Below, piece after piece: positions 1-52,061 of a DNA stretch of 52,061 nucleotides. This DNA is from a virus. The position numbers and the translations under genes are program-made. Each line of letters begins with the position of its first letter. The first letter of the stretch is position 1. The notes below the pieces were generated by a model that was given only the letters and a program-made list of their open reading frames with translations, was not told the DNA's origin and made no database searches. Location: positions 1-52,061 of the IMG/VR virus record IMGVR_UViG_3300032053_011941. One strand, written 5' to 3'.

Positions 1-2
1 CA

Positions 3-542
3 TTATTACCTTCAAGTCCATATTCAGCTAGTAAAGTTGGAAGTGAAAGATTAGCATATTCATATTTTAAGACTTATAATGTTCCAGTAATAATTAGTCG
101 ATGTTCCAATAATTATGGCCCATATCAATATCCAGAAAAACTTATTCCATCATTTATTATAAATTTATTAGCTGATAAAAAAGTTTCTTTATATGGGGAT
201 GGGTTAAATAGAAGAGATTGGATACATGTTTTGGATCATTGTGAAGCTATATTATTTTTAATAGAAAAAGGAATTATCGGAGAAACATATAATATAGCCG
301 GTGATAGTGAAATGACAAATAGAGAAATAACAGAATTTATATTAAAAGAACTGAATAAAGATGAATCTTGTATTCAATATATCAAAGATAGACCTGGTCA
401 TGATAAAAGATATGCAATAGATGATATAAAGTTTAGAAAATTAGGTTTTGTTAATAAATATTCATTTGAAAATGGATTAAAAGAAACAATAATGTGGTAC
501 AGGGATAATAGTGGATGGTGGGAAAAATTAATTAAAAATTAA
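3..542 (+). CDS. dTDP-glucose 4,6-dehydratase-like protein (RmlB family), 5'-truncated by the window edge
   Basis: The open frame enters from the left edge and gives the C-terminal half of an extended short-chain dehydrogenase/reductase. The catalytic YxxxK appears as PYSASK near the start, followed by the family's SRCSNNYGPYQYPEKLIP stretch and by GDGLNRRDWIHV, the segment that in RmlB/GalE-type enzymes lines the nucleotide-sugar site and precedes the C-terminal substrate domain. Known members convert dTDP-glucose to the 4-keto-6-deoxy sugar in the cytoplasm. It heads a glycan gene cluster, so it probably supplies an activated sugar to the glycosyltransferases downstream. A strong terminator follows its stop. 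The exact nucleotide sugar cannot be told without the N-terminal half; other NDP-sugar epimerases are possible. Confidence 0.85.
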   Translation, partial: LLPSSPYSASKVGSERLAYSYFKTYNVPVIISRCSNNYGPYQYPEKLIPSFIINLLADKKVSLYGDGLNRRDWIHVLDHCEAILFLIEKGIIGETYNIAGDSEMTNREITEFILKELNKDESCIQYIKDRPGHDKRYAIDDIKFRKLGFVNKYSFENGLKETIMWYRDNSGWWEKLIKN

Positions 543-566
543 ATCAATTTAACTTCTTAAAGTATG

Positions 567-605
567 AAAAGGCTTTTATCTAAAAAATGATGAAAGCCTT
601 TTGCC
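567..605 (+). terminator. Intrinsic terminator after the RmlB-like gene
   Basis: A 14-bp stem (567-580 with 589-602, one G-T pair) encloses an 8-nt A-rich loop and ends in four T's. It separates the upstream gene from a promoter-like motif that starts six bases later. Confidence 0.75.
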
Positions 606-607
606 AT

Positions 608-621
608 TATAAAAGTGGAAT
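608..621 (+). promoter_or_regulatory. Promoter-like motif, copy 1 (TATAAAAGTGGAAT)
   Basis: First of ten exact intergenic copies of AAAAGTGGAAT. It sits directly after a terminator and 34 bases before the next gene's chosen start. The TATAAAA part resembles T4-type late -10 elements; the promoter role is inferred. Confidence 0.6.
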
Positions 622-655
622 TTAAGATGATAATTAAACATAAATGGAGCAAAAT

Positions 656-1240
656 ATGAAAAATAATGTATATTTAACAATTGATAATTGTTCTAGTTCA
701 ACAAATCATTTATTTTATCTTAATGAATTAAAAAATCGTTATTCTGGTTTTAAATGTACTATTTTTGTACCATTAATGATGATAGACACTTCATTTTTAG
801 ATCAGATGAATAATACGGGATTTTTAGAAGTAGCTTGTTATGGATTTTATGGAAGAGGTAGAGAATTTGGAAGTATTAATGAACAACAATTCAATAATAA
901 AATTGATGAAATAGAGACTAGTTTTTCCGGAAAATATATTAAAGGAATGAAATGTCCACAATTTGCATATATTCCAATATCTTATAATGTATTGAAAGAA
1001 AGAGATTATTGGATAATTGAGAATCAGTATAATAAAAATCCATTACTTACTGGTATTAAATATTTTAAATATCAAAAAAGTGATGATTCTTATTATTTTG
1101 ATGGTCATGCAGAAAATAATAATCGTGATAAAAGAGGCATAGATCAATCATTTGAAAAAGTGATTGTTTCGATAGATTGGCTTATAAAACAAGGTGGTAT
1201 TGAATTTAAATATATTTCAGAATCAATAAAGATAGCGTAA
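656..1240 (+). CDS. Polysaccharide-deacetylase-like protein (tentative)
   Basis: About 194 residues, cytoplasmic by appearance (no signal peptide). The start at 656 is preferred over an in-frame ATG at 644 because GGAG lies just upstream of 656 at normal spacing. The N-terminus has the beta-strand-then-Asp pattern VYLTIDN, and a later ACYGFYGRG stretch occupies the place where NodB-fold deacetylases carry a metal-binding histidine motif. That would fit a divergent NodB-fold enzyme, but the canonical HxxxH is not visible, so activity is uncertain. It ends one base before a GT2 glycosyltransferase and belongs to the glycan operon. It could also be an unrelated sugar-modifying protein. Confidence 0.4.
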   Translation: MKNNVYLTIDNCSSSTNHLFYLNELKNRYSGFKCTIFVPLMMIDTSFLDQMNNTGFLEVACYGFYGRGREFGSINEQQFNNKIDEIETSFSGKYIKGMKCPQFAYIPISYNVLKERDYWIIENQYNKNPLLTGIKYFKYQKSDDSYYFDGHAENNNRDKRGIDQSFEKVIVSIDWLIKQGGIEFKYISESIKIA

Positions 1241-1241
1241 T

Positions 1242-1997
1242 ATGGATGTTTCAATTATTATTCCAATAAGAAACCAATCATTATTTGTAGAGATATGTTT
1301 GGAATCAATAATTAAATATACTACTGTTAAATATGATATAATGCTTATAGATGATGATAGCAATAAAGAAACAAAGGATGTCCTGAATAAATATTCAAAA
1401 TATTGTGAGCTAATAACTAATAGTGAACAAAAATGGTTATCTTATAATTGGAATTTAGGAGCTAAATTATCTAAAGGTAAATATATATGTTTTTTAAATT
1501 CTGATACAATAGTTTCTAAAAATTGGTTAGAATTTTTAATTGAGCCATTTGTTGAATTAGAAAATATTGGACTATCTGGTCCTACAACTTCTTGTTGCTG
1601 GGGGAAACAACAACATTTGAAATATCATAAAAATAGATTTAATTTAAGAAATTCTGTTCATAAAATATCTGAAGAAGTAGCAACTCAATTTGAGAATGAT
1701 AAATATGAATTTATTGATGTAGTTGGTTTTTGTTTTTTAACTGATTCTAAAATTTTTAAAGAAAATAATATTTATTTTGATGAAACATTTAAAGGACCAG
1801 GAAATGAAACTGATTGGATTTTACGAATAAAAGAAAAAAGTTATAAATCAATTTGGGCTAAAAAATCTTATGTTCATCATTTTGGAAGGATGAGTTTTAA
1901 TGGTGATCTTGGTCATGAAAAAGCTTGGAATTTATGGAAAGAAGGTGATATTTTATTAAATAAAAAATATGGTAGAAAAATATCACTTGTTCAATAA
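1242..1997 (+). CDS. Family 2 glycosyltransferase
   Basis: A 251-residue GT-A fold enzyme. The N-terminus VSIIIPIRNQ is the nucleotide-binding first strand, IDDDSN follows at about residue 37, and the metal-binding DxD equivalent is LNSDT near residue 82. GPGNETDW in the C-terminal half fits the acceptor/catalytic acidic region (usually ED). No membrane segment is visible, so it is a soluble transferase. GT2 enzymes move a sugar from a nucleotide donor to glycan, lipid or protein acceptors; the acceptor is unknown. It begins immediately after the deacetylase-like gene and is followed by a methyltransferase with 11 bases between, consistent with one operon. Confidence 0.85.
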   Translation: MDVSIIIPIRNQSLFVEICLESIIKYTTVKYDIMLIDDDSNKETKDVLNKYSKYCELITNSEQKWLSYNWNLGAKLSKGKYICFLNSDTIVSKNWLEFLIEPFVELENIGLSGPTTSCCWGKQQHLKYHKNRFNLRNSVHKISEEVATQFENDKYEFIDVVGFCFLTDSKIFKENNIYFDETFKGPGNETDWILRIKEKSYKSIWAKKSYVHHFGRMSFNGDLGHEKAWNLWKEGDILLNKKYGRKISLVQ

Positions 1998-2008
1998 AAG
2001 GAAAAATA

Positions 2009-2770
2009 ATGAAGATTAAATGTATTTGTAATGGAAAAGTATATTTATTTTGGGAAAAAATACAAAATACTGAATATAATATTTATAAATGTGAAAAATG
2101 TGGTATTTTAGTTTGTGATAGAATATTGGAAGATATTGAAAAAATATATACAGATGATGATTTATATCATATAAAAGAACAATTAAAAATTGGTCATATC
2201 CCATATAAAGATAGATTTGATAATGATTATCAAATAGCAAAGACAAGAATAGATAATTTAAAAACTGCTTTATCAATTCAAACATTTATTGGAAAAAGAA
2301 TATTAGATGTCGGATGCTCTAATGGGGCATTTTTGAAATATTGTTTTGATAATGGAATGATTATAAATGGAATAGAACCAAATGAAAATATTGCTAAATT
2401 TGCAATTTCAAAATTAAATTCTAATTGTATAGATATAAATTTATTAGAAAATACAAATTTTAATAGTAATTTATTTGATTTTATTTTTATGCATGATTTA
2501 ATTGAGCATTTTAAGAGCCCAAAATTGGCATTACATATAATAAAAGCTCTATGCAAAAAAGATGGGTGTTTAATTATAGATACACCAAATACTGATTCAA
2601 TAGATTTTAAAGAAAAACAACAAAATTGGAAACATATAAGACCATTAGAACATATATGGTATTTTAATCCAGAACAATTATCTAATGTATTAAATAAAAT
2701 AGGATTTGAAATAATTCATATTGATTATCCATTAGAAGGCAAATTTGTTATATATTCAAAATTGAAATGA
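2009..2770 (+). CDS. SAM-dependent methyltransferase with N-terminal zinc-ribbon-like region
   Basis: 253 residues. Motif I of class I methyltransferases is clear as ILDVGCSNGAFL near residue 95, and FDFIFMHDLIEHFKSP marks the post-motif region typical of the methyltransferase type 11/12 families. The N-terminal 35 residues hold two cysteine pairs (CxC and CEKCG), as in sugar C-/O-methyltransferases that carry a small Zn-binding segment. Probably methylates a sugar or glycan made by the surrounding glycosyltransferases. The gene follows the GT2 gene after GGAAAA and precedes the tandem GT gene by 9 bases. Confidence 0.8.
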   Translation: MKIKCICNGKVYLFWEKIQNTEYNIYKCEKCGILVCDRILEDIEKIYTDDDLYHIKEQLKIGHIPYKDRFDNDYQIAKTRIDNLKTALSIQTFIGKRILDVGCSNGAFLKYCFDNGMIINGIEPNENIAKFAISKLNSNCIDINLLENTNFNSNLFDFIFMHDLIEHFKSPKLALHIIKALCKKDGCLIIDTPNTDSIDFKEKQQNWKHIRPLEHIWYFNPEQLSNVLNKIGFEIIHIDYPLEGKFVIYSKLK

Positions 2771-2779
2771 AAATGAATA

Positions 2780-4672
2780 ATGATAAAGATAGAAAAAAAA
2801 GTAATAAATCCAAATAAAAAATATGATAAGAAAATAATATTATCATGTTGTTTTTTTAAATTGGGTGATAAGATAGTTTCAGAGTCATGCATTAGAGAAT
2901 ATATTAGACGCAATCCAAATCATTATGTTATAGTAACTGAATTAGATGAATTTATAAATTCTTTAAAAATGGAAGATATTGTAGAAGCAGATGAATTTTG
3001 GACAATAAAAGGGTATGGAGAAAATACAAGATCACAATTTATAAACAAATTTATTTATGAAGCATTCCAAGATAATGTAAATTATATTAAAACATATCAC
3101 AGTGGTTTATATGATGAATTAAGAAAAATAAGAGTTGAAAGAAGTTGTGTTTTCTTAGAAAATAATGAATTAAGAAAAGCTGAAATTTTTCCAAGATTTA
3201 AAATAAAAAATGAATATATTAATTGGCTACATGGATGCCATAAATTTTTAAAATTAGATAAAGATAAAATAAGAATATGCTTTCATTTTAGAAATTGCAA
3301 TAGTTCTACTATTAGAAATGTTGACCCAGAAATATATGGAAAATTTGCATTAAAACTAAAAGAATATGGATTCGAAATAATAAATGTTGGTTCAAAAGAA
3401 GATTTAAATTTAGATTTAAATAAATATGAAATAATTGATTTTTCAAAAGATAATTTATCTGTTAATAAAACAGCAGTATTAATTTCGACATGTGATTTAT
3501 ATATCGGAGGTGAAACTGGAACGACAATGTTAGCTGCTGCAATTGGAATACCAATTATCGCAATTAGTTACATTAATACACATGCTTTACCATATACAAA
3601 AAATTGTAGAATAGAATTTAAAAAAGATCATGATCCGACATTTAAACAATTATTTAAATATGTAAATGAATTGATTAATCGAAAAATTGAAATAAATAGA
3701 ATAGAACAGATTATTAAAAATAGAATAATTAAGAAATCATATAATAAAGAAAAAATTGATAAATGTATAATTACAGCATGTAATTTTCAATTGGGTGATA
3801 AAATCGTATCAGAATTGTATTTTAGAAAATTTAGAGAACAAAATCCAAATACTCATTGTATATTATTGGAGACAACTAGAGATATTAAAACATTTAGTTT
3901 ATTTAATTTATCTCTTTTTGATGAACATTGGGTAATTGAAGGAAATATAGATTTTGAATTACTTCTTTCTAATTTAATAAGCAATAAAATAGATAGATTT
4001 ATATCTTTACAAACTGGATTTGGGTATTTTTATGATAAAGTTAAAGAATTCAATGAAATATCAATTTTTAATTTTGCAAATAGTTATAAAATAAGAAAAA
4101 TTTATCCAATTTTTAATTTGGAAAATTGTTATATTGAATGGGCGAAGAATAATCCAAAATTTAGATACAATAAAGGAAGAAAAATAATATGTTTTCATAT
4201 TAGAAATATAGATAGAGATATTTTTAGAAATATGGATTGCAATTTGTATATTGATATTATGAAAACATTAAAAAAATATAATTTTGAAGTTATTAATATT
4301 GGTTCTTTAGAAGATGATGAAATTCCATTTGATGAATATCAAATTGTTGATTTTTCAAAAGATAATTTAAATGTGTTTCAAACTGCAGCGTTAATTAAAT
4401 TATCAAATTTATTTGTTGGAGGTGAAACTGGAACAACAATGTTGGCAGCTTCACTTAACGTTCCAATAGTAGCAAGTAGTTATGTCAATAAGAATGTTAT
4501 ACCATATATAGATAGTAAAAAATGTAATATCATATTTAAAGGTAAAAATGGAAATGGATATACTGAACCAAATAAAAATATAATTCTAAATTCAATATTA
4601 AATATGTTAAATTATAATACAAATTTAAATTATAATAGTAATGTAAATGAAATGATAAGGATGGTAATGTGA
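2780..4672 (+). CDS. Tandem-duplicated GT-B glycosyltransferase (GT9/heptosyltransferase-like)
   Basis: 630 residues made of two homologous halves of about 310 residues. Each half ends with the same signature, GGETGTTMLAAA (near residue 241) and GGETGTTMLAAS (near residue 547), which matches the donor-binding G-G-x-x-S/T-G region of ADP-heptose:LPS heptosyltransferase-like GT-B enzymes. Each half also has an internal DFSKDNL segment and starts with a CxFxLGDKIVSE pattern. Single-domain members are about 330 residues, so this is a head-to-tail fusion of two copies. Its stop overlaps the GTG start of the next gene. Substrates are unknown; two transfers by one polypeptide is a reasonable inference. 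Confidence 0.7.
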   Translation: MIKIEKKVINPNKKYDKKIILSCCFFKLGDKIVSESCIREYIRRNPNHYVIVTELDEFINSLKMEDIVEADEFWTIKGYGENTRSQFINKFIYEAFQDNVNYIKTYHSGLYDELRKIRVERSCVFLENNELRKAEIFPRFKIKNEYINWLHGCHKFLKLDKDKIRICFHFRNCNSSTIRNVDPEIYGKFALKLKEYGFEIINVGSKEDLNLDLNKYEIIDFSKDNLSVNKTAVLISTCDLYIGGETGTTMLAAAIGIPIIAISYINTHALPYTKNCRIEFKKDHDPTFKQLFKYVNELINRKIEINRIEQIIKNRIIKKSYNKEKIDKCIITACNFQLGDKIVSELYFRKFREQNPNTHCILLETTRDIKTFSLFNLSLFDEHWVIEGNIDFELLLSNLISNKIDRFISLQTGFGYFYDKVKEFNEISIFNFANSYKIRKIYPIFNLENCYIEWAKNNPKFRYNKGRKIICFHIRNIDRDIFRNMDCNLYIDIMKTLKKYNFEVINIGSLEDDEIPFDEYQIVDFSKDNLNVFQTAALIKLSNLFVGGETGTTMLAASLNVPIVASSYVNKNVIPYIDSKKCNIIFKGKNGNGYTEPNKNIILNSILNMLNYNTNLNYNSNVNEMIRMVM

Positions 4673-5454
4673 AACCAATTGCAATTATTACACAAACTTA
4701 TAATAGATTAAATTTTACAATGGAATGTTTAAGTAGCATATTTGCTAGAACGAGATATCCTTATAAATTAATTGTTATAGATAATGCATCAACAGATGGA
4801 ACAAGAGAATATTTGAAATTTTTACATAATAAAAGTTTAATAGATAAATTAATATTAAATGAAACAAATATGGGTATAGGACACCCAAAGAATCAAGGTT
4901 ATACATCTATTGATAAAGAATGTGATGAAAGATATTTTATATTAACAGATTCTGATATTGTTTTTCCAATGACAAAAAATGATTGTTGGTTGACCCATTT
5001 AATAAAATTAATGGAAGAACAAAGCAAAACTTTAGCAATGATTTCAGTAGATTTAGATCCAATTAATGGAACGCATGATTTAGATTGGTGGTTTAAAGGA
5101 AAAAGACAACATTTTGTTGTTGGAAGCAAATTAAGAGAATTTGCTGAAATATCAACTGGTTTTCACGGTTCTTTAATAAAACGGAAAGATTGGGAAGAAT
5201 ATGGAGGAGCATGGATATCTGAAACTTCTACATATGGGCGTGTAGATGAACATTTTAGAAATTGGGTTTATAGAAATAGAAAAGGTAAAATAGGAGTTTG
5301 GAAAGGAGAGAATCTTGGGGATGGTAATGTGATACCAAGATATGGAGTGCATCTTGGATGGAGTGACCCAACTTTATTTTATGATTATCATATTTTTAAA
5401 AAACAAGAAAGAGAAAAAGTAAATCAAGAATGGAATATAAGAGGTATTAAATAA
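4669..5454 (+). CDS. Family 2 glycosyltransferase (GTG start)
   Basis: 261 residues. IAIITQTYNRLNFTMECLSS and VIDNASTDGT form the nucleotide-binding half of the GT-A fold, and LTDSDIVFP is the DxD metal site near residue 100. A downstream STGFHGSLIKR and the aromatic C-terminal half resemble lipooligosaccharide-type GT2 enzymes. The GTG start overlaps the preceding TGA in GTGA, suggesting translational coupling with the tandem GT gene. The stop overlaps the ATG of the following methyltransferase. No membrane anchor is visible. Acceptor unknown. Confidence 0.85.
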   Translation: MKPIAIITQTYNRLNFTMECLSSIFARTRYPYKLIVIDNASTDGTREYLKFLHNKSLIDKLILNETNMGIGHPKNQGYTSIDKECDERYFILTDSDIVFPMTKNDCWLTHLIKLMEEQSKTLAMISVDLDPINGTHDLDWWFKGKRQHFVVGSKLREFAEISTGFHGSLIKRKDWEEYGGAWISETSTYGRVDEHFRNWVYRNRKGKIGVWKGENLGDGNVIPRYGVHLGWSDPTLFYDYHIFKKQEREKVNQEWNIRGIK

Positions 5455-6005
5455 TGGAAACAAGAAGCAAAAGATGCCTTCAGATTTTTACAACTATTTA
5501 TGGTTTATTGGGGGATATTATTGAACTTGGATGTAGTAGTGGGCATACCACCATAGAATTAGCAAAATTTATAAAAGAGTATAAATTAAAAAAGAAAATT
5601 TATGCTTATGATACTTTTGAAGGCTTACCATATCAAAGTGGAGAATTAAATGCAGATTTGAAAAAAGGTGAATGTAAATGTTCTTTAGAACAATTTAATA
5701 AGAATATTATAGAAAATAAAGTTGAAAACATAATAATTCCTGTAAAAGGGCTAATTGAAGATACTCTTAAATCAAATGTAAATTTTTTTTGTTTTGCTTG
5801 GTTTGATTTAGATTTATATGAATCGACTCTATTTGCTTATAAAGAAATAGAAAATAAAATTGTGCATAATGGAATAATTGGTTTTCATGATTATGGTTTT
5901 TTTCGTTGTCCAGGAATTAAAAAAATTGTTGACAATGATATCAATAAAGATAAGTTTAAAATTTATAACATTATAGATTCTTGTATATTCTTAAAAAGGA
6001 TTTAA
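5454..6005 (+). CDS. TylF/MycF-type O-methyltransferase
   Basis: 183 residues, somewhat short for the family. IIELGCSSGHTTIELA is the SAM-binding motif I near residue 22. AYDTFEGLP is the acidic strand-2 motif, and FAWFDLDLYESTLFA followed by GFHDYG gives the metal-binding aspartates of the macrocin O-methyltransferase (TylF) family. Known members methylate sugar hydroxyls, which fits a glycan locus. The ATG overlaps the stop of the GT2 gene, and the next gene starts one base after the stop, so the unit is tightly coupled. Confidence 0.8.
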   Translation: METRSKRCLQIFTTIYGLLGDIIELGCSSGHTTIELAKFIKEYKLKKKIYAYDTFEGLPYQSGELNADLKKGECKCSLEQFNKNIIENKVENIIIPVKGLIEDTLKSNVNFFCFAWFDLDLYESTLFAYKEIENKIVHNGIIGFHDYGFFRCPGIKKIVDNDINKDKFKIYNIIDSCIFLKRI

Positions 6006-6006
6006 C

Positions 6007-7050
6007 ATGAAATATGCTTTTTTAGTAGATAATTATAGAGATTTAATATTCTATGAAGATGTCATAAAAAAAGACTTTATTCCAGTTAATATTTTTTGGG
6101 ACAATCAAACCAAAGAAAAAGAATTAAAAAATGAAATAAATATATATGTTCCAAATATTGCGCTTCAATTAAGCAGAGATAAAAATTTTTTAGGATTTAA
6201 ATATGATTTAGATCATGATTTTATTTTGGAATTTTATTATAAAATGTATAATAATAATTTTTATAAATTTGGAATAGATTTGATGGCACGTATAAACTAT
6301 TTATATCCTTATTTTAATGATTTGATAAAAGAAAATGATATTGTAATTTCAACTAATTCTGGTTGTTGGTTTTCAAGATTATTATGTGAAATATGTAAAA
6401 ATAAAAATGCTACATTCTATTTTTTCGAAAATTTCTTTTTTCGTAATAATTTTCAAATTAGTAAAATACCATTTACAAATTCAAAATATGGTTTTCCTGA
6501 ATTAAATAGATTATTTTATGAATCAGAATACAATAATGATGATATAGATTTTTATTATAAATATATTAAAAATAGAATATCTAAATATGAACAAGAAGAT
6601 TATGATATAGAAAAAGACTATGATATTTTTATAGTTGGGCAAATTCCAGATGATACTAATGTAATATTATTAGACAAACCATATAAAAATTCAGAAGAAT
6701 TATGTTATCAAATTGCAAAATTAAATCCACATTTAAATATAATATATAAACTACATCCTTTATTAAAGGAGAGAGGTTTTTTTATTGATAATAAAGTACT
6801 TGAATTAGAAAATGTATTTGTAACAACTAAAGCATCAATTCATAATATTTTTAATAAGGTAAAAGAAGTATATACTATAAGCTCAACTGTTGGGATAGAA
6901 GCTCAATTATTTGATAAAAAAGTTAAATGGTTTTCAGATACAACTTATAAAGATTTTAATTTAGAAAAAAAAGAAAATACGTATAAATTTATAAATGCCT
7001 GTAGAAAATATATGTTCGAACTTGAGGATTTATGGACAAAAATAAAGTAA
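6007..7050 (+). CDS. Capsule-polysaccharide-type GT-B glycosyltransferase-like protein
   Basis: 347 residues. The C-terminal half holds IIYKLHPLL and, about 45 residues later, YTISSTVGIEAQLF. The HP and S-S-x-x-x-x-E pairs are characteristic of the donor-binding site of capsule/Kdo/sialyl-type GT-B transferases. The N-terminal half is aromatic and not recognisable to me. No transmembrane segment. It closes the first glycosyltransferase run; the next gene starts inside its last 19 bases. Function inferred from these motifs only. Confidence 0.6.
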   Translation: MKYAFLVDNYRDLIFYEDVIKKDFIPVNIFWDNQTKEKELKNEINIYVPNIALQLSRDKNFLGFKYDLDHDFILEFYYKMYNNNFYKFGIDLMARINYLYPYFNDLIKENDIVISTNSGCWFSRLLCEICKNKNATFYFFENFFFRNNFQISKIPFTNSKYGFPELNRLFYESEYNNDDIDFYYKYIKNRISKYEQEDYDIEKDYDIFIVGQIPDDTNVILLDKPYKNSEELCYQIAKLNPHLNIIYKLHPLLKERGFFIDNKVLELENVFVTTKASIHNIFNKVKEVYTISSTVGIEAQLFDKKVKWFSDTTYKDFNLEKKENTYKFINACRKYMFELEDLWTKIK

Positions 7051-7397
7051 AATATTTTTTAACTATTCATATTTCCAATTGCTTGTATAATGGTACATCA
7101 TATTTGGAAGATTCAGATAGATTAGTTTTATCAAGTGAATTTTCTAAATTTTTTAGAGATATACCTGGAATAGAATTTAGAGGTGTGGGGTTTACTATTG
7201 TTCGCGGAAATCATAATAGCCTTAATATTGGGATGGGTGGGGCTTTTTATAATAATAAAGAAAATATCACTAGAACCGAAATGTTTTCTTTAAGAGCTAA
7301 AGTTAGAAAAATTTTAAATGACTATATTAGAGATCTGTCTTTTAGTGAAGTTAGAATAGAGGTAACTAAAGAAATTGGTCAAAGGTTTAATGAATGA
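7032..7397 (+). CDS. About 120-residue paralogue family, member A (unknown function)
   Basis: 121 residues, no signal peptide or membrane segment. The start is supported by GAGG seven bases upstream, inside the end of the preceding gene. It shares a clear layout with the next gene: a first strand then SNCL, then G(T/S)S(Y/F)LE, then F(R/K)GVG, then TVRGNHNS, and a closing S(E)xR(I/V)E strand. I do not know the family. The repeated alpha/beta pattern suggests a small compact domain. Overlaps on both sides imply co-translation with its neighbours. Confidence 0.75.
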   Translation: MDKNKVKYFLTIHISNCLYNGTSYLEDSDRLVLSSEFSKFFRDIPGIEFRGVGFTIVRGNHNSLNIGMGGAFYNNKENITRTEMFSLRAKVRKILNDYIRDLSFSEVRIEVTKEIGQRFNE

Positions 7398-7756
7398 AAA
7401 GAATATCAAAAATTCGAATTATAATATCTAATTGTTTATTGGATGGTAGTTCCTTTCTTGAACAAGATAAGAATTTAGAACAAGTTATAAGGGATAAATT
7501 TATTTCATGTGGAATTGATTTTAAAGGTGTTGGTTCTAATACAGTTAGGGGAAATCATAATTCTTTTACTCTTTCAATAGATGGAGTTATTGAAAGTAGA
7601 GTTAAAATAAATTTACCTGGTTTTGTTAGACAAATGTTAAATGAAATAAATGGTCTGCATTATTCAGAAGCTAGAGTAGAACAAACAATAATATGGGATA
7701 AACAATCTGAAGCAGCAAGAATAATAAAAGAATTATACGGGATCACGTTAAAATAA
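7394..7756 (+). CDS. About 120-residue paralogue family, member B (unknown function)
   Basis: 120 residues, starting in an ATGA overlap with the stop of member A. It keeps the SNCLLDGSSFLEQD opening, FKGVGSNTVRGNHNSF in the middle and EARVEQ near the end, so it is a duplicate of the preceding gene that has diverged. No catalytic motif is visible apart from the conserved N-H-N triplet, which could bind metal or substrate but is equally possible as a structural turn. A promoter-like motif overlaps its stop. Confidence 0.75.
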   Translation: MKRISKIRIIISNCLLDGSSFLEQDKNLEQVIRDKFISCGIDFKGVGSNTVRGNHNSFTLSIDGVIESRVKINLPGFVRQMLNEINGLHYSEARVEQTIIWDKQSEAARIIKELYGITLK

Positions 7757-7765
7757 AAGTGGAAT
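7753..7765 (+). promoter_or_regulatory. Promoter-like motif, copy 2 (AATAAAAGTGGAAT)
   Basis: Exact AAAAGTGGAAT at 7755-7765, beginning within the stop of the upstream gene and ending 14 bases before the next ATG. This is the shortest spacing of the ten copies and leaves room for only a very short leader. Confidence 0.55.
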
Positions 7766-7779
7766 TGAGAATTTAAAAC

Positions 7780-8136
7780 ATGGCAACAATACATAGATCT
7801 AATAGAATTTACATATTTGGAGTTGAAATAAATGGAAGTATTTGGCTAAGTGAGAACATTATCGATGAATTTAAAAATGCTTTAATTCAAAATTGTCCAG
7901 ATGTTAAATTTTCTGTTTTAAAAGTTCAATCTGTATTTAGTAGTAAAGAGACACAATCTAATATTCATATAGATGGAATAATCTATAGAGGATTGCAATT
8001 TTTAAATGTTAATGACATAGATGAACTTAGAATATATATAAGAAGTGGATTAGAAAAATATTTTAATAATATAAGAATAAGCAGAATAGATATTGTAAAT
8101 GATATATTTTATGAAGACCCCACAACGGGATATTAA
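7780..8136 (+). CDS. About 120-residue paralogue family, divergent member C
   Basis: 118 residues. Same size and order of elements as members A and B: an opening strand (RIYIFGVEINGSIWL), a helix, a middle strand region, HIDGIIY in the place of the B segment SIDGVI, then a helix and a closing RISRIDIV strand. The GNHN motif is lost. No usual ribosome-binding site is obvious. Function unknown; membership of the family rests on pattern and position rather than strong identity. Confidence 0.6.
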   Translation: MATIHRSNRIYIFGVEINGSIWLSENIIDEFKNALIQNCPDVKFSVLKVQSVFSSKETQSNIHIDGIIYRGLQFLNVNDIDELRIYIRSGLEKYFNNIRISRIDIVNDIFYEDPTTGY

Positions 8137-8147
8137 AGGAAAAATGC

Positions 8148-8432
8148 ATGGTTAACAAACAAATAAAATGCCCTTATTTTAGAATGTTATGTTTAAGAGA
8201 AAATTGTGTGGCTTTTAATGCATTTACAACTGAAAAATTTACTGATTTACAAGGAAATAGAGTAGGAATTACTAAAATAAGAGAATTATATAAAGAATAT
8301 GGTTTAAAATATTTACAAGATAATTTATGGAGAGAATATAGAGTTTGGGAAGAATGTGCTAAACTTGGTAAAGTTATAGATGATAGAACAGAACGAGATC
8401 ACAATATTCCATCATATGTATATGAAGAGTAA
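8148..8432 (+). CDS. Small cysteine-cluster protein (hypothetical)
   Basis: 94 residues. The N-terminus carries CPYFRMLCLRENCVAF, three cysteines spaced CX6CX4C, with a fourth in WEEC near residue 75. Four cysteines could hold a zinc ion or an Fe-S cluster. The rest is charged and mostly helical. AAAGGA lies upstream of the ATG. Its 3' end overlaps the next small gene. I recognise the cysteine pattern as common in small phage proteins but cannot assign a role. Confidence 0.65.
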   Translation: MVNKQIKCPYFRMLCLRENCVAFNAFTTEKFTDLQGNRVGITKIRELYKEYGLKYLQDNLWREYRVWEECAKLGKVIDDRTERDHNIPSYVYEE

Positions 8433-8613
8433 TACGATTTCGAAAATCATTAGAAAAATTGCAGATAAAATTCAACCAGCAACCATTCCAGGTAAAACAA
8501 TAAATAAAAAAATTTTAGATTATTTTATTAATTATTTTGGGTCTAAAAATAAAGCATTGGGTTATTTAAAAAAAGATAGGATAGTTAACACGTTCTATCA
8601 TCAATCGGATTAA
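8422..8613 (+). CDS. Small protein with the shared N-terminal IRKIA tag
   Basis: 63 residues from 8422; an in-frame ATG at 8416 would add two residues. It starts MKSNTISKIIRKIADKI, a version of the N-terminal segment found on about nine small proteins in this window. The remainder (NKKILDYFINYFGSKNKALG) is helical and basic. It overlaps the end of the preceding cysteine-cluster gene. Function unknown; the shared N-terminus suggests it goes to the same destination as the other tagged proteins. Confidence 0.65.
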   Translation: MKSNTISKIIRKIADKIQPATIPGKTINKKILDYFINYFGSKNKALGYLKKDRIVNTFYHQSD

Positions 8614-8616
8614 TAT

Positions 8617-9000
8617 ATGACAGTTGAAAATTGGATAAAAGCAAAAAATACTGAAGTTTATGTGAAGGGGCTTATTTATTATGGAAATTATTGGGTTGAT
8701 GAACCAGATAGCTTAATAGAAAAAATAATTGATTCTTTAAAAACAATTTCTAATTTTGAATATATGTCAATCGCTTTAAATCTTTCTCAAGTATTTGCTA
8801 CATCTCAAGCACCAACACAATATTCTGGGATGATATTATTTTTTAAAAATGTTATATATAATAATAACGAATATTTATCCCAGAATGAATGTGGAATACT
8901 CAGGGAACAAATTAAGAATTGTTTGAATTCAATACAAGAGCTACAATTTGGAGATATTGAGATTAGAACAAATAGTTTGATGAGAAAAGTCTATGAATAA
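8617..9000 (+). CDS. About 120-residue paralogue family, divergent member D
   Basis: 127 residues, starting three bases after the preceding stop. The order VYVKGLIYYGNYWVDE / helix / FEYMSIALN / SGMILFFKNVIY / helix / QFGDIEIRT parallels members A to C, with the same strand-helix-strand rhythm and a closing xxIEIR strand. Sequence identity is low, so the relation is tentative. No enzyme motif or membrane segment is visible. Its stop overlaps the ATG of the following gene. Confidence 0.55.
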   Translation: MTVENWIKAKNTEVYVKGLIYYGNYWVDEPDSLIEKIIDSLKTISNFEYMSIALNLSQVFATSQAPTQYSGMILFFKNVIYNNNEYLSQNECGILREQIKNCLNSIQELQFGDIEIRTNSLMRKVYE

Positions 9001-9835
9001 TCCATATTTAAATTTTTTATACAAAATAGGCAACATTTATATTTATCGCGTAAATGGTAAATGGATAAGAGAAAATATTGATTTAGATTTTACAAATTTT
9101 GGGCAACATTATAGATTTAATTTTATTCCGGAAAATGAATTTTGGATAGATATAGAATTAACTGGAAACGAAACTTGTTTTTACATATATCATTTACTAA
9201 CAGAATATAAATTAATGAAAGACGGGTTTTCATATGAAGGAGCTTCAGAAGTTGCTAAACAAGTAGAAAGAAATGAAAGATATAAAAGTAAAAAATTTAA
9301 AAAATATTTTGATACTACAAATTATGATGCAAAAGTAAACATTGTTAAGAAAAATTTTATCGGAAATAAAGCCGGAATTAATATTTGGTTAGTTGATGGA
9401 GAATTAGTAAGAGATTTTTGGTACATTGATTTTACAGCTGGTGGGCATGATTTGGTGTATTCATGGATACCCAAAAATGAAATTTGGATAGATGATGATT
9501 TAAAAGAAGATGAAATATGCTTTACTATTTTGCATGAATTTATTGAGAGAATATTAATGAATAAAGGCGATAGTTATTTAAATGCCCATCAAAAAGCACT
9601 TGAAATTGAATTTAATAAGAGACAAACTATTCAAAAAGTATCTAATATTGAAAAAGAAAAGTTTGTAAAGCAAAACATTGGTTCTGGGTTAGCAATTAAA
9701 AAGAAGGGAAGATGGGGAACTTATCATTGGGAAATTCTAATAGAAAAAGGTGATTATCAAAAGTCAGGAAAGATAGTAGATGATACCGAAGAAGGTACTT
9801 TAGAAAAATATTTTGATAAATATGTTAAAAATTAA
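8993..9835 (+). CDS. Duplicated-domain HExxE protein, possible metallopeptidase
   Basis: 280 residues with two copies of one domain. Copy 1 (about residues 10-92) contains VNGKWIRENI and IPENEFWIDIELTGNE but YHLLTEY where copy 2 has ILHEFIER. Copy 2 (about 125-205) contains VDGELVRDFWYIDF, IPKNEIWIDDDLKEDE, LHEFIER and GDSYLNAHQKALEIE. The HExxE/AH arrangement in copy 2 looks like a metal site and occurs in small putative metallopeptidases of phages; copy 1 has lost it. A C-terminal basic tail (about 215-280) with KKKGRWGTYHWEIL may be a separate module. Peptidase activity is inference. Confidence 0.5.
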   Translation: MNNPYLNFLYKIGNIYIYRVNGKWIRENIDLDFTNFGQHYRFNFIPENEFWIDIELTGNETCFYIYHLLTEYKLMKDGFSYEGASEVAKQVERNERYKSKKFKKYFDTTNYDAKVNIVKKNFIGNKAGINIWLVDGELVRDFWYIDFTAGGHDLVYSWIPKNEIWIDDDLKEDEICFTILHEFIERILMNKGDSYLNAHQKALEIEFNKRQTIQKVSNIEKEKFVKQNIGSGLAIKKKGRWGTYHWEILIEKGDYQKSGKIVDDTEEGTLEKYFDKYVKN

Positions 9836-9850
9836 ATTAATTTAATTTTT

Positions 9851-9863
9851 TTAAAAGTGGAAT
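9851..9863 (+). promoter_or_regulatory. Promoter-like motif, copy 3 (TTAAAAGTGGAAT)
   Basis: Exact AAAAGTGGAAT at 9853-9863 in the gap after the HExxE gene, 54 bases before the next ATG, which has its own AAAAGGAGATG ribosome-binding site. Confidence 0.6.
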
Positions 9864-9917
9864 AAAATATATAATTTTATTAAAAATAAATGAAAAATTA
9901 AAAAGGAGATGTAAATT

Positions 9918-10535
9918 ATGGATATTATGCCAGGTGATAGAGTTCTTCATTTAAGTATGGGGGATGAAGCTTTTGGAAAAGCAGATGTATTTTGTGGTAG
10001 TTTTTCAAAACGTCAAGTAGCAAATCGTGAATATAAACCGTTAAGTATTGAGAGTCGTAAACTTCCTTTCCAAGATAAAGCATTTGATTATGTCTATACT
10101 TCTTATTTTCTTCAATATATCAAATATCCACAAGATTTATTAGCTGAAATTAGAAGAGTAGGAAAAAGAGGACATATTAAAGAACATTCAGAATTTTCCG
10201 AACAATTATTTGGCTGGGCAGAACATCTTTGGGTAATTACTATTGAAAATGGTGAGTTAATAGTAAAAGAAAAAAATAAAGAAAGATATGAAAGATTTGG
10301 CCCTTATTTTCATGGTCTTTATCAAAATGACCCAGTATTTTTTGATTATATCTCTCAAAATGTTGGTCTCATGAATATAGCGGTGGATTGGTATGCTGAA
10401 GATGGCAAGACTGAAAATGGTCAGCTATTATTTTGTCCATGTCAAAGTGATATATTTGAAAAAAATAGAATGGTACTTGGGAAAATTAAAAAAGAAATTT
10501 CAATTGAACATTTAACTTCTAAAGGTATTATCTAA
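9918..10535 (+). CDS. Methyltransferase-like protein (type 11 remnant fold)
   Basis: 205 residues, with AAAAGGAGATG before the start. LPFQDKAFDYVYTSYFLQYI followed by LLAEIRRVGKRG is the strand-4/post-motif region of methyltransferase type 11 proteins. The glycine-rich SAM motif I is not intact: the N-terminus reads PGDRVLHLSMGDEAFGKADV. It may be a methyltransferase with an altered SAM pocket or a non-catalytic relative. It directly precedes a GT4 gene whose apparent start overlaps its stop, so the two are probably coupled and act on the same glycan. Confidence 0.55.
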   Translation: MDIMPGDRVLHLSMGDEAFGKADVFCGSFSKRQVANREYKPLSIESRKLPFQDKAFDYVYTSYFLQYIKYPQDLLAEIRRVGKRGHIKEHSEFSEQLFGWAEHLWVITIENGELIVKEKNKERYERFGPYFHGLYQNDPVFFDYISQNVGLMNIAVDWYAEDGKTENGQLLFCPCQSDIFEKNRMVLGKIKKEISIEHLTSKGII

Positions 10536-11548
10536 TTGATATTTTATTTAAAGGAAACTTTTATGATTGCTCCGGATATTCCAGAGTTAGATCATTAGCA
10601 GTTGAATTATATAGATCTGGATTTAATGTTAAAATTGAATCTAGAACTCCAAGATATTTTCTTGTCAAAGACAATGATATACTTCAAAAATTAGAAGATA
10701 CAAAACTTAGTTCTAATTATATTACAATTGATTGTTCGCCTCCTTTTTCATTATCTAGTGAAGAAAATGTTATTGGGTTTACAATGTTTGAATCCAATAA
10801 TATACCTTCAAATCTTATAAATCATCTCAATTCATTCAAAAAATTATGGGTTCCAAATTTGTGGAATAAAGAGAATTTTATGAATTATGGGGTTAAATCC
10901 AAAATTGATATTGTTCCATTTGGAGTAGACCATGATTTATTCACTATAAAGAAAAAATCTCCAATTTTTACTTTTTTGTTTGTAGGTGTAGCTATTGATA
11001 GAAAAAATTGGCGTATTTTGTATGAAGTTTTTAATGAAGAATTTAAAGAGAAAGATACAAATCTTATATTAAAATTTGATGGAAAAACAAATATAAATAT
11101 AGAAGAAAAACATAATATTAAAATTATTAATCAAGTACTTAATGATTATGAAATGGCAGATTTATATTCAATAGCTCATGTAGTAGTTCTTCCATCATGT
11201 GCCGAGGGTATAGGTTTACCAATAATTGAAGGATATTCATCTGGCTGTAGAGTTTTATTTACAGATGCTCCATTTTTTGATGATTTTTATTCTGAAAAAT
11301 ATTCAAAAAAAATTAATGTTTCATACATTGGAAAGCCATCCAATATTTTGAAAATCAATAGTATTCATTCCGAATCAAATTTTTATTATGTTTCGAAAGA
11401 AGATTTAAAGAAGAAAATGCATTTATTAAAAGATGAAGAAAAATATAATGCTGCAGAAGCTAGTTTAATTCGAGAGTTTTCAAGAAATTTTTCATGGAGA
11501 AAATCGGTTATTCATGCCATTAGAAGTATTGAATCATGTACAATATAA
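10535..11548 (+). CDS. Family 4 glycosyltransferase, apparent non-canonical ATT start
   Basis: The readable frame extends well upstream of the first ATG (10784). Upstream residues DILFKGNFYDCSGYSRVRSL are the typical GT4 N-terminus with its first strand and Ser-Gly loop, so the true protein is about 337 residues. The only plausible in-frame start is ATT at 10535, overlapping the previous TAA, with AAAGG about ten bases before it; an in-frame stop lies at 10520. The C-terminal half has FVGVAIDRKNW and SCAEGIGLPIIEGYSSG, the E-x7-E donor site of GT4. It probably extends the phage-encoded glycan. A sequencing error hiding an ATG is the alternative. Confidence 0.75.
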   Translation: MDILFKGNFYDCSGYSRVRSLAVELYRSGFNVKIESRTPRYFLVKDNDILQKLEDTKLSSNYITIDCSPPFSLSSEENVIGFTMFESNNIPSNLINHLNSFKKLWVPNLWNKENFMNYGVKSKIDIVPFGVDHDLFTIKKKSPIFTFLFVGVAIDRKNWRILYEVFNEEFKEKDTNLILKFDGKTNINIEEKHNIKIINQVLNDYEMADLYSIAHVVVLPSCAEGIGLPIIEGYSSGCRVLFTDAPFFDDFYSEKYSKKINVSYIGKPSNILKINSIHSESNFYYVSKEDLKKKMHLLKDEEKYNAAEASLIREFSRNFSWRKSVIHAIRSIESCTI

Positions 11549-11572
11549 ATTTTTATAAGATTTTTGAATTAT

Positions 11573-11585
11573 ATAAAAGTGGAAT
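11573..11585 (+). promoter_or_regulatory. Promoter-like motif, copy 4 (TATAAAAGTGGAAT)
   Basis: Exact AAAAGTGGAAT at 11575-11585 in the gap between the GT4 and dehydratase genes, 69 bases before the next ATG. The TATAAAA extension is the same as in copies 1 and 8. Confidence 0.6.
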
Positions 11586-11654
11586 TTTATTTTTTAAAAT
11601 ACAAATTAAATGCAAATAAAATGCAAATTTACATATAATTTAAAAAGGAATTAA

Positions 11655-12635
11655 ATGAAGAGTAGAGTTTTTATTACAGGAGTGACTGGGCAGGATGGTT
11701 TTATACTTTCAAAATATCTATTAGAAGAATGTGAAAATTATATAGTTTATGGTTTAATTAGAAGAGTTTCTAATCATAATGAAAGAATTGATGAATTAGA
11801 AAAGTTAGGAGTAGAAATTGTTGAAGGAGATATAACTGATTTATCTTCTTTAATAAGAAGTTTAAAAATAATAAGACCAGATTTTATATATGGTTTTGCA
11901 GCTCAATCTCATGTTAGAAAATCATTTGAAGAGCCAATTAGTACTTTTAATATAACTGCAGGTGGTGTTATAAATTGTTTAGAAGCTATAAGAACTATTG
12001 ATAAAAATATAAGATATTACCAATCCAGTAGTTCCGAACAATTTGGAAAAGCACAAGAAATACCACAAAAAGAAACAACAATTTTTTATCCTCGGAGTCC
12101 TTATTCATGCTCGAAAGTATTTGGATATTGGATCACAAAGAATTATAGAGAAAGTTATGGAATTTTTGCTAGTAATGGAATTTTATTCAACCACGAATCA
12201 GAATATCGTGGTATAAATTTTGTAACTCGTAAAATAACTGATGGAGTTGCAAAAATAAAATATGGTTTGATCGATAAATTAGAATTAGGAAATTTAGATT
12301 CAGAACGAGATTGGATGTATGCTAAAGACGCCGTGATTGGTGCAAAATTAATTTTAGAACATACAGAACCAGATGATTTTATTTTATGTAGTGGGGAGAA
12401 ACATTCAGTAAGAGAATTTTGTGATATATGCTTTAAAAAAGTTGGTTTGGGTGATTATAAAAAATATGTAATTTCTAATCCAAAATATATGAGACCAGCA
12501 GAAGTTGATGTTTTGATTGGGGATTATACAAAAGCTAAAAATAAGCTTAATTGGAAACCAAAAACTTCATTTGAAGAAATGGTTGATATTATGTTAAAAT
12601 ATGATTTGAAAAAATATGAGAATAAGGGGAAATAA
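11655..12635 (+). CDS. gmd: GDP-mannose 4,6-dehydratase
   Basis: 326 residues, slightly shorter than cellular GMD (about 345-370). FITGVTGQDGFILSKYLL is the NADP-binding glycine loop. The catalytic serine region SSSSEQFGKAQEIPQ, the YxxxK (Y150, K154 in SPYSCSK) and NGILFNHESEYRG, FVTRKIT and SERDWMYAKDAV are all diagnostic of GMD. It makes GDP-4-keto-6-deoxymannose, the precursor of fucose, rhamnose and related sugars. It sits between a GT4 gene and a fibre gene four bases downstream, so it could feed decoration of virion or host-surface glycan. Confidence 0.9.
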   Translation: MKSRVFITGVTGQDGFILSKYLLEECENYIVYGLIRRVSNHNERIDELEKLGVEIVEGDITDLSSLIRSLKIIRPDFIYGFAAQSHVRKSFEEPISTFNITAGGVINCLEAIRTIDKNIRYYQSSSSEQFGKAQEIPQKETTIFYPRSPYSCSKVFGYWITKNYRESYGIFASNGILFNHESEYRGINFVTRKITDGVAKIKYGLIDKLELGNLDSERDWMYAKDAVIGAKLILEHTEPDDFILCSGEKHSVREFCDICFKKVGLGDYKKYVISNPKYMRPAEVDVLIGDYTKAKNKLNWKPKTSFEEMVDIMLKYDLKKYENKGK

Positions 12636-12638
12636 ATA

Positions 12639-13715
12639 ATGAGTTATCCTCCTATAAATCCAATCTTTCCGGGAGGCGGTCAAGTTCATGAAGATAATTC
12701 ATATTTGATTAAAGATCAACTTTCAGCTTCGATTTTTAACGAGTATGAAAGAGTAATGACAAATATTGTTACAAAATTAGAAAATGGAAATGATCCGGGA
12801 CATTTTCATACAGAAACCGCTAAAGGATTCTGGGGCCAAACAACATATAATTCTTTAATTGGTAGATTAATTAAACATGATAAAAATTTGCCATTTTATA
12901 CGGTTGAAGTAACGACTGTTACAAATCCAATAATGCCAATTGGGGATGTTTGGGTTGATATATTAAATCAAAATGAATTTATAGTTTATAATTCTGGGTC
13001 AAATAATGTTTCTACTTTTAGATGGACATTAAAACAACTTGATATAATTGAAGCTGATATTTCTGGTTCAACAATTTTTGCTTCTTTACCAGGAAAAGCT
13101 GTAGAACATAATTATCCATTCAAGGATCATATACTAAATGTGATACCATCACAAAATCCAACTGGGTATTTAGGAGATTTTTGGGTTAATAGAAGTTCTA
13201 TTGTTGATATTGTAACAAATACTGGTGTTGGAAATTCTGGTTTTAATTATAGATTAGAAATATTAAATGATGTTGAACAATGGGCCATTGCAAATTTTAA
13301 TGGCTTAAGTGGAGTTACAATACCACATTCTTTAGGAACAATAGATTTTGATGTATTTATAATTCCAGAAGAAGACACTAGTGGATATTTAGGAGAAGTA
13401 TGGGTAGAAAAGACAAATGTAGACTTTACAATTTTTAATTCAGGAATTTTTACTGGTCGTATGATATACTATATTGCTGGATTAAATAGTCCAACATATT
13501 TCATGAGAGGCAGAAGTCAATTTGCATCAGTAAGTGGAAAAGTTATACAACATTCACTTTCTCACACAAATTATGACGTATTATTACAATCTGTACAACC
13601 TACAAATGGTTATTTAGGAGAAGTTTGGGTAGTCAAGAGTAATTATTTTTTTACAGTATACAATAGCGGTAGTAACAATTCTGCTTACTTCGATTATAGA
13701 GTGTGTTTAATATGA
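12639..13715 (+). CDS. Repeat-built tail-fibre-like virion protein
   Basis: 358 residues. After an N-terminal segment with HFHTETAKGF (about residues 50-60) come four copies of a 75-80-residue repeat, each centred on G-(Y/D)-(L/V)-G-(E/D)-(V/F)-W-V followed by (V/I)xNSG. The centres are near residues 105, 180, 248 and 326. HSL/HNY segments precede each centre. The layout is that of beta-rich fibre or decoration proteins of phage tails. Four bases separate it from gmd upstream, and its stop overlaps the ATG of a small membrane protein gene. Receptor binding is a guess. Confidence 0.65.
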   Translation: MSYPPINPIFPGGGQVHEDNSYLIKDQLSASIFNEYERVMTNIVTKLENGNDPGHFHTETAKGFWGQTTYNSLIGRLIKHDKNLPFYTVEVTTVTNPIMPIGDVWVDILNQNEFIVYNSGSNNVSTFRWTLKQLDIIEADISGSTIFASLPGKAVEHNYPFKDHILNVIPSQNPTGYLGDFWVNRSSIVDIVTNTGVGNSGFNYRLEILNDVEQWAIANFNGLSGVTIPHSLGTIDFDVFIIPEEDTSGYLGEVWVEKTNVDFTIFNSGIFTGRMIYYIAGLNSPTYFMRGRSQFASVSGKVIQHSLSHTNYDVLLQSVQPTNGYLGEVWVVKSNYFFTVYNSGSNNSAYFDYRVCLI

Positions 13716-13804
13716 ACTTTATTAAAAAAGAAACAAATTGGATTTTTAAAATAGCAATGGCCGTTGTTGCTGGGTTATATGGATATGATAAATTAAAGGG
13801 TTAA
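13712..13804 (+). CDS. 30-residue single-span membrane peptide (truncated copy of the XhlA-like C-terminus)
   Basis: Starts in an ATGA overlap with the fibre gene stop. Residues 9-28 (WIFKIAMAVVAGLYGYDKL) are nearly identical to the C-terminal membrane segment of the protein ending at 16245, because both lie in a 59-bp exact DNA repeat. It may be a functional mini-holin-like peptide or the remnant of a deleted or duplicated XhlA-like gene. No ribosome-binding site is obvious. Confidence 0.5.
   Translation: MNFIKKETNWIFKIAMAVVAGLYGYDKLKG
13737..13795 (+). repeat. 59-bp direct repeat, copy 1
   Basis: Identical over 59 bases to 16178-16236. It codes for the membrane segment of the 30-residue peptide; identity at the DNA level points to a recent duplication, not conserved protein function alone. 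Confidence 0.95.
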
Positions 13805-13809
13805 ATACA

Positions 13810-13941
13810 ATGAAATCAAATGAAATTAGAAAAATAGCACAAAAAATTATTGGTTCGCAGAATTATAAATTGAAATATAAAAAAATTGAAGATGTTTATT
13901 ATGATTTATTAGCAAATAGTATAAAAATTGGTGATTATTAA
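13810..13941 (+). CDS. 43-residue IRKIA-tagged peptide
   Basis: MKSNEIRKIAQKIIGSQ is almost the same N-terminus as the proteins starting at 18990 and 19640. Only about 26 residues follow (KIEDVYYDLLANSIKIGDY), so the tag makes up much of the product. It lies six bases after the 30-residue membrane peptide. It could be a truncated relative of the larger tagged proteins or a minimal cargo. No motif for a function. Confidence 0.55.
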   Translation: MKSNEIRKIAQKIIGSQNYKLKYKKIEDVYYDLLANSIKIGDY

Positions 13942-13944
13942 TCA

Positions 13945-14136
13945 ATGCCAAAACATCGACAATTAACTTGGGATAGAACTGGGCTTAATAAAATATTTGA
14001 TGCTAATATAGCTGTTGGAAGATATGAAGACCTTGAAAATCAATATAGCTTAATTAGACATGTAAAAGCAGAAGAATGGGCAAACAAATTAAATGATTTA
14101 GCAAAAGAAAAAGGCATAGATATTTCTTTTAATTAA
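13945..14136 (+). CDS. Hypothetical 63-residue protein
   Basis: Begins three bases after the tagged peptide's stop. Mostly helical and charged (MPKHRQLTWDRTGLNKIFDA, then AEEWANKLNDLAKEKGI), with no cysteine cluster, signal peptide or membrane segment. I do not recognise it. Followed by about 40 A+T-rich bases before the next ribosome-binding site. Confidence 0.5.
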   Translation: MPKHRQLTWDRTGLNKIFDANIAVGRYEDLENQYSLIRHVKAEEWANKLNDLAKEKGIDISFN

Positions 14137-14178
14137 ATTATTTTCAATTAAATTATATAATGTAAATGGAGATGAAAA

Positions 14179-14313
14179 ATGGAGAGAATTTTAATTACTG
14201 GTTTAGAAAATAAATACAAATTGCTAATTCCATTGTGGGAAGATGGTAAACAAAACATTAGAAAAACACCCTGGTTATATATTAATGATTATAAACAAGA
14301 GGTAGTATCATGA
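14179..14313 (+). CDS. Hypothetical 44-residue protein
   Basis: Good GGAGATGAAAA ribosome-binding site and an ATGA overlap with the next gene support it as real. It opens MERILITGLENKYK, similar to the first residues of the RmlD-like protein (MSEKILITG), and the two genes share an 18-base leader-plus-start sequence. The rest (LLIPLWEDGKQNIRK) is unlike RmlD. Function unknown. Confidence 0.5.
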   Translation: MERILITGLENKYKLLIPLWEDGKQNIRKTPWLYINDYKQEVVS

Positions 14314-14717
14314 TAAAAATTGGAAATATAATAATTGGAAAAGAATTGTCGGATTTTCCTTTTGCTTGGGTTGGTCCGGTAAGGGGTAAAAGAAATGAAG
14401 TTGGAACTGTTTTTATTTCTGAATCTCCTAGTACACATAAGCCAAGAATAAATTATTTTACATTTGATAAAGAAGAAGGATGGTTACCACATCCACATCC
14501 ACATATAGATATAACTAAATTTAAAGATAATGAAGAATTTTTAAAAGTAATAGATTTTAAAGTTAAACATGATTTATCAAATCCAGAAAAAGTGCCTTTA
14601 AATAGATTAGAAAAAACAAAACAAGAAATGATAGAGCATTTAGTTGTGTCTAGTAAAAAATTATCAAATAAAATAAAGAAGAATGCTTGTAAATTTTTAA
14701 AGGAGAAAATAAAATGA
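14310..14717 (+). CDS. Hypothetical 135-residue protein
   Basis: Starts in the ATGA overlap with the previous small gene. Beta-rich N-terminal half (IKIGNIIIGKELSDF, VGTVFISE), then an HPHPHIDI histidine string near residue 62 that could bind metal, then a helical basic tail from about residue 100. No recognised domain. Its stop overlaps the next ATG, so it is co-translated with the Ig-like protein that follows. Confidence 0.5.
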   Translation: MIKIGNIIIGKELSDFPFAWVGPVRGKRNEVGTVFISESPSTHKPRINYFTFDKEEGWLPHPHPHIDITKFKDNEEFLKVIDFKVKHDLSNPEKVPLNRLEKTKQEMIEHLVVSSKKLSNKIKKNACKFLKEKIK

Positions 14718-15082
14718 CAATGTCAATTGGCGAAAATTTGGATAAGATTAACCAAATTTTTTCATACATTCGTTCTACAGATGCTAAAATTAAATTTGAG
14801 TTGGATACATATGCAGGAGTTCATGGTGGAATAGCAACACCCGTAAGATTAAAAGTAGTAAATGGTAATAATATATTAGATCCATTTACAAATGTTTCTA
14901 ATGTATCTGTAAATGTTACTGGGAGTGCTATAATTTCTGAAGCAAATCCAATATCAATTGTGGGCGGTTTAGCTACTATACATGTAGCAAATACAATTGC
15001 AGAAACGAATATTTTAAGTTTAGTAGATTCTGGAGCAACTGGGTTAGATGTAACTCATACTGCAACAGTAGTATTTTCTTAA
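14714..15082 (+). CDS. Ig-like beta-sandwich protein, probable virion component
   Basis: 122 residues. A short helical N-terminus is followed by VRLKVVNGNNILDPF and VSVNVTGSAII, then GGLATIHVANTI and a closing TATVVFS strand, the pattern of bacterial Ig-like (Big) domains used for decoration and adhesion in phage structural proteins. No signal peptide. It could decorate the capsid or tail. It precedes the hydrolase gene after a short gap with AGAG. Confidence 0.5.
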   Translation: MTMSIGENLDKINQIFSYIRSTDAKIKFELDTYAGVHGGIATPVRLKVVNGNNILDPFTNVSNVSVNVTGSAIISEANPISIVGGLATIHVANTIAETNILSLVDSGATGLDVTHTATVVFS

Positions 15083-15104
15083 TAAAAAAGATTAGAGAAT
15101 AAAA

Positions 15105-15776
15105 ATGAAATTTGAAGTAGCAATAGCTAAATCACATAAAAAACATAAAAATAAGTTTTTAGCTTGGTTAAATTCAATCAGATATTATATTACTTCAAAT
15201 GTAATATGGTTTTTAAGCGATATACAATTGTATCCATGGCCATTATTTTGTATATTTAGAACTCATGGCTATCGTGTAAATGCAGAACAAACTAGAAGAG
15301 TTTTTACTTTTATTAGACCCGGGGATATTTTACTTAGAAGGTTTGATAAGTATTTAGGAACCAGATTCATTCCAGGTTATTTTACACATTCTGCTTTATA
15401 TGTAGGAGATTTAAGTTTAAGTGAACCAGATAGAATTGTTCATGCTCTTGGTGAAGGTGTTATAAAAGAAGATTTGTTAAAATTTCTTAGATGTGATGAT
15501 ATAGTAGTAATTAGACCAAATTTAGAAGAAGAAGAGATTAAGAAAGTTGTTGCTTTTGCTTTAAATCATATAGGTGCTTTATATGATTTTGATTTTGATT
15601 TTAATAATAACGTTAAATTTAGTTGTACAGAGTTTGTATATGCTTGTTTTAAAGAATTTAAAGAAAAATTAAATATAAAGCCAAAGAAGAGACTATGGAA
15701 ATTAACTATTATACCAGATGATTATTTGGAAATAAATGGGAAAAAGGTTTACGATACGAGGATACAAAATGGGTAA
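15105..15776 (+). CDS. Permuted papain-fold (YiiX/NlpC-P60-like) hydrolase, candidate lysis enzyme
   Basis: 223 residues. The permuted layout has the catalytic His first, in YFTHSALYVG (H95), and the nucleophile Cys later, in KFSCTEFVY (C174), with RPGDILLRR before and HIGALYDFDFDF between, as in the YiiX/YaeF-type cysteine hydrolases. An N-terminal hydrophobic stretch (about residues 28-50) may contact the membrane. Known relatives act on amide or thioester bonds, including peptidoglycan. The next gene, overlapping by 8 bases, is an XhlA-like coiled-coil/membrane protein, so a lysis role is plausible but not proven. Confidence 0.65.
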   Translation: MKFEVAIAKSHKKHKNKFLAWLNSIRYYITSNVIWFLSDIQLYPWPLFCIFRTHGYRVNAEQTRRVFTFIRPGDILLRRFDKYLGTRFIPGYFTHSALYVGDLSLSEPDRIVHALGEGVIKEDLLKFLRCDDIVVIRPNLEEEEIKKVVAFALNHIGALYDFDFDFNNNVKFSCTEFVYACFKEFKEKLNIKPKKRLWKLTIIPDDYLEINGKKVYDTRIQNG

Positions 15777-16245
15777 TGAAGATATAAACAAATGTTTGGG
15801 TGAAGTTATAGGACAGTTGCAATTTGTTGTAAGATCAATGGATTCTGTTGATAAAAGACTCAATGATGATACAAAAACAATAGTTGCTATAAGTACTCAT
15901 TTATCCCAAATTGATAATACATTAAAAGAAATGAAAGACAAATCTAAAGAAGATAGTATATCAATACATGATTCTATTTCTAAATTAAGAAAAGAAATAG
16001 ATGAAAAAATTTATGGTATATATGAAAGAGTTGAAAATCATAGAATGGAACTTGATAAAAAAATAAAAGATACTAATTCAGAGGTTTCTAAAACTAAAGA
16101 TGATTTAATTGGAAGTGAAATAGAAAATAAGACAGAATCTAGAAAAATGAAATATGCTTTAATACAAAAAATCATTGATTGGATTTTTAAAATAGCAATG
16201 GCCGTTGTTGCTGGGTTATATGGATATGATAAATTATCGAAATAA
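15769..16245 (+). CDS. XhlA-like coiled-coil protein with C-terminal membrane anchor
   Basis: 158 residues. The start at 15769 is preferred because GAGG lies just upstream and the longer upstream start would overlap the hydrolase gene needlessly. Residues 1-130 are charged and heptad-like; the last 25 (WIFKIAMAVVAGLYGYDKL) form one membrane span. This matches the layout of haemolysin XhlA-type phage proteins placed beside endolysins, though it is about twice their usual length. Its 3' end lies in a 59-bp repeat shared with the 30-residue peptide upstream. The following gene starts inside it in another frame. Confidence 0.55.
   Translation: MGNEDINKCLGEVIGQLQFVVRSMDSVDKRLNDDTKTIVAISTHLSQIDNTLKEMKDKSKEDSISIHDSISKLRKEIDEKIYGIYERVENHRMELDKKIKDTNSEVSKTKDDLIGSEIENKTESRKMKYALIQKIIDWIFKIAMAVVAGLYGYDKLSK
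16178..16236 (+). repeat. 59-bp direct repeat, copy 2
   Basis: Identical to 13737-13795 in the same orientation. The two copies bracket about 2.4 kb that includes the small genes, the Ig-like protein and the hydrolase; recombination between them would delete that block. Confidence 0.95.
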
Positions 16246-17392
16246 TATTAAAAAATTTGCTAAAATAATTGTATATGGTGTTAATTTAACTCCAGTGCAA
16301 AAGCAAATTATTGATGAATGTGAACCAATGATTGTTCATTTACAAGAATTGGCAAAGGAAGAAATTGATAAAATATTAGAAAAATTTGAAAAATATAGAT
16401 TATCAATGGTAAAAGAAGAAGAAAGAAAAATAGAACAAAATGAAAATATTGATAAATCAGAAACTGTTTTTAAAAAGATAAAAAAAGAATATACGAAAAA
16501 TGAATTTGAAATAGAAGTTATTTTTTCATGCTATGATATAGAAAATTATTCAAGGGGTAATTGGTTATATAAACATTTGTATTTACCAAAGAGCCGAAAA
16601 GAATATTTTTATAAAAATACTCTTGAATCAATTAGAACTTTTAATTTGCAAAAATTAACTCAGGCTTTAATTAAATACGTTACATCAGATTATGTAGAAA
16701 TAAAGAATTTTAAAATATTTCAAGGTCCAAAGGGATTTGAAATAACTGCTATTTTAATAGACAATCAAAAAAGAGAATGGAATTTTAAAACACAAGCAAT
16801 TTCAGCCGGTGGATATAATATTCAAGTATGGCATTATAGATACATAATTAATCTTTATTCCAAAGAAGTTCCTAGAGAAAAAGTAAAGCAAGATGTAAAA
16901 GAAAGAATAATACAAGAACAAGAAGAAAAGAAAAAAGAAAGAGCAAGATTAGTTATTGAAAGAGAAAATCAAGAAAAAGTGAAAAAAACTCTTTATGTTA
17001 TAAAACAGATTGGTTCTGTTGTAAATAATAATCTTAAAACTATAGAATCATTAAAAAAACAACTTGCTGATGATAAAAAACTTAAAGAAAAAATGCATCA
17101 TTTAACACATAGTTATTTAGAAACAAAAGGCATGATTGAAAATGGTGAATTAACTGAAGAAGGCATTGTTTATTTAAAAGACCAATACAAAATTACCATA
17201 GAAAAAACTGAAAAAGAAAATGCAGCTTTAAAATCTTTTTATGATAAATTTTTTAAGAATGGAAAAATGATTTATTCAAAAGAACAATTAGAGGAAAAGA
17301 TTTTAAATGGTGAAGTTAAAATGACGGATTTTGCAAATATTGATAAATATGTTATTGAAATGCCATATAATTTAGAGAGATGGAATATTTAA
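16220..17392 (+). CDS. Coiled-coil protein with a degenerate N-terminal tag (hypothetical)
   Basis: 390 residues from the ATG at 16220; 16226 is equally possible. The N-terminus NYRNNIKKFAKIIVYG resembles the IRKIA tag. Residues 20-70 and 230-340 are strongly helical and charged (EEKKKERARLVIERENQEKV), indicating coiled coils; the middle (about 90-220) is beta-rich, with VEIKNFKIFQGPKGFEI. No enzyme motif. It could be a virion or scaffold-type protein. Its start lies inside the XhlA-like gene. Confidence 0.55.
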   Translation: MDMINYRNNIKKFAKIIVYGVNLTPVQKQIIDECEPMIVHLQELAKEEIDKILEKFEKYRLSMVKEEERKIEQNENIDKSETVFKKIKKEYTKNEFEIEVIFSCYDIENYSRGNWLYKHLYLPKSRKEYFYKNTLESIRTFNLQKLTQALIKYVTSDYVEIKNFKIFQGPKGFEITAILIDNQKREWNFKTQAISAGGYNIQVWHYRYIINLYSKEVPREKVKQDVKERIIQEQEEKKKERARLVIERENQEKVKKTLYVIKQIGSVVNNNLKTIESLKKQLADDKKLKEKMHHLTHSYLETKGMIENGELTEEGIVYLKDQYKITIEKTEKENAALKSFYDKFFKNGKMIYSKEQLEEKILNGEVKMTDFANIDKYVIEMPYNLERWNI

Positions 17393-17411
17393 ATGAAAAT
17401 GGAGATGAAAA

Positions 17412-18284
17412 ATGTCGGAAAAGATTCTTATTACTGGGTCAAAAGGTAGAATTGGTAAAGAAATTTTGGATTTAAGTGATACTCAAGAAAATGAAGTAAT
17501 TCCAGTAGATATAGAAGATTTTGATTTAAAAAATATTGCAGATATAAATGCAATGTTTAAAGAAATAAACCCGACAATTGTAATACATACTGCTGGTTTT
17601 ACAGATATTGAAAAAGCAGAACAAAATGAAGATGAATGTATGGCAGTTAATTATGAAGCTACCAAAAAAATGGTAGAAAATTCTATACGTGAAAATGTTA
17701 AAAAATTTGTTTTTATATCTACTTGTCATGTATTTGATGGAGTAAAACAAGATTCATATACAGAAAGAGATGAATGCAGACCAATAAATATTTTTGGTAT
17801 GTCAAAATGGAAAGCAGAACAAGAAGTTTTAAGATTAGATAATAGAGCAATAATAATAAGACCTTCTGAAATATTTGGTGAAGGATATGGGAATTATTAT
17901 TCTGATAGAATATTAAATTTTATAAGACAAGATTCAAAAGAAAATATAAATGTAATAAATGATGAAACTTTTAATCCTACGTATAGTGTTGATTTAGCTT
18001 ATGCAGTTAAAGTTATAGTTAACCATACAAATACAAGAGGCATATTTCATGTAGTTAATGAAGGAACTTCTAATTGGTATGATTTTGCGAAAAGAGCAAT
18101 TGAATATAGTAATTCTAATAAAAAAGCTATTCCGATGTCAAGTGAACAATATACTTCAATTGCGAAAAGGCCGAAAAACAGAACTTTAAGTGGAATACGG
18201 ACTTTACATTATACAGGAGTAAAATTGAGAAGTTGGGAAAGTGCTCTTGAGGATTACATTTATTTGTTAAAGGAGAATATTTAA
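17412..18284 (+). CDS. RmlD-like NDP-sugar reductase with Tyr-to-Phe change
   Basis: 290 residues, usual length for dTDP-4-dehydrorhamnose reductase. ILITGSKGRIGKEI is the NAD(P) glycine loop; HTAGFTDIEKAE and FISTCHVFDG match RmlD's TAVDKAE and ST-VFDG motifs; RPSEIFGEG follows. The catalytic YxxxK position reads IFGMSK, so Phe128 replaces the tyrosine while Lys132 stays. It may be inactive, use another residue, or bind sugar nucleotide without reducing it. GGAGATGAAAA precedes the start. It lies apart from the main glycan locus. Confidence 0.75.
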   Translation: MSEKILITGSKGRIGKEILDLSDTQENEVIPVDIEDFDLKNIADINAMFKEINPTIVIHTAGFTDIEKAEQNEDECMAVNYEATKKMVENSIRENVKKFVFISTCHVFDGVKQDSYTERDECRPINIFGMSKWKAEQEVLRLDNRAIIIRPSEIFGEGYGNYYSDRILNFIRQDSKENINVINDETFNPTYSVDLAYAVKVIVNHTNTRGIFHVVNEGTSNWYDFAKRAIEYSNSNKKAIPMSSEQYTSIAKRPKNRTLSGIRTLHYTGVKLRSWESALEDYIYLLKENI

Positions 18285-18285
18285 A

Positions 18286-18672
18286 GTGTCTTATCATTTT
18301 GGAGATATAAAACTTTTAAGATTGCAATTTTATGCAATATTCAATTATGAAAAGACCGATCCAAAAGACAATTTAGCTTTTTTTAGAATTATTCATAGAG
18401 AAAGAATACAAGATGCTGATACTGTAGATGTTCCATGGACACAAATGATTAGAGGAGGAGTAGGTCTTTATTTTTATGAATTAAATATAGATAATAAGTT
18501 TAGAAAAGATATAACATATACTATTGAATATCAAGGAACTTATACAGAAGATTTGTCTATTGGTGTAAATAATGAAGAATTTGATGTTGAAGATTTAGGT
18601 GGGATGATAGAAGATTATTTAATGTATGCACACACGTGTAACAATCAAGGCATTCGTTGCTGTGGAACTTAA
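18286..18672 (+). CDS. Hypothetical 128-residue protein, probable structural component (GTG start)
   Basis: AAAGGAGAATATTTAAA before GTG fixes the start. Aromatic and beta-rich (IKLLRLQFYAIFNYE, GVGLYFYELNI, ITYTIEYQGTYTE), with a C-terminal HTCNNQGIRCCGT in which two cysteines are adjacent. The pattern of strands suggests a small beta domain as in phage tail or decoration proteins. No recognised family. Confidence 0.45.
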   Translation: MSYHFGDIKLLRLQFYAIFNYEKTDPKDNLAFFRIIHRERIQDADTVDVPWTQMIRGGVGLYFYELNIDNKFRKDITYTIEYQGTYTEDLSIGVNNEEFDVEDLGGMIEDYLMYAHTCNNQGIRCCGT

Positions 18673-18675
18673 ACA

Positions 18676-18975
18676 ATGATTACAAGAAGAAAAACAAATC
18701 CAGATATTACAAAAAATTTTAAACGATATCAACGTGGATTTAAAAAGAAGAAAAATAAAAATAATAGAATAAGAAAACTTAGAAAATTTGCTGAATTGAT
18801 TATTGAGTCAGTCATCAAAAAATGCCCACAAAAAGATAAGACTGATGATAGACCAGATTCAGAACAAAAATATTGTTTGTATACTAAAAATGAAGATCGT
18901 TTATTAGGCAGACATCCATCAAAAGAAAAAGCTGAAAAACATGAACGTGCTATTCAATATTTTAAGCACAAATAA
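18676..18975 (+). CDS. Basic 99-residue protein with internal IRKLRKFA segment
   Basis: Lysine- and arginine-rich throughout. Residues 32-52 (NRIRKLRKFAELIIESVIKK) look like the shared tag but are internal. The C-terminal half (KYCLYTKNEDRLLGRHPSKE, KAEKHERAIQYFKHK) matches the short basic motif of phage proteins that read 'CLYSKKGKLLGRHPSKEKAE', whose role I do not know. Possibly nucleic-acid binding because of its charge. Confidence 0.5.
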   Translation: MITRRKTNPDITKNFKRYQRGFKKKKNKNNRIRKLRKFAELIIESVIKKCPQKDKTDDRPDSEQKYCLYTKNEDRLLGRHPSKEKAEKHERAIQYFKHK

Positions 18976-18989
18976 GGAGTTTTAAAAAG

Positions 18990-19625
18990 ATGAATTCAAA
19001 TCAAATAAGAAAGATGGCAAATAAAATTGCTGGCAGTTCAAATATGATTTTAACTAGTATAAAAAATAAATTCAAAGAATTTGAAGATATAACATCCCAA
19101 AGTGAATTGGTTGATTATCTAGTTAAAGGAACAGGAACTAGAAATAGTATGCATGTTCCTGGTGGAATAGAATACAATATTAAAATACGAAATATAGGAA
19201 TTCCAGGTAAAGTTAGGGATTTGGCTGATGATAAAAAAATTGATCTTATATTTTGGCAAACTGCTAATGATTATCTTTCAAGTATTGGACAAACGATTAA
19301 AAGTGAATTTGATTGGGTAAATGAATGGAGCCAAGAAGGAAGGTCAGGAGGATGGTTGGCTTTATCTTTAAATATTGATACAAGTAATTTAGAAGATATA
19401 AGAGATTTTATTAATGCTTTTGAAAAAGCAGTGAATAGTGATAGTGATTTGACAAGTTTTATTAATGATTCAAAAAATACTTTAAAAGATATTAATTCTA
19501 TTAAAAATAAATTCATTCAAATTAAAAAAGACATATCAGCAATAGAACTACTTATTAAGAATACAATAAAAGATTTTGTTAAAAGTATAGAAGATTTTAA
19601 ATGGTGGAAACAAGAGCTAAGCTAA
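18990..19625 (+). CDS. IRKIA-tagged 211-residue protein (hypothetical)
   Basis: Starts MNSNQIRKMANKIAGSS after AAGGAG. The middle has GGIEYNIKIRNIGIPGKVRD and EWSQEGRSGGWLALSL; the C-terminal 70 residues are a long helix or coiled coil ending IEDFKWWKQEL. No catalytic motif. The tag is nearly identical to those at 13810 and 19640, and the first 40 bases of the three genes are also similar. Likely delivered with the other tagged proteins. Confidence 0.6.
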   Translation: MNSNQIRKMANKIAGSSNMILTSIKNKFKEFEDITSQSELVDYLVKGTGTRNSMHVPGGIEYNIKIRNIGIPGKVRDLADDKKIDLIFWQTANDYLSSIGQTIKSEFDWVNEWSQEGRSGGWLALSLNIDTSNLEDIRDFINAFEKAVNSDSDLTSFINDSKNTLKDINSIKNKFIQIKKDISAIELLIKNTIKDFVKSIEDFKWWKQELS

Positions 19626-19639
19626 AAAAGGAAAATAAA

Positions 19640-19900
19640 ATGAAATCGAATGAAATTAGGAAAATGGCTAATAAAATTGTAAATGCTATATCGACTTTTG
19701 ATTTTGAAGTTAAAGATTTTGATCCAGTCGATGTATCAAAAAATAAAGATGGATCTTTTGAAGTTATTTATGAAGGCGATTATTCGAAAGTTAAAGGAAC
19801 ATGGACATTTGATAAAGCTAAAATAACTAGAAAAGGTTATGAACCAATAGAAGTTAGTAGAGATGGTGATGATATTATCGTTACTTTTGAAAAAAGTTGA
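19640..19900 (+). CDS. IRKIA-tagged 86-residue protein (hypothetical)
   Basis: The start at 19640 is chosen over an upstream in-frame ATG because AAAGGA is correctly placed and the upstream start lies inside the preceding gene. MKSNEIRKMANKIVNAI is followed by a small beta-rich domain (GSFEVIYEGDYSKVKGTWTF, DDIIVTFEKS). Function unknown. About 70 A+T-rich bases without features separate it from the TnpB-like gene. Confidence 0.6.
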   Translation: MKSNEIRKMANKIVNAISTFDFEVKDFDPVDVSKNKDGSFEVIYEGDYSKVKGTWTFDKAKITRKGYEPIEVSRDGDDIIVTFEKS

Positions 19901-19969
19901 ATCAAACAAATATTATAACTAAAAATAGTATTTTAATATAAATTTATAAAAAAGAACATAAAAAGTAAA

Positions 19970-21277
19970 ATGCAAACAATTAAATTACCAATTCAAAATC
20001 TATCAAAAGAAAATATTTCTTTTATCAAAGAAATTCAAAGACAACAATCAATTGTAATTAGATTTGCTTACAATAGATTTTCTGAAAATAAATCTGAAAA
20101 AGAAATTAGACTTCTTGTCAAAAAGTTAAATCAAATTAACTTTTTAGATTCTTGGCTTATACAGTCAGCAATTAAAGAAGCAGAACAAATTTATAAATCT
20201 TCAAAAGATAAAACTATTTTATTTGGTGGAAAATTAAATTGGTTAAATTATATCAAAAAGAAAATTTCAAAAGAAAAATTTAAAGAAAATAGATTGAAAG
20301 ATATTGTAATTCAAGGTGAAGCTTCAAAAACTGGAAATAGAAAATTTGAATTAAATATTGATGATAATTCAATCTTATTTAAATTCAACAAAAACAATCA
20401 TATTGAATTGAAACTCCCAAAATTAAGAAAAAATTATTTTAAACTTCTTTCAAAATTACAAGTTCTTGCTGAAAATAAAGAAGTTTCATATTCAATAAAA
20501 TTAGATCCAGAATTTATTTATATTTCTTTTGAAGAATTTAAAAAAGAAGAAACCATTTTAAATAAAAACAGAGTTTTTGGAATAGATATGAATCCAAATT
20601 CAATTGGATATTCTATTCTGCAATTTGATAAAGAAAATAATTATAAAGTTATTAATTCAGGAATTATAAATATTTCTAATTTAACAAAAGATTTAAAAGT
20701 TTCTTCTGATAACCCAAAACAAATTTATCAAAATAATAAAAGAGAATTTGAATCTTTTGAAATATGTAAGTTGTTAGTTAACAAAACGAAAGAATTTAAT
20801 TGTAGTAAATTTATTGCTGAAGATTTAGAATTTAAAATCAAAGATAAAAAATTTGGGAATAAATTTAATCGTTTAGTAAATAATATCTGGAATATAAACA
20901 AATTTCAAAATAATTTGAATAAAAGATGTAATATTGAAGGAATTGAATTTGTTAAAATTAATCCAGCATATTCTAGTTTTATTGGGAATTTAGAAAATAT
21001 AAATTATCCTGATCCAATTTCAGCATCAATAGAAATTGGAAGAAGAGGATATAAAAAATTTGAAAAGAATTGGTTCTATCCAAAATTAAATGTTGAAAAT
21101 TTAAAGAACCTATGGAAGGAAGAAATAAATTGGAGTTTAATTAAGGATTGGAAACAACTTTTTGAACAAATAAAAAACTTGAAATTGAAGTATCGAGTTT
21201 CTTTAGATTTATCAAAATTTAAAGTTTTTAGAAATAAATGTGAAAGATCCTTGGTGGATCTTTTATGTTTTGTATAG
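19970..21277 (+). CDS. TnpB-like RuvC nuclease without zinc finger
   Basis: 435 residues. The split RuvC site is intact: GIDMNPNSIGYSIL (Asp near 206), FIAEDLEF (Glu near 284) and YPDPISASIEIGRRGY (Asp near 348). The NPAYSSFIGNL segment matches the NPxxTSxxC of TnpB, but the CxxC pairs of the zinc finger normally found between RuvC-II and RuvC-III are absent and that interval is short (about 64 residues). No TnpA lies nearby. TnpB proteins are RNA-guided DNA nucleases; here it may act in homing-like fashion in a phage. No ribosome-binding site is obvious. Confidence 0.75.
   Translation: MQTIKLPIQNLSKENISFIKEIQRQQSIVIRFAYNRFSENKSEKEIRLLVKKLNQINFLDSWLIQSAIKEAEQIYKSSKDKTILFGGKLNWLNYIKKKISKEKFKENRLKDIVIQGEASKTGNRKFELNIDDNSILFKFNKNNHIELKLPKLRKNYFKLLSKLQVLAENKEVSYSIKLDPEFIYISFEEFKKEETILNKNRVFGIDMNPNSIGYSILQFDKENNYKVINSGIINISNLTKDLKVSSDNPKQIYQNNKREFESFEICKLLVNKTKEFNCSKFIAEDLEFKIKDKKFGNKFNRLVNNIWNINKFQNNLNKRCNIEGIEFVKINPAYSSFIGNLENINYPDPISASIEIGRRGYKKFEKNWFYPKLNVENLKNLWKEEINWSLIKDWKQLFEQIKNLKLKYRVSLDLSKFKVFRNKCERSLVDLLCFV
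21244..21262 (+). other. Hairpin at the 3' end of the TnpB-like gene
   Basis: AAAGATCC and GGATCTTT form an 8-bp stem around TTGGT, overlapping the last codons. IS200/IS605-type ends and TnpB guide RNAs often end in such stems near the gene's 3' end. Whether a guide RNA is made here is unproven. Confidence 0.45.
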
Positions 21278-21438
21278 ATTTTTATCAATTTATACAAAGA
21301 TTTTACTTTAAGAAAAATATTGGTAGTATTCCTATAAAATTAAAAATTAAATTTAAACAATATATAGAAAAAATGATTCAAAAGCCTAGTACTAAATTAG
21401 ATATTGAAAAAACAAAAGAATTTTTGAAGAAGTTTTAA
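21265..21438 (+). CDS. Small 57-residue ORF overlapping the TnpB-like gene end
   Basis: Open frame from ATG at 21265 to TAA at 21436. Very basic and aromatic at first (CIDFYQFIQRFYFKK), then KQYIEKMIQKPSTKLDIEKT, which reads like a real protein C-terminus. It may be the tail of a gene interrupted when the TnpB-like gene arrived, or a small independent gene. No ribosome-binding site. Weak call. Confidence 0.3.
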   Translation: MFCIDFYQFIQRFYFKKNIGSIPIKLKIKFKQYIEKMIQKPSTKLDIEKTKEFLKKF

Positions 21439-21453
21439 AAGGAGTAAAATAAT

Positions 21454-22860
21454 ATGGCAGTTCTCCGTAGAGGACAAGACACAACTAGTAGTGATATCAA
21501 CATCCTTTTTGCTATCGGCGGGCACCCGCAAGATCCTGTTGAAGTCTATTATGCTTTATATTATGTAGATAATAATGGACATGAATATTTATTAGATAAT
21601 ATAGCACAAAGAATTCCAGTACGTTATGACGTTGGAAAGTATTATGTTCCATATCATATCCCAATTGATGCTGAAATTGGAAAATATTTAGTAAAATGGA
21701 TGTATAGACCAACAAGTGAATCTGCATTTAGACAAGAATGTGATGAATGGTATGTTGTAGCCGAAACAACTCAAATAGTTACTACATATAATGATACAGA
21801 ATTAGTAGCAATTAGAGATATGAGAATAGTGCTACGCGATAACAACCCCGATAAAAATTATAGTTGTTCTGGTGATGCCAGATTGAATTTGAAAGTAAAA
21901 GATGAAATTATAAATATTACAATTAAAGAATTATATGACATCATTAATAATATGGGCCAAAAAGAAAAAATAAAAAATGCATTTAAAAACAAACAACTTT
22001 TTGTACAATCATCTTCCATTAATAAAAAAGTTGAATGGAAATTAATAAATGATGTTTTAAAACATGATATTAAAGATGAAAAAGTTTATTATATTAAAAC
22101 AGAAAAAGGAAAAGAAATAAAAGTTACTGGAAGCCATTCATTATTTATTTTAAGCAATAGTCAGATAATTCCAATTATGACTAAATTTTTAAATAAATCT
22201 TTAGTTGTAATTGAAAATAATGAAATAATTGAAGAAAAAATAGAAACAATTGAAGAAACAAAATATGAAAAATATATGTATGATTTGTCTGTAGAAGATA
22301 ATCATAATTTTGTTATAAATAATGGAATTCTTGCACATAATTCATTTGCTCCTCCTAAATCAGAATGTGCAGTTGCAGGTTTTACAGAAAGGCATGGTTA
22401 TCTTTGGACTGATGAAGAATTGATGGAGTTTATTTATATTGGAGTTGAACAAGTTAATTTATTACCAAAAGCACCAAAAATACATACACTTGATTCAATA
22501 TATAATCAAGATAAACAATGGATACCAATATTAAAAGCAGCAGCTGCGGTTTGGGCATTAAGTGCAATGGCAACTAATTGGGCAGAAGAACAGTTTTCCT
22601 ATAGTCTCAATGGCATATCTCTTGAATTAAATAAATTTGATATGTATATGCAATTGAAAGCTAATTTAGAAGATAGATATGACAAATTCTCTGAGAGATA
22701 CATTCAGAAAAATAATATGATGTTGGGAGTGAGACCAAGTGCTTATGTATTAGGAGTTGGTAGAGGTGGAAGTGGATTACATTTAGGACCTTATACTACA
22801 GGTTTGAATCCGGCAAATTACATTAGGGCTCTTTCTTTAACTGGATTTAAATATGTATAA
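21454..22860 (+). CDS. Virion structural protein interrupted by a mini-intein
   Basis: 468 residues as translated, 309 after removal of a 159-residue intein. AAAGGAG precedes the ATG. Extein N-part (1-137) is an Ig-like beta domain with MAVLRRGQDTTSSDINILF and GKYLVKWMYRPTSESAFRQE. Extein C-part (from residue 297) is helical, with GYLWTDEELMEFIYIGVEQV, an alanine-rich WIPILKAAAAVWALSAMA and a C-terminal GVGRGGSGLHLGPY. I infer a connector or tail-associated virion protein from size and context. The gene's first codons and the codons just before the intein are richer in G+C than the rest. Confidence 0.7.
   Translation: MAVLRRGQDTTSSDINILFAIGGHPQDPVEVYYALYYVDNNGHEYLLDNIAQRIPVRYDVGKYYVPYHIPIDAEIGKYLVKWMYRPTSESAFRQECDEWYVVAETTQIVTTYNDTELVAIRDMRIVLRDNNPDKNYSCSGDARLNLKVKDEIINITIKELYDIINNMGQKEKIKNAFKNKQLFVQSSSINKKVEWKLINDVLKHDIKDEKVYYIKTEKGKEIKVTGSHSLFILSNSQIIPIMTKFLNKSLVVIENNEIIEEKIETIEETKYEKYMYDLSVEDNHNFVINNGILAHNSFAPPKSECAVAGFTERHGYLWTDEELMEFIYIGVEQVNLLPKAPKIHTLDSIYNQDKQWIPILKAAAAVWALSAMATNWAEEQFSYSLNGISLELNKFDMYMQLKANLEDRYDKFSERYIQKNNMMLGVRPSAYVLGVGRGGSGLHLGPYTTGLNPANYIRALSLTGFKYV
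21865..22341 (+). other. Mini-intein (159 residues, no endonuclease domain)
   Basis: Begins at Cys138 with CSGDARLNLKVK (splicing block A), has VTGSHSLFI (block B with the T-x-x-H type motif), MYDLSVEDNHNFVINN (block F) and ends ILAHN followed by Ser (block G, +1 nucleophile). All residues needed for protein splicing appear present. The intein is in frame, and no LAGLIDADG or HNH endonuclease is inserted. The next gene is a free-standing homing endonuclease, which could mobilise it in trans. Confidence 0.9.
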
Positions 22861-22980
22861 TGTAATAAGTTATAAAAAATTTTTTTCAAAGTAATTAAGT
22901 CCTGAACCTGTATATTTTTTTATTTACAAAATAAAATTTATTTTATAAATTTCTTTTTAATAATAAAAGGAATTTAAAAA

Positions 22981-24807
22981 ATGAATGATGTAAATGTAGA
23001 AGAATTAAAAAATCATGTATTATCAATAAAGCGTATAGTAAAACTCCCAAAAGAAATTCAAGATATAATAATTCAAAAAACTTCTTTTCTTCCAGAATCA
23101 GCAAAATTTGGAATTCGTAAATTTTCTATTTTAAATGATATTAAAGAAATGCCTTTATGCCCAATATGTAAAAATCCGGTTAGATTTGATAAATATTTTA
23201 AGGTTTTATGTGAAAAATGCGAAGGAACTGAAGAAGGTAAAAAAGCAAAACAAAAACGCTATGAAGAGACATTTGCAAAAAATCATAATGGATGTACTAA
23301 TCCATATCAATTAGAAAAGACAAAAGAAACTACAAAAAATACTTTTCGTAAAAATTATGATGCTGATCATTATATGAAATCCGAAAAAGGAAAAAATGAT
23401 TTAAAAAAAGTTTTTGAAGATAAATATGGTAAAGGAATAGTAAATCCATGGCAAATTCCAAAAGTTAAAGAAGATATAGTTCAAAAAAATTTAAAAAATT
23501 ATAAAGTTAAATGTGTATTACAATTGCCAGAAAATAGAAAAAAATTGAATGAAGTTTTAGCAACTCAAGAACATAAAGATAAGAAAAAACAAATATGTAT
23601 AGATAAATATGGAGTTGATTCAACTTTGCAACTACCACATGTTAGAAAGAGAACTATTGAAGTAACTTCATCCCAAGAAATAAAAGATAAAATAAAAATT
23701 TCAAGAAGAAAATCATATTGGAATATATTTGTAAAATTGCTTAAAATTAAAAATATTGAGCCGTTATTTGATAAAGAATATTATTGTAATTTGGAAAACA
23801 AATCATATAAATATAAATGTTTAGAGTGCAATGATAATTTTGAGATTGAATATCATCATCCACAAAATATATATTGTTATAAACATGCATCTGGTTCTGA
23901 ACCAGAATTTGAAATTGGTGAGTTTGTTAAAAGCTTAGGAGTTGAAATAGAATGTAATAAGTTAATTCAAATCAATGATGAAAGCAATAAATGTCACGAA
24001 TTAGATATTCTAGTATCAAAATTTAATTTTGGTATTGAACATGATGGATTACTTTGGCACAGTTTCAATAGAAAAGATTATCATATAAATAGAACATTGT
24101 TTTTTAAAGAAAAAGGAATTGATATAATACATATTTTTGGTAATGAATGGATAAGTAAAAGACAAATAGTAGAGTCAATAATTAAAGTAAAATTAAATAA
24201 ATATGATTCAAAAATTTTTGCTAGAGAATGCGAAATTAAAGAAACTAAATTAGAATTATCTAAAGAATTTCTTGAAACAAATCATTTACAAGGTTATACT
24301 CCATCTAAATATTATATTGGATTATTTTATAATAATGAATTGGTTCAATTATTGACATTTGGAAAGTCCAGGTTTAATAAAAATTATGAATATGAACTTT
24401 TGCGTTCTTGTTCTAAATTAAATACAATAGTTGTAGGTGGGTTTGAAAGATTATTAAATTATTTTGAGAAAACATATAACCCAAAATCAATAATAACATA
24501 TTCAGATTTAAGATATTTTAATGGTAATAGTTATTTAAAAGCCGGTTTTGTATTTAGTCATAGAACTGAACCAGATTATTTTTATTTTAAAGATTGGAAA
24601 TCTCATAATTGTATTTTATATCATAGAACTTTATTTCAAAAACATAAATTAGCATCTAAATTGGAAATGTTTGATCCAAATAAATCTGAATTTGAGAATA
24701 TGATTGATAATGGATATTTAAGAATTTATGATTGTGGTAACAATGTATTTATAAAACAATATGAAAATGAAAAAGGAGAAACAAAATGTATGGAATCAAA
24801 AAGTTAA
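22981..24807 (+). CDS. Free-standing EDxHD/Vsr-like homing endonuclease
   Basis: 608 residues. N-terminal zinc ribbon (CPICKNPVRF, CEKC near residue 70), then three or four repeats of a KYGVxNxxQ type DNA-contact module (about 95-235), then the nuclease core with HELDILVSKFNFGIEHDGLL and WHS (about 340-365), matching the E-D-x-H-D residues of I-Bth0305I-type enzymes. A C-terminal domain (IFARECEI, NHLQGYTPSKYYIGLFYNNE, YSDLRYFNG) is shared by many phage endonucleases of this class. AAAGGAA precedes the start. Likely drives spread of the adjacent intein or of itself. Confidence 0.8.
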   Translation: MNDVNVEELKNHVLSIKRIVKLPKEIQDIIIQKTSFLPESAKFGIRKFSILNDIKEMPLCPICKNPVRFDKYFKVLCEKCEGTEEGKKAKQKRYEETFAKNHNGCTNPYQLEKTKETTKNTFRKNYDADHYMKSEKGKNDLKKVFEDKYGKGIVNPWQIPKVKEDIVQKNLKNYKVKCVLQLPENRKKLNEVLATQEHKDKKKQICIDKYGVDSTLQLPHVRKRTIEVTSSQEIKDKIKISRRKSYWNIFVKLLKIKNIEPLFDKEYYCNLENKSYKYKCLECNDNFEIEYHHPQNIYCYKHASGSEPEFEIGEFVKSLGVEIECNKLIQINDESNKCHELDILVSKFNFGIEHDGLLWHSFNRKDYHINRTLFFKEKGIDIIHIFGNEWISKRQIVESIIKVKLNKYDSKIFARECEIKETKLELSKEFLETNHLQGYTPSKYYIGLFYNNELVQLLTFGKSRFNKNYEYELLRSCSKLNTIVVGGFERLLNYFEKTYNPKSIITYSDLRYFNGNSYLKAGFVFSHRTEPDYFYFKDWKSHNCILYHRTLFQKHKLASKLEMFDPNKSEFENMIDNGYLRIYDCGNNVFIKQYENEKGETKCMESKS

Positions 24808-32033: not shown

Positions 32034-33812
32034 ATGGCTACTGGTGACATAATAATGATGGGAACAGATACAATCCCAGCTAATCATTTAGAATGTAGTG
32101 GGTCAATATTATCTAAAATTACGTATCCAAATCTTTATACTTCATTATGTGATGGTAGTACTTCTTGTATATATGGAGAAATAGATGGGTATTCTGGTAA
32201 TTTTAATGGAACCAATGCTTATTTGTCAGTTCCAGATAGTGCAGATTGGTATTTTGGAACTGGAGATTTTACTATCGATTGTTGGATATATTTAATTGCT
32301 CAGCCTGCTGCTAATATTAATGTAGATATTGCTTCTCAACGAGTAGATGATAATAATGCCTGGTCTTTTCATTATGGTGATGGAGCTGGAACCAAATATT
32401 TAGTTTTTTCTTCTAATTCTGGTGGTTCAGTAATGGTTAATGCTTATATTGTTCAATCTCTTTCATTAAATACATGGTATCATTTAGCTGTTGTAAGAAA
32501 TGTCTCTCAATACTATATCTTTTTGAATGGTGTAAGTCTTACTCTTACTGGTGGAACTAGTTCAAATGCCATCCCAGATTTAGCTGCTGTATTACAAATA
32601 GGCAGATTTGGTACTACCTGGTATCTTAATGCTTATATAGAAGAATTTAGAGTTTCAAAAGGAATAGCAAGATGGACTTCTGGTTTTATACCATCTTCTT
32701 CTGAATATACTTCTGATTCATATACTAAATTATTGTTACATCTAAATAATAATGTTACGGATTCAGGGAGTGTGGGTTATACAGTTACTAATAATAATAT
32801 GACATATTCTGCTACTAGTCCATTTGGTAAATGGAGTGGAAGTTTTAACGGTTCATCATCATATATTACTACACCTGATAGTGCAGACTGGAATTTTAGT
32901 ACTGGTGATTTAACAATAGATCTATGGATTTATTTAAATAGTCTACCATCTTCTGGAGTACAATATGGAATATGTGAACAATATGTTGATGCAAATAATG
33001 GTTGGGGTATTGGAATTGTAAATGATGGTACTGGATATTGGTTGAATTTTTATGAAAGAACAACAGCTAGTGGATGGCATATTCTTTTTCAAAGACAAGT
33101 ATCATTAGCTATTAGTACCTGGTATCATTTAGCTATAAGTAGAAATGGAAGTAATTTTAGATGGTTTTTAAACGGAAGCCAAGTTGGAACTACTTATGTA
33201 AATTCTGATTCTATGAGTGATTTTGCAGCTATTCTTTCTATAGGCAGAGTATCTATGTCAGGTGCCACTTATTTTCCTGGTCGTATAGAAGAATTTAGAA
33301 TTTCAAAAGGCACCGCAAGATGGACAACAACTTTTACTCCATCAAGAACACCTTTAGTATCTGACAGTTATACTAAATTATTACTTCATTTTAATAATAA
33401 TTTTAAAGATTCCAGTAGTAATAATTATGTTATTACAAATTCATCTACTACTTTTTCGAATTCAAGTCCTTTAACAAATACAAATGGATTTTTTTATATA
33501 CCAGATTTAAGAGGAAGATTTGTTAGAGGTTGGGATCATGCTAGAGGAAAAGACCCAGATAAAGCAGCAAGAACAGCAATAAATACAGGTGGAAATACAG
33601 GAGATAATGTAGGTAGTGTTCAAGGAACACAATATGAATCTCATTTACATTCATATAGTAATATTTTTGGTAGTGCTAATTGGACATCTGGTAGTCATCA
33701 TTCATCTCGCAGACCATCAGGTACAAACTATGCAATTAATTTATATAATGAAAATTCTTCGACTGAAACAAGACCAATAAATAGAAATGTAATGTATTGT
33801 ATAGAATATTAA
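32034..33812 (+). CDS. Tail-collar protein with two nested LamG-like domains
   Basis: 592 residues. Residues 1-42 are the first third of a collar domain (GDIIMMGTDTIPANHLECSG). Two LamG/concanavalin-like domains follow: YSGNFNGTNAYLSVPDSADW to EEFRVSKGIARWT, and WSGSFNGSSSYITTPDSADW to EEFRISKGTARWT, each with a closing YTKLLLHxNNN strand. The collar domain then resumes at FFYIPDLRGRFVRGWDHARG and ends ETRPINRNVMYCIEY. The LamG pair replaces the region that reads AIGTxWGYGDNST in its neighbours. LamG domains often bind glycans, so this may be a specialised receptor-binding tip. Confidence 0.85.
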   Translation: MATGDIIMMGTDTIPANHLECSGSILSKITYPNLYTSLCDGSTSCIYGEIDGYSGNFNGTNAYLSVPDSADWYFGTGDFTIDCWIYLIAQPAANINVDIASQRVDDNNAWSFHYGDGAGTKYLVFSSNSGGSVMVNAYIVQSLSLNTWYHLAVVRNVSQYYIFLNGVSLTLTGGTSSNAIPDLAAVLQIGRFGTTWYLNAYIEEFRVSKGIARWTSGFIPSSSEYTSDSYTKLLLHLNNNVTDSGSVGYTVTNNNMTYSATSPFGKWSGSFNGSSSYITTPDSADWNFSTGDLTIDLWIYLNSLPSSGVQYGICEQYVDANNGWGIGIVNDGTGYWLNFYERTTASGWHILFQRQVSLAISTWYHLAISRNGSNFRWFLNGSQVGTTYVNSDSMSDFAAILSIGRVSMSGATYFPGRIEEFRISKGTARWTTTFTPSRTPLVSDSYTKLLLHFNNNFKDSSSNNYVITNSSTTFSNSSPLTNTNGFFYIPDLRGRFVRGWDHARGKDPDKAARTAINTGGNTGDNVGSVQGTQYESHLHSYSNIFGSANWTSGSHHSSRRPSGTNYAINLYNENSSTETRPINRNVMYCIEY

Positions 33813-33839
33813 TTAAATATTAATTAAAAGGAATAAAAT

Positions 33840-34301
33840 ATGTCACTTCCAGTTGGATGCATTAGAGAACATGCTAGTAGTACAGTTCCAGCTAGTTTTC
33901 TTGAATGCAATGGTGCAGCTATATCTAGATCCACTTATGCTTCTCTTTTTTCTGCTATTGGTACTAAGTGGGGTTATGGAGATAATTCAACTACATTTAA
34001 TATTCCAGATTTGAGAGGAATATTTCCACGTGGTTGGGATCATACTGCTGGGAATGATCCAGACAGAGCTTCAAGAACTGCTTCAGCAACTGGTGGAGCA
34101 ACAGGAGATAATGTTGGTTCTCATCAGGATACTGCAATTGTAGCTCATACGCATACTTTAGCTAATCAAGGTAGTGGAAACACTGTAAATGGTGGGGGAT
34201 CTGGTACAGATACATATGTTACAATATTTTCTAGTGCATATGGTGGTAATGAAACAAGACCATGTAATAAATATTTTATGTATATAATTAGATATCAATA
34301 A
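33840..34301 (+). CDS. Phage tail-collar domain protein
   Basis: 153 residues, the simplest of the three collar genes: GCIREHASSTVPASFLECNG, STYASLFSAIGTKWGYGDNS, FNIPDLRGIFPRGWDH and NETRPCNKYFMYIIRY. AAAAGGAATAAAAT precedes the ATG. Large blocks of its DNA are identical to the gene at 31450, so recombination between them is possible. Probable fibre tip alternative. Confidence 0.85.
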   Translation: MSLPVGCIREHASSTVPASFLECNGAAISRSTYASLFSAIGTKWGYGDNSTTFNIPDLRGIFPRGWDHTAGNDPDRASRTASATGGATGDNVGSHQDTAIVAHTHTLANQGSGNTVNGGGSGTDTYVTIFSSAYGGNETRPCNKYFMYIIRYQ

Positions 34302-34333
34302 ATTTAAACTCAAAATAAAGGAGTTTTTTAATA

Positions 34334-34888
34334 ATGAATGTTTATCATTATAATTCAGTAACTAAAGAATATGTTGGAATATCTCAGGCAAATGAGAGTC
34401 CACTTGAACCAGGTGAATATTTAATACCTGCCAATTCGACAACAATTGCTCCACAAAATGTTGGGCAAAATCAAGTTTCTGTATATGAAAGTGGAGTTTG
34501 GTCTATAAAAGATGATTATAGAGGTACCAAATATTATAAAAAATCAAATGGTGAAGAACATACAATCACAGAAATAAATGATACTGTTCCTTCTGATTCT
34601 GTTACAACTGCTCCAACTCAAGGATTATTTAAACCATCTTGGAATGTTTCAGTTTGGGAAGAAACAGCTCTTATTTATAAAACATTACCAGTAGAAACAA
34701 AAGCACAAGTTGATGCAATTACTAGAGATCTTATAGTTCAACTTGAAGAAGAAAAAGTAAAAACAGAACTTTTAAAAGCAATGGTTGCTAGCCAACCAAT
34801 TCCACAAATTTGGACAAATTTTGTATCTGCTAGAGATCAATTGGTTCAAGATGGGAATACTTTTATTTCTAATAATAATTTAACTTAA
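34334..34888 (+). CDS. Tail-fibre assembly-type protein (tentative)
   Basis: 184 residues. N-terminal half (YHYNSVTKEYVGISQANESP, EPGEYLIPANSTTIAP, VYESGVWSIKDDYRGTKYY) matches the phage tail-fibre assembly pattern in which a fibre-like segment is followed by a tryptophan-containing W-x-x-x-DDxRG motif. The C-terminal half is helical. It closes the fibre operon and is followed by a strong terminator. Chaperone or fibre-adaptor role is inferred. Confidence 0.6.
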   Translation: MNVYHYNSVTKEYVGISQANESPLEPGEYLIPANSTTIAPQNVGQNQVSVYESGVWSIKDDYRGTKYYKKSNGEEHTITEINDTVPSDSVTTAPTQGLFKPSWNVSVWEETALIYKTLPVETKAQVDAITRDLIVQLEEEKVKTELLKAMVASQPIPQIWTNFVSARDQLVQDGNTFISNNNLT

Positions 34889-34913
34889 ACTATATTTTTT
34901 AAAAACATTTTTT

Positions 34914-34948
34914 AAAGGCACAAATAATTAATTATTTGTGCCTTTTTT
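34914..34948 (+). terminator. Intrinsic terminator after the fibre module
   Basis: Perfect inverted repeat around GGCACAAATAAT / ATTATTTGTGCC followed by six T's. Confidence 0.9.
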
Positions 34949-34956
34949 GTTTTTAT

Positions 34957-34969
34957 ATAAAAGTGGAAT
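34957..34969 (+). promoter_or_regulatory. Promoter-like motif, copy 8 (TATAAAAGTGGAAT)
   Basis: Exact AAAAGTGGAAT at 34959-34969, about ten bases after a terminator and 45 before the chosen ATG. It would start the neck/tail operon. Confidence 0.7.
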
Positions 34970-35014
34970 TTTATATTTGTATTAAACAAATTCAAATTTA
35001 AAAAGGAGATGTAT

Positions 35015-35332
35015 ATGACAAAAAATGAAACAAAAAAAGAAGAAATTAAAATTGAAAATAAAGAACCAACTATTTCTGAAAAGAAAATAATTGAAAAAAG
35101 AATAAAATTAACAGATAAAACAGATATTGATATTGTTAATAAAATTCTTTATTTTCAAAGTCATGTCAAAGCTTTAAATGAACTTTTAATTGAAAGAAAA
35201 AATGTAATTGATAATGCAATTAATCAAATTTTAACAAAATATGATTTACCATTAAATTCTTCATTATCTTGTGATACTAAAACACAGGAATTAGTTATTC
35301 AATATAACGAAAAGCAAGAGGAGAAAAAGTAA
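35015..35332 (+). CDS. Helical charged protein at the head of the tail operon
   Basis: 105 residues. The ATG at 35015 is chosen over 35009 because AAGGAG is directly adjacent to the latter but correctly spaced for the former. Lysine/glutamate-rich coiled coil (KKEEIKIENKEPTISEKKII), then DIVNKILYFQSHVKALNELL and a short beta tail. No family recognised; position suggests a small virion or assembly factor. Confidence 0.5.
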   Translation: MTKNETKKEEIKIENKEPTISEKKIIEKRIKLTDKTDIDIVNKILYFQSHVKALNELLIERKNVIDNAINQILTKYDLPLNSSLSCDTKTQELVIQYNEKQEEKK

Positions 35333-36667
35333 TTGTCTGTAATAGTTCAACTTGATTATCCATTACCACCCGTAAATGCATTTGTAACATCTCCTTGGAT
35401 AAGAGAAGCTTTAGATATAAGATATGATAATCCAGCTTTACTACATGAAAATTCATCATTTAATATTGTAGGAGCAAATATCTATAGATCTTATGATTCT
35501 GAGTATGGACCATTTTTTAAAGTAAATGATAATTTAGTAACTACTGGTAGATATAGAGATTTATTAACTAATAGATATGTATCTGATGAAGATATTACAA
35601 ATAAATTTACATCGTTTGAGGATAATCCAAAATTAGAGTTTGTTTGTCAAGTAAATAATTATCCTATCATTTCTTCAAGTACGATTTATACAGATGATTA
35701 TACAGAAAATGTTAATGATGTTGTTTTAAAAGTTAATAACTATACAGTAATACCATTAAAAGTTCATGGTTATACAGGAGAAATTTATTTAGATAAAACA
35801 AAATGGTATGATTTAAATAATAAAACTTGGATAGAACCAATATTACCCGAAGAAAAAAGTGTAATAATTCATATGGGTCCGAATACCTATATTAATTTTA
35901 CTCATTTCATGGGTCAATCTGTAATAGAAAGAACAAAAGTAACAGTAAGTTATTATTATCGATCAAATTATGTTAGAAATGATATAGATAGAAGAATATG
36001 GTATAAAGTAACAAGTGTAGCGGAATGTGTTGATGAAAGTTTTTTAGAAACTCCATTAGAAAAAGTTAAAGCTTATACAGTTAGAGAATTTGAACCTAAA
36101 GATTATATATGGAGAGAAGCTATTAAGAGAAATAGATGGATTCTATATCAAGCAGGTATAAGATGTAAAATGTTTATACGTCCTTGGTGTGGTAAGATGA
36201 GTGATAGATGTGATTGTTGGGAAGGTAAAAATTATTTCCAAGCAAAAACTGATTGTCCAGATTGCTTTGGAACAGGATGGAAACAAGGATATCAGGGTCC
36301 ATTTGATATAATTGTAGCTCCTCCTGATACAGCTAAAAATTTAGAATTAACTGAACTTGGTTTGCATTTAGATTGGGTAATAGAAACTTGGACTTCTCCA
36401 AGCCCAATGTTAGCTCAACATGATTTAATAATTTTTCCAGATAATAGAAGATTTGTTTGTTCTGGAATTACGATGAAAACTTGTCGTGGTATGCTTTTAC
36501 AACAAAATTTTTCAATATCATTACTTGATGAAGGTGATTTTAGATATAATGTTGGAATAGAAAAGTTACTTCAACAAGATCATAAATTTTATAGAAAAGG
36601 TAATGTTTGTGAAAATAAACATGTAATAGTTATGAGAACACAAGCCGGGGAAAATGAACTTTATTAA
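35333..36667 (+). CDS. Virion neck/connector-type protein with cysteine cluster (TTG start)
   Basis: 444 residues. GAGGAG precedes TTG, one base after the previous stop. N-terminal 230 residues are beta-rich and Fn3-like (DIRYDNPALLHENSSFNIVG). Around residues 275-325 lie CKMFIRPWC, SDRCDCWEG and DCPDCFGTGWKQGY, a zinc-ribbon-like set of cysteines. The C-terminus has GPFDIIVAPPDTAKNLEL and DLIIFPDNRRFVCSGI, as in phage head-tail joining proteins. Exact role unproven. Confidence 0.55.
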   Translation: MSVIVQLDYPLPPVNAFVTSPWIREALDIRYDNPALLHENSSFNIVGANIYRSYDSEYGPFFKVNDNLVTTGRYRDLLTNRYVSDEDITNKFTSFEDNPKLEFVCQVNNYPIISSSTIYTDDYTENVNDVVLKVNNYTVIPLKVHGYTGEIYLDKTKWYDLNNKTWIEPILPEEKSVIIHMGPNTYINFTHFMGQSVIERTKVTVSYYYRSNYVRNDIDRRIWYKVTSVAECVDESFLETPLEKVKAYTVREFEPKDYIWREAIKRNRWILYQAGIRCKMFIRPWCGKMSDRCDCWEGKNYFQAKTDCPDCFGTGWKQGYQGPFDIIVAPPDTAKNLELTELGLHLDWVIETWTSPSPMLAQHDLIIFPDNRRFVCSGITMKTCRGMLLQQNFSISLLDEGDFRYNVGIEKLLQQDHKFYRKGNVCENKHVIVMRTQAGENELY

Positions 36668-36681
36668 TTAAAAATTTAATT

Positions 36682-36693
36682 TAAACTGGAACA
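36682..36693 (+). repeat. 12-bp inverted repeat, left arm (TAAACTGGAACA)
   Basis: Perfect reverse complement of 37094-37105. The two arms flank the lipoprotein gene at about 30 bases before its start and 10 bases after its stop. Confidence 0.8.
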
Positions 36694-36723
36694 TATATTA
36701 AATGAAAATGTAAAGGAGGAAAT

Positions 36724-37083
36724 ATGAAAAAGAAGATTATAGCATTTTTTTCTTGTTTAATTGTTAGTTCACTTATTCTTATTGGTTGTACTGGTCCAGA
36801 AGTAATTGAAAAAGTAAAGGATCCAATTAAGAAAACATATGTTGTTATTTCGAAACTTATTCCGGTTCTTAATGATTTGAAAGCAAGTCAAAATGTACCT
36901 GATAAAATTAAAAGTGATTTAGAAATTGCAACAAATGCTTTAACTGTTGTTCAAACAACTCTTGGATATGCTGCAAAAATACTTGGTATTCAATTAGATG
37001 TTACTACTTTATCAGTTGCTGATATTGAAGCTTTAAAGCAAGCAATTGTTGAATTAGAAGAAATTAATAAAAAAGCAAATTAA
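36724..37083 (+). CDS. Phage-encoded lipoprotein
   Basis: 119 residues; AAAGGAGGAAAT is a strong ribosome-binding site. A lysine-rich n-region, hydrophobic core and lipobox L19-I-G-C22 (LILIGCTGP) predict lipidation at Cys22. The mature part is helical (KVKDPIKKTYVVISK, IATNALTVVQTTLGYAAKIL). In other phages small lipoproteins block superinfection by binding receptors (T5 Llp, TP-J34 Ltp); the sequence is not obviously related, so that role is a guess. Insertion within virion genes and flanking inverted repeats suggest a moron. Confidence 0.8.
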   Translation: MKKKIIAFFSCLIVSSLILIGCTGPEVIEKVKDPIKKTYVVISKLIPVLNDLKASQNVPDKIKSDLEIATNALTVVQTTLGYAAKILGIQLDVTTLSVADIEALKQAIVELEEINKKAN

Positions 37084-37093
37084 TAAAATTATG

Positions 37094-37105
37094 TGTTCCA
37101 GTTTA
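37094..37105 (-). repeat. 12-bp inverted repeat, right arm (TGTTCCAGTTTA)
   Basis: Reverse complement of 36682-36693; followed by a T-rich run, but a stem closed over 400 bases is an unlikely terminator. Confidence 0.8.
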
Positions 37106-37134
37106 TTTTTAAAAAATTAAATTGATTTAACTTT

Positions 37135-37650
37135 ATGAAATTAAGAATTAAAACAATATCTAAAGGTCCGCTTGTAAAAGGAATAAAAATAACAAATATT
37201 ACTTATATTAGAAAGAAATATTTTGATGGGGTTGGTAAAGTTGGTGTTAGATTTATTCGTGATGAAATAAACAAAAGAAAATGGAAATCTCCAGGAGCTG
37301 CTTCAAGAGTTAAAAAATCAATTTTTAGTTATGTTCCACCAAATGCAAATTATCTTTCTTTCGGAACTAATAAGCCATATTTAAAGTTCCATGAAGAAGG
37401 AGTTAAAAAACAACCAATGAAATGGTTGGTTGGTTTAAATAAGCCACTTGGTCCTTTAATTTTTAAAGGAAAGAAAACTTTTAGATGGGCTCCTAAAAAT
37501 TCTGCTGTTTTTGCAGCGGGAAAATGGATACATCCTGGATTAAAACCAAAAAGATTTTTTGAAAAAGGAATAGAAAAAACTAGAGAATTTGTTGATTCTA
37601 AAAAATCAAAAGAAAAATTTGTTAGTGATATTTTGAAAGGTAATAAATGA
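37135..37650 (+). CDS. HK97 gp10-like tail completion protein
   Basis: 171 residues. An N-terminal basic region with VRFIRDEINKRKWKSPGAAS, a beta hairpin LSFGTNKPYLKFHEEGVKK and the C-terminal HPGLKPKRFFEKGIEKTREF, which is the signature of HK97 gp10/tail completion proteins that cap the tail-tube end at the neck. The start lies 52 bases after the lipoprotein stop. The next gene starts one base after its stop. Confidence 0.7.
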   Translation: MKLRIKTISKGPLVKGIKITNITYIRKKYFDGVGKVGVRFIRDEINKRKWKSPGAASRVKKSIFSYVPPNANYLSFGTNKPYLKFHEEGVKKQPMKWLVGLNKPLGPLIFKGKKTFRWAPKNSAVFAAGKWIHPGLKPKRFFEKGIEKTREFVDSKKSKEKFVSDILKGNK

Positions 37651-37651
37651 C

Positions 37652-38923
37652 ATGTTTTATCATATAACTAAAGAAACAAAAAATATTTTTATAAATGAGA
37701 TTAGAGATGTTTTAGAATCTCATCCAGAATATAAAAAAGTTAAAGTTCAAGGCAATTATACATTTAAAGAACGTGAACAATATGCGGTTGTTGCTAAGAT
37801 TTCATCTGCAAACAAACTTCAATTATCACCAAGTAATTTTGTTGGAACTTTAAGGTCATTTGCAATGTTAGCAAGAGTTAAAAATAAACCTTCTTCTTGT
37901 ATAGAGTGGGTTAAAGAAGATGATTTTCCGTTAAAACATCCAAAAGAATATGGTAGAATAAGACCAGCAGAATTTACAGATGATGAATTAAAACAATTTT
38001 TTAATCAATTAGTTGCAGATGGTAAATTAGCAAGACCAGGAAATTATTGGATAACATTAGTTAGTTCAGATGGTTTTATAGTAAATCCATTTTACATCGT
38101 AAAAAATGAAATTTTAGTTGAGTCAGCAAAAGGTGGAGAACATGAATTTCATGTAATTCATTATCCAATTCATGATGTAAATCCAAAAACAACTAGAGTA
38201 TGGCTAAATGATAATGTAGCAGTTAGAAATGTCCACTATTCTTTAGATGCTGCGAATGGAATAATTAATTGGTTAGTTTCTGGTGGGTTGAATAAAAGAG
38301 ATCATTTAGCAGTAGATTATAATTATGCTGGTCAAATATATGGTGATGGAATAGATGAAAATGGACAACCAATTCCATTTAAATTTGCAAAAAATGAAAT
38401 TAATAATAAAGCTATTCCCGGAATTATACTAGCATTTGGAGATAGAATAGTAGAAAATGATCAAATTGTTGTTGTGGTTGAAAGAAAAAGAAGAGATGTT
38501 GCTAAATTGTATGGTGGTAGATGGACAGTTTCTATTACTTTAACTGTATATGCTCAAGATACTATACAAACCGAAGAAATAGCAGACATGGTTACAATGG
38601 GATTATGGGCTATTAAAAGAGAATATATGCTTGAAAAATATGGTATTATTATTAATTCAATCGATGTTGGTGGTATAGAAGAATTTACGGAAGATGAAAC
38701 AGCCAAAGAATTAGCTTATACCGCTGAAATAACTATTGAATGTGAAACAAATTGGGAAGTAGCTGTTCCTTTACTTTTAGAAGTAATGGATATATCTTTA
38801 TATGATATATATGATGATTCTAGTATGACCGATGAAGAAGTTGCTAAAGTTCCATCTTCATTAAAGTTAGTTGCAGGATTGCCAATAACTGGTATAAAGA
38901 AAAATATTGAACAATTACAATAG
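37652..38923 (+). CDS. Tail-terminator/neck-type virion protein
   Basis: 423 residues. N-terminal helical segment (FYHITKETKNIFINEIRDVL), a middle with VNPKTTRVWLNDNVAVRN, and a C-terminal alpha/beta domain: VVVERKRRDVAKLYGGRWTV, TVYAQDTIQTEEIADMV and SIDVGGIEEF, resembling tail-terminator folds that join tail to neck in myoviruses. No enzyme motif. Position between gp10-like and sheath genes fits. Confidence 0.5.
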   Translation: MFYHITKETKNIFINEIRDVLESHPEYKKVKVQGNYTFKEREQYAVVAKISSANKLQLSPSNFVGTLRSFAMLARVKNKPSSCIEWVKEDDFPLKHPKEYGRIRPAEFTDDELKQFFNQLVADGKLARPGNYWITLVSSDGFIVNPFYIVKNEILVESAKGGEHEFHVIHYPIHDVNPKTTRVWLNDNVAVRNVHYSLDAANGIINWLVSGGLNKRDHLAVDYNYAGQIYGDGIDENGQPIPFKFAKNEINNKAIPGIILAFGDRIVENDQIVVVVERKRRDVAKLYGGRWTVSITLTVYAQDTIQTEEIADMVTMGLWAIKREYMLEKYGIIINSIDVGGIEEFTEDETAKELAYTAEITIECETNWEVAVPLLLEVMDISLYDIYDDSSMTDEEVAKVPSSLKLVAGLPITGIKKNIEQLQ

Positions 38924-38930
38924 AGTAATG

Positions 38931-38943
38931 ATAAAAGTGGAAT
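38931..38943 (+). promoter_or_regulatory. Promoter-like motif, copy 9 (ATAAAAGTGGAAT)
   Basis: Exact AAAAGTGGAAT at 38933-38943, in the gap before the zinc-ribbon gene, 38 bases from its ATG. Confidence 0.6.
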
Positions 38944-38981
38944 AGTTAGTTCATATTAAAAGATGAAAATGGAGATTAAGA

Positions 38982-39356
38982 ATGCCAATTTACGAGTATA
39001 TATGTGAGAATGAAAAATGTTCTCAAAATATATTTGAAAAATTAGTAAATTTAAAAGATAAAGATAAAGTAGTAAATTGCCCAATTTGTAATTCAGAAGC
39101 TAAGAAAAAAATTTCATCATTTGGTTTTTCTTTAAAAGGAAAAGGTTTCCATGTAAATGATTATCCCACAGCAGATAGGTATATTGGACAGGATGCAGAG
39201 AAGAAATGGGATAAAATTTATGAAAGACAAAGTACAAAAAATAAGTTTAAAAAAGATGAAAATTCAAAACATCTGGCAAAAGTGCCAGATGGAACTTATT
39301 TAACAACTAATAAAGAGCTTTATAAAGTCAATCATAAAAGCGAAACAGAAATTTAA
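38982..39356 (+). CDS. FmdB-type zinc-ribbon protein
   Basis: 124 residues. MPIYEYICENEKC and NCPICNSEAKK give C8, C13, C33 and C36, the CxxxxC...CPxC arrangement of FmdB regulatory zinc ribbons. The rest has SSFGFSLKGKGFHVNDYPTA, as in FmdB proteins, and a charged tail ending in TTNKELYKVNHK. FmdB members are thought to act as regulators, but evidence is thin. It sits alone between two virion genes and has its own promoter-like motif and GGAGATTAAG ribosome-binding site. Confidence 0.75.
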   Translation: MPIYEYICENEKCSQNIFEKLVNLKDKDKVVNCPICNSEAKKKISSFGFSLKGKGFHVNDYPTADRYIGQDAEKKWDKIYERQSTKNKFKKDENSKHLAKVPDGTYLTTNKELYKVNHKSETEI

Positions 39357-39369
39357 TTTTTTATTTTCT

Positions 39370-39384
39370 CCATAGATGTAGATT
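39370..39384 (+). promoter_or_regulatory. Second intergenic element CCATAGATGTAGATT, copy 2
   Basis: Identical to 29149-29163; 52 bases before the sheath gene start. Confidence 0.4.
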
Positions 39385-39436
39385 ACAAAATTAAAACGAA
39401 AATGTTAAACAAATTAAAGGAAAAAAGGAGAAAATA

Positions 39437-42217
39437 ATGAGCAACGGTCCTTTTACTTCATATGCTCCCCCTGGTGTTTATACACGTACCATAACGGACA
39501 CTTCATTAGCTAATTTACTCGGTGAATTAAGAATACCATTAGTAATTGGTGTCGGACAAGAATATAATCTTGGAAGAGATATTGAAATGGTTCGTGGTTC
39601 TTCTGCAGTAGCAGATAATCTTGTAACAAATGAAGATGTATCTAGTCAATTTACTGGTGCTAATCTAAACTTTTTTGTTTCTAGATATCCAATAGTAACC
39701 GGTGATGGAATTGGACAAATTTCTTATGATCCGAAAGATGTTGTGGTTAGAGTTGATGGAGAAAAAGTTGAAGTAGCACAACTTCGTGGTGATACAGGAG
39801 AAGTTATTCTGGAAGTGATTCCGTATCAAGATTCTATAGTTAAGATAGATTATTATTTTAAAAGAACAGATACAAAAGTAGTAGATGAAAATCTTTCTGC
39901 ACAAGTTGATGGAACAAATAAAATATTCAAGACATTTAATAATCCAATAGTTGATGGAACAAATGGTGGTACAACTACAAACAATAAACTTGATGTTGTT
40001 GTCAAAGTTAATGATGCTGTAGTTGAAGTTGCAGAAGTTGATGGATTAGATGGTTTGGTTATATTAAAAGAAGCCCCAGCTATTAGTTCAAGTGTAAAAG
40101 TAACTTATTTTTACAATATGTGGCAAAATACTTATGATTTAACTCCACATCAGGGTATTGAAGTAATAAGATCAGTTGGAAATTCTCCTGGTAGAGCTAC
40201 ATATATTGAAGGAATAGATTTTATAATTCCCGAAACAAAAGATAGAATTGAATGGGGAAATGCTGCTATAATTTCAGCTGGAGTAATGACTCCCCAATAC
40301 GAGCCATTTGATTCAACTCAAACAATAGCTACTTTAATTGCTGATAGGATTTATTTAGAAAAAGCTAGTGGAAATGTTGATGGTTTAAATAAAGCATTTA
40401 TAATTTCTAATTTACCAACTGAAGGTACTGGTAGAGATAGATTAACAGATGATCCACAGTTTGTTAAAGCTTATATTGGAACAAATCCAACTGCAGCTTT
40501 ATTGGCTGGAGAAGTTACTGTTTCAAAAGTTGATGGTTCAAATAGAAGTATAGAACTTAAAGATGCACCAACAATTGGTAATGTTTATGTAACATATTAC
40601 ATGAACAGAATTGGTGATGATAAATTTACATTGAAAGTTGTACAAGAAGGTGGAGCTGGAATAGGTAAATATACAGTAACAAGTAGAGATAATGGTCAAT
40701 GTTCAAAAATACTTGAAAATTTAGGACTTTGTATTGTAGCAGATCCAGATTTTGCAAGTGATGGAATTACACTTATAACCCCATTAAAAACAACACCCGG
40801 ATATTCAATTACTGAAAGAATACAATTGAATTTTACATCAGCTACTAGATTTGTTGTTTCATCAAATGTATCAGGTGGTTCTGGTTCGGGTTCAACAAGT
40901 GAAGGTTGGATTGGCCAAACATATATTGATGCTGTGACTGGTGTAAGATTTACAATTCAAAGTGCTGATGGTGGAAGTGTTGATACAAATGTCAACTATG
41001 CACCCGGTGATAGACTTGTATTTGATGTTGAGCAAGGTGGTCAATTCATTGTTGGAACAGATGCTAATTATCAAATCCTAGGTATCTTTTTCATAGTATC
41101 AAATTTGACAGATACTAATGTAAATGATACATGTATTATTGATACATATGACAAAGCCGGAAATGAACCAAATGTTGGTGATTTTTATTATGTTACTTAT
41201 GAATATGAAAAAACAGATTATACTCCTAGAATATATTCAAAATTTGAAGATGTAGAAAAAAATTATGGAGTTTTATCAATAAAAAATAAGATAACTCTTG
41301 CAGCATGGCTTTTATTTATTAATGGTGCAAGAGCTATAGCTGTAAAACAAGTTTTAAGAGAACCAGATAAGGATAATGCCCCATCTTCTGCTTTTATTGA
41401 AGCTTTAGAAGAAGTTAAAACCCCATTAGAAGGTAATATTAAACCAGCAGTTATTTTGCCAATAACAACAGATGAAACTGTTTTGGAAGCTGCAAAATCT
41501 CATTGTGAAATTCAATCTTCAATGAGATATAGACAAGAAAGAATATGTTTTGCAGGTTTTCCAGTTGGTACAACTCCATATAGGTCAAAAGAAATTGCTG
41601 AATCTTTTGCTTCAGAAAGAATAATATTTTTATATCCTGATGGTGGAGTAATTGGAATCATTGATGAATATGGCGATGAAATAGAATATTTAGTTGATGG
41701 TTCATTTATTGCAGCAGCATTTACTGGTTTAAATGTAAGTCCCGCATATGATGTAGCAACTCCAATGACCCGTAAAAATATAATTGGGTTTAAGAGACTT
41801 AATAGAAGAATGGATGAAGTAACAATGGATGAAGTTGCTGCATCTGGTATAACAATTATTGAGGATTTAGATCCAAATATGAGAGTAAGACATGCAAGAA
41901 CAACCAAAGTAGCTGATGCATTACTTGGTGAATTAAATATAGTTACTATAATGGACTATGTTCAACAAGTAATGAGACAGAATCTTGATAAATTTATTGG
42001 AGTAAAATTCCTTCCAACTGTTTTGGAAGAAATTGAAACTGCAGTAGCAAGTGTTATGAAGGCTTTGATAAGTGCTGAAATTATTGTTGATTATAAAAAT
42101 ATTTCAGCAGTTCAAGATGAAGTAGCATCTGATATTGCAAGAGTATCATTAGCATATCGCCCAGTGTTCGCCCTTAACTACATAGTTGTGACCTTCAGTC
42201 TTCGGGCTAACTTATAG
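39437..42217 (+). CDS. Contractile tail sheath protein
   Basis: 926 residues, longer than T4 gp18 (659), with expanded N-terminal and middle domains. The opening FTSYAPPGVYTRTITDT is the usual sheath N-terminus. Repeated strands with VVVRVDGEKVEVAQ and VVKVNDAVVEVAEVDG fill residues 90-220. The conserved C-terminal core includes RHARTTKVADALLGELNIVT, DKFIGVKFLPTVLEEIETAV and RPVFALNYIVVTFSLRANL, the last strands of the sheath fold. AAAGGAGAAAATA precedes the ATG. The last 19 codons use G+C-rich synonyms, unlike the rest. A terminator follows. Confidence 0.85.
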   Translation: MSNGPFTSYAPPGVYTRTITDTSLANLLGELRIPLVIGVGQEYNLGRDIEMVRGSSAVADNLVTNEDVSSQFTGANLNFFVSRYPIVTGDGIGQISYDPKDVVVRVDGEKVEVAQLRGDTGEVILEVIPYQDSIVKIDYYFKRTDTKVVDENLSAQVDGTNKIFKTFNNPIVDGTNGGTTTNNKLDVVVKVNDAVVEVAEVDGLDGLVILKEAPAISSSVKVTYFYNMWQNTYDLTPHQGIEVIRSVGNSPGRATYIEGIDFIIPETKDRIEWGNAAIISAGVMTPQYEPFDSTQTIATLIADRIYLEKASGNVDGLNKAFIISNLPTEGTGRDRLTDDPQFVKAYIGTNPTAALLAGEVTVSKVDGSNRSIELKDAPTIGNVYVTYYMNRIGDDKFTLKVVQEGGAGIGKYTVTSRDNGQCSKILENLGLCIVADPDFASDGITLITPLKTTPGYSITERIQLNFTSATRFVVSSNVSGGSGSGSTSEGWIGQTYIDAVTGVRFTIQSADGGSVDTNVNYAPGDRLVFDVEQGGQFIVGTDANYQILGIFFIVSNLTDTNVNDTCIIDTYDKAGNEPNVGDFYYVTYEYEKTDYTPRIYSKFEDVEKNYGVLSIKNKITLAAWLLFINGARAIAVKQVLREPDKDNAPSSAFIEALEEVKTPLEGNIKPAVILPITTDETVLEAAKSHCEIQSSMRYRQERICFAGFPVGTTPYRSKEIAESFASERIIFLYPDGGVIGIIDEYGDEIEYLVDGSFIAAAFTGLNVSPAYDVATPMTRKNIIGFKRLNRRMDEVTMDEVAASGITIIEDLDPNMRVRHARTTKVADALLGELNIVTIMDYVQQVMRQNLDKFIGVKFLPTVLEEIETAVASVMKALISAEIIVDYKNISAVQDEVASDIARVSLAYRPVFALNYIVVTFSLRANL

Positions 42218-42269
42218 TATTTGGTTGCAATAACTTATAACTTATTTTTTTATTAAAAAAATAAAGTTT

Positions 42270-42321
42270 AAAAGCTCTGATTTTTATGATATTATAAAAT
42301 TATAAAATCAGAGCTTTTTTT
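42270..42321 (+). terminator. Intrinsic terminator after the sheath gene
   Basis: AAAAGCTCTGATTTT pairs with AAAATCAGAGCTTTT (15 bp, A+T-rich loop) and ends in seven T's. The next ATG follows immediately. Confidence 0.85.
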
Positions 42322-43355
42322 ATGGATGAAGAATTTGTTATTTGTTTAGAACGCAGCCAAAAATTTCAAAGTTTAGTTACTCATTTACCAAAACATAACA
42401 TTACAATAGCTGAGTATAGAAAAAAATATGGTGTGGATGTTTTGATTAGATCAATTGAGTTAACCAAAAGAAGATCTTTGGCTCGTAAAAATAGAAAAGG
42501 AACTACCGGAAAAGGTGAGACAAAGATTATAAGATGCCCAATTTGTAGTTGTGAACACACCGTATCAAAATTTTTTGCTTTAAAAATGCATGATCCAAGA
42601 TGTAAATATTGTAAAGATAAAGTTTATAAAAAAGAACAAGATGAAAAATTTAATGGCCTTTCTGAACCAGAAGATTATGTAATATGTAGAGAGTGCGGTA
42701 AAAAGCTGAAAATTTAACAACACACATTAATATTTATCATCCTGGTTATAGACAAAAATATCCAGATTCATTTGTAGTTTCTTTAAGATGTAATACACGG
42801 GGTAGAAAAAATGATGTTATAAAAAAGTCTGAACTTTTAAAATTTGCATTAAAAAATGGAAAAATTTCTATTGGAAAAGCAATAGCGAAATTTAAATGTT
42901 CAAGAAATATTATAAAAAGAGAATGTAAAAGACATAAATTAAAAACATTTAATAGAAATGTTAAACAAACTATTTGTTTAGAAATAATATCAAAAGCATT
43001 GGGTATGTTGCCTTATAAACAAGAATGGACATCAAAAAATTTTAAATCAAATGTAAATAGACCATTTAGATTTGATGGTTATTTTCAAGATTTAAAATTA
43101 ATTGTAGAATTTAATGGATATCAACATTATGTTTTTCCAAATGTTTGGATTAAACACAAAAAAGATTTTTTAGAATTAAAAAATAGAGATAAGATAAAAG
43201 AGGAAATGGTTAAAAAATTTGGTAATTATCTTTATTTAAAAATACAAGAAAATGAGTCTTATGATAATATTAAATATATAAAAAAACGATTAGAAGAAAT
43301 TGGTGTTAATATAAGTGGAATTAAATATGATTTATCAAAAAATAATAATTATTAA
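42322..43355 (+). pseudogene. Frameshifted homing endonuclease between sheath and tube genes
   Basis: The first frame (to 42717) begins MDEEFVICLERSQKFQ and carries a zinc finger CPICSCEHTV and CRECGKK; the +1 frame continues without gap as AENLTTHINIYHPGYRQKYP, a ROS/MucR-type CxxC...HxxxH pattern, and goes on to FRFDGYFQDLKLIVEFNGYQ and HY, the PD-(D/E)xK/Vsr-like core of group-I-type homing endonucleases. One extra A in the AAAAA run near 42701 restores the full 345-residue protein. So this is one gene with a frameshift, real or from sequencing. No good ribosome-binding site. Confidence 0.7.
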
Positions 43356-43385
43356 TTTTTATAAAGTATATAAAGGAGAAATAAC

Positions 43386-44015
43386 ATGGCTGTAAGAGAT
43401 CAACAAAGCTATATATTTCAGGGAGGAGCTAACAAGCAAGGTGCTGTTTCTCCTAATACCCGGGTTATTCATAGCACAAAAACAAGAGTTTATTCATATG
43501 ATCCTAATGAAGGTACTAAGACAACTCAAATTGGAGTAATTAGTACTTTTAATCCAACTCATTCTAGAGCAGCTGAAGCAGTTAGGGGAATAGGTTTTGG
43601 TGATCAAATTGCAGAACTTGTACCAGCTGTATCAGAACCAATTACTATTTCAGTTGATAGAGCAGCTCTTTATATGAGCAATGTTATGCAAGCTTTTGGT
43701 TATAATGGTGGTATTGATGGGCTTGTTAGAAGTTTAAAACATCATAAATGGCCATTTGACGTAAAACAAGAAATTGCATTTAGTGAATTAACCGATAATG
43801 GTGGTTCATCTGCAGCTAGATCGGCTTTTAATGCTTTGATTACTTGGTTTGAAGCTTGCTGGTTAACTGATTATAACTATTCGGTAACAAGTGATGGAGC
43901 TGTAGTTACAGAATCAGCAACAGTATCAGTAACGGATATTCATGATGGAGTTTCTAGATTATTTGAAGGTACAGATACAGGTAATGCTTTTAAAAGCAAA
44001 CGATTATATTTATAA
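43386..44015 (+). CDS. Tail tube protein
   Basis: 209 residues. MAVRDQQSYIFQGGANKQGA and then DQIAELVPAVSEPITISVDR and SVTDIHDGVSRLFEGTDTGN fit the T4 gp19-type tube family, which makes the inner tube sheathed by the preceding protein. AAAGGAGAAATAAC precedes ATG. It is separated from the sheath only by the broken endonuclease and is followed by a strong terminator, so it may be transcribed separately at high level. Confidence 0.75.
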   Translation: MAVRDQQSYIFQGGANKQGAVSPNTRVIHSTKTRVYSYDPNEGTKTTQIGVISTFNPTHSRAAEAVRGIGFGDQIAELVPAVSEPITISVDRAALYMSNVMQAFGYNGGIDGLVRSLKHHKWPFDVKQEIAFSELTDNGGSSAARSAFNALITWFEACWLTDYNYSVTSDGAVVTESATVSVTDIHDGVSRLFEGTDTGNAFKSKRLYL

Positions 44016-44060
44016 TCTGAATATCTATAGAATAATCGGATTTTAATTCTAGTTTATTTT

Positions 44061-44098
44061 AAGTGGGATAAAGTAGTAATATACTTTATCCCATTTTT
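44061..44098 (+). terminator. Intrinsic terminator after the tube gene
   Basis: A 12-bp perfect stem, TGGGATAAAGTA with TACTTTATCCCA, loop GTAATA, followed by TTTTTG. Confidence 0.9.
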
Positions 44099-44142
44099 GT
44101 TTATCCAGTAGATTAAGAATTAAAACAAGTGATTTGTACATA

Positions 44143-44155
44143 TTAAAAGTGGAAT
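44143..44155 (+). promoter_or_regulatory. Promoter-like motif, copy 10 (TTAAAAGTGGAAT)
   Basis: Exact AAAAGTGGAAT at 44145-44155, after the tube terminator and 54 bases before the next ATG. Confidence 0.65.
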
Positions 44156-44209
44156 AAAAATTTTAGATTTAATATTTAACTTAAAAATGTAAATTGAGGA
44201 GATTATATA

Positions 44210-44842
44210 ATGGAAAAATTAGATAAGATTTTATCGTCTATTCAAGAACTTAAAAAAGTAGATAAAATAAAAGAAGTTGATTTAGGTGAAGTAAAGCTAA
44301 AAATTAAAGTTATAACTGTTGAAGATGAAATTGAATCTCATTTATTTGCTAAAGAGTATTCACAAAAATATTCTGAAAAAGATAGAGGATATGTATATAT
44401 TCAAAAATTAAAACAAGAAGTTTCTATTAGAAGTATAATTGAAATTAACGATACAAAATTTGAATATGATTCTTCCGAAGAAAAAGAAAGAATAATTACG
44501 GCATTACGTTCTATTTTTAAAGTTAATGTCAGTGAATCAATAATTCATCTTATTTATGATGCACATAATGTTTTGATGCAATCTTATGGCACAAATTTAA
44601 ATGTTGATATAGAAGATTTTTTAGAAGATGAAATATTGAAAGAAAAAATTAAAGAAACTAAAGAAGAAGAAAAGAAGGAAACTCTTAAAGTAGAAGATAA
44701 TCCAAAATCAGAAGAAGAAATAAAAAAGAATAATCAAACTATTGAAAAAGAATTTGATACAAAAGTTGAAGATGGAAAAGTAATTGTAACTGCTAAAAAA
44801 GAAATTAGTGATATTAAAAAAGAATTAGAAGCCTCTAAATAA
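44210..44842 (+). CDS. Tail assembly chaperone-position protein 1
   Basis: 210 residues between the tube and tape-measure genes, the place of tail assembly chaperones in myoviruses. GAGGAG precedes ATG. The N-terminal domain (VDLGEVKLKIKVITVEDEIE, SIRSIIEINDTKFEYDSSEE) is alpha/beta; from residue 140 the protein is almost entirely Lys/Glu. Unlike many phages, it is not joined to the next gene by a frameshift; instead a hairpin overlaps its stop. Confidence 0.55.
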   Translation: MEKLDKILSSIQELKKVDKIKEVDLGEVKLKIKVITVEDEIESHLFAKEYSQKYSEKDRGYVYIQKLKQEVSIRSIIEINDTKFEYDSSEEKERIITALRSIFKVNVSESIIHLIYDAHNVLMQSYGTNLNVDIEDFLEDEILKEKIKETKEEEKKETLKVEDNPKSEEEIKKNNQTIEKEFDTKVEDGKVIVTAKKEISDIKKELEASK

Positions 44843-44858
44843 TTTTAGGAGGCTTTTT
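44829..44858 (+). terminator. Hairpin overlapping a stop codon and sequestering the next ribosome-binding site
   Basis: AAGCCTCTAAA pairs with TTTAGGAGGCTT (one bulged G) around a 4-nt loop and runs into five T's. The 3' arm contains AGGAGG, the ribosome-binding site of the GTG that follows at once. It may terminate part of transcription or gate translation. Confidence 0.7.
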
Positions 44859-45842
44859 GTGTTTAAGATAGAACAATTATTATTTAAAGGTTTTGTAACT
44901 AGAAAAATATGTATTAATAATAATATTATAATATTTAAATCTTTAAATCAAAAAGAAATAGAAGAAATAGAAGAAAATTGTAGTAAAGATAGAAAAAGTA
45001 TTGTATATAATATTATTTATTCTATTTATAAAATTAATTCGATTAATGTATTGCCTTTTAGAAATGAATATATAAATGAATTATATGATGATGTTTCTAA
45101 ATGGAATTTATATGTAATTGATAAAGTAATTTCTGTAATAAATTCGATTTCGGATTATGTAAATGGAAAAGCATATGAAGATTTTAAAAAATATTTAGAT
45201 ACAGAAACAAGTAAAGAAAAATTTTTAATATTTGAAAAAAGCAAAGAATCATTAAATGATACAAGACTTACATCTATTAACGGAACAGAATATTTAGGAT
45301 TCAATGTTTTTCAAGAAGCTTGGATAAAATTAAATTCAATAATAAAATCAAATGAAGATTTCAAAGAGAGATGGGAATTAGTAAAATTTATTTGTACTCT
45401 AATAAATCCAAGAGCAATGAAAAAAGTAGATTTAGATGAAAAAGTAGAACCAGGAGTACAAACAATTGGAAGTGCTAATTTTTGCAGTGATTTTTCCACT
45501 CGAGAAGGTCTAGTAAAAGAAATGTATAGACAGATTAGAGGAGAAAAAGATATCCATGATGTTATAGTTGAAAAATATGAAAAAGCCGTTGTAGATGAAA
45601 TTAATAAGAAGACAGATATTGAAAAAATAAAAAGTGAAGAAAAAGCAAAAACATTAGATTTAGAAAAAGGTGAAATAACTTCTGAATCAAGAATTGTAGA
45701 TGTACATGAATTAAATGAAATGGTTCATAAAAGAAGCGAAAGATTAAATAACGCAAAAATAGAAATGAAAAATAAAGATAAGAATGTTGTTAATAAAGAG
45801 TTAAAAGAATTCAAGGAAAAACGTAAAAATGCCAAAAACTAG
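44859..45842 (+). CDS. Tail assembly chaperone-position protein 2 (GTG start)
   Basis: 327 residues. N-terminal alpha/beta segment (KIEQLLFKGFVTRKICINNN), then a helical region, EERWEL-like (FKERWELVKFICTLINPRAM) and a long charged coiled-coil tail. It lies directly before the tape measure gene and overlaps it by 14 bases. The GTG is right after the T-run of the hairpin. Role inferred from position. Confidence 0.5.
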   Translation: MFKIEQLLFKGFVTRKICINNNIIIFKSLNQKEIEEIEENCSKDRKSIVYNIIYSIYKINSINVLPFRNEYINELYDDVSKWNLYVIDKVISVINSISDYVNGKAYEDFKKYLDTETSKEKFLIFEKSKESLNDTRLTSINGTEYLGFNVFQEAWIKLNSIIKSNEDFKERWELVKFICTLINPRAMKKVDLDEKVEPGVQTIGSANFCSDFSTREGLVKEMYRQIRGEKDIHDVIVEKYEKAVVDEINKKTDIEKIKSEEKAKTLDLEKGEITSESRIVDVHELNEMVHKRSERLNNAKIEMKNKDKNVVNKELKEFKEKRKNAKN

Positions 45843-48753
45843 TTCTGAACATTTTATAAAATATGATTCTACTCTTAAGGAAGAAATAAGGAAAGTAAAT
45901 GATTGGGGTAAAGCTATTGAATTAGTTTCTAAAGTTAAACTTGAAGATCTTGATAAAGCATTTAAAAAAATAAAGAAAGAATCTATAACTTCATCAATAA
46001 AAGAAGCTGTAAGAGATGCAAGTGAAGAATTAGAAAAACTTCATAGAGAATTAGCTGTAAAAGCAGCTGTTCCTTTTGATGAAGAAGAAAGATTAGAAAA
46101 TATAAAGCAAATAGAAGAATTAGAAGCTAAAATAGAAAATTATCATAAATTATTTACTAAAGATAAAAGTGGAAGAGAAATAAGAGTCATAAATAAAGAA
46201 CATATACAAGAAGCTTATGATATGGCTCTTGAGTATCAAGATAAACTTCAACAAAGAATTAAAGACGATGAAGATAATATAGAGGAAATGAGAGAAGTAT
46301 TGGGTACTAAATTTGATAAAAAAATTAGAAAATTAGAAAAAAAGAGATATAAAGAACAATTGTCAAATGCTGTTAAAATAGAAAAAATGAGATTATCTAA
46401 AAGAGAACTCTTGATTAGACATGGATTTAAAGAAAGTGAAGCCGAAAAAGAATCGTTAAGATGGCTTAAAGAAAAACAAAAATTAGCTGGAGTTGGTTGG
46501 AGAGGAAAAGCTAGAGAACTTGCAACATCCACGAAAGAATCAAAAGTTGTTCAAGGAACAATGAATATTTTAAGTGAAACCCTATCTAAATTATCTGTTC
46601 CACTTGCAGCTTTTGCTGGTATTGGTGGGCTTATAGCTATGTTAATTGATGCTCATTCAAAAATGAAAAAAATAACTGGAGATTTTATATCAGCGGAACA
46701 AGCAAGTGGTGAATGGATAGATGCTTTAGAAGATCCCGCTAGTCACATAGAAGAACTTAATAAAGCAACTGCTAAAACCAATGAATTATTTTGGGAATTT
46801 GGGATAACAGCAGAAGATAACAATGAAATTCTTAAAGAACTTGGACAAGCTGGAGTTAGAGTTCATGGACAAATTGTTGGTGCTAATAAAGAGCTTGTAA
46901 AAACTATATCCGTTATGTCTGGAGTTACGGGTGAATCTTTACAACAAGTTTCAAGTACAGTTGGTGATTGGATGAAAAATCTTAATATGAATGTTAACCA
47001 AGTTCATGATTCTTTTGCTGAATTAGCAACAGATGCAAGTAAAAGTGGTATTGGCGTTAATAGATTTATTTCAACAATTCAAAGTGCTTCATCTTCAATG
47101 TCATTATTTGGGCAACATGTAATAGAAGATTCCATACTTTTAAAAAATATGGCAAGAACAGGTGTTCTTGGTGGTAAAGATTTAGTTGAAGCTTTTGAAA
47201 GAATGAGAAATTCTACTAAAAGTATGTCACGAGAAAATAAAATATTTTTATTCCAAATTCCAAAAATGCGAGAAGAAGCTTTAAGAATGTTTAGTGATGA
47301 AATGAGTGAGCGAGAAAGTAATTTTGAGTCACTTAAAAAAGCTGGTCGAAATCAAATAATGGAAAATAGAACACAATTAGAAGCTCAAGGAAAAAATGTA
47401 GAAAATTTGCAAAAAGAATATGATAATTTAATGGAAACTTTAAAAGCAGGTGGTAATATAGAACCACAATTATCAAAACTTACAGAAGCAATGCCAGAAA
47501 TAGGTGATTCTATTAAAAATGTGAGAACAGCTTATGCAGAAGTTTCTTTATTTTCTAAAAAATTAAAATCAGCAAAAGGTGGAGATATTTTTGGTTTTGA
47601 ACAAGCTATGGATTTTTTATCCGATGCTAAGAAATTGAAAATGATTGTTAAAAACATAAAATTAATGTTTGGAGTTGATAATTTAAATGAACTAGCCGGA
47701 GCTAATAGAGTTGTTGTAGATGAAATGCTTAAAAAATATGATCAAAATATAGATGAATTATCAAAAATGGAAGAAGGACAAAAACAATTGGGTAAAACGT
47801 TAGATGATATGTTTGATCAACAAGATAAAGATGGAAAGTTAAATGAAAATTTGCCATTGACATATAAAAAATTAGTTGATCTTGGAAAAGCAGGAAAAAC
47901 TGCTAGTAGAACATTAGAGGATGTAATTAAAAATGGGTTTGAAACTTTAGAAAATAAAATTATAAATTTAATTACTTTTTTAGATACAGCTAAAATTGCT
48001 GGAATACGAGTTTTTGGTGGTGGGGCTAAGAAAAAATTTGAAACAGATTCAGCAACATTTAAAGAAGGATTACAAAAAAATAAAGATGAATTAATAGAAA
48101 TAAGTAAAGCTATTGAAAATAATAGTAATAAAATAGAGGGAATGAAAAAAGCTGGTGAAAAACCAGAAGAAATAAAAAAGTATGAAGTTGCTAATGAAGA
48201 ATTAAAAAAAGAATATAATAAAGCCGGAGGAAAAATCCAAGAGGGTATAGATAAATTAAATAAAGATTTAAGTGAAATACAAAAAACGAGTGTTAATGAT
48301 TATAAAAAAGTAGTGCTTAGTCAATCAGAGGGGTTTTTTGATTGGTTTTTAAAATCAACTACAAGTATTAATGACAATCTTCTAGAAATAGAAGATAAAA
48401 TAGCCGAGGATTTATCAAGTAGTGATAAATGGTATAAAAAAATAGTTGGTAAGTATATGAAATTTGAAAAGAAGATGAGACCAAAAGACATGCTTGAAAG
48501 AGCTGGAGGAGTATTTGGAGAACAAGCCGAAAGTGAAAAAATGCTTGAAGAACAAAAGAAAAGATATGAAATTATAAATACAAAAAGAATAGTAAAAATA
48601 GCTGAAGAAACAAAAAAAGAATCAACAATTAAAGAACCAAATACTGAAAAATTAGTTATGGCACTTGGTTGGGCTATTGATAAATTAGTGGGATTAATAC
48701 CATCCGTTGTAAAGAAAAAAGTTGCGGAACATTCCTATTTAAATAAAGGTTAA
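45829..48753 (+). CDS. Tape measure protein
   Basis: 974 residues, the longest gene here. Coiled coils from residue 30 to 240 (EELEKLHRELAVKAAVPFDE, DDEDNIEEMREVLG) are followed by a hydrophobic segment LSVPLAAFAGIGGLIAMLID near 253-272, a phage tape-measure-type SGVTGESLQQVSSTV region (about 365) and LFGQHVIEDSILLKNMARTG, as in TP901-type tape measures. More coiled coil follows to the end. It sets tail length and is threaded with DNA into the cell. AAAAAAC overlap with the previous gene. Confidence 0.85.
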   Translation: MPKTSSEHFIKYDSTLKEEIRKVNDWGKAIELVSKVKLEDLDKAFKKIKKESITSSIKEAVRDASEELEKLHRELAVKAAVPFDEEERLENIKQIEELEAKIENYHKLFTKDKSGREIRVINKEHIQEAYDMALEYQDKLQQRIKDDEDNIEEMREVLGTKFDKKIRKLEKKRYKEQLSNAVKIEKMRLSKRELLIRHGFKESEAEKESLRWLKEKQKLAGVGWRGKARELATSTKESKVVQGTMNILSETLSKLSVPLAAFAGIGGLIAMLIDAHSKMKKITGDFISAEQASGEWIDALEDPASHIEELNKATAKTNELFWEFGITAEDNNEILKELGQAGVRVHGQIVGANKELVKTISVMSGVTGESLQQVSSTVGDWMKNLNMNVNQVHDSFAELATDASKSGIGVNRFISTIQSASSSMSLFGQHVIEDSILLKNMARTGVLGGKDLVEAFERMRNSTKSMSRENKIFLFQIPKMREEALRMFSDEMSERESNFESLKKAGRNQIMENRTQLEAQGKNVENLQKEYDNLMETLKAGGNIEPQLSKLTEAMPEIGDSIKNVRTAYAEVSLFSKKLKSAKGGDIFGFEQAMDFLSDAKKLKMIVKNIKLMFGVDNLNELAGANRVVVDEMLKKYDQNIDELSKMEEGQKQLGKTLDDMFDQQDKDGKLNENLPLTYKKLVDLGKAGKTASRTLEDVIKNGFETLENKIINLITFLDTAKIAGIRVFGGGAKKKFETDSATFKEGLQKNKDELIEISKAIENNSNKIEGMKKAGEKPEEIKKYEVANEELKKEYNKAGGKIQEGIDKLNKDLSEIQKTSVNDYKKVVLSQSEGFFDWFLKSTTSINDNLLEIEDKIAEDLSSSDKWYKKIVGKYMKFEKKMRPKDMLERAGGVFGEQAESEKMLEEQKKRYEIINTKRIVKIAEETKKESTIKEPNTEKLVMALGWAIDKLVGLIPSVVKKKVAEHSYLNKG

Positions 48754-48755
48754 TT

Positions 48756-49397
48756 ATGCCTTCTACATCTAGAATAGAAATGACAGAAAAAGATTTTAAT
48801 GCACAGATGATGTCATTTCAATCTAAATACAAAGATTTAGTAAAAAATGTAAAAGGAGCAGGTCAGTATGCTGCTTTAAAATCTGGAAGTATATTGCCAT
48901 TTACATTTATATTAGAGTATCCAAAATATTTGAATATTTCTGATATGCCAGCTTTAAGACTTGATATTAATCCCGAAACAATGGAAGTTGATAGAAAACA
49001 TATTATTAATAGGACCCAAACATATGGTGGGTGGGTAGAAGAATTTTGGGGAATGGAATTACCAAGTATTAGTTGTTCCGGAAATTCTGGAGCTTTTATA
49101 CATAAAAATTATGGATTGACTACAATTAATAGAAGAGGAAGCAGAGCATTTCAAGTATTTTTAGCTTTAATAAGAATAATGGAAGAAAATGCTTTAGTAT
49201 ACAATACTAAGGGGCAAGTTATTGGAAAGGGTGTAATACATCTACAATATGATAATAAACAATATACAGGCCATTTTGAAGATTTTGATTTTGAAGAAGA
49301 TTCTGAAAATCCATTTTCTATGACTTATAGTTTTACTTTTAAAGTTGAAACAGACCCTCTAATGCAGGAGCATATTTATGCCAGTAACAGTGAATGA
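48756..49397 (+). CDS. Baseplate/tail-tip protein, paralogue 1
   Basis: 213 residues. After a helical N-terminus, the part from ILPFTFILEYPKYLNISDMP to the end (QYTGHFEDFDFEEDSENPFS, MTYSFTFKVETDPL) is a beta-rich domain shared with the gene at 50011. NRTQTYGGWVEEFWG and SISCSGNSGAF occupy the middle. Such proteins join tube to baseplate hub in contractile tails; family not certain. The next gene starts inside its end. Confidence 0.6.
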   Translation: MPSTSRIEMTEKDFNAQMMSFQSKYKDLVKNVKGAGQYAALKSGSILPFTFILEYPKYLNISDMPALRLDINPETMEVDRKHIINRTQTYGGWVEEFWGMELPSISCSGNSGAFIHKNYGLTTINRRGSRAFQVFLALIRIMEENALVYNTKGQVIGKGVIHLQYDNKQYTGHFEDFDFEEDSENPFSMTYSFTFKVETDPLMQEHIYASNSE

Positions 49398-50010
49398 AAA
49401 TCTTAGAGAAAGAATATATAATTTAACAGGCAGTATTGTAGCAAAAAATTCTGCTTTGGCTTTAATAGATGAAGAAACTGGAGTAGTTAGTTCTACTATA
49501 AGATCACGAAAAGAAAATATTCTTGGACTTATTCCAACAAGTATAAATAGTCCAAGAATTAAAATGATGGATCCAAATAAAAATATTCTTTACATATCAG
49601 AAAGTGTAGTAGATCAGTTAAATGAATTTTGGCCAATAATATTAACTGAAGATGATGTCAGAGAAATAATTAATATGATAGAATTAAAATCTACATATAT
49701 TAATAGAGTTTCTCTTTTAAAATCTCTTAAAAAAAGATTTTCAAATGATTTAACCGCAAATGATGTTATTAAAACTACAAGTATTTTAAGAGGTGCAAGT
49801 TTATTATCTTCAGAAATAATTCAAGCTAGAGGAGCGGCTTTACTTGGTCAAAAAAATGCTGTTTTAGGAAAATTTGTATTGGGTGATGGAACAAAATCAT
49901 ACTTATTGAAAAAAGTAAAAAGTTTTCCAGGAATTACCCCAATGCAAGCAAGAGAAATAATGGAAAGAAGCCAAAAAGTTGACCTTAAATATGGCATGAG
50001 AGGTAGATAA
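49378..50010 (+). CDS. Baseplate-region protein (hypothetical)
   Basis: 210 residues, start overlapping the previous gene by 20 bases. N-terminal helix, then SRKENILGLIPTSINSPRIK and DVREIINMIELKSTYINRVS, then a glycine-poor helical C-terminus ending in KVDLKYGMRGR. No signal or membrane segment. Unrecognised; its conserved position between two paralogous beta proteins implies a role at the tube-baseplate junction. Confidence 0.5.
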   Translation: MPVTVNENLRERIYNLTGSIVAKNSALALIDEETGVVSSTIRSRKENILGLIPTSINSPRIKMMDPNKNILYISESVVDQLNEFWPIILTEDDVREIINMIELKSTYINRVSLLKSLKKRFSNDLTANDVIKTTSILRGASLLSSEIIQARGAALLGQKNAVLGKFVLGDGTKSYLLKKVKSFPGITPMQAREIMERSQKVDLKYGMRGR

Positions 50011-50553
50011 ATGGTTGCTATGAGACAAATTAAAGGGAGCTATTTGCCAATGACTTTTTGGTTAAGTGGTGTTAGTGCTATGGTGAATACAGAATCATAT
50101 ATTACTTTATTAGTAAATCCAACTTCTAAATCAGAAGCACTTTCAAAAGTTATTTCTGAACATAAAGTAAGACATGGATATAAGATTGAGCATTGGGGAG
50201 ATAATTTGAGAAGAGTTTCTATGTCTGGTTCAACTCTTGGTTTTTATACTTCTAATGGTTTAACTAGATTTAGTGCAGAAAAATCAGAATCTTATCAAGA
50301 ATTTATGAAATTTTTTAGAATATTTTTAAACAATGGAATAAATTGGGTAAAAGACCCACTTGGTGGGCAATATGTAATTTCAACAGTAGGAAGAGTAAAT
50401 TTTATTTATGATAGCCAAAAATATACTGGTTCATTTGATAATTTTAAATTAAGCGAAGATGCTAAAAGCCCATTTACTTTGAAATATGATTTTGAATTTA
50501 CAGCTACTCATTATGAACAAATTCCAAATACTTTAAGTTATGCGAGTTTTTAA
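50011..50553 (+). CDS. Baseplate/tail-tip protein, paralogue 2
   Basis: 180 residues, shorter than its paralogue. SYLPMTFWLSGVSAMVNTES parallels the ILPFTFILEYPKY segment, MSGSTLGFY the CSGNSGAF segment, and QKYTGSFDNFKLSEDAKSPF / TLKYDFEFTAT the C-terminus of the gene at 48756. So the two arose by duplication. Start ATG follows the previous stop with no gap. Probably a second ring of the same interface. Confidence 0.65.
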   Translation: MVAMRQIKGSYLPMTFWLSGVSAMVNTESYITLLVNPTSKSEALSKVISEHKVRHGYKIEHWGDNLRRVSMSGSTLGFYTSNGLTRFSAEKSESYQEFMKFFRIFLNNGINWVKDPLGGQYVISTVGRVNFIYDSQKYTGSFDNFKLSEDAKSPFTLKYDFEFTATHYEQIPNTLSYASF

Positions 50554-50556
50554 AAT

Positions 50557-52061
50557 ATGGCAAAAATAGAACAAGCCCCATTTAGATTTGAAACTTCTAG
50601 ATCTGAAAAAGAATCTCTTCAACTTGCTCCGGATGCAAAAGTTTTTGTAACTGGTCAAAGAGAACTTAAATATGCTGGTGAACCATCTTATAAAATTCCA
50701 GAAGAAGATATAACTGATATTTCTATAAGTTGTAATATGTTTTCAACTCCTGGTACAGCATCCTTTACTATAGTTGCTCCAAGACATGATGAATTTAAAT
50801 ATTATAATAAAGGATATTTTTTTATTTCAACTATGCTTGAAGTAAAAATTTACATGAAAGGTAGATTTTTAATTAATGAAGGAGGAGAACTTAAAGCTCC
50901 ATATTATGTTGTTTTTTGGGGGATAATAACAAGTGTACAGAAATCTTATACAGGTGGAAATTTAACAATAAATGTAGAATGTGCTGATATGTTAAGATGG
51001 TTTGAATTGACTCGTTGTAATATTAATCCAACAGCTACTGGTTTGTTTTATAATCCAAAATTACAAATGAATGCATATACTAAAATATTTGGAAATAAAA
51101 CTCCATTTGAAATAATATTGGAATTAACAAAAGTTACTTTATATAATTTACAAAATCCAACAAATCCTTTTTATACTACCCAAGGAAGTAATGTGCCAAA
51201 CGGTGCAGCTAGAGTTATAATGGAAGAACAATCTAGACAATTAATAGAATTTTGGGCAAAAAGATTTGAACAAATAGAAAAATCAATGAGTATTATTGGT
51301 TATAATGGTTCAACTAAACAATTAGAAAAGAAAGTTCCAAATGGATTAGATAGTAATATTTTACATGAAACTGCTAGAGATGGTGGTGGTGTTTCTTTAA
51401 GTGGGGATAATTTGTTAGATAAATTTCAGCCTTATGCCCAAACCGGGCAAATTGGTTTATATGGTTGTGAAACTCAATCACATCTTGAAATAATTAATGA
51501 AATAAGAGATAAAATAGATTTTGAATTTTTTCAAGACACAAATGGCAGTATTGTATTTAAACCAAGATTTTATAATATGGATGTTAGAAGATACAAAAAT
51601 CATGTGATAGAAGATATAGATATAATCAATGATTCAATAATAGAAAATGAAAATGAAATAGTTACAGCTATGGATGTTCGAGGTGTTATAGATAATACAA
51701 TGATAAATAATCCTAGTGAAGAAAATTCTATATATGCGAGATATACTGATTATAAGCTAGCTAGAAAATATGGTTTAAGAGTACAAGAAAGATATAGCGA
51801 ATATTTAAGAGAAGCAAAACAAGCTTTTGCTTATGCTATAAGTGAATTAGATAGAATAAATTCTAATGCCATTCAAGGAAATATTACAATTATGGGAAGA
51901 CCAGAAATTAGAGTTGGGTATCCAATGCATATAGTAACTCAAGATATGTTTATATATGTTACAGCTGTTCAACATAGTTTTAATTATGGTGGAACTTTTA
52001 CAACTTCAATAACTTTTAATAGTATTAGAAGGAGATATATTTCTGATAATGAAGGTCTTAA
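50557..52061 (+). CDS. Baseplate hub protein (gp27/gpD-like), 3'-truncated by the window edge
   Basis: Open from ATG at 50557 to the right edge (501 residues read). KVFVTGQRELKYAGEPSYKI and ITDISISCNMFSTPGTASFT start a hub domain; the middle has VVFWGIITSVQKSYTGGNLT and VECADMLRWFELTRC, the typical 'late control D / hub' strand order, and the last part has GYPMHIVTQDMFIYVTAVQH plus SFNYGGTFTTSITFNS, which closes tail hub proteins. The hub caps the tube and holds the spike. Not complete, so no further domain can be called. Confidence 0.75.
   Translation, partial: MAKIEQAPFRFETSRSEKESLQLAPDAKVFVTGQRELKYAGEPSYKIPEEDITDISISCNMFSTPGTASFTIVAPRHDEFKYYNKGYFFISTMLEVKIYMKGRFLINEGGELKAPYYVVFWGIITSVQKSYTGGNLTINVECADMLRWFELTRCNINPTATGLFYNPKLQMNAYTKIFGNKTPFEIILELTKVTLYNLQNPTNPFYTTQGSNVPNGAARVIMEEQSRQLIEFWAKRFEQIEKSMSIIGYNGSTKQLEKKVPNGLDSNILHETARDGGGVSLSGDNLLDKFQPYAQTGQIGLYGCETQSHLEIINEIRDKIDFEFFQDTNGSIVFKPRFYNMDVRRYKNHVIEDIDIINDSIIENENEIVTAMDVRGVIDNTMINNPSEENSIYARYTDYKLARKYGLRVQERYSEYLREAKQAFAYAISELDRINSNAIQGNITIMGRPEIRVGYPMHIVTQDMFIYVTAVQHSFNYGGTFTTSITFNSIRRRYISDNEGL

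What the first reader, a model, noticed from the sequence alone, without database searches (positions are those of the whole stretch)
21454..24807. Mini-intein and free-standing EDxHD homing endonuclease side by side
The intein lacks an endonuclease domain but has all splicing motifs; 640 bases downstream is a 608-residue Vsr-like homing endonuclease. This is the arrangement expected for collaborative homing, in which a separate endonuclease cuts intein-free alleles of the neighbouring gene and carries the intein along.
Basis: partly seen in the sequence, partly recalled or inferred. Interest (0 to 1): 0.7.

Follow-up and report, generated by a model that had tools for sequence, protein, structure and literature searches.

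The report
Mini-intein beside a homing endonuclease gene
A phage structural gene carries a small self-splicing protein insert with no DNA-cutting part and is followed by a separate DNA-cutting gene; both are real, but relatives show that this gene attracts such elements in all combinations, so a dedicated partnership is not shown.

Summary
The virion gene at 21454-22860, a head-tail-connector-like protein, contains a contiguous 160-residue mini-intein with all splicing motifs. It starts at Ser137 (21862), not at the Cys given, and joins NY|SFAPP in the most conserved motif of the gene. A 608-residue EDxHD endonuclease with a Mom-like C-terminal domain follows at 22981-24807.

Collaborative homing is only partly supported. 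I collected about 150 connector genes from other large phages. No close relative of the window was found, so an intein-free or endonuclease-free sister could not be compared. EDxHD-type endonucleases sit directly downstream of 24 of 89 intein-free connector genes, and of 6 of 7 genes fractured by split inteins six codons upstream of the window's site. The enrichment weakens or vanishes when kinship is counted. All four combinations occur among relatives. One endonuclease-bearing, intein-free phage keeps an almost unchanged empty intein site. Window-type endonucleases elsewhere are not next to this gene.

The best reading is a homing hot spot: an endonuclease-free intein and an independent free-standing endonuclease, with the intein able to hitchhike by co-conversion. 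Strict collaborative homing, with cleavage at the intein site, stays possible (about 0.2). The notable by-product is eight atypically split inteins in this gene.

The parts
21454..21861 (+). N-extein of the connector-like virion gene (residues 1-136, ends ...DNNPDKNY)
   Evidence: homologue Tunturi_5 ORF319 annotated head-tail connector
21862..22341 (+). mini-intein, 160 aa, Ser1 ... His159-Asn160; block B VTGSH, block F/G MYDLSVEDNHNF...ILAHN; no endonuclease domain
22342..22860 (+). C-extein, Ser+1 then FAPP; with the N-extein it restores the conserved LRDNNPDKNY-S-FAPP motif
22981..24807 (+). free-standing EDxHD homing endonuclease, 608 aa
   Evidence: phrog_3339 7e-109; profile match to I-Bth0305I 3r3p
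23254..23550 (+). DUF7487-like helical repeat region of the endonuclease (probable DNA-binding arm), shared with connector-adjacent endonucleases of relatives
   Evidence: Pfam PF24308 3.9e-7; same family in L119 and L010 enzymes
23902..24180 (+). EDxHD nuclease core of the endonuclease (residues about 308-400; conserved D342, E353, H360)
24217..24750 (+). C-terminal Mom-like GNAT-fold domain of the endonuclease
   Evidence: 8bv8 by profile E 0.0024 and by fold E 1e-5

Best explanation
The connector gene is a homing hot spot. In the window it carries two separately acquired mobile elements. The first is a splicing-competent but endonuclease-free Ser1 mini-intein in its most conserved motif. 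The second is a free-standing EDxHD endonuclease parked in the downstream intergenic space. After translation the intein should excise itself and restore the connector. In mixed infections the endonuclease most likely cuts a site in or near the connector region of relatives that lack it, and repair copies the endonuclease gene with flanking DNA. Because the intein lies only 0.6 kb upstream, it can hitchhike in the same co-conversion tract even if the cut is not at its insertion site. Shown: both elements, their boundaries, the independent comings and goings of such elements in relatives, and their AT-rich base composition. Inferred: splicing, cleavage and co-conversion.
For: Independent occurrence: of de-duplicated connector loci, 24 of 89 intein-free and 6 of 7 intein-split genes have a downstream EDxHD-type endonuclease. 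Intein presence changes at least 6 times and endonuclease presence at least 22 times on the gene tree. Near relatives L018 (neither), L024 (endonuclease only) and L119 (both) share 85-88% identical C-halves, with the endonuclease as similar between L024 and L119 as the connector gene is (about 85%), so it persists without the intein. L130 has a split intein and no downstream endonuclease; L066 has a mini-intein at a third site and none. Window-type endonucleases elsewhere are not beside connector genes. T4 free-standing endonucleases cut hundreds to thousands of bases from their own gene and co-convert flanks (PMC2988022).
Against: Split-intein genes are enriched for the downstream endonuclease before correction for kinship. 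The comparative evidence comes from related but not identical endonuclease subfamilies and from phages that share only about 35% connector identity with the window. No cleavage site is known, and pairwise comparison of endonuclease-positive and -negative relatives showed no localised tract that would mark one.
Confidence: 0.6

Rival explanations
1. Strict collaborative (trans) homing: the free-standing endonuclease recognises the unoccupied intein site in the connector gene, cuts intein-free alleles and moves itself and the intein together, while the intein protects the resident genome.
For: Layout; intein without its own endonuclease; the insertion sits in the most conserved motif of the gene; an EDxHD enzyme is described with a target of nearly 60 bp (PMC3943268), enough to span both intein sites, which are about 18 nt apart; enrichment 6/7 against 24/89; L137 has the same logic, a split intein with no nuclease between its halves plus a downstream endonuclease.
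Against: Many endonuclease-positive phages lack any intein; L024 has an intact endonuclease motif and an empty site nearly identical to that of endonuclease-free L018; association not significant on independent tree pairs; window-type endonucleases are not tied to this gene.
Confidence: 0.2
2. Turnover remnant: the intein once had its own nuclease (as in the fractured relatives) and lost it; the present free-standing endonuclease arrived later at the same hot spot and has no role in intein mobility.
For: Homologous inteins in relatives have a TnsA-like PD-(D/E)xK or HNH nuclease gene between the halves, and in L137 that nuclease is gone. PMC10448857 proposes endonuclease turnover as the origin of such layouts with introns.
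Against: The window intein is contiguous, at a different site (6 codons downstream), only 18-25% identical to the split inteins, and shows no remnant of a nuclease.
Confidence: 0.15
3. Not an active intein: a Hint domain fused to a virion protein, with no splicing.
For: No splicing assay was possible; Ser1/Ser+1 inteins are uncommon (about 5%, PMC11766414).
Against: All catalytic motifs are present and the joined exteins restore exactly the length and motif of the intein-free homologues.
Confidence: 0.03

Closest known systems
Collaborative homing (intron with neighbouring free-standing endonuclease: T3 and T7-like phages, a cyanophage, ICP1 terminase) and trans homing (MobE with the T4 nrdB intron)
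   Same: A splicing element without a working endonuclease beside a free-standing endonuclease gene near the same essential phage gene (PMC10448857, PMC2988022)
   Different: Here the splicing element is an intein, the nuclease is EDxHD, the cleavage site is unknown, and relatives do not show a fixed pairing
[quoted passage not shown] 2009, NAR; cited; the text is not held, so its content is from my own knowledge)
   Same: Inteins and EDxHD-type endonucleases at the same phage gene; relatives L010, L119, L130, L146, L165, L176 and L180 are fractured connector genes with a nuclease gene just before the second half
   Different: The window gene is not fractured and its endonuclease lies outside the gene; in the relatives the nuclease between the halves is TnsA-like PD-(D/E)xK or HNH, and the EDxHD enzyme lies downstream
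Atypically split inteins AceL-TerL and GOS-TerL
   Same: The relatives' split inteins have short N-fragments (about 29-37 aa) and large C-fragments, as GOS-TerL (IntN 37 aa, PMC11766414)
   Different: Different host gene (connector, not TerL); the window intein itself is contiguous
I-Bth0305I (EDxHD intron endonuclease, PDB 3r3p)
   Same: Nuclease core (profile E 8.7e-5)
   Different: Window enzyme is free-standing, with DUF7487-like repeats and a C-terminal Mom-like domain

Membership tests
Intein (contiguous mini-intein) | Hint splicing domain with N-terminal nucleophile, block B Thr-x-x-His, block F, C-terminal His-Asn and Cys/Ser/Thr at +1 | tested here: met
   Ser1, VTGSH, HN, Ser+1
Intein (contiguous mini-intein) | Removal restores an intact host protein | tested here: met
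   joined exteins match the ungapped motif of intein-free homologues
Intein (contiguous mini-intein) | Self-splicing activity | not testable with these tools
   needs expression assay
EDxHD homing endonuclease | EDxHD/Vsr-like nuclease core | tested here: met
   3r3p profile match E 8.7e-5; conserved D342, E353, H360
EDxHD homing endonuclease | Site-specific cleavage of an allele lacking the element | not testable with these tools
   needs in vitro cleavage
Collaborative homing pair | Endonuclease-free splicing element beside a free-standing endonuclease | tested here: met
Collaborative homing pair | Endonuclease cleaves at the insertion site of the splicing element | not testable with these tools
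   no cleavage data; no close relative for co-conversion mapping
   24 of 89 intein-free connector loci have an EDxHD-type endonuclease downstream; these are distant relatives with related enzymes
Collaborative homing pair | Endonuclease-bearing genomes without the intein have an altered target site | tested here: inconclusive
   L018 against L024: 1 difference in 58 nt spanning both intein sites, which speaks against it; but one pair, a related enzyme, and an assumed site
Fractured gene (split intein with endonuclease between the halves) | Host gene split in two ORFs by a split intein and a nuclease gene | tested here: not met
   window gene is one ORF; the feature is met in seven relatives

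The most novel reading that the evidence does not exclude
An intein version of collaborative homing: the free-standing EDxHD enzyme cuts the conserved connector motif that both intein sites interrupt, so that any intein in this motif is mobilised and protected by it, and the enzyme's Mom-like domain contributes to target recognition or self-protection.
Probability: 0.17. Interest if true: 0.75.

Novelty: new variant of a known kind. Interest (0 to 1): 0.5.

Why it matters
If the pair works together, an intein could spread without its own endonuclease, which would explain how mini-inteins persist in phages. Even if not, this connector gene has two neighbouring intein sites, contiguous and split forms, nuclease genes inside and downstream, and empty alleles in near relatives. 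That makes the order of gain and loss of inteins and free-standing endonucleases directly testable, and it supplies new natural split inteins with short N-fragments.

Tried and rejected
Close relatives of the window were sought with the whole precursor, with extein alignments, in bacterial genomes and in named phages. A search for other inteins at exactly the same site (DNNPD[RK]NY followed by Ser/Cys) in all IMG/VR contigs found none. Sliding identity between endonuclease-positive and -negative relatives shows no localised divergent tract marking a cut site. A guide-like match between the TnpB-like gene's downstream region and the joined extein was sought and not found. Host-gene function rests on a single annotation (Tunturi_5 head-tail connector); PHROGs and Pfam give nothing for the exteins.

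Full report
What is there. The window is a 52,061-base IMG/VR virus contig. ORF 21454-22860 is a virion protein interrupted by a mini-intein, and ORF 22981-24807 is a free-standing endonuclease. The interrupted protein resembles Tunturiibacter phage Tunturi_5 ORF319, annotated as a head-tail connector, and an interrupted gene of the 485-kb uncultured phage LR745208.

Boundary. The intein hits Pfam Intein_splicing at 1.6e-17 and the N- and C-terminal intein models. The N-terminal model places position 1 at residue 137. Intein-free homologues read LRDNNPDRNY[HRK]FRPP with exactly one residue between Tyr and Phe. The intein therefore starts with Ser137 (21862), spans 160 residues to Asn296 (22341), and joins NY|SFAPP. 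Ser1/Ser+1 is an uncommon but known combination (PMC11766414).

Endonuclease. The 608-aa protein is phrog_3339 (7e-109). A profile of ten relatives matches I-Bth0305I (3r3p, 8.7e-5) in its nuclease core and phage Mu Mom (8bv8, 0.0024) in its C-terminal part. The predicted model (mean pLDDT 74) matches Mom by fold at 1e-5. DUF7487-like repeats precede the core and also occur in the endonucleases beside other connector genes.

Relatives. Two scans gave about 150 connector-gene loci, some of them duplicates. Most are intact. Seven (L010, L119, L130, L137, L146, L165, L176) are fractured at LRD[NQ]|[SC]PD, six codons upstream of the window's site. The N-half ends in a short IntN of about 29-37 residues, then comes a nuclease gene (TnsA-like PD-(D/E)xK type, or HNH in L146; none in L137), then a large IntC with the rest of the connector. 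An eighth, L180 in a bacterial bin, has its C-half and N-half about 67 kb apart on opposite strands of one contig. L066 has a mini-intein at a third site near the C-terminus. The window intein is homologous to these but only 18-29% identical.

Is the endonuclease tied to the intein? EDxHD-type endonucleases stand directly downstream of the connector gene in 6 of 7 fractured loci and in 24 of 89 intein-free ones (Fisher p=0.0035; the one mini-intein locus L066 is counted among the 89). With stricter de-duplication and the bacterial-bin loci the figures are 5 of 7 against 25 of 88 (p=0.03; here the window is counted in the second group). On the gene tree the intein state changes 6 times and the endonuclease state 22 times, and independent pairs give no significant link. 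So the same gene attracts both; a specific partnership is suggested but not established.

A natural series argues against strict dependence. L018 (neither element), L024 (endonuclease only) and L119 (both) are near relatives. The endonuclease genes of L024 and L119 are about as similar as their connector genes, and L024's nuclease motif is intact. L024's empty intein region differs from L018's at 1 of 58 bases. If the enzyme cut there and only an intein protected the genome, L024 should not persist. Caveats: this is one pair, the enzyme belongs to a related subfamily, and the cut site is unknown.

The window's enzyme belongs to a subfamily normally found elsewhere. Of 88 loci with its relatives none has a connector gene within the 5-6 kb held on each side (some loci are shorter). 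In one clade (L059, L060, L062) such an enzyme lies about 3.8 kb upstream of an intein-free connector gene, on the other strand. One locus (L245) has a window-type endonuclease directly downstream of an intein-bearing terminase gene, a second case of the same neighbourhood in a different gene.

Mechanism. Free-standing phage endonucleases cut hundreds to thousands of bases from their own gene and spread by co-conversion of the flanks (PMC2988022). The window intein, 0.6 kb away, would be carried along wherever the cut falls nearby. That gives the practical outcome of collaborative homing without requiring cleavage at the intein site. Strict collaborative homing, defined as cleavage at the insertion sequence (PMC10448857), remains possible and is directly testable. 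An alternative in the same paper, endonuclease turnover, fits the fractured relatives and L137.

Verdict.

Noticed in passing
L010, L119, L130, L137, L146, L165, L176: Connector genes fractured by atypically split inteins (short IntN about 29-37 aa) at one conserved site, with a TnsA-like PD-(D/E)xK or HNH nuclease gene between the halves in all but L137.
   Followed up: partly
L180 (5554-6525) and L262 (1489-1980, minus strand): In one 155-kb contig of a bacterial bin the two halves of the split-intein connector gene lie about 67 kb apart on opposite strands, with the nuclease gene next to the C-half; either long-range trans-splicing or an assembly fault.
   Followed up: partly
19970-21277: TnpB-like protein (TIGR01766 8e-7) with apparent RuvC Asp-Glu-Asp residues but no zinc-finger cysteines, directly upstream of the connector gene, so that the gene is bracketed by two nuclease genes. 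An 18-nt perfect inverted match links it to the connector gene (21013-21030 and 21664-21681), possibly chance.
   Followed up: partly
24217-24750: Mom-like GNAT-fold domain fused behind the EDxHD nuclease core; the architecture recurs in relatives of this endonuclease.
   Followed up: partly
8416, 13810, 18990, 19640, 25481, 27048, 28294: Seven reading frames share a start like M-x-S-N-x-I-R-K-[MI]-A-x-K-I, perhaps a common leader or virion-targeting segment.
   Followed up: no
L245 1156-5930: Terminase-like gene with inteins directly followed by a window-type EDxHD endonuclease.
   Followed up: no
L066 2-1336: Connector gene with a mini-intein at a third site near its C-terminus, apparently without a canonical Cys/Ser start, and no endonuclease in the 5 kb downstream.
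   Followed up: no
2009-7050, 11655-12635 and 17412-18284: Sugar-metabolism genes in the virus contig: methyltransferase, glycosyltransferase, capsule-synthesis-like, GDP-mannose dehydratase and RmlD-like genes.
   Followed up: no
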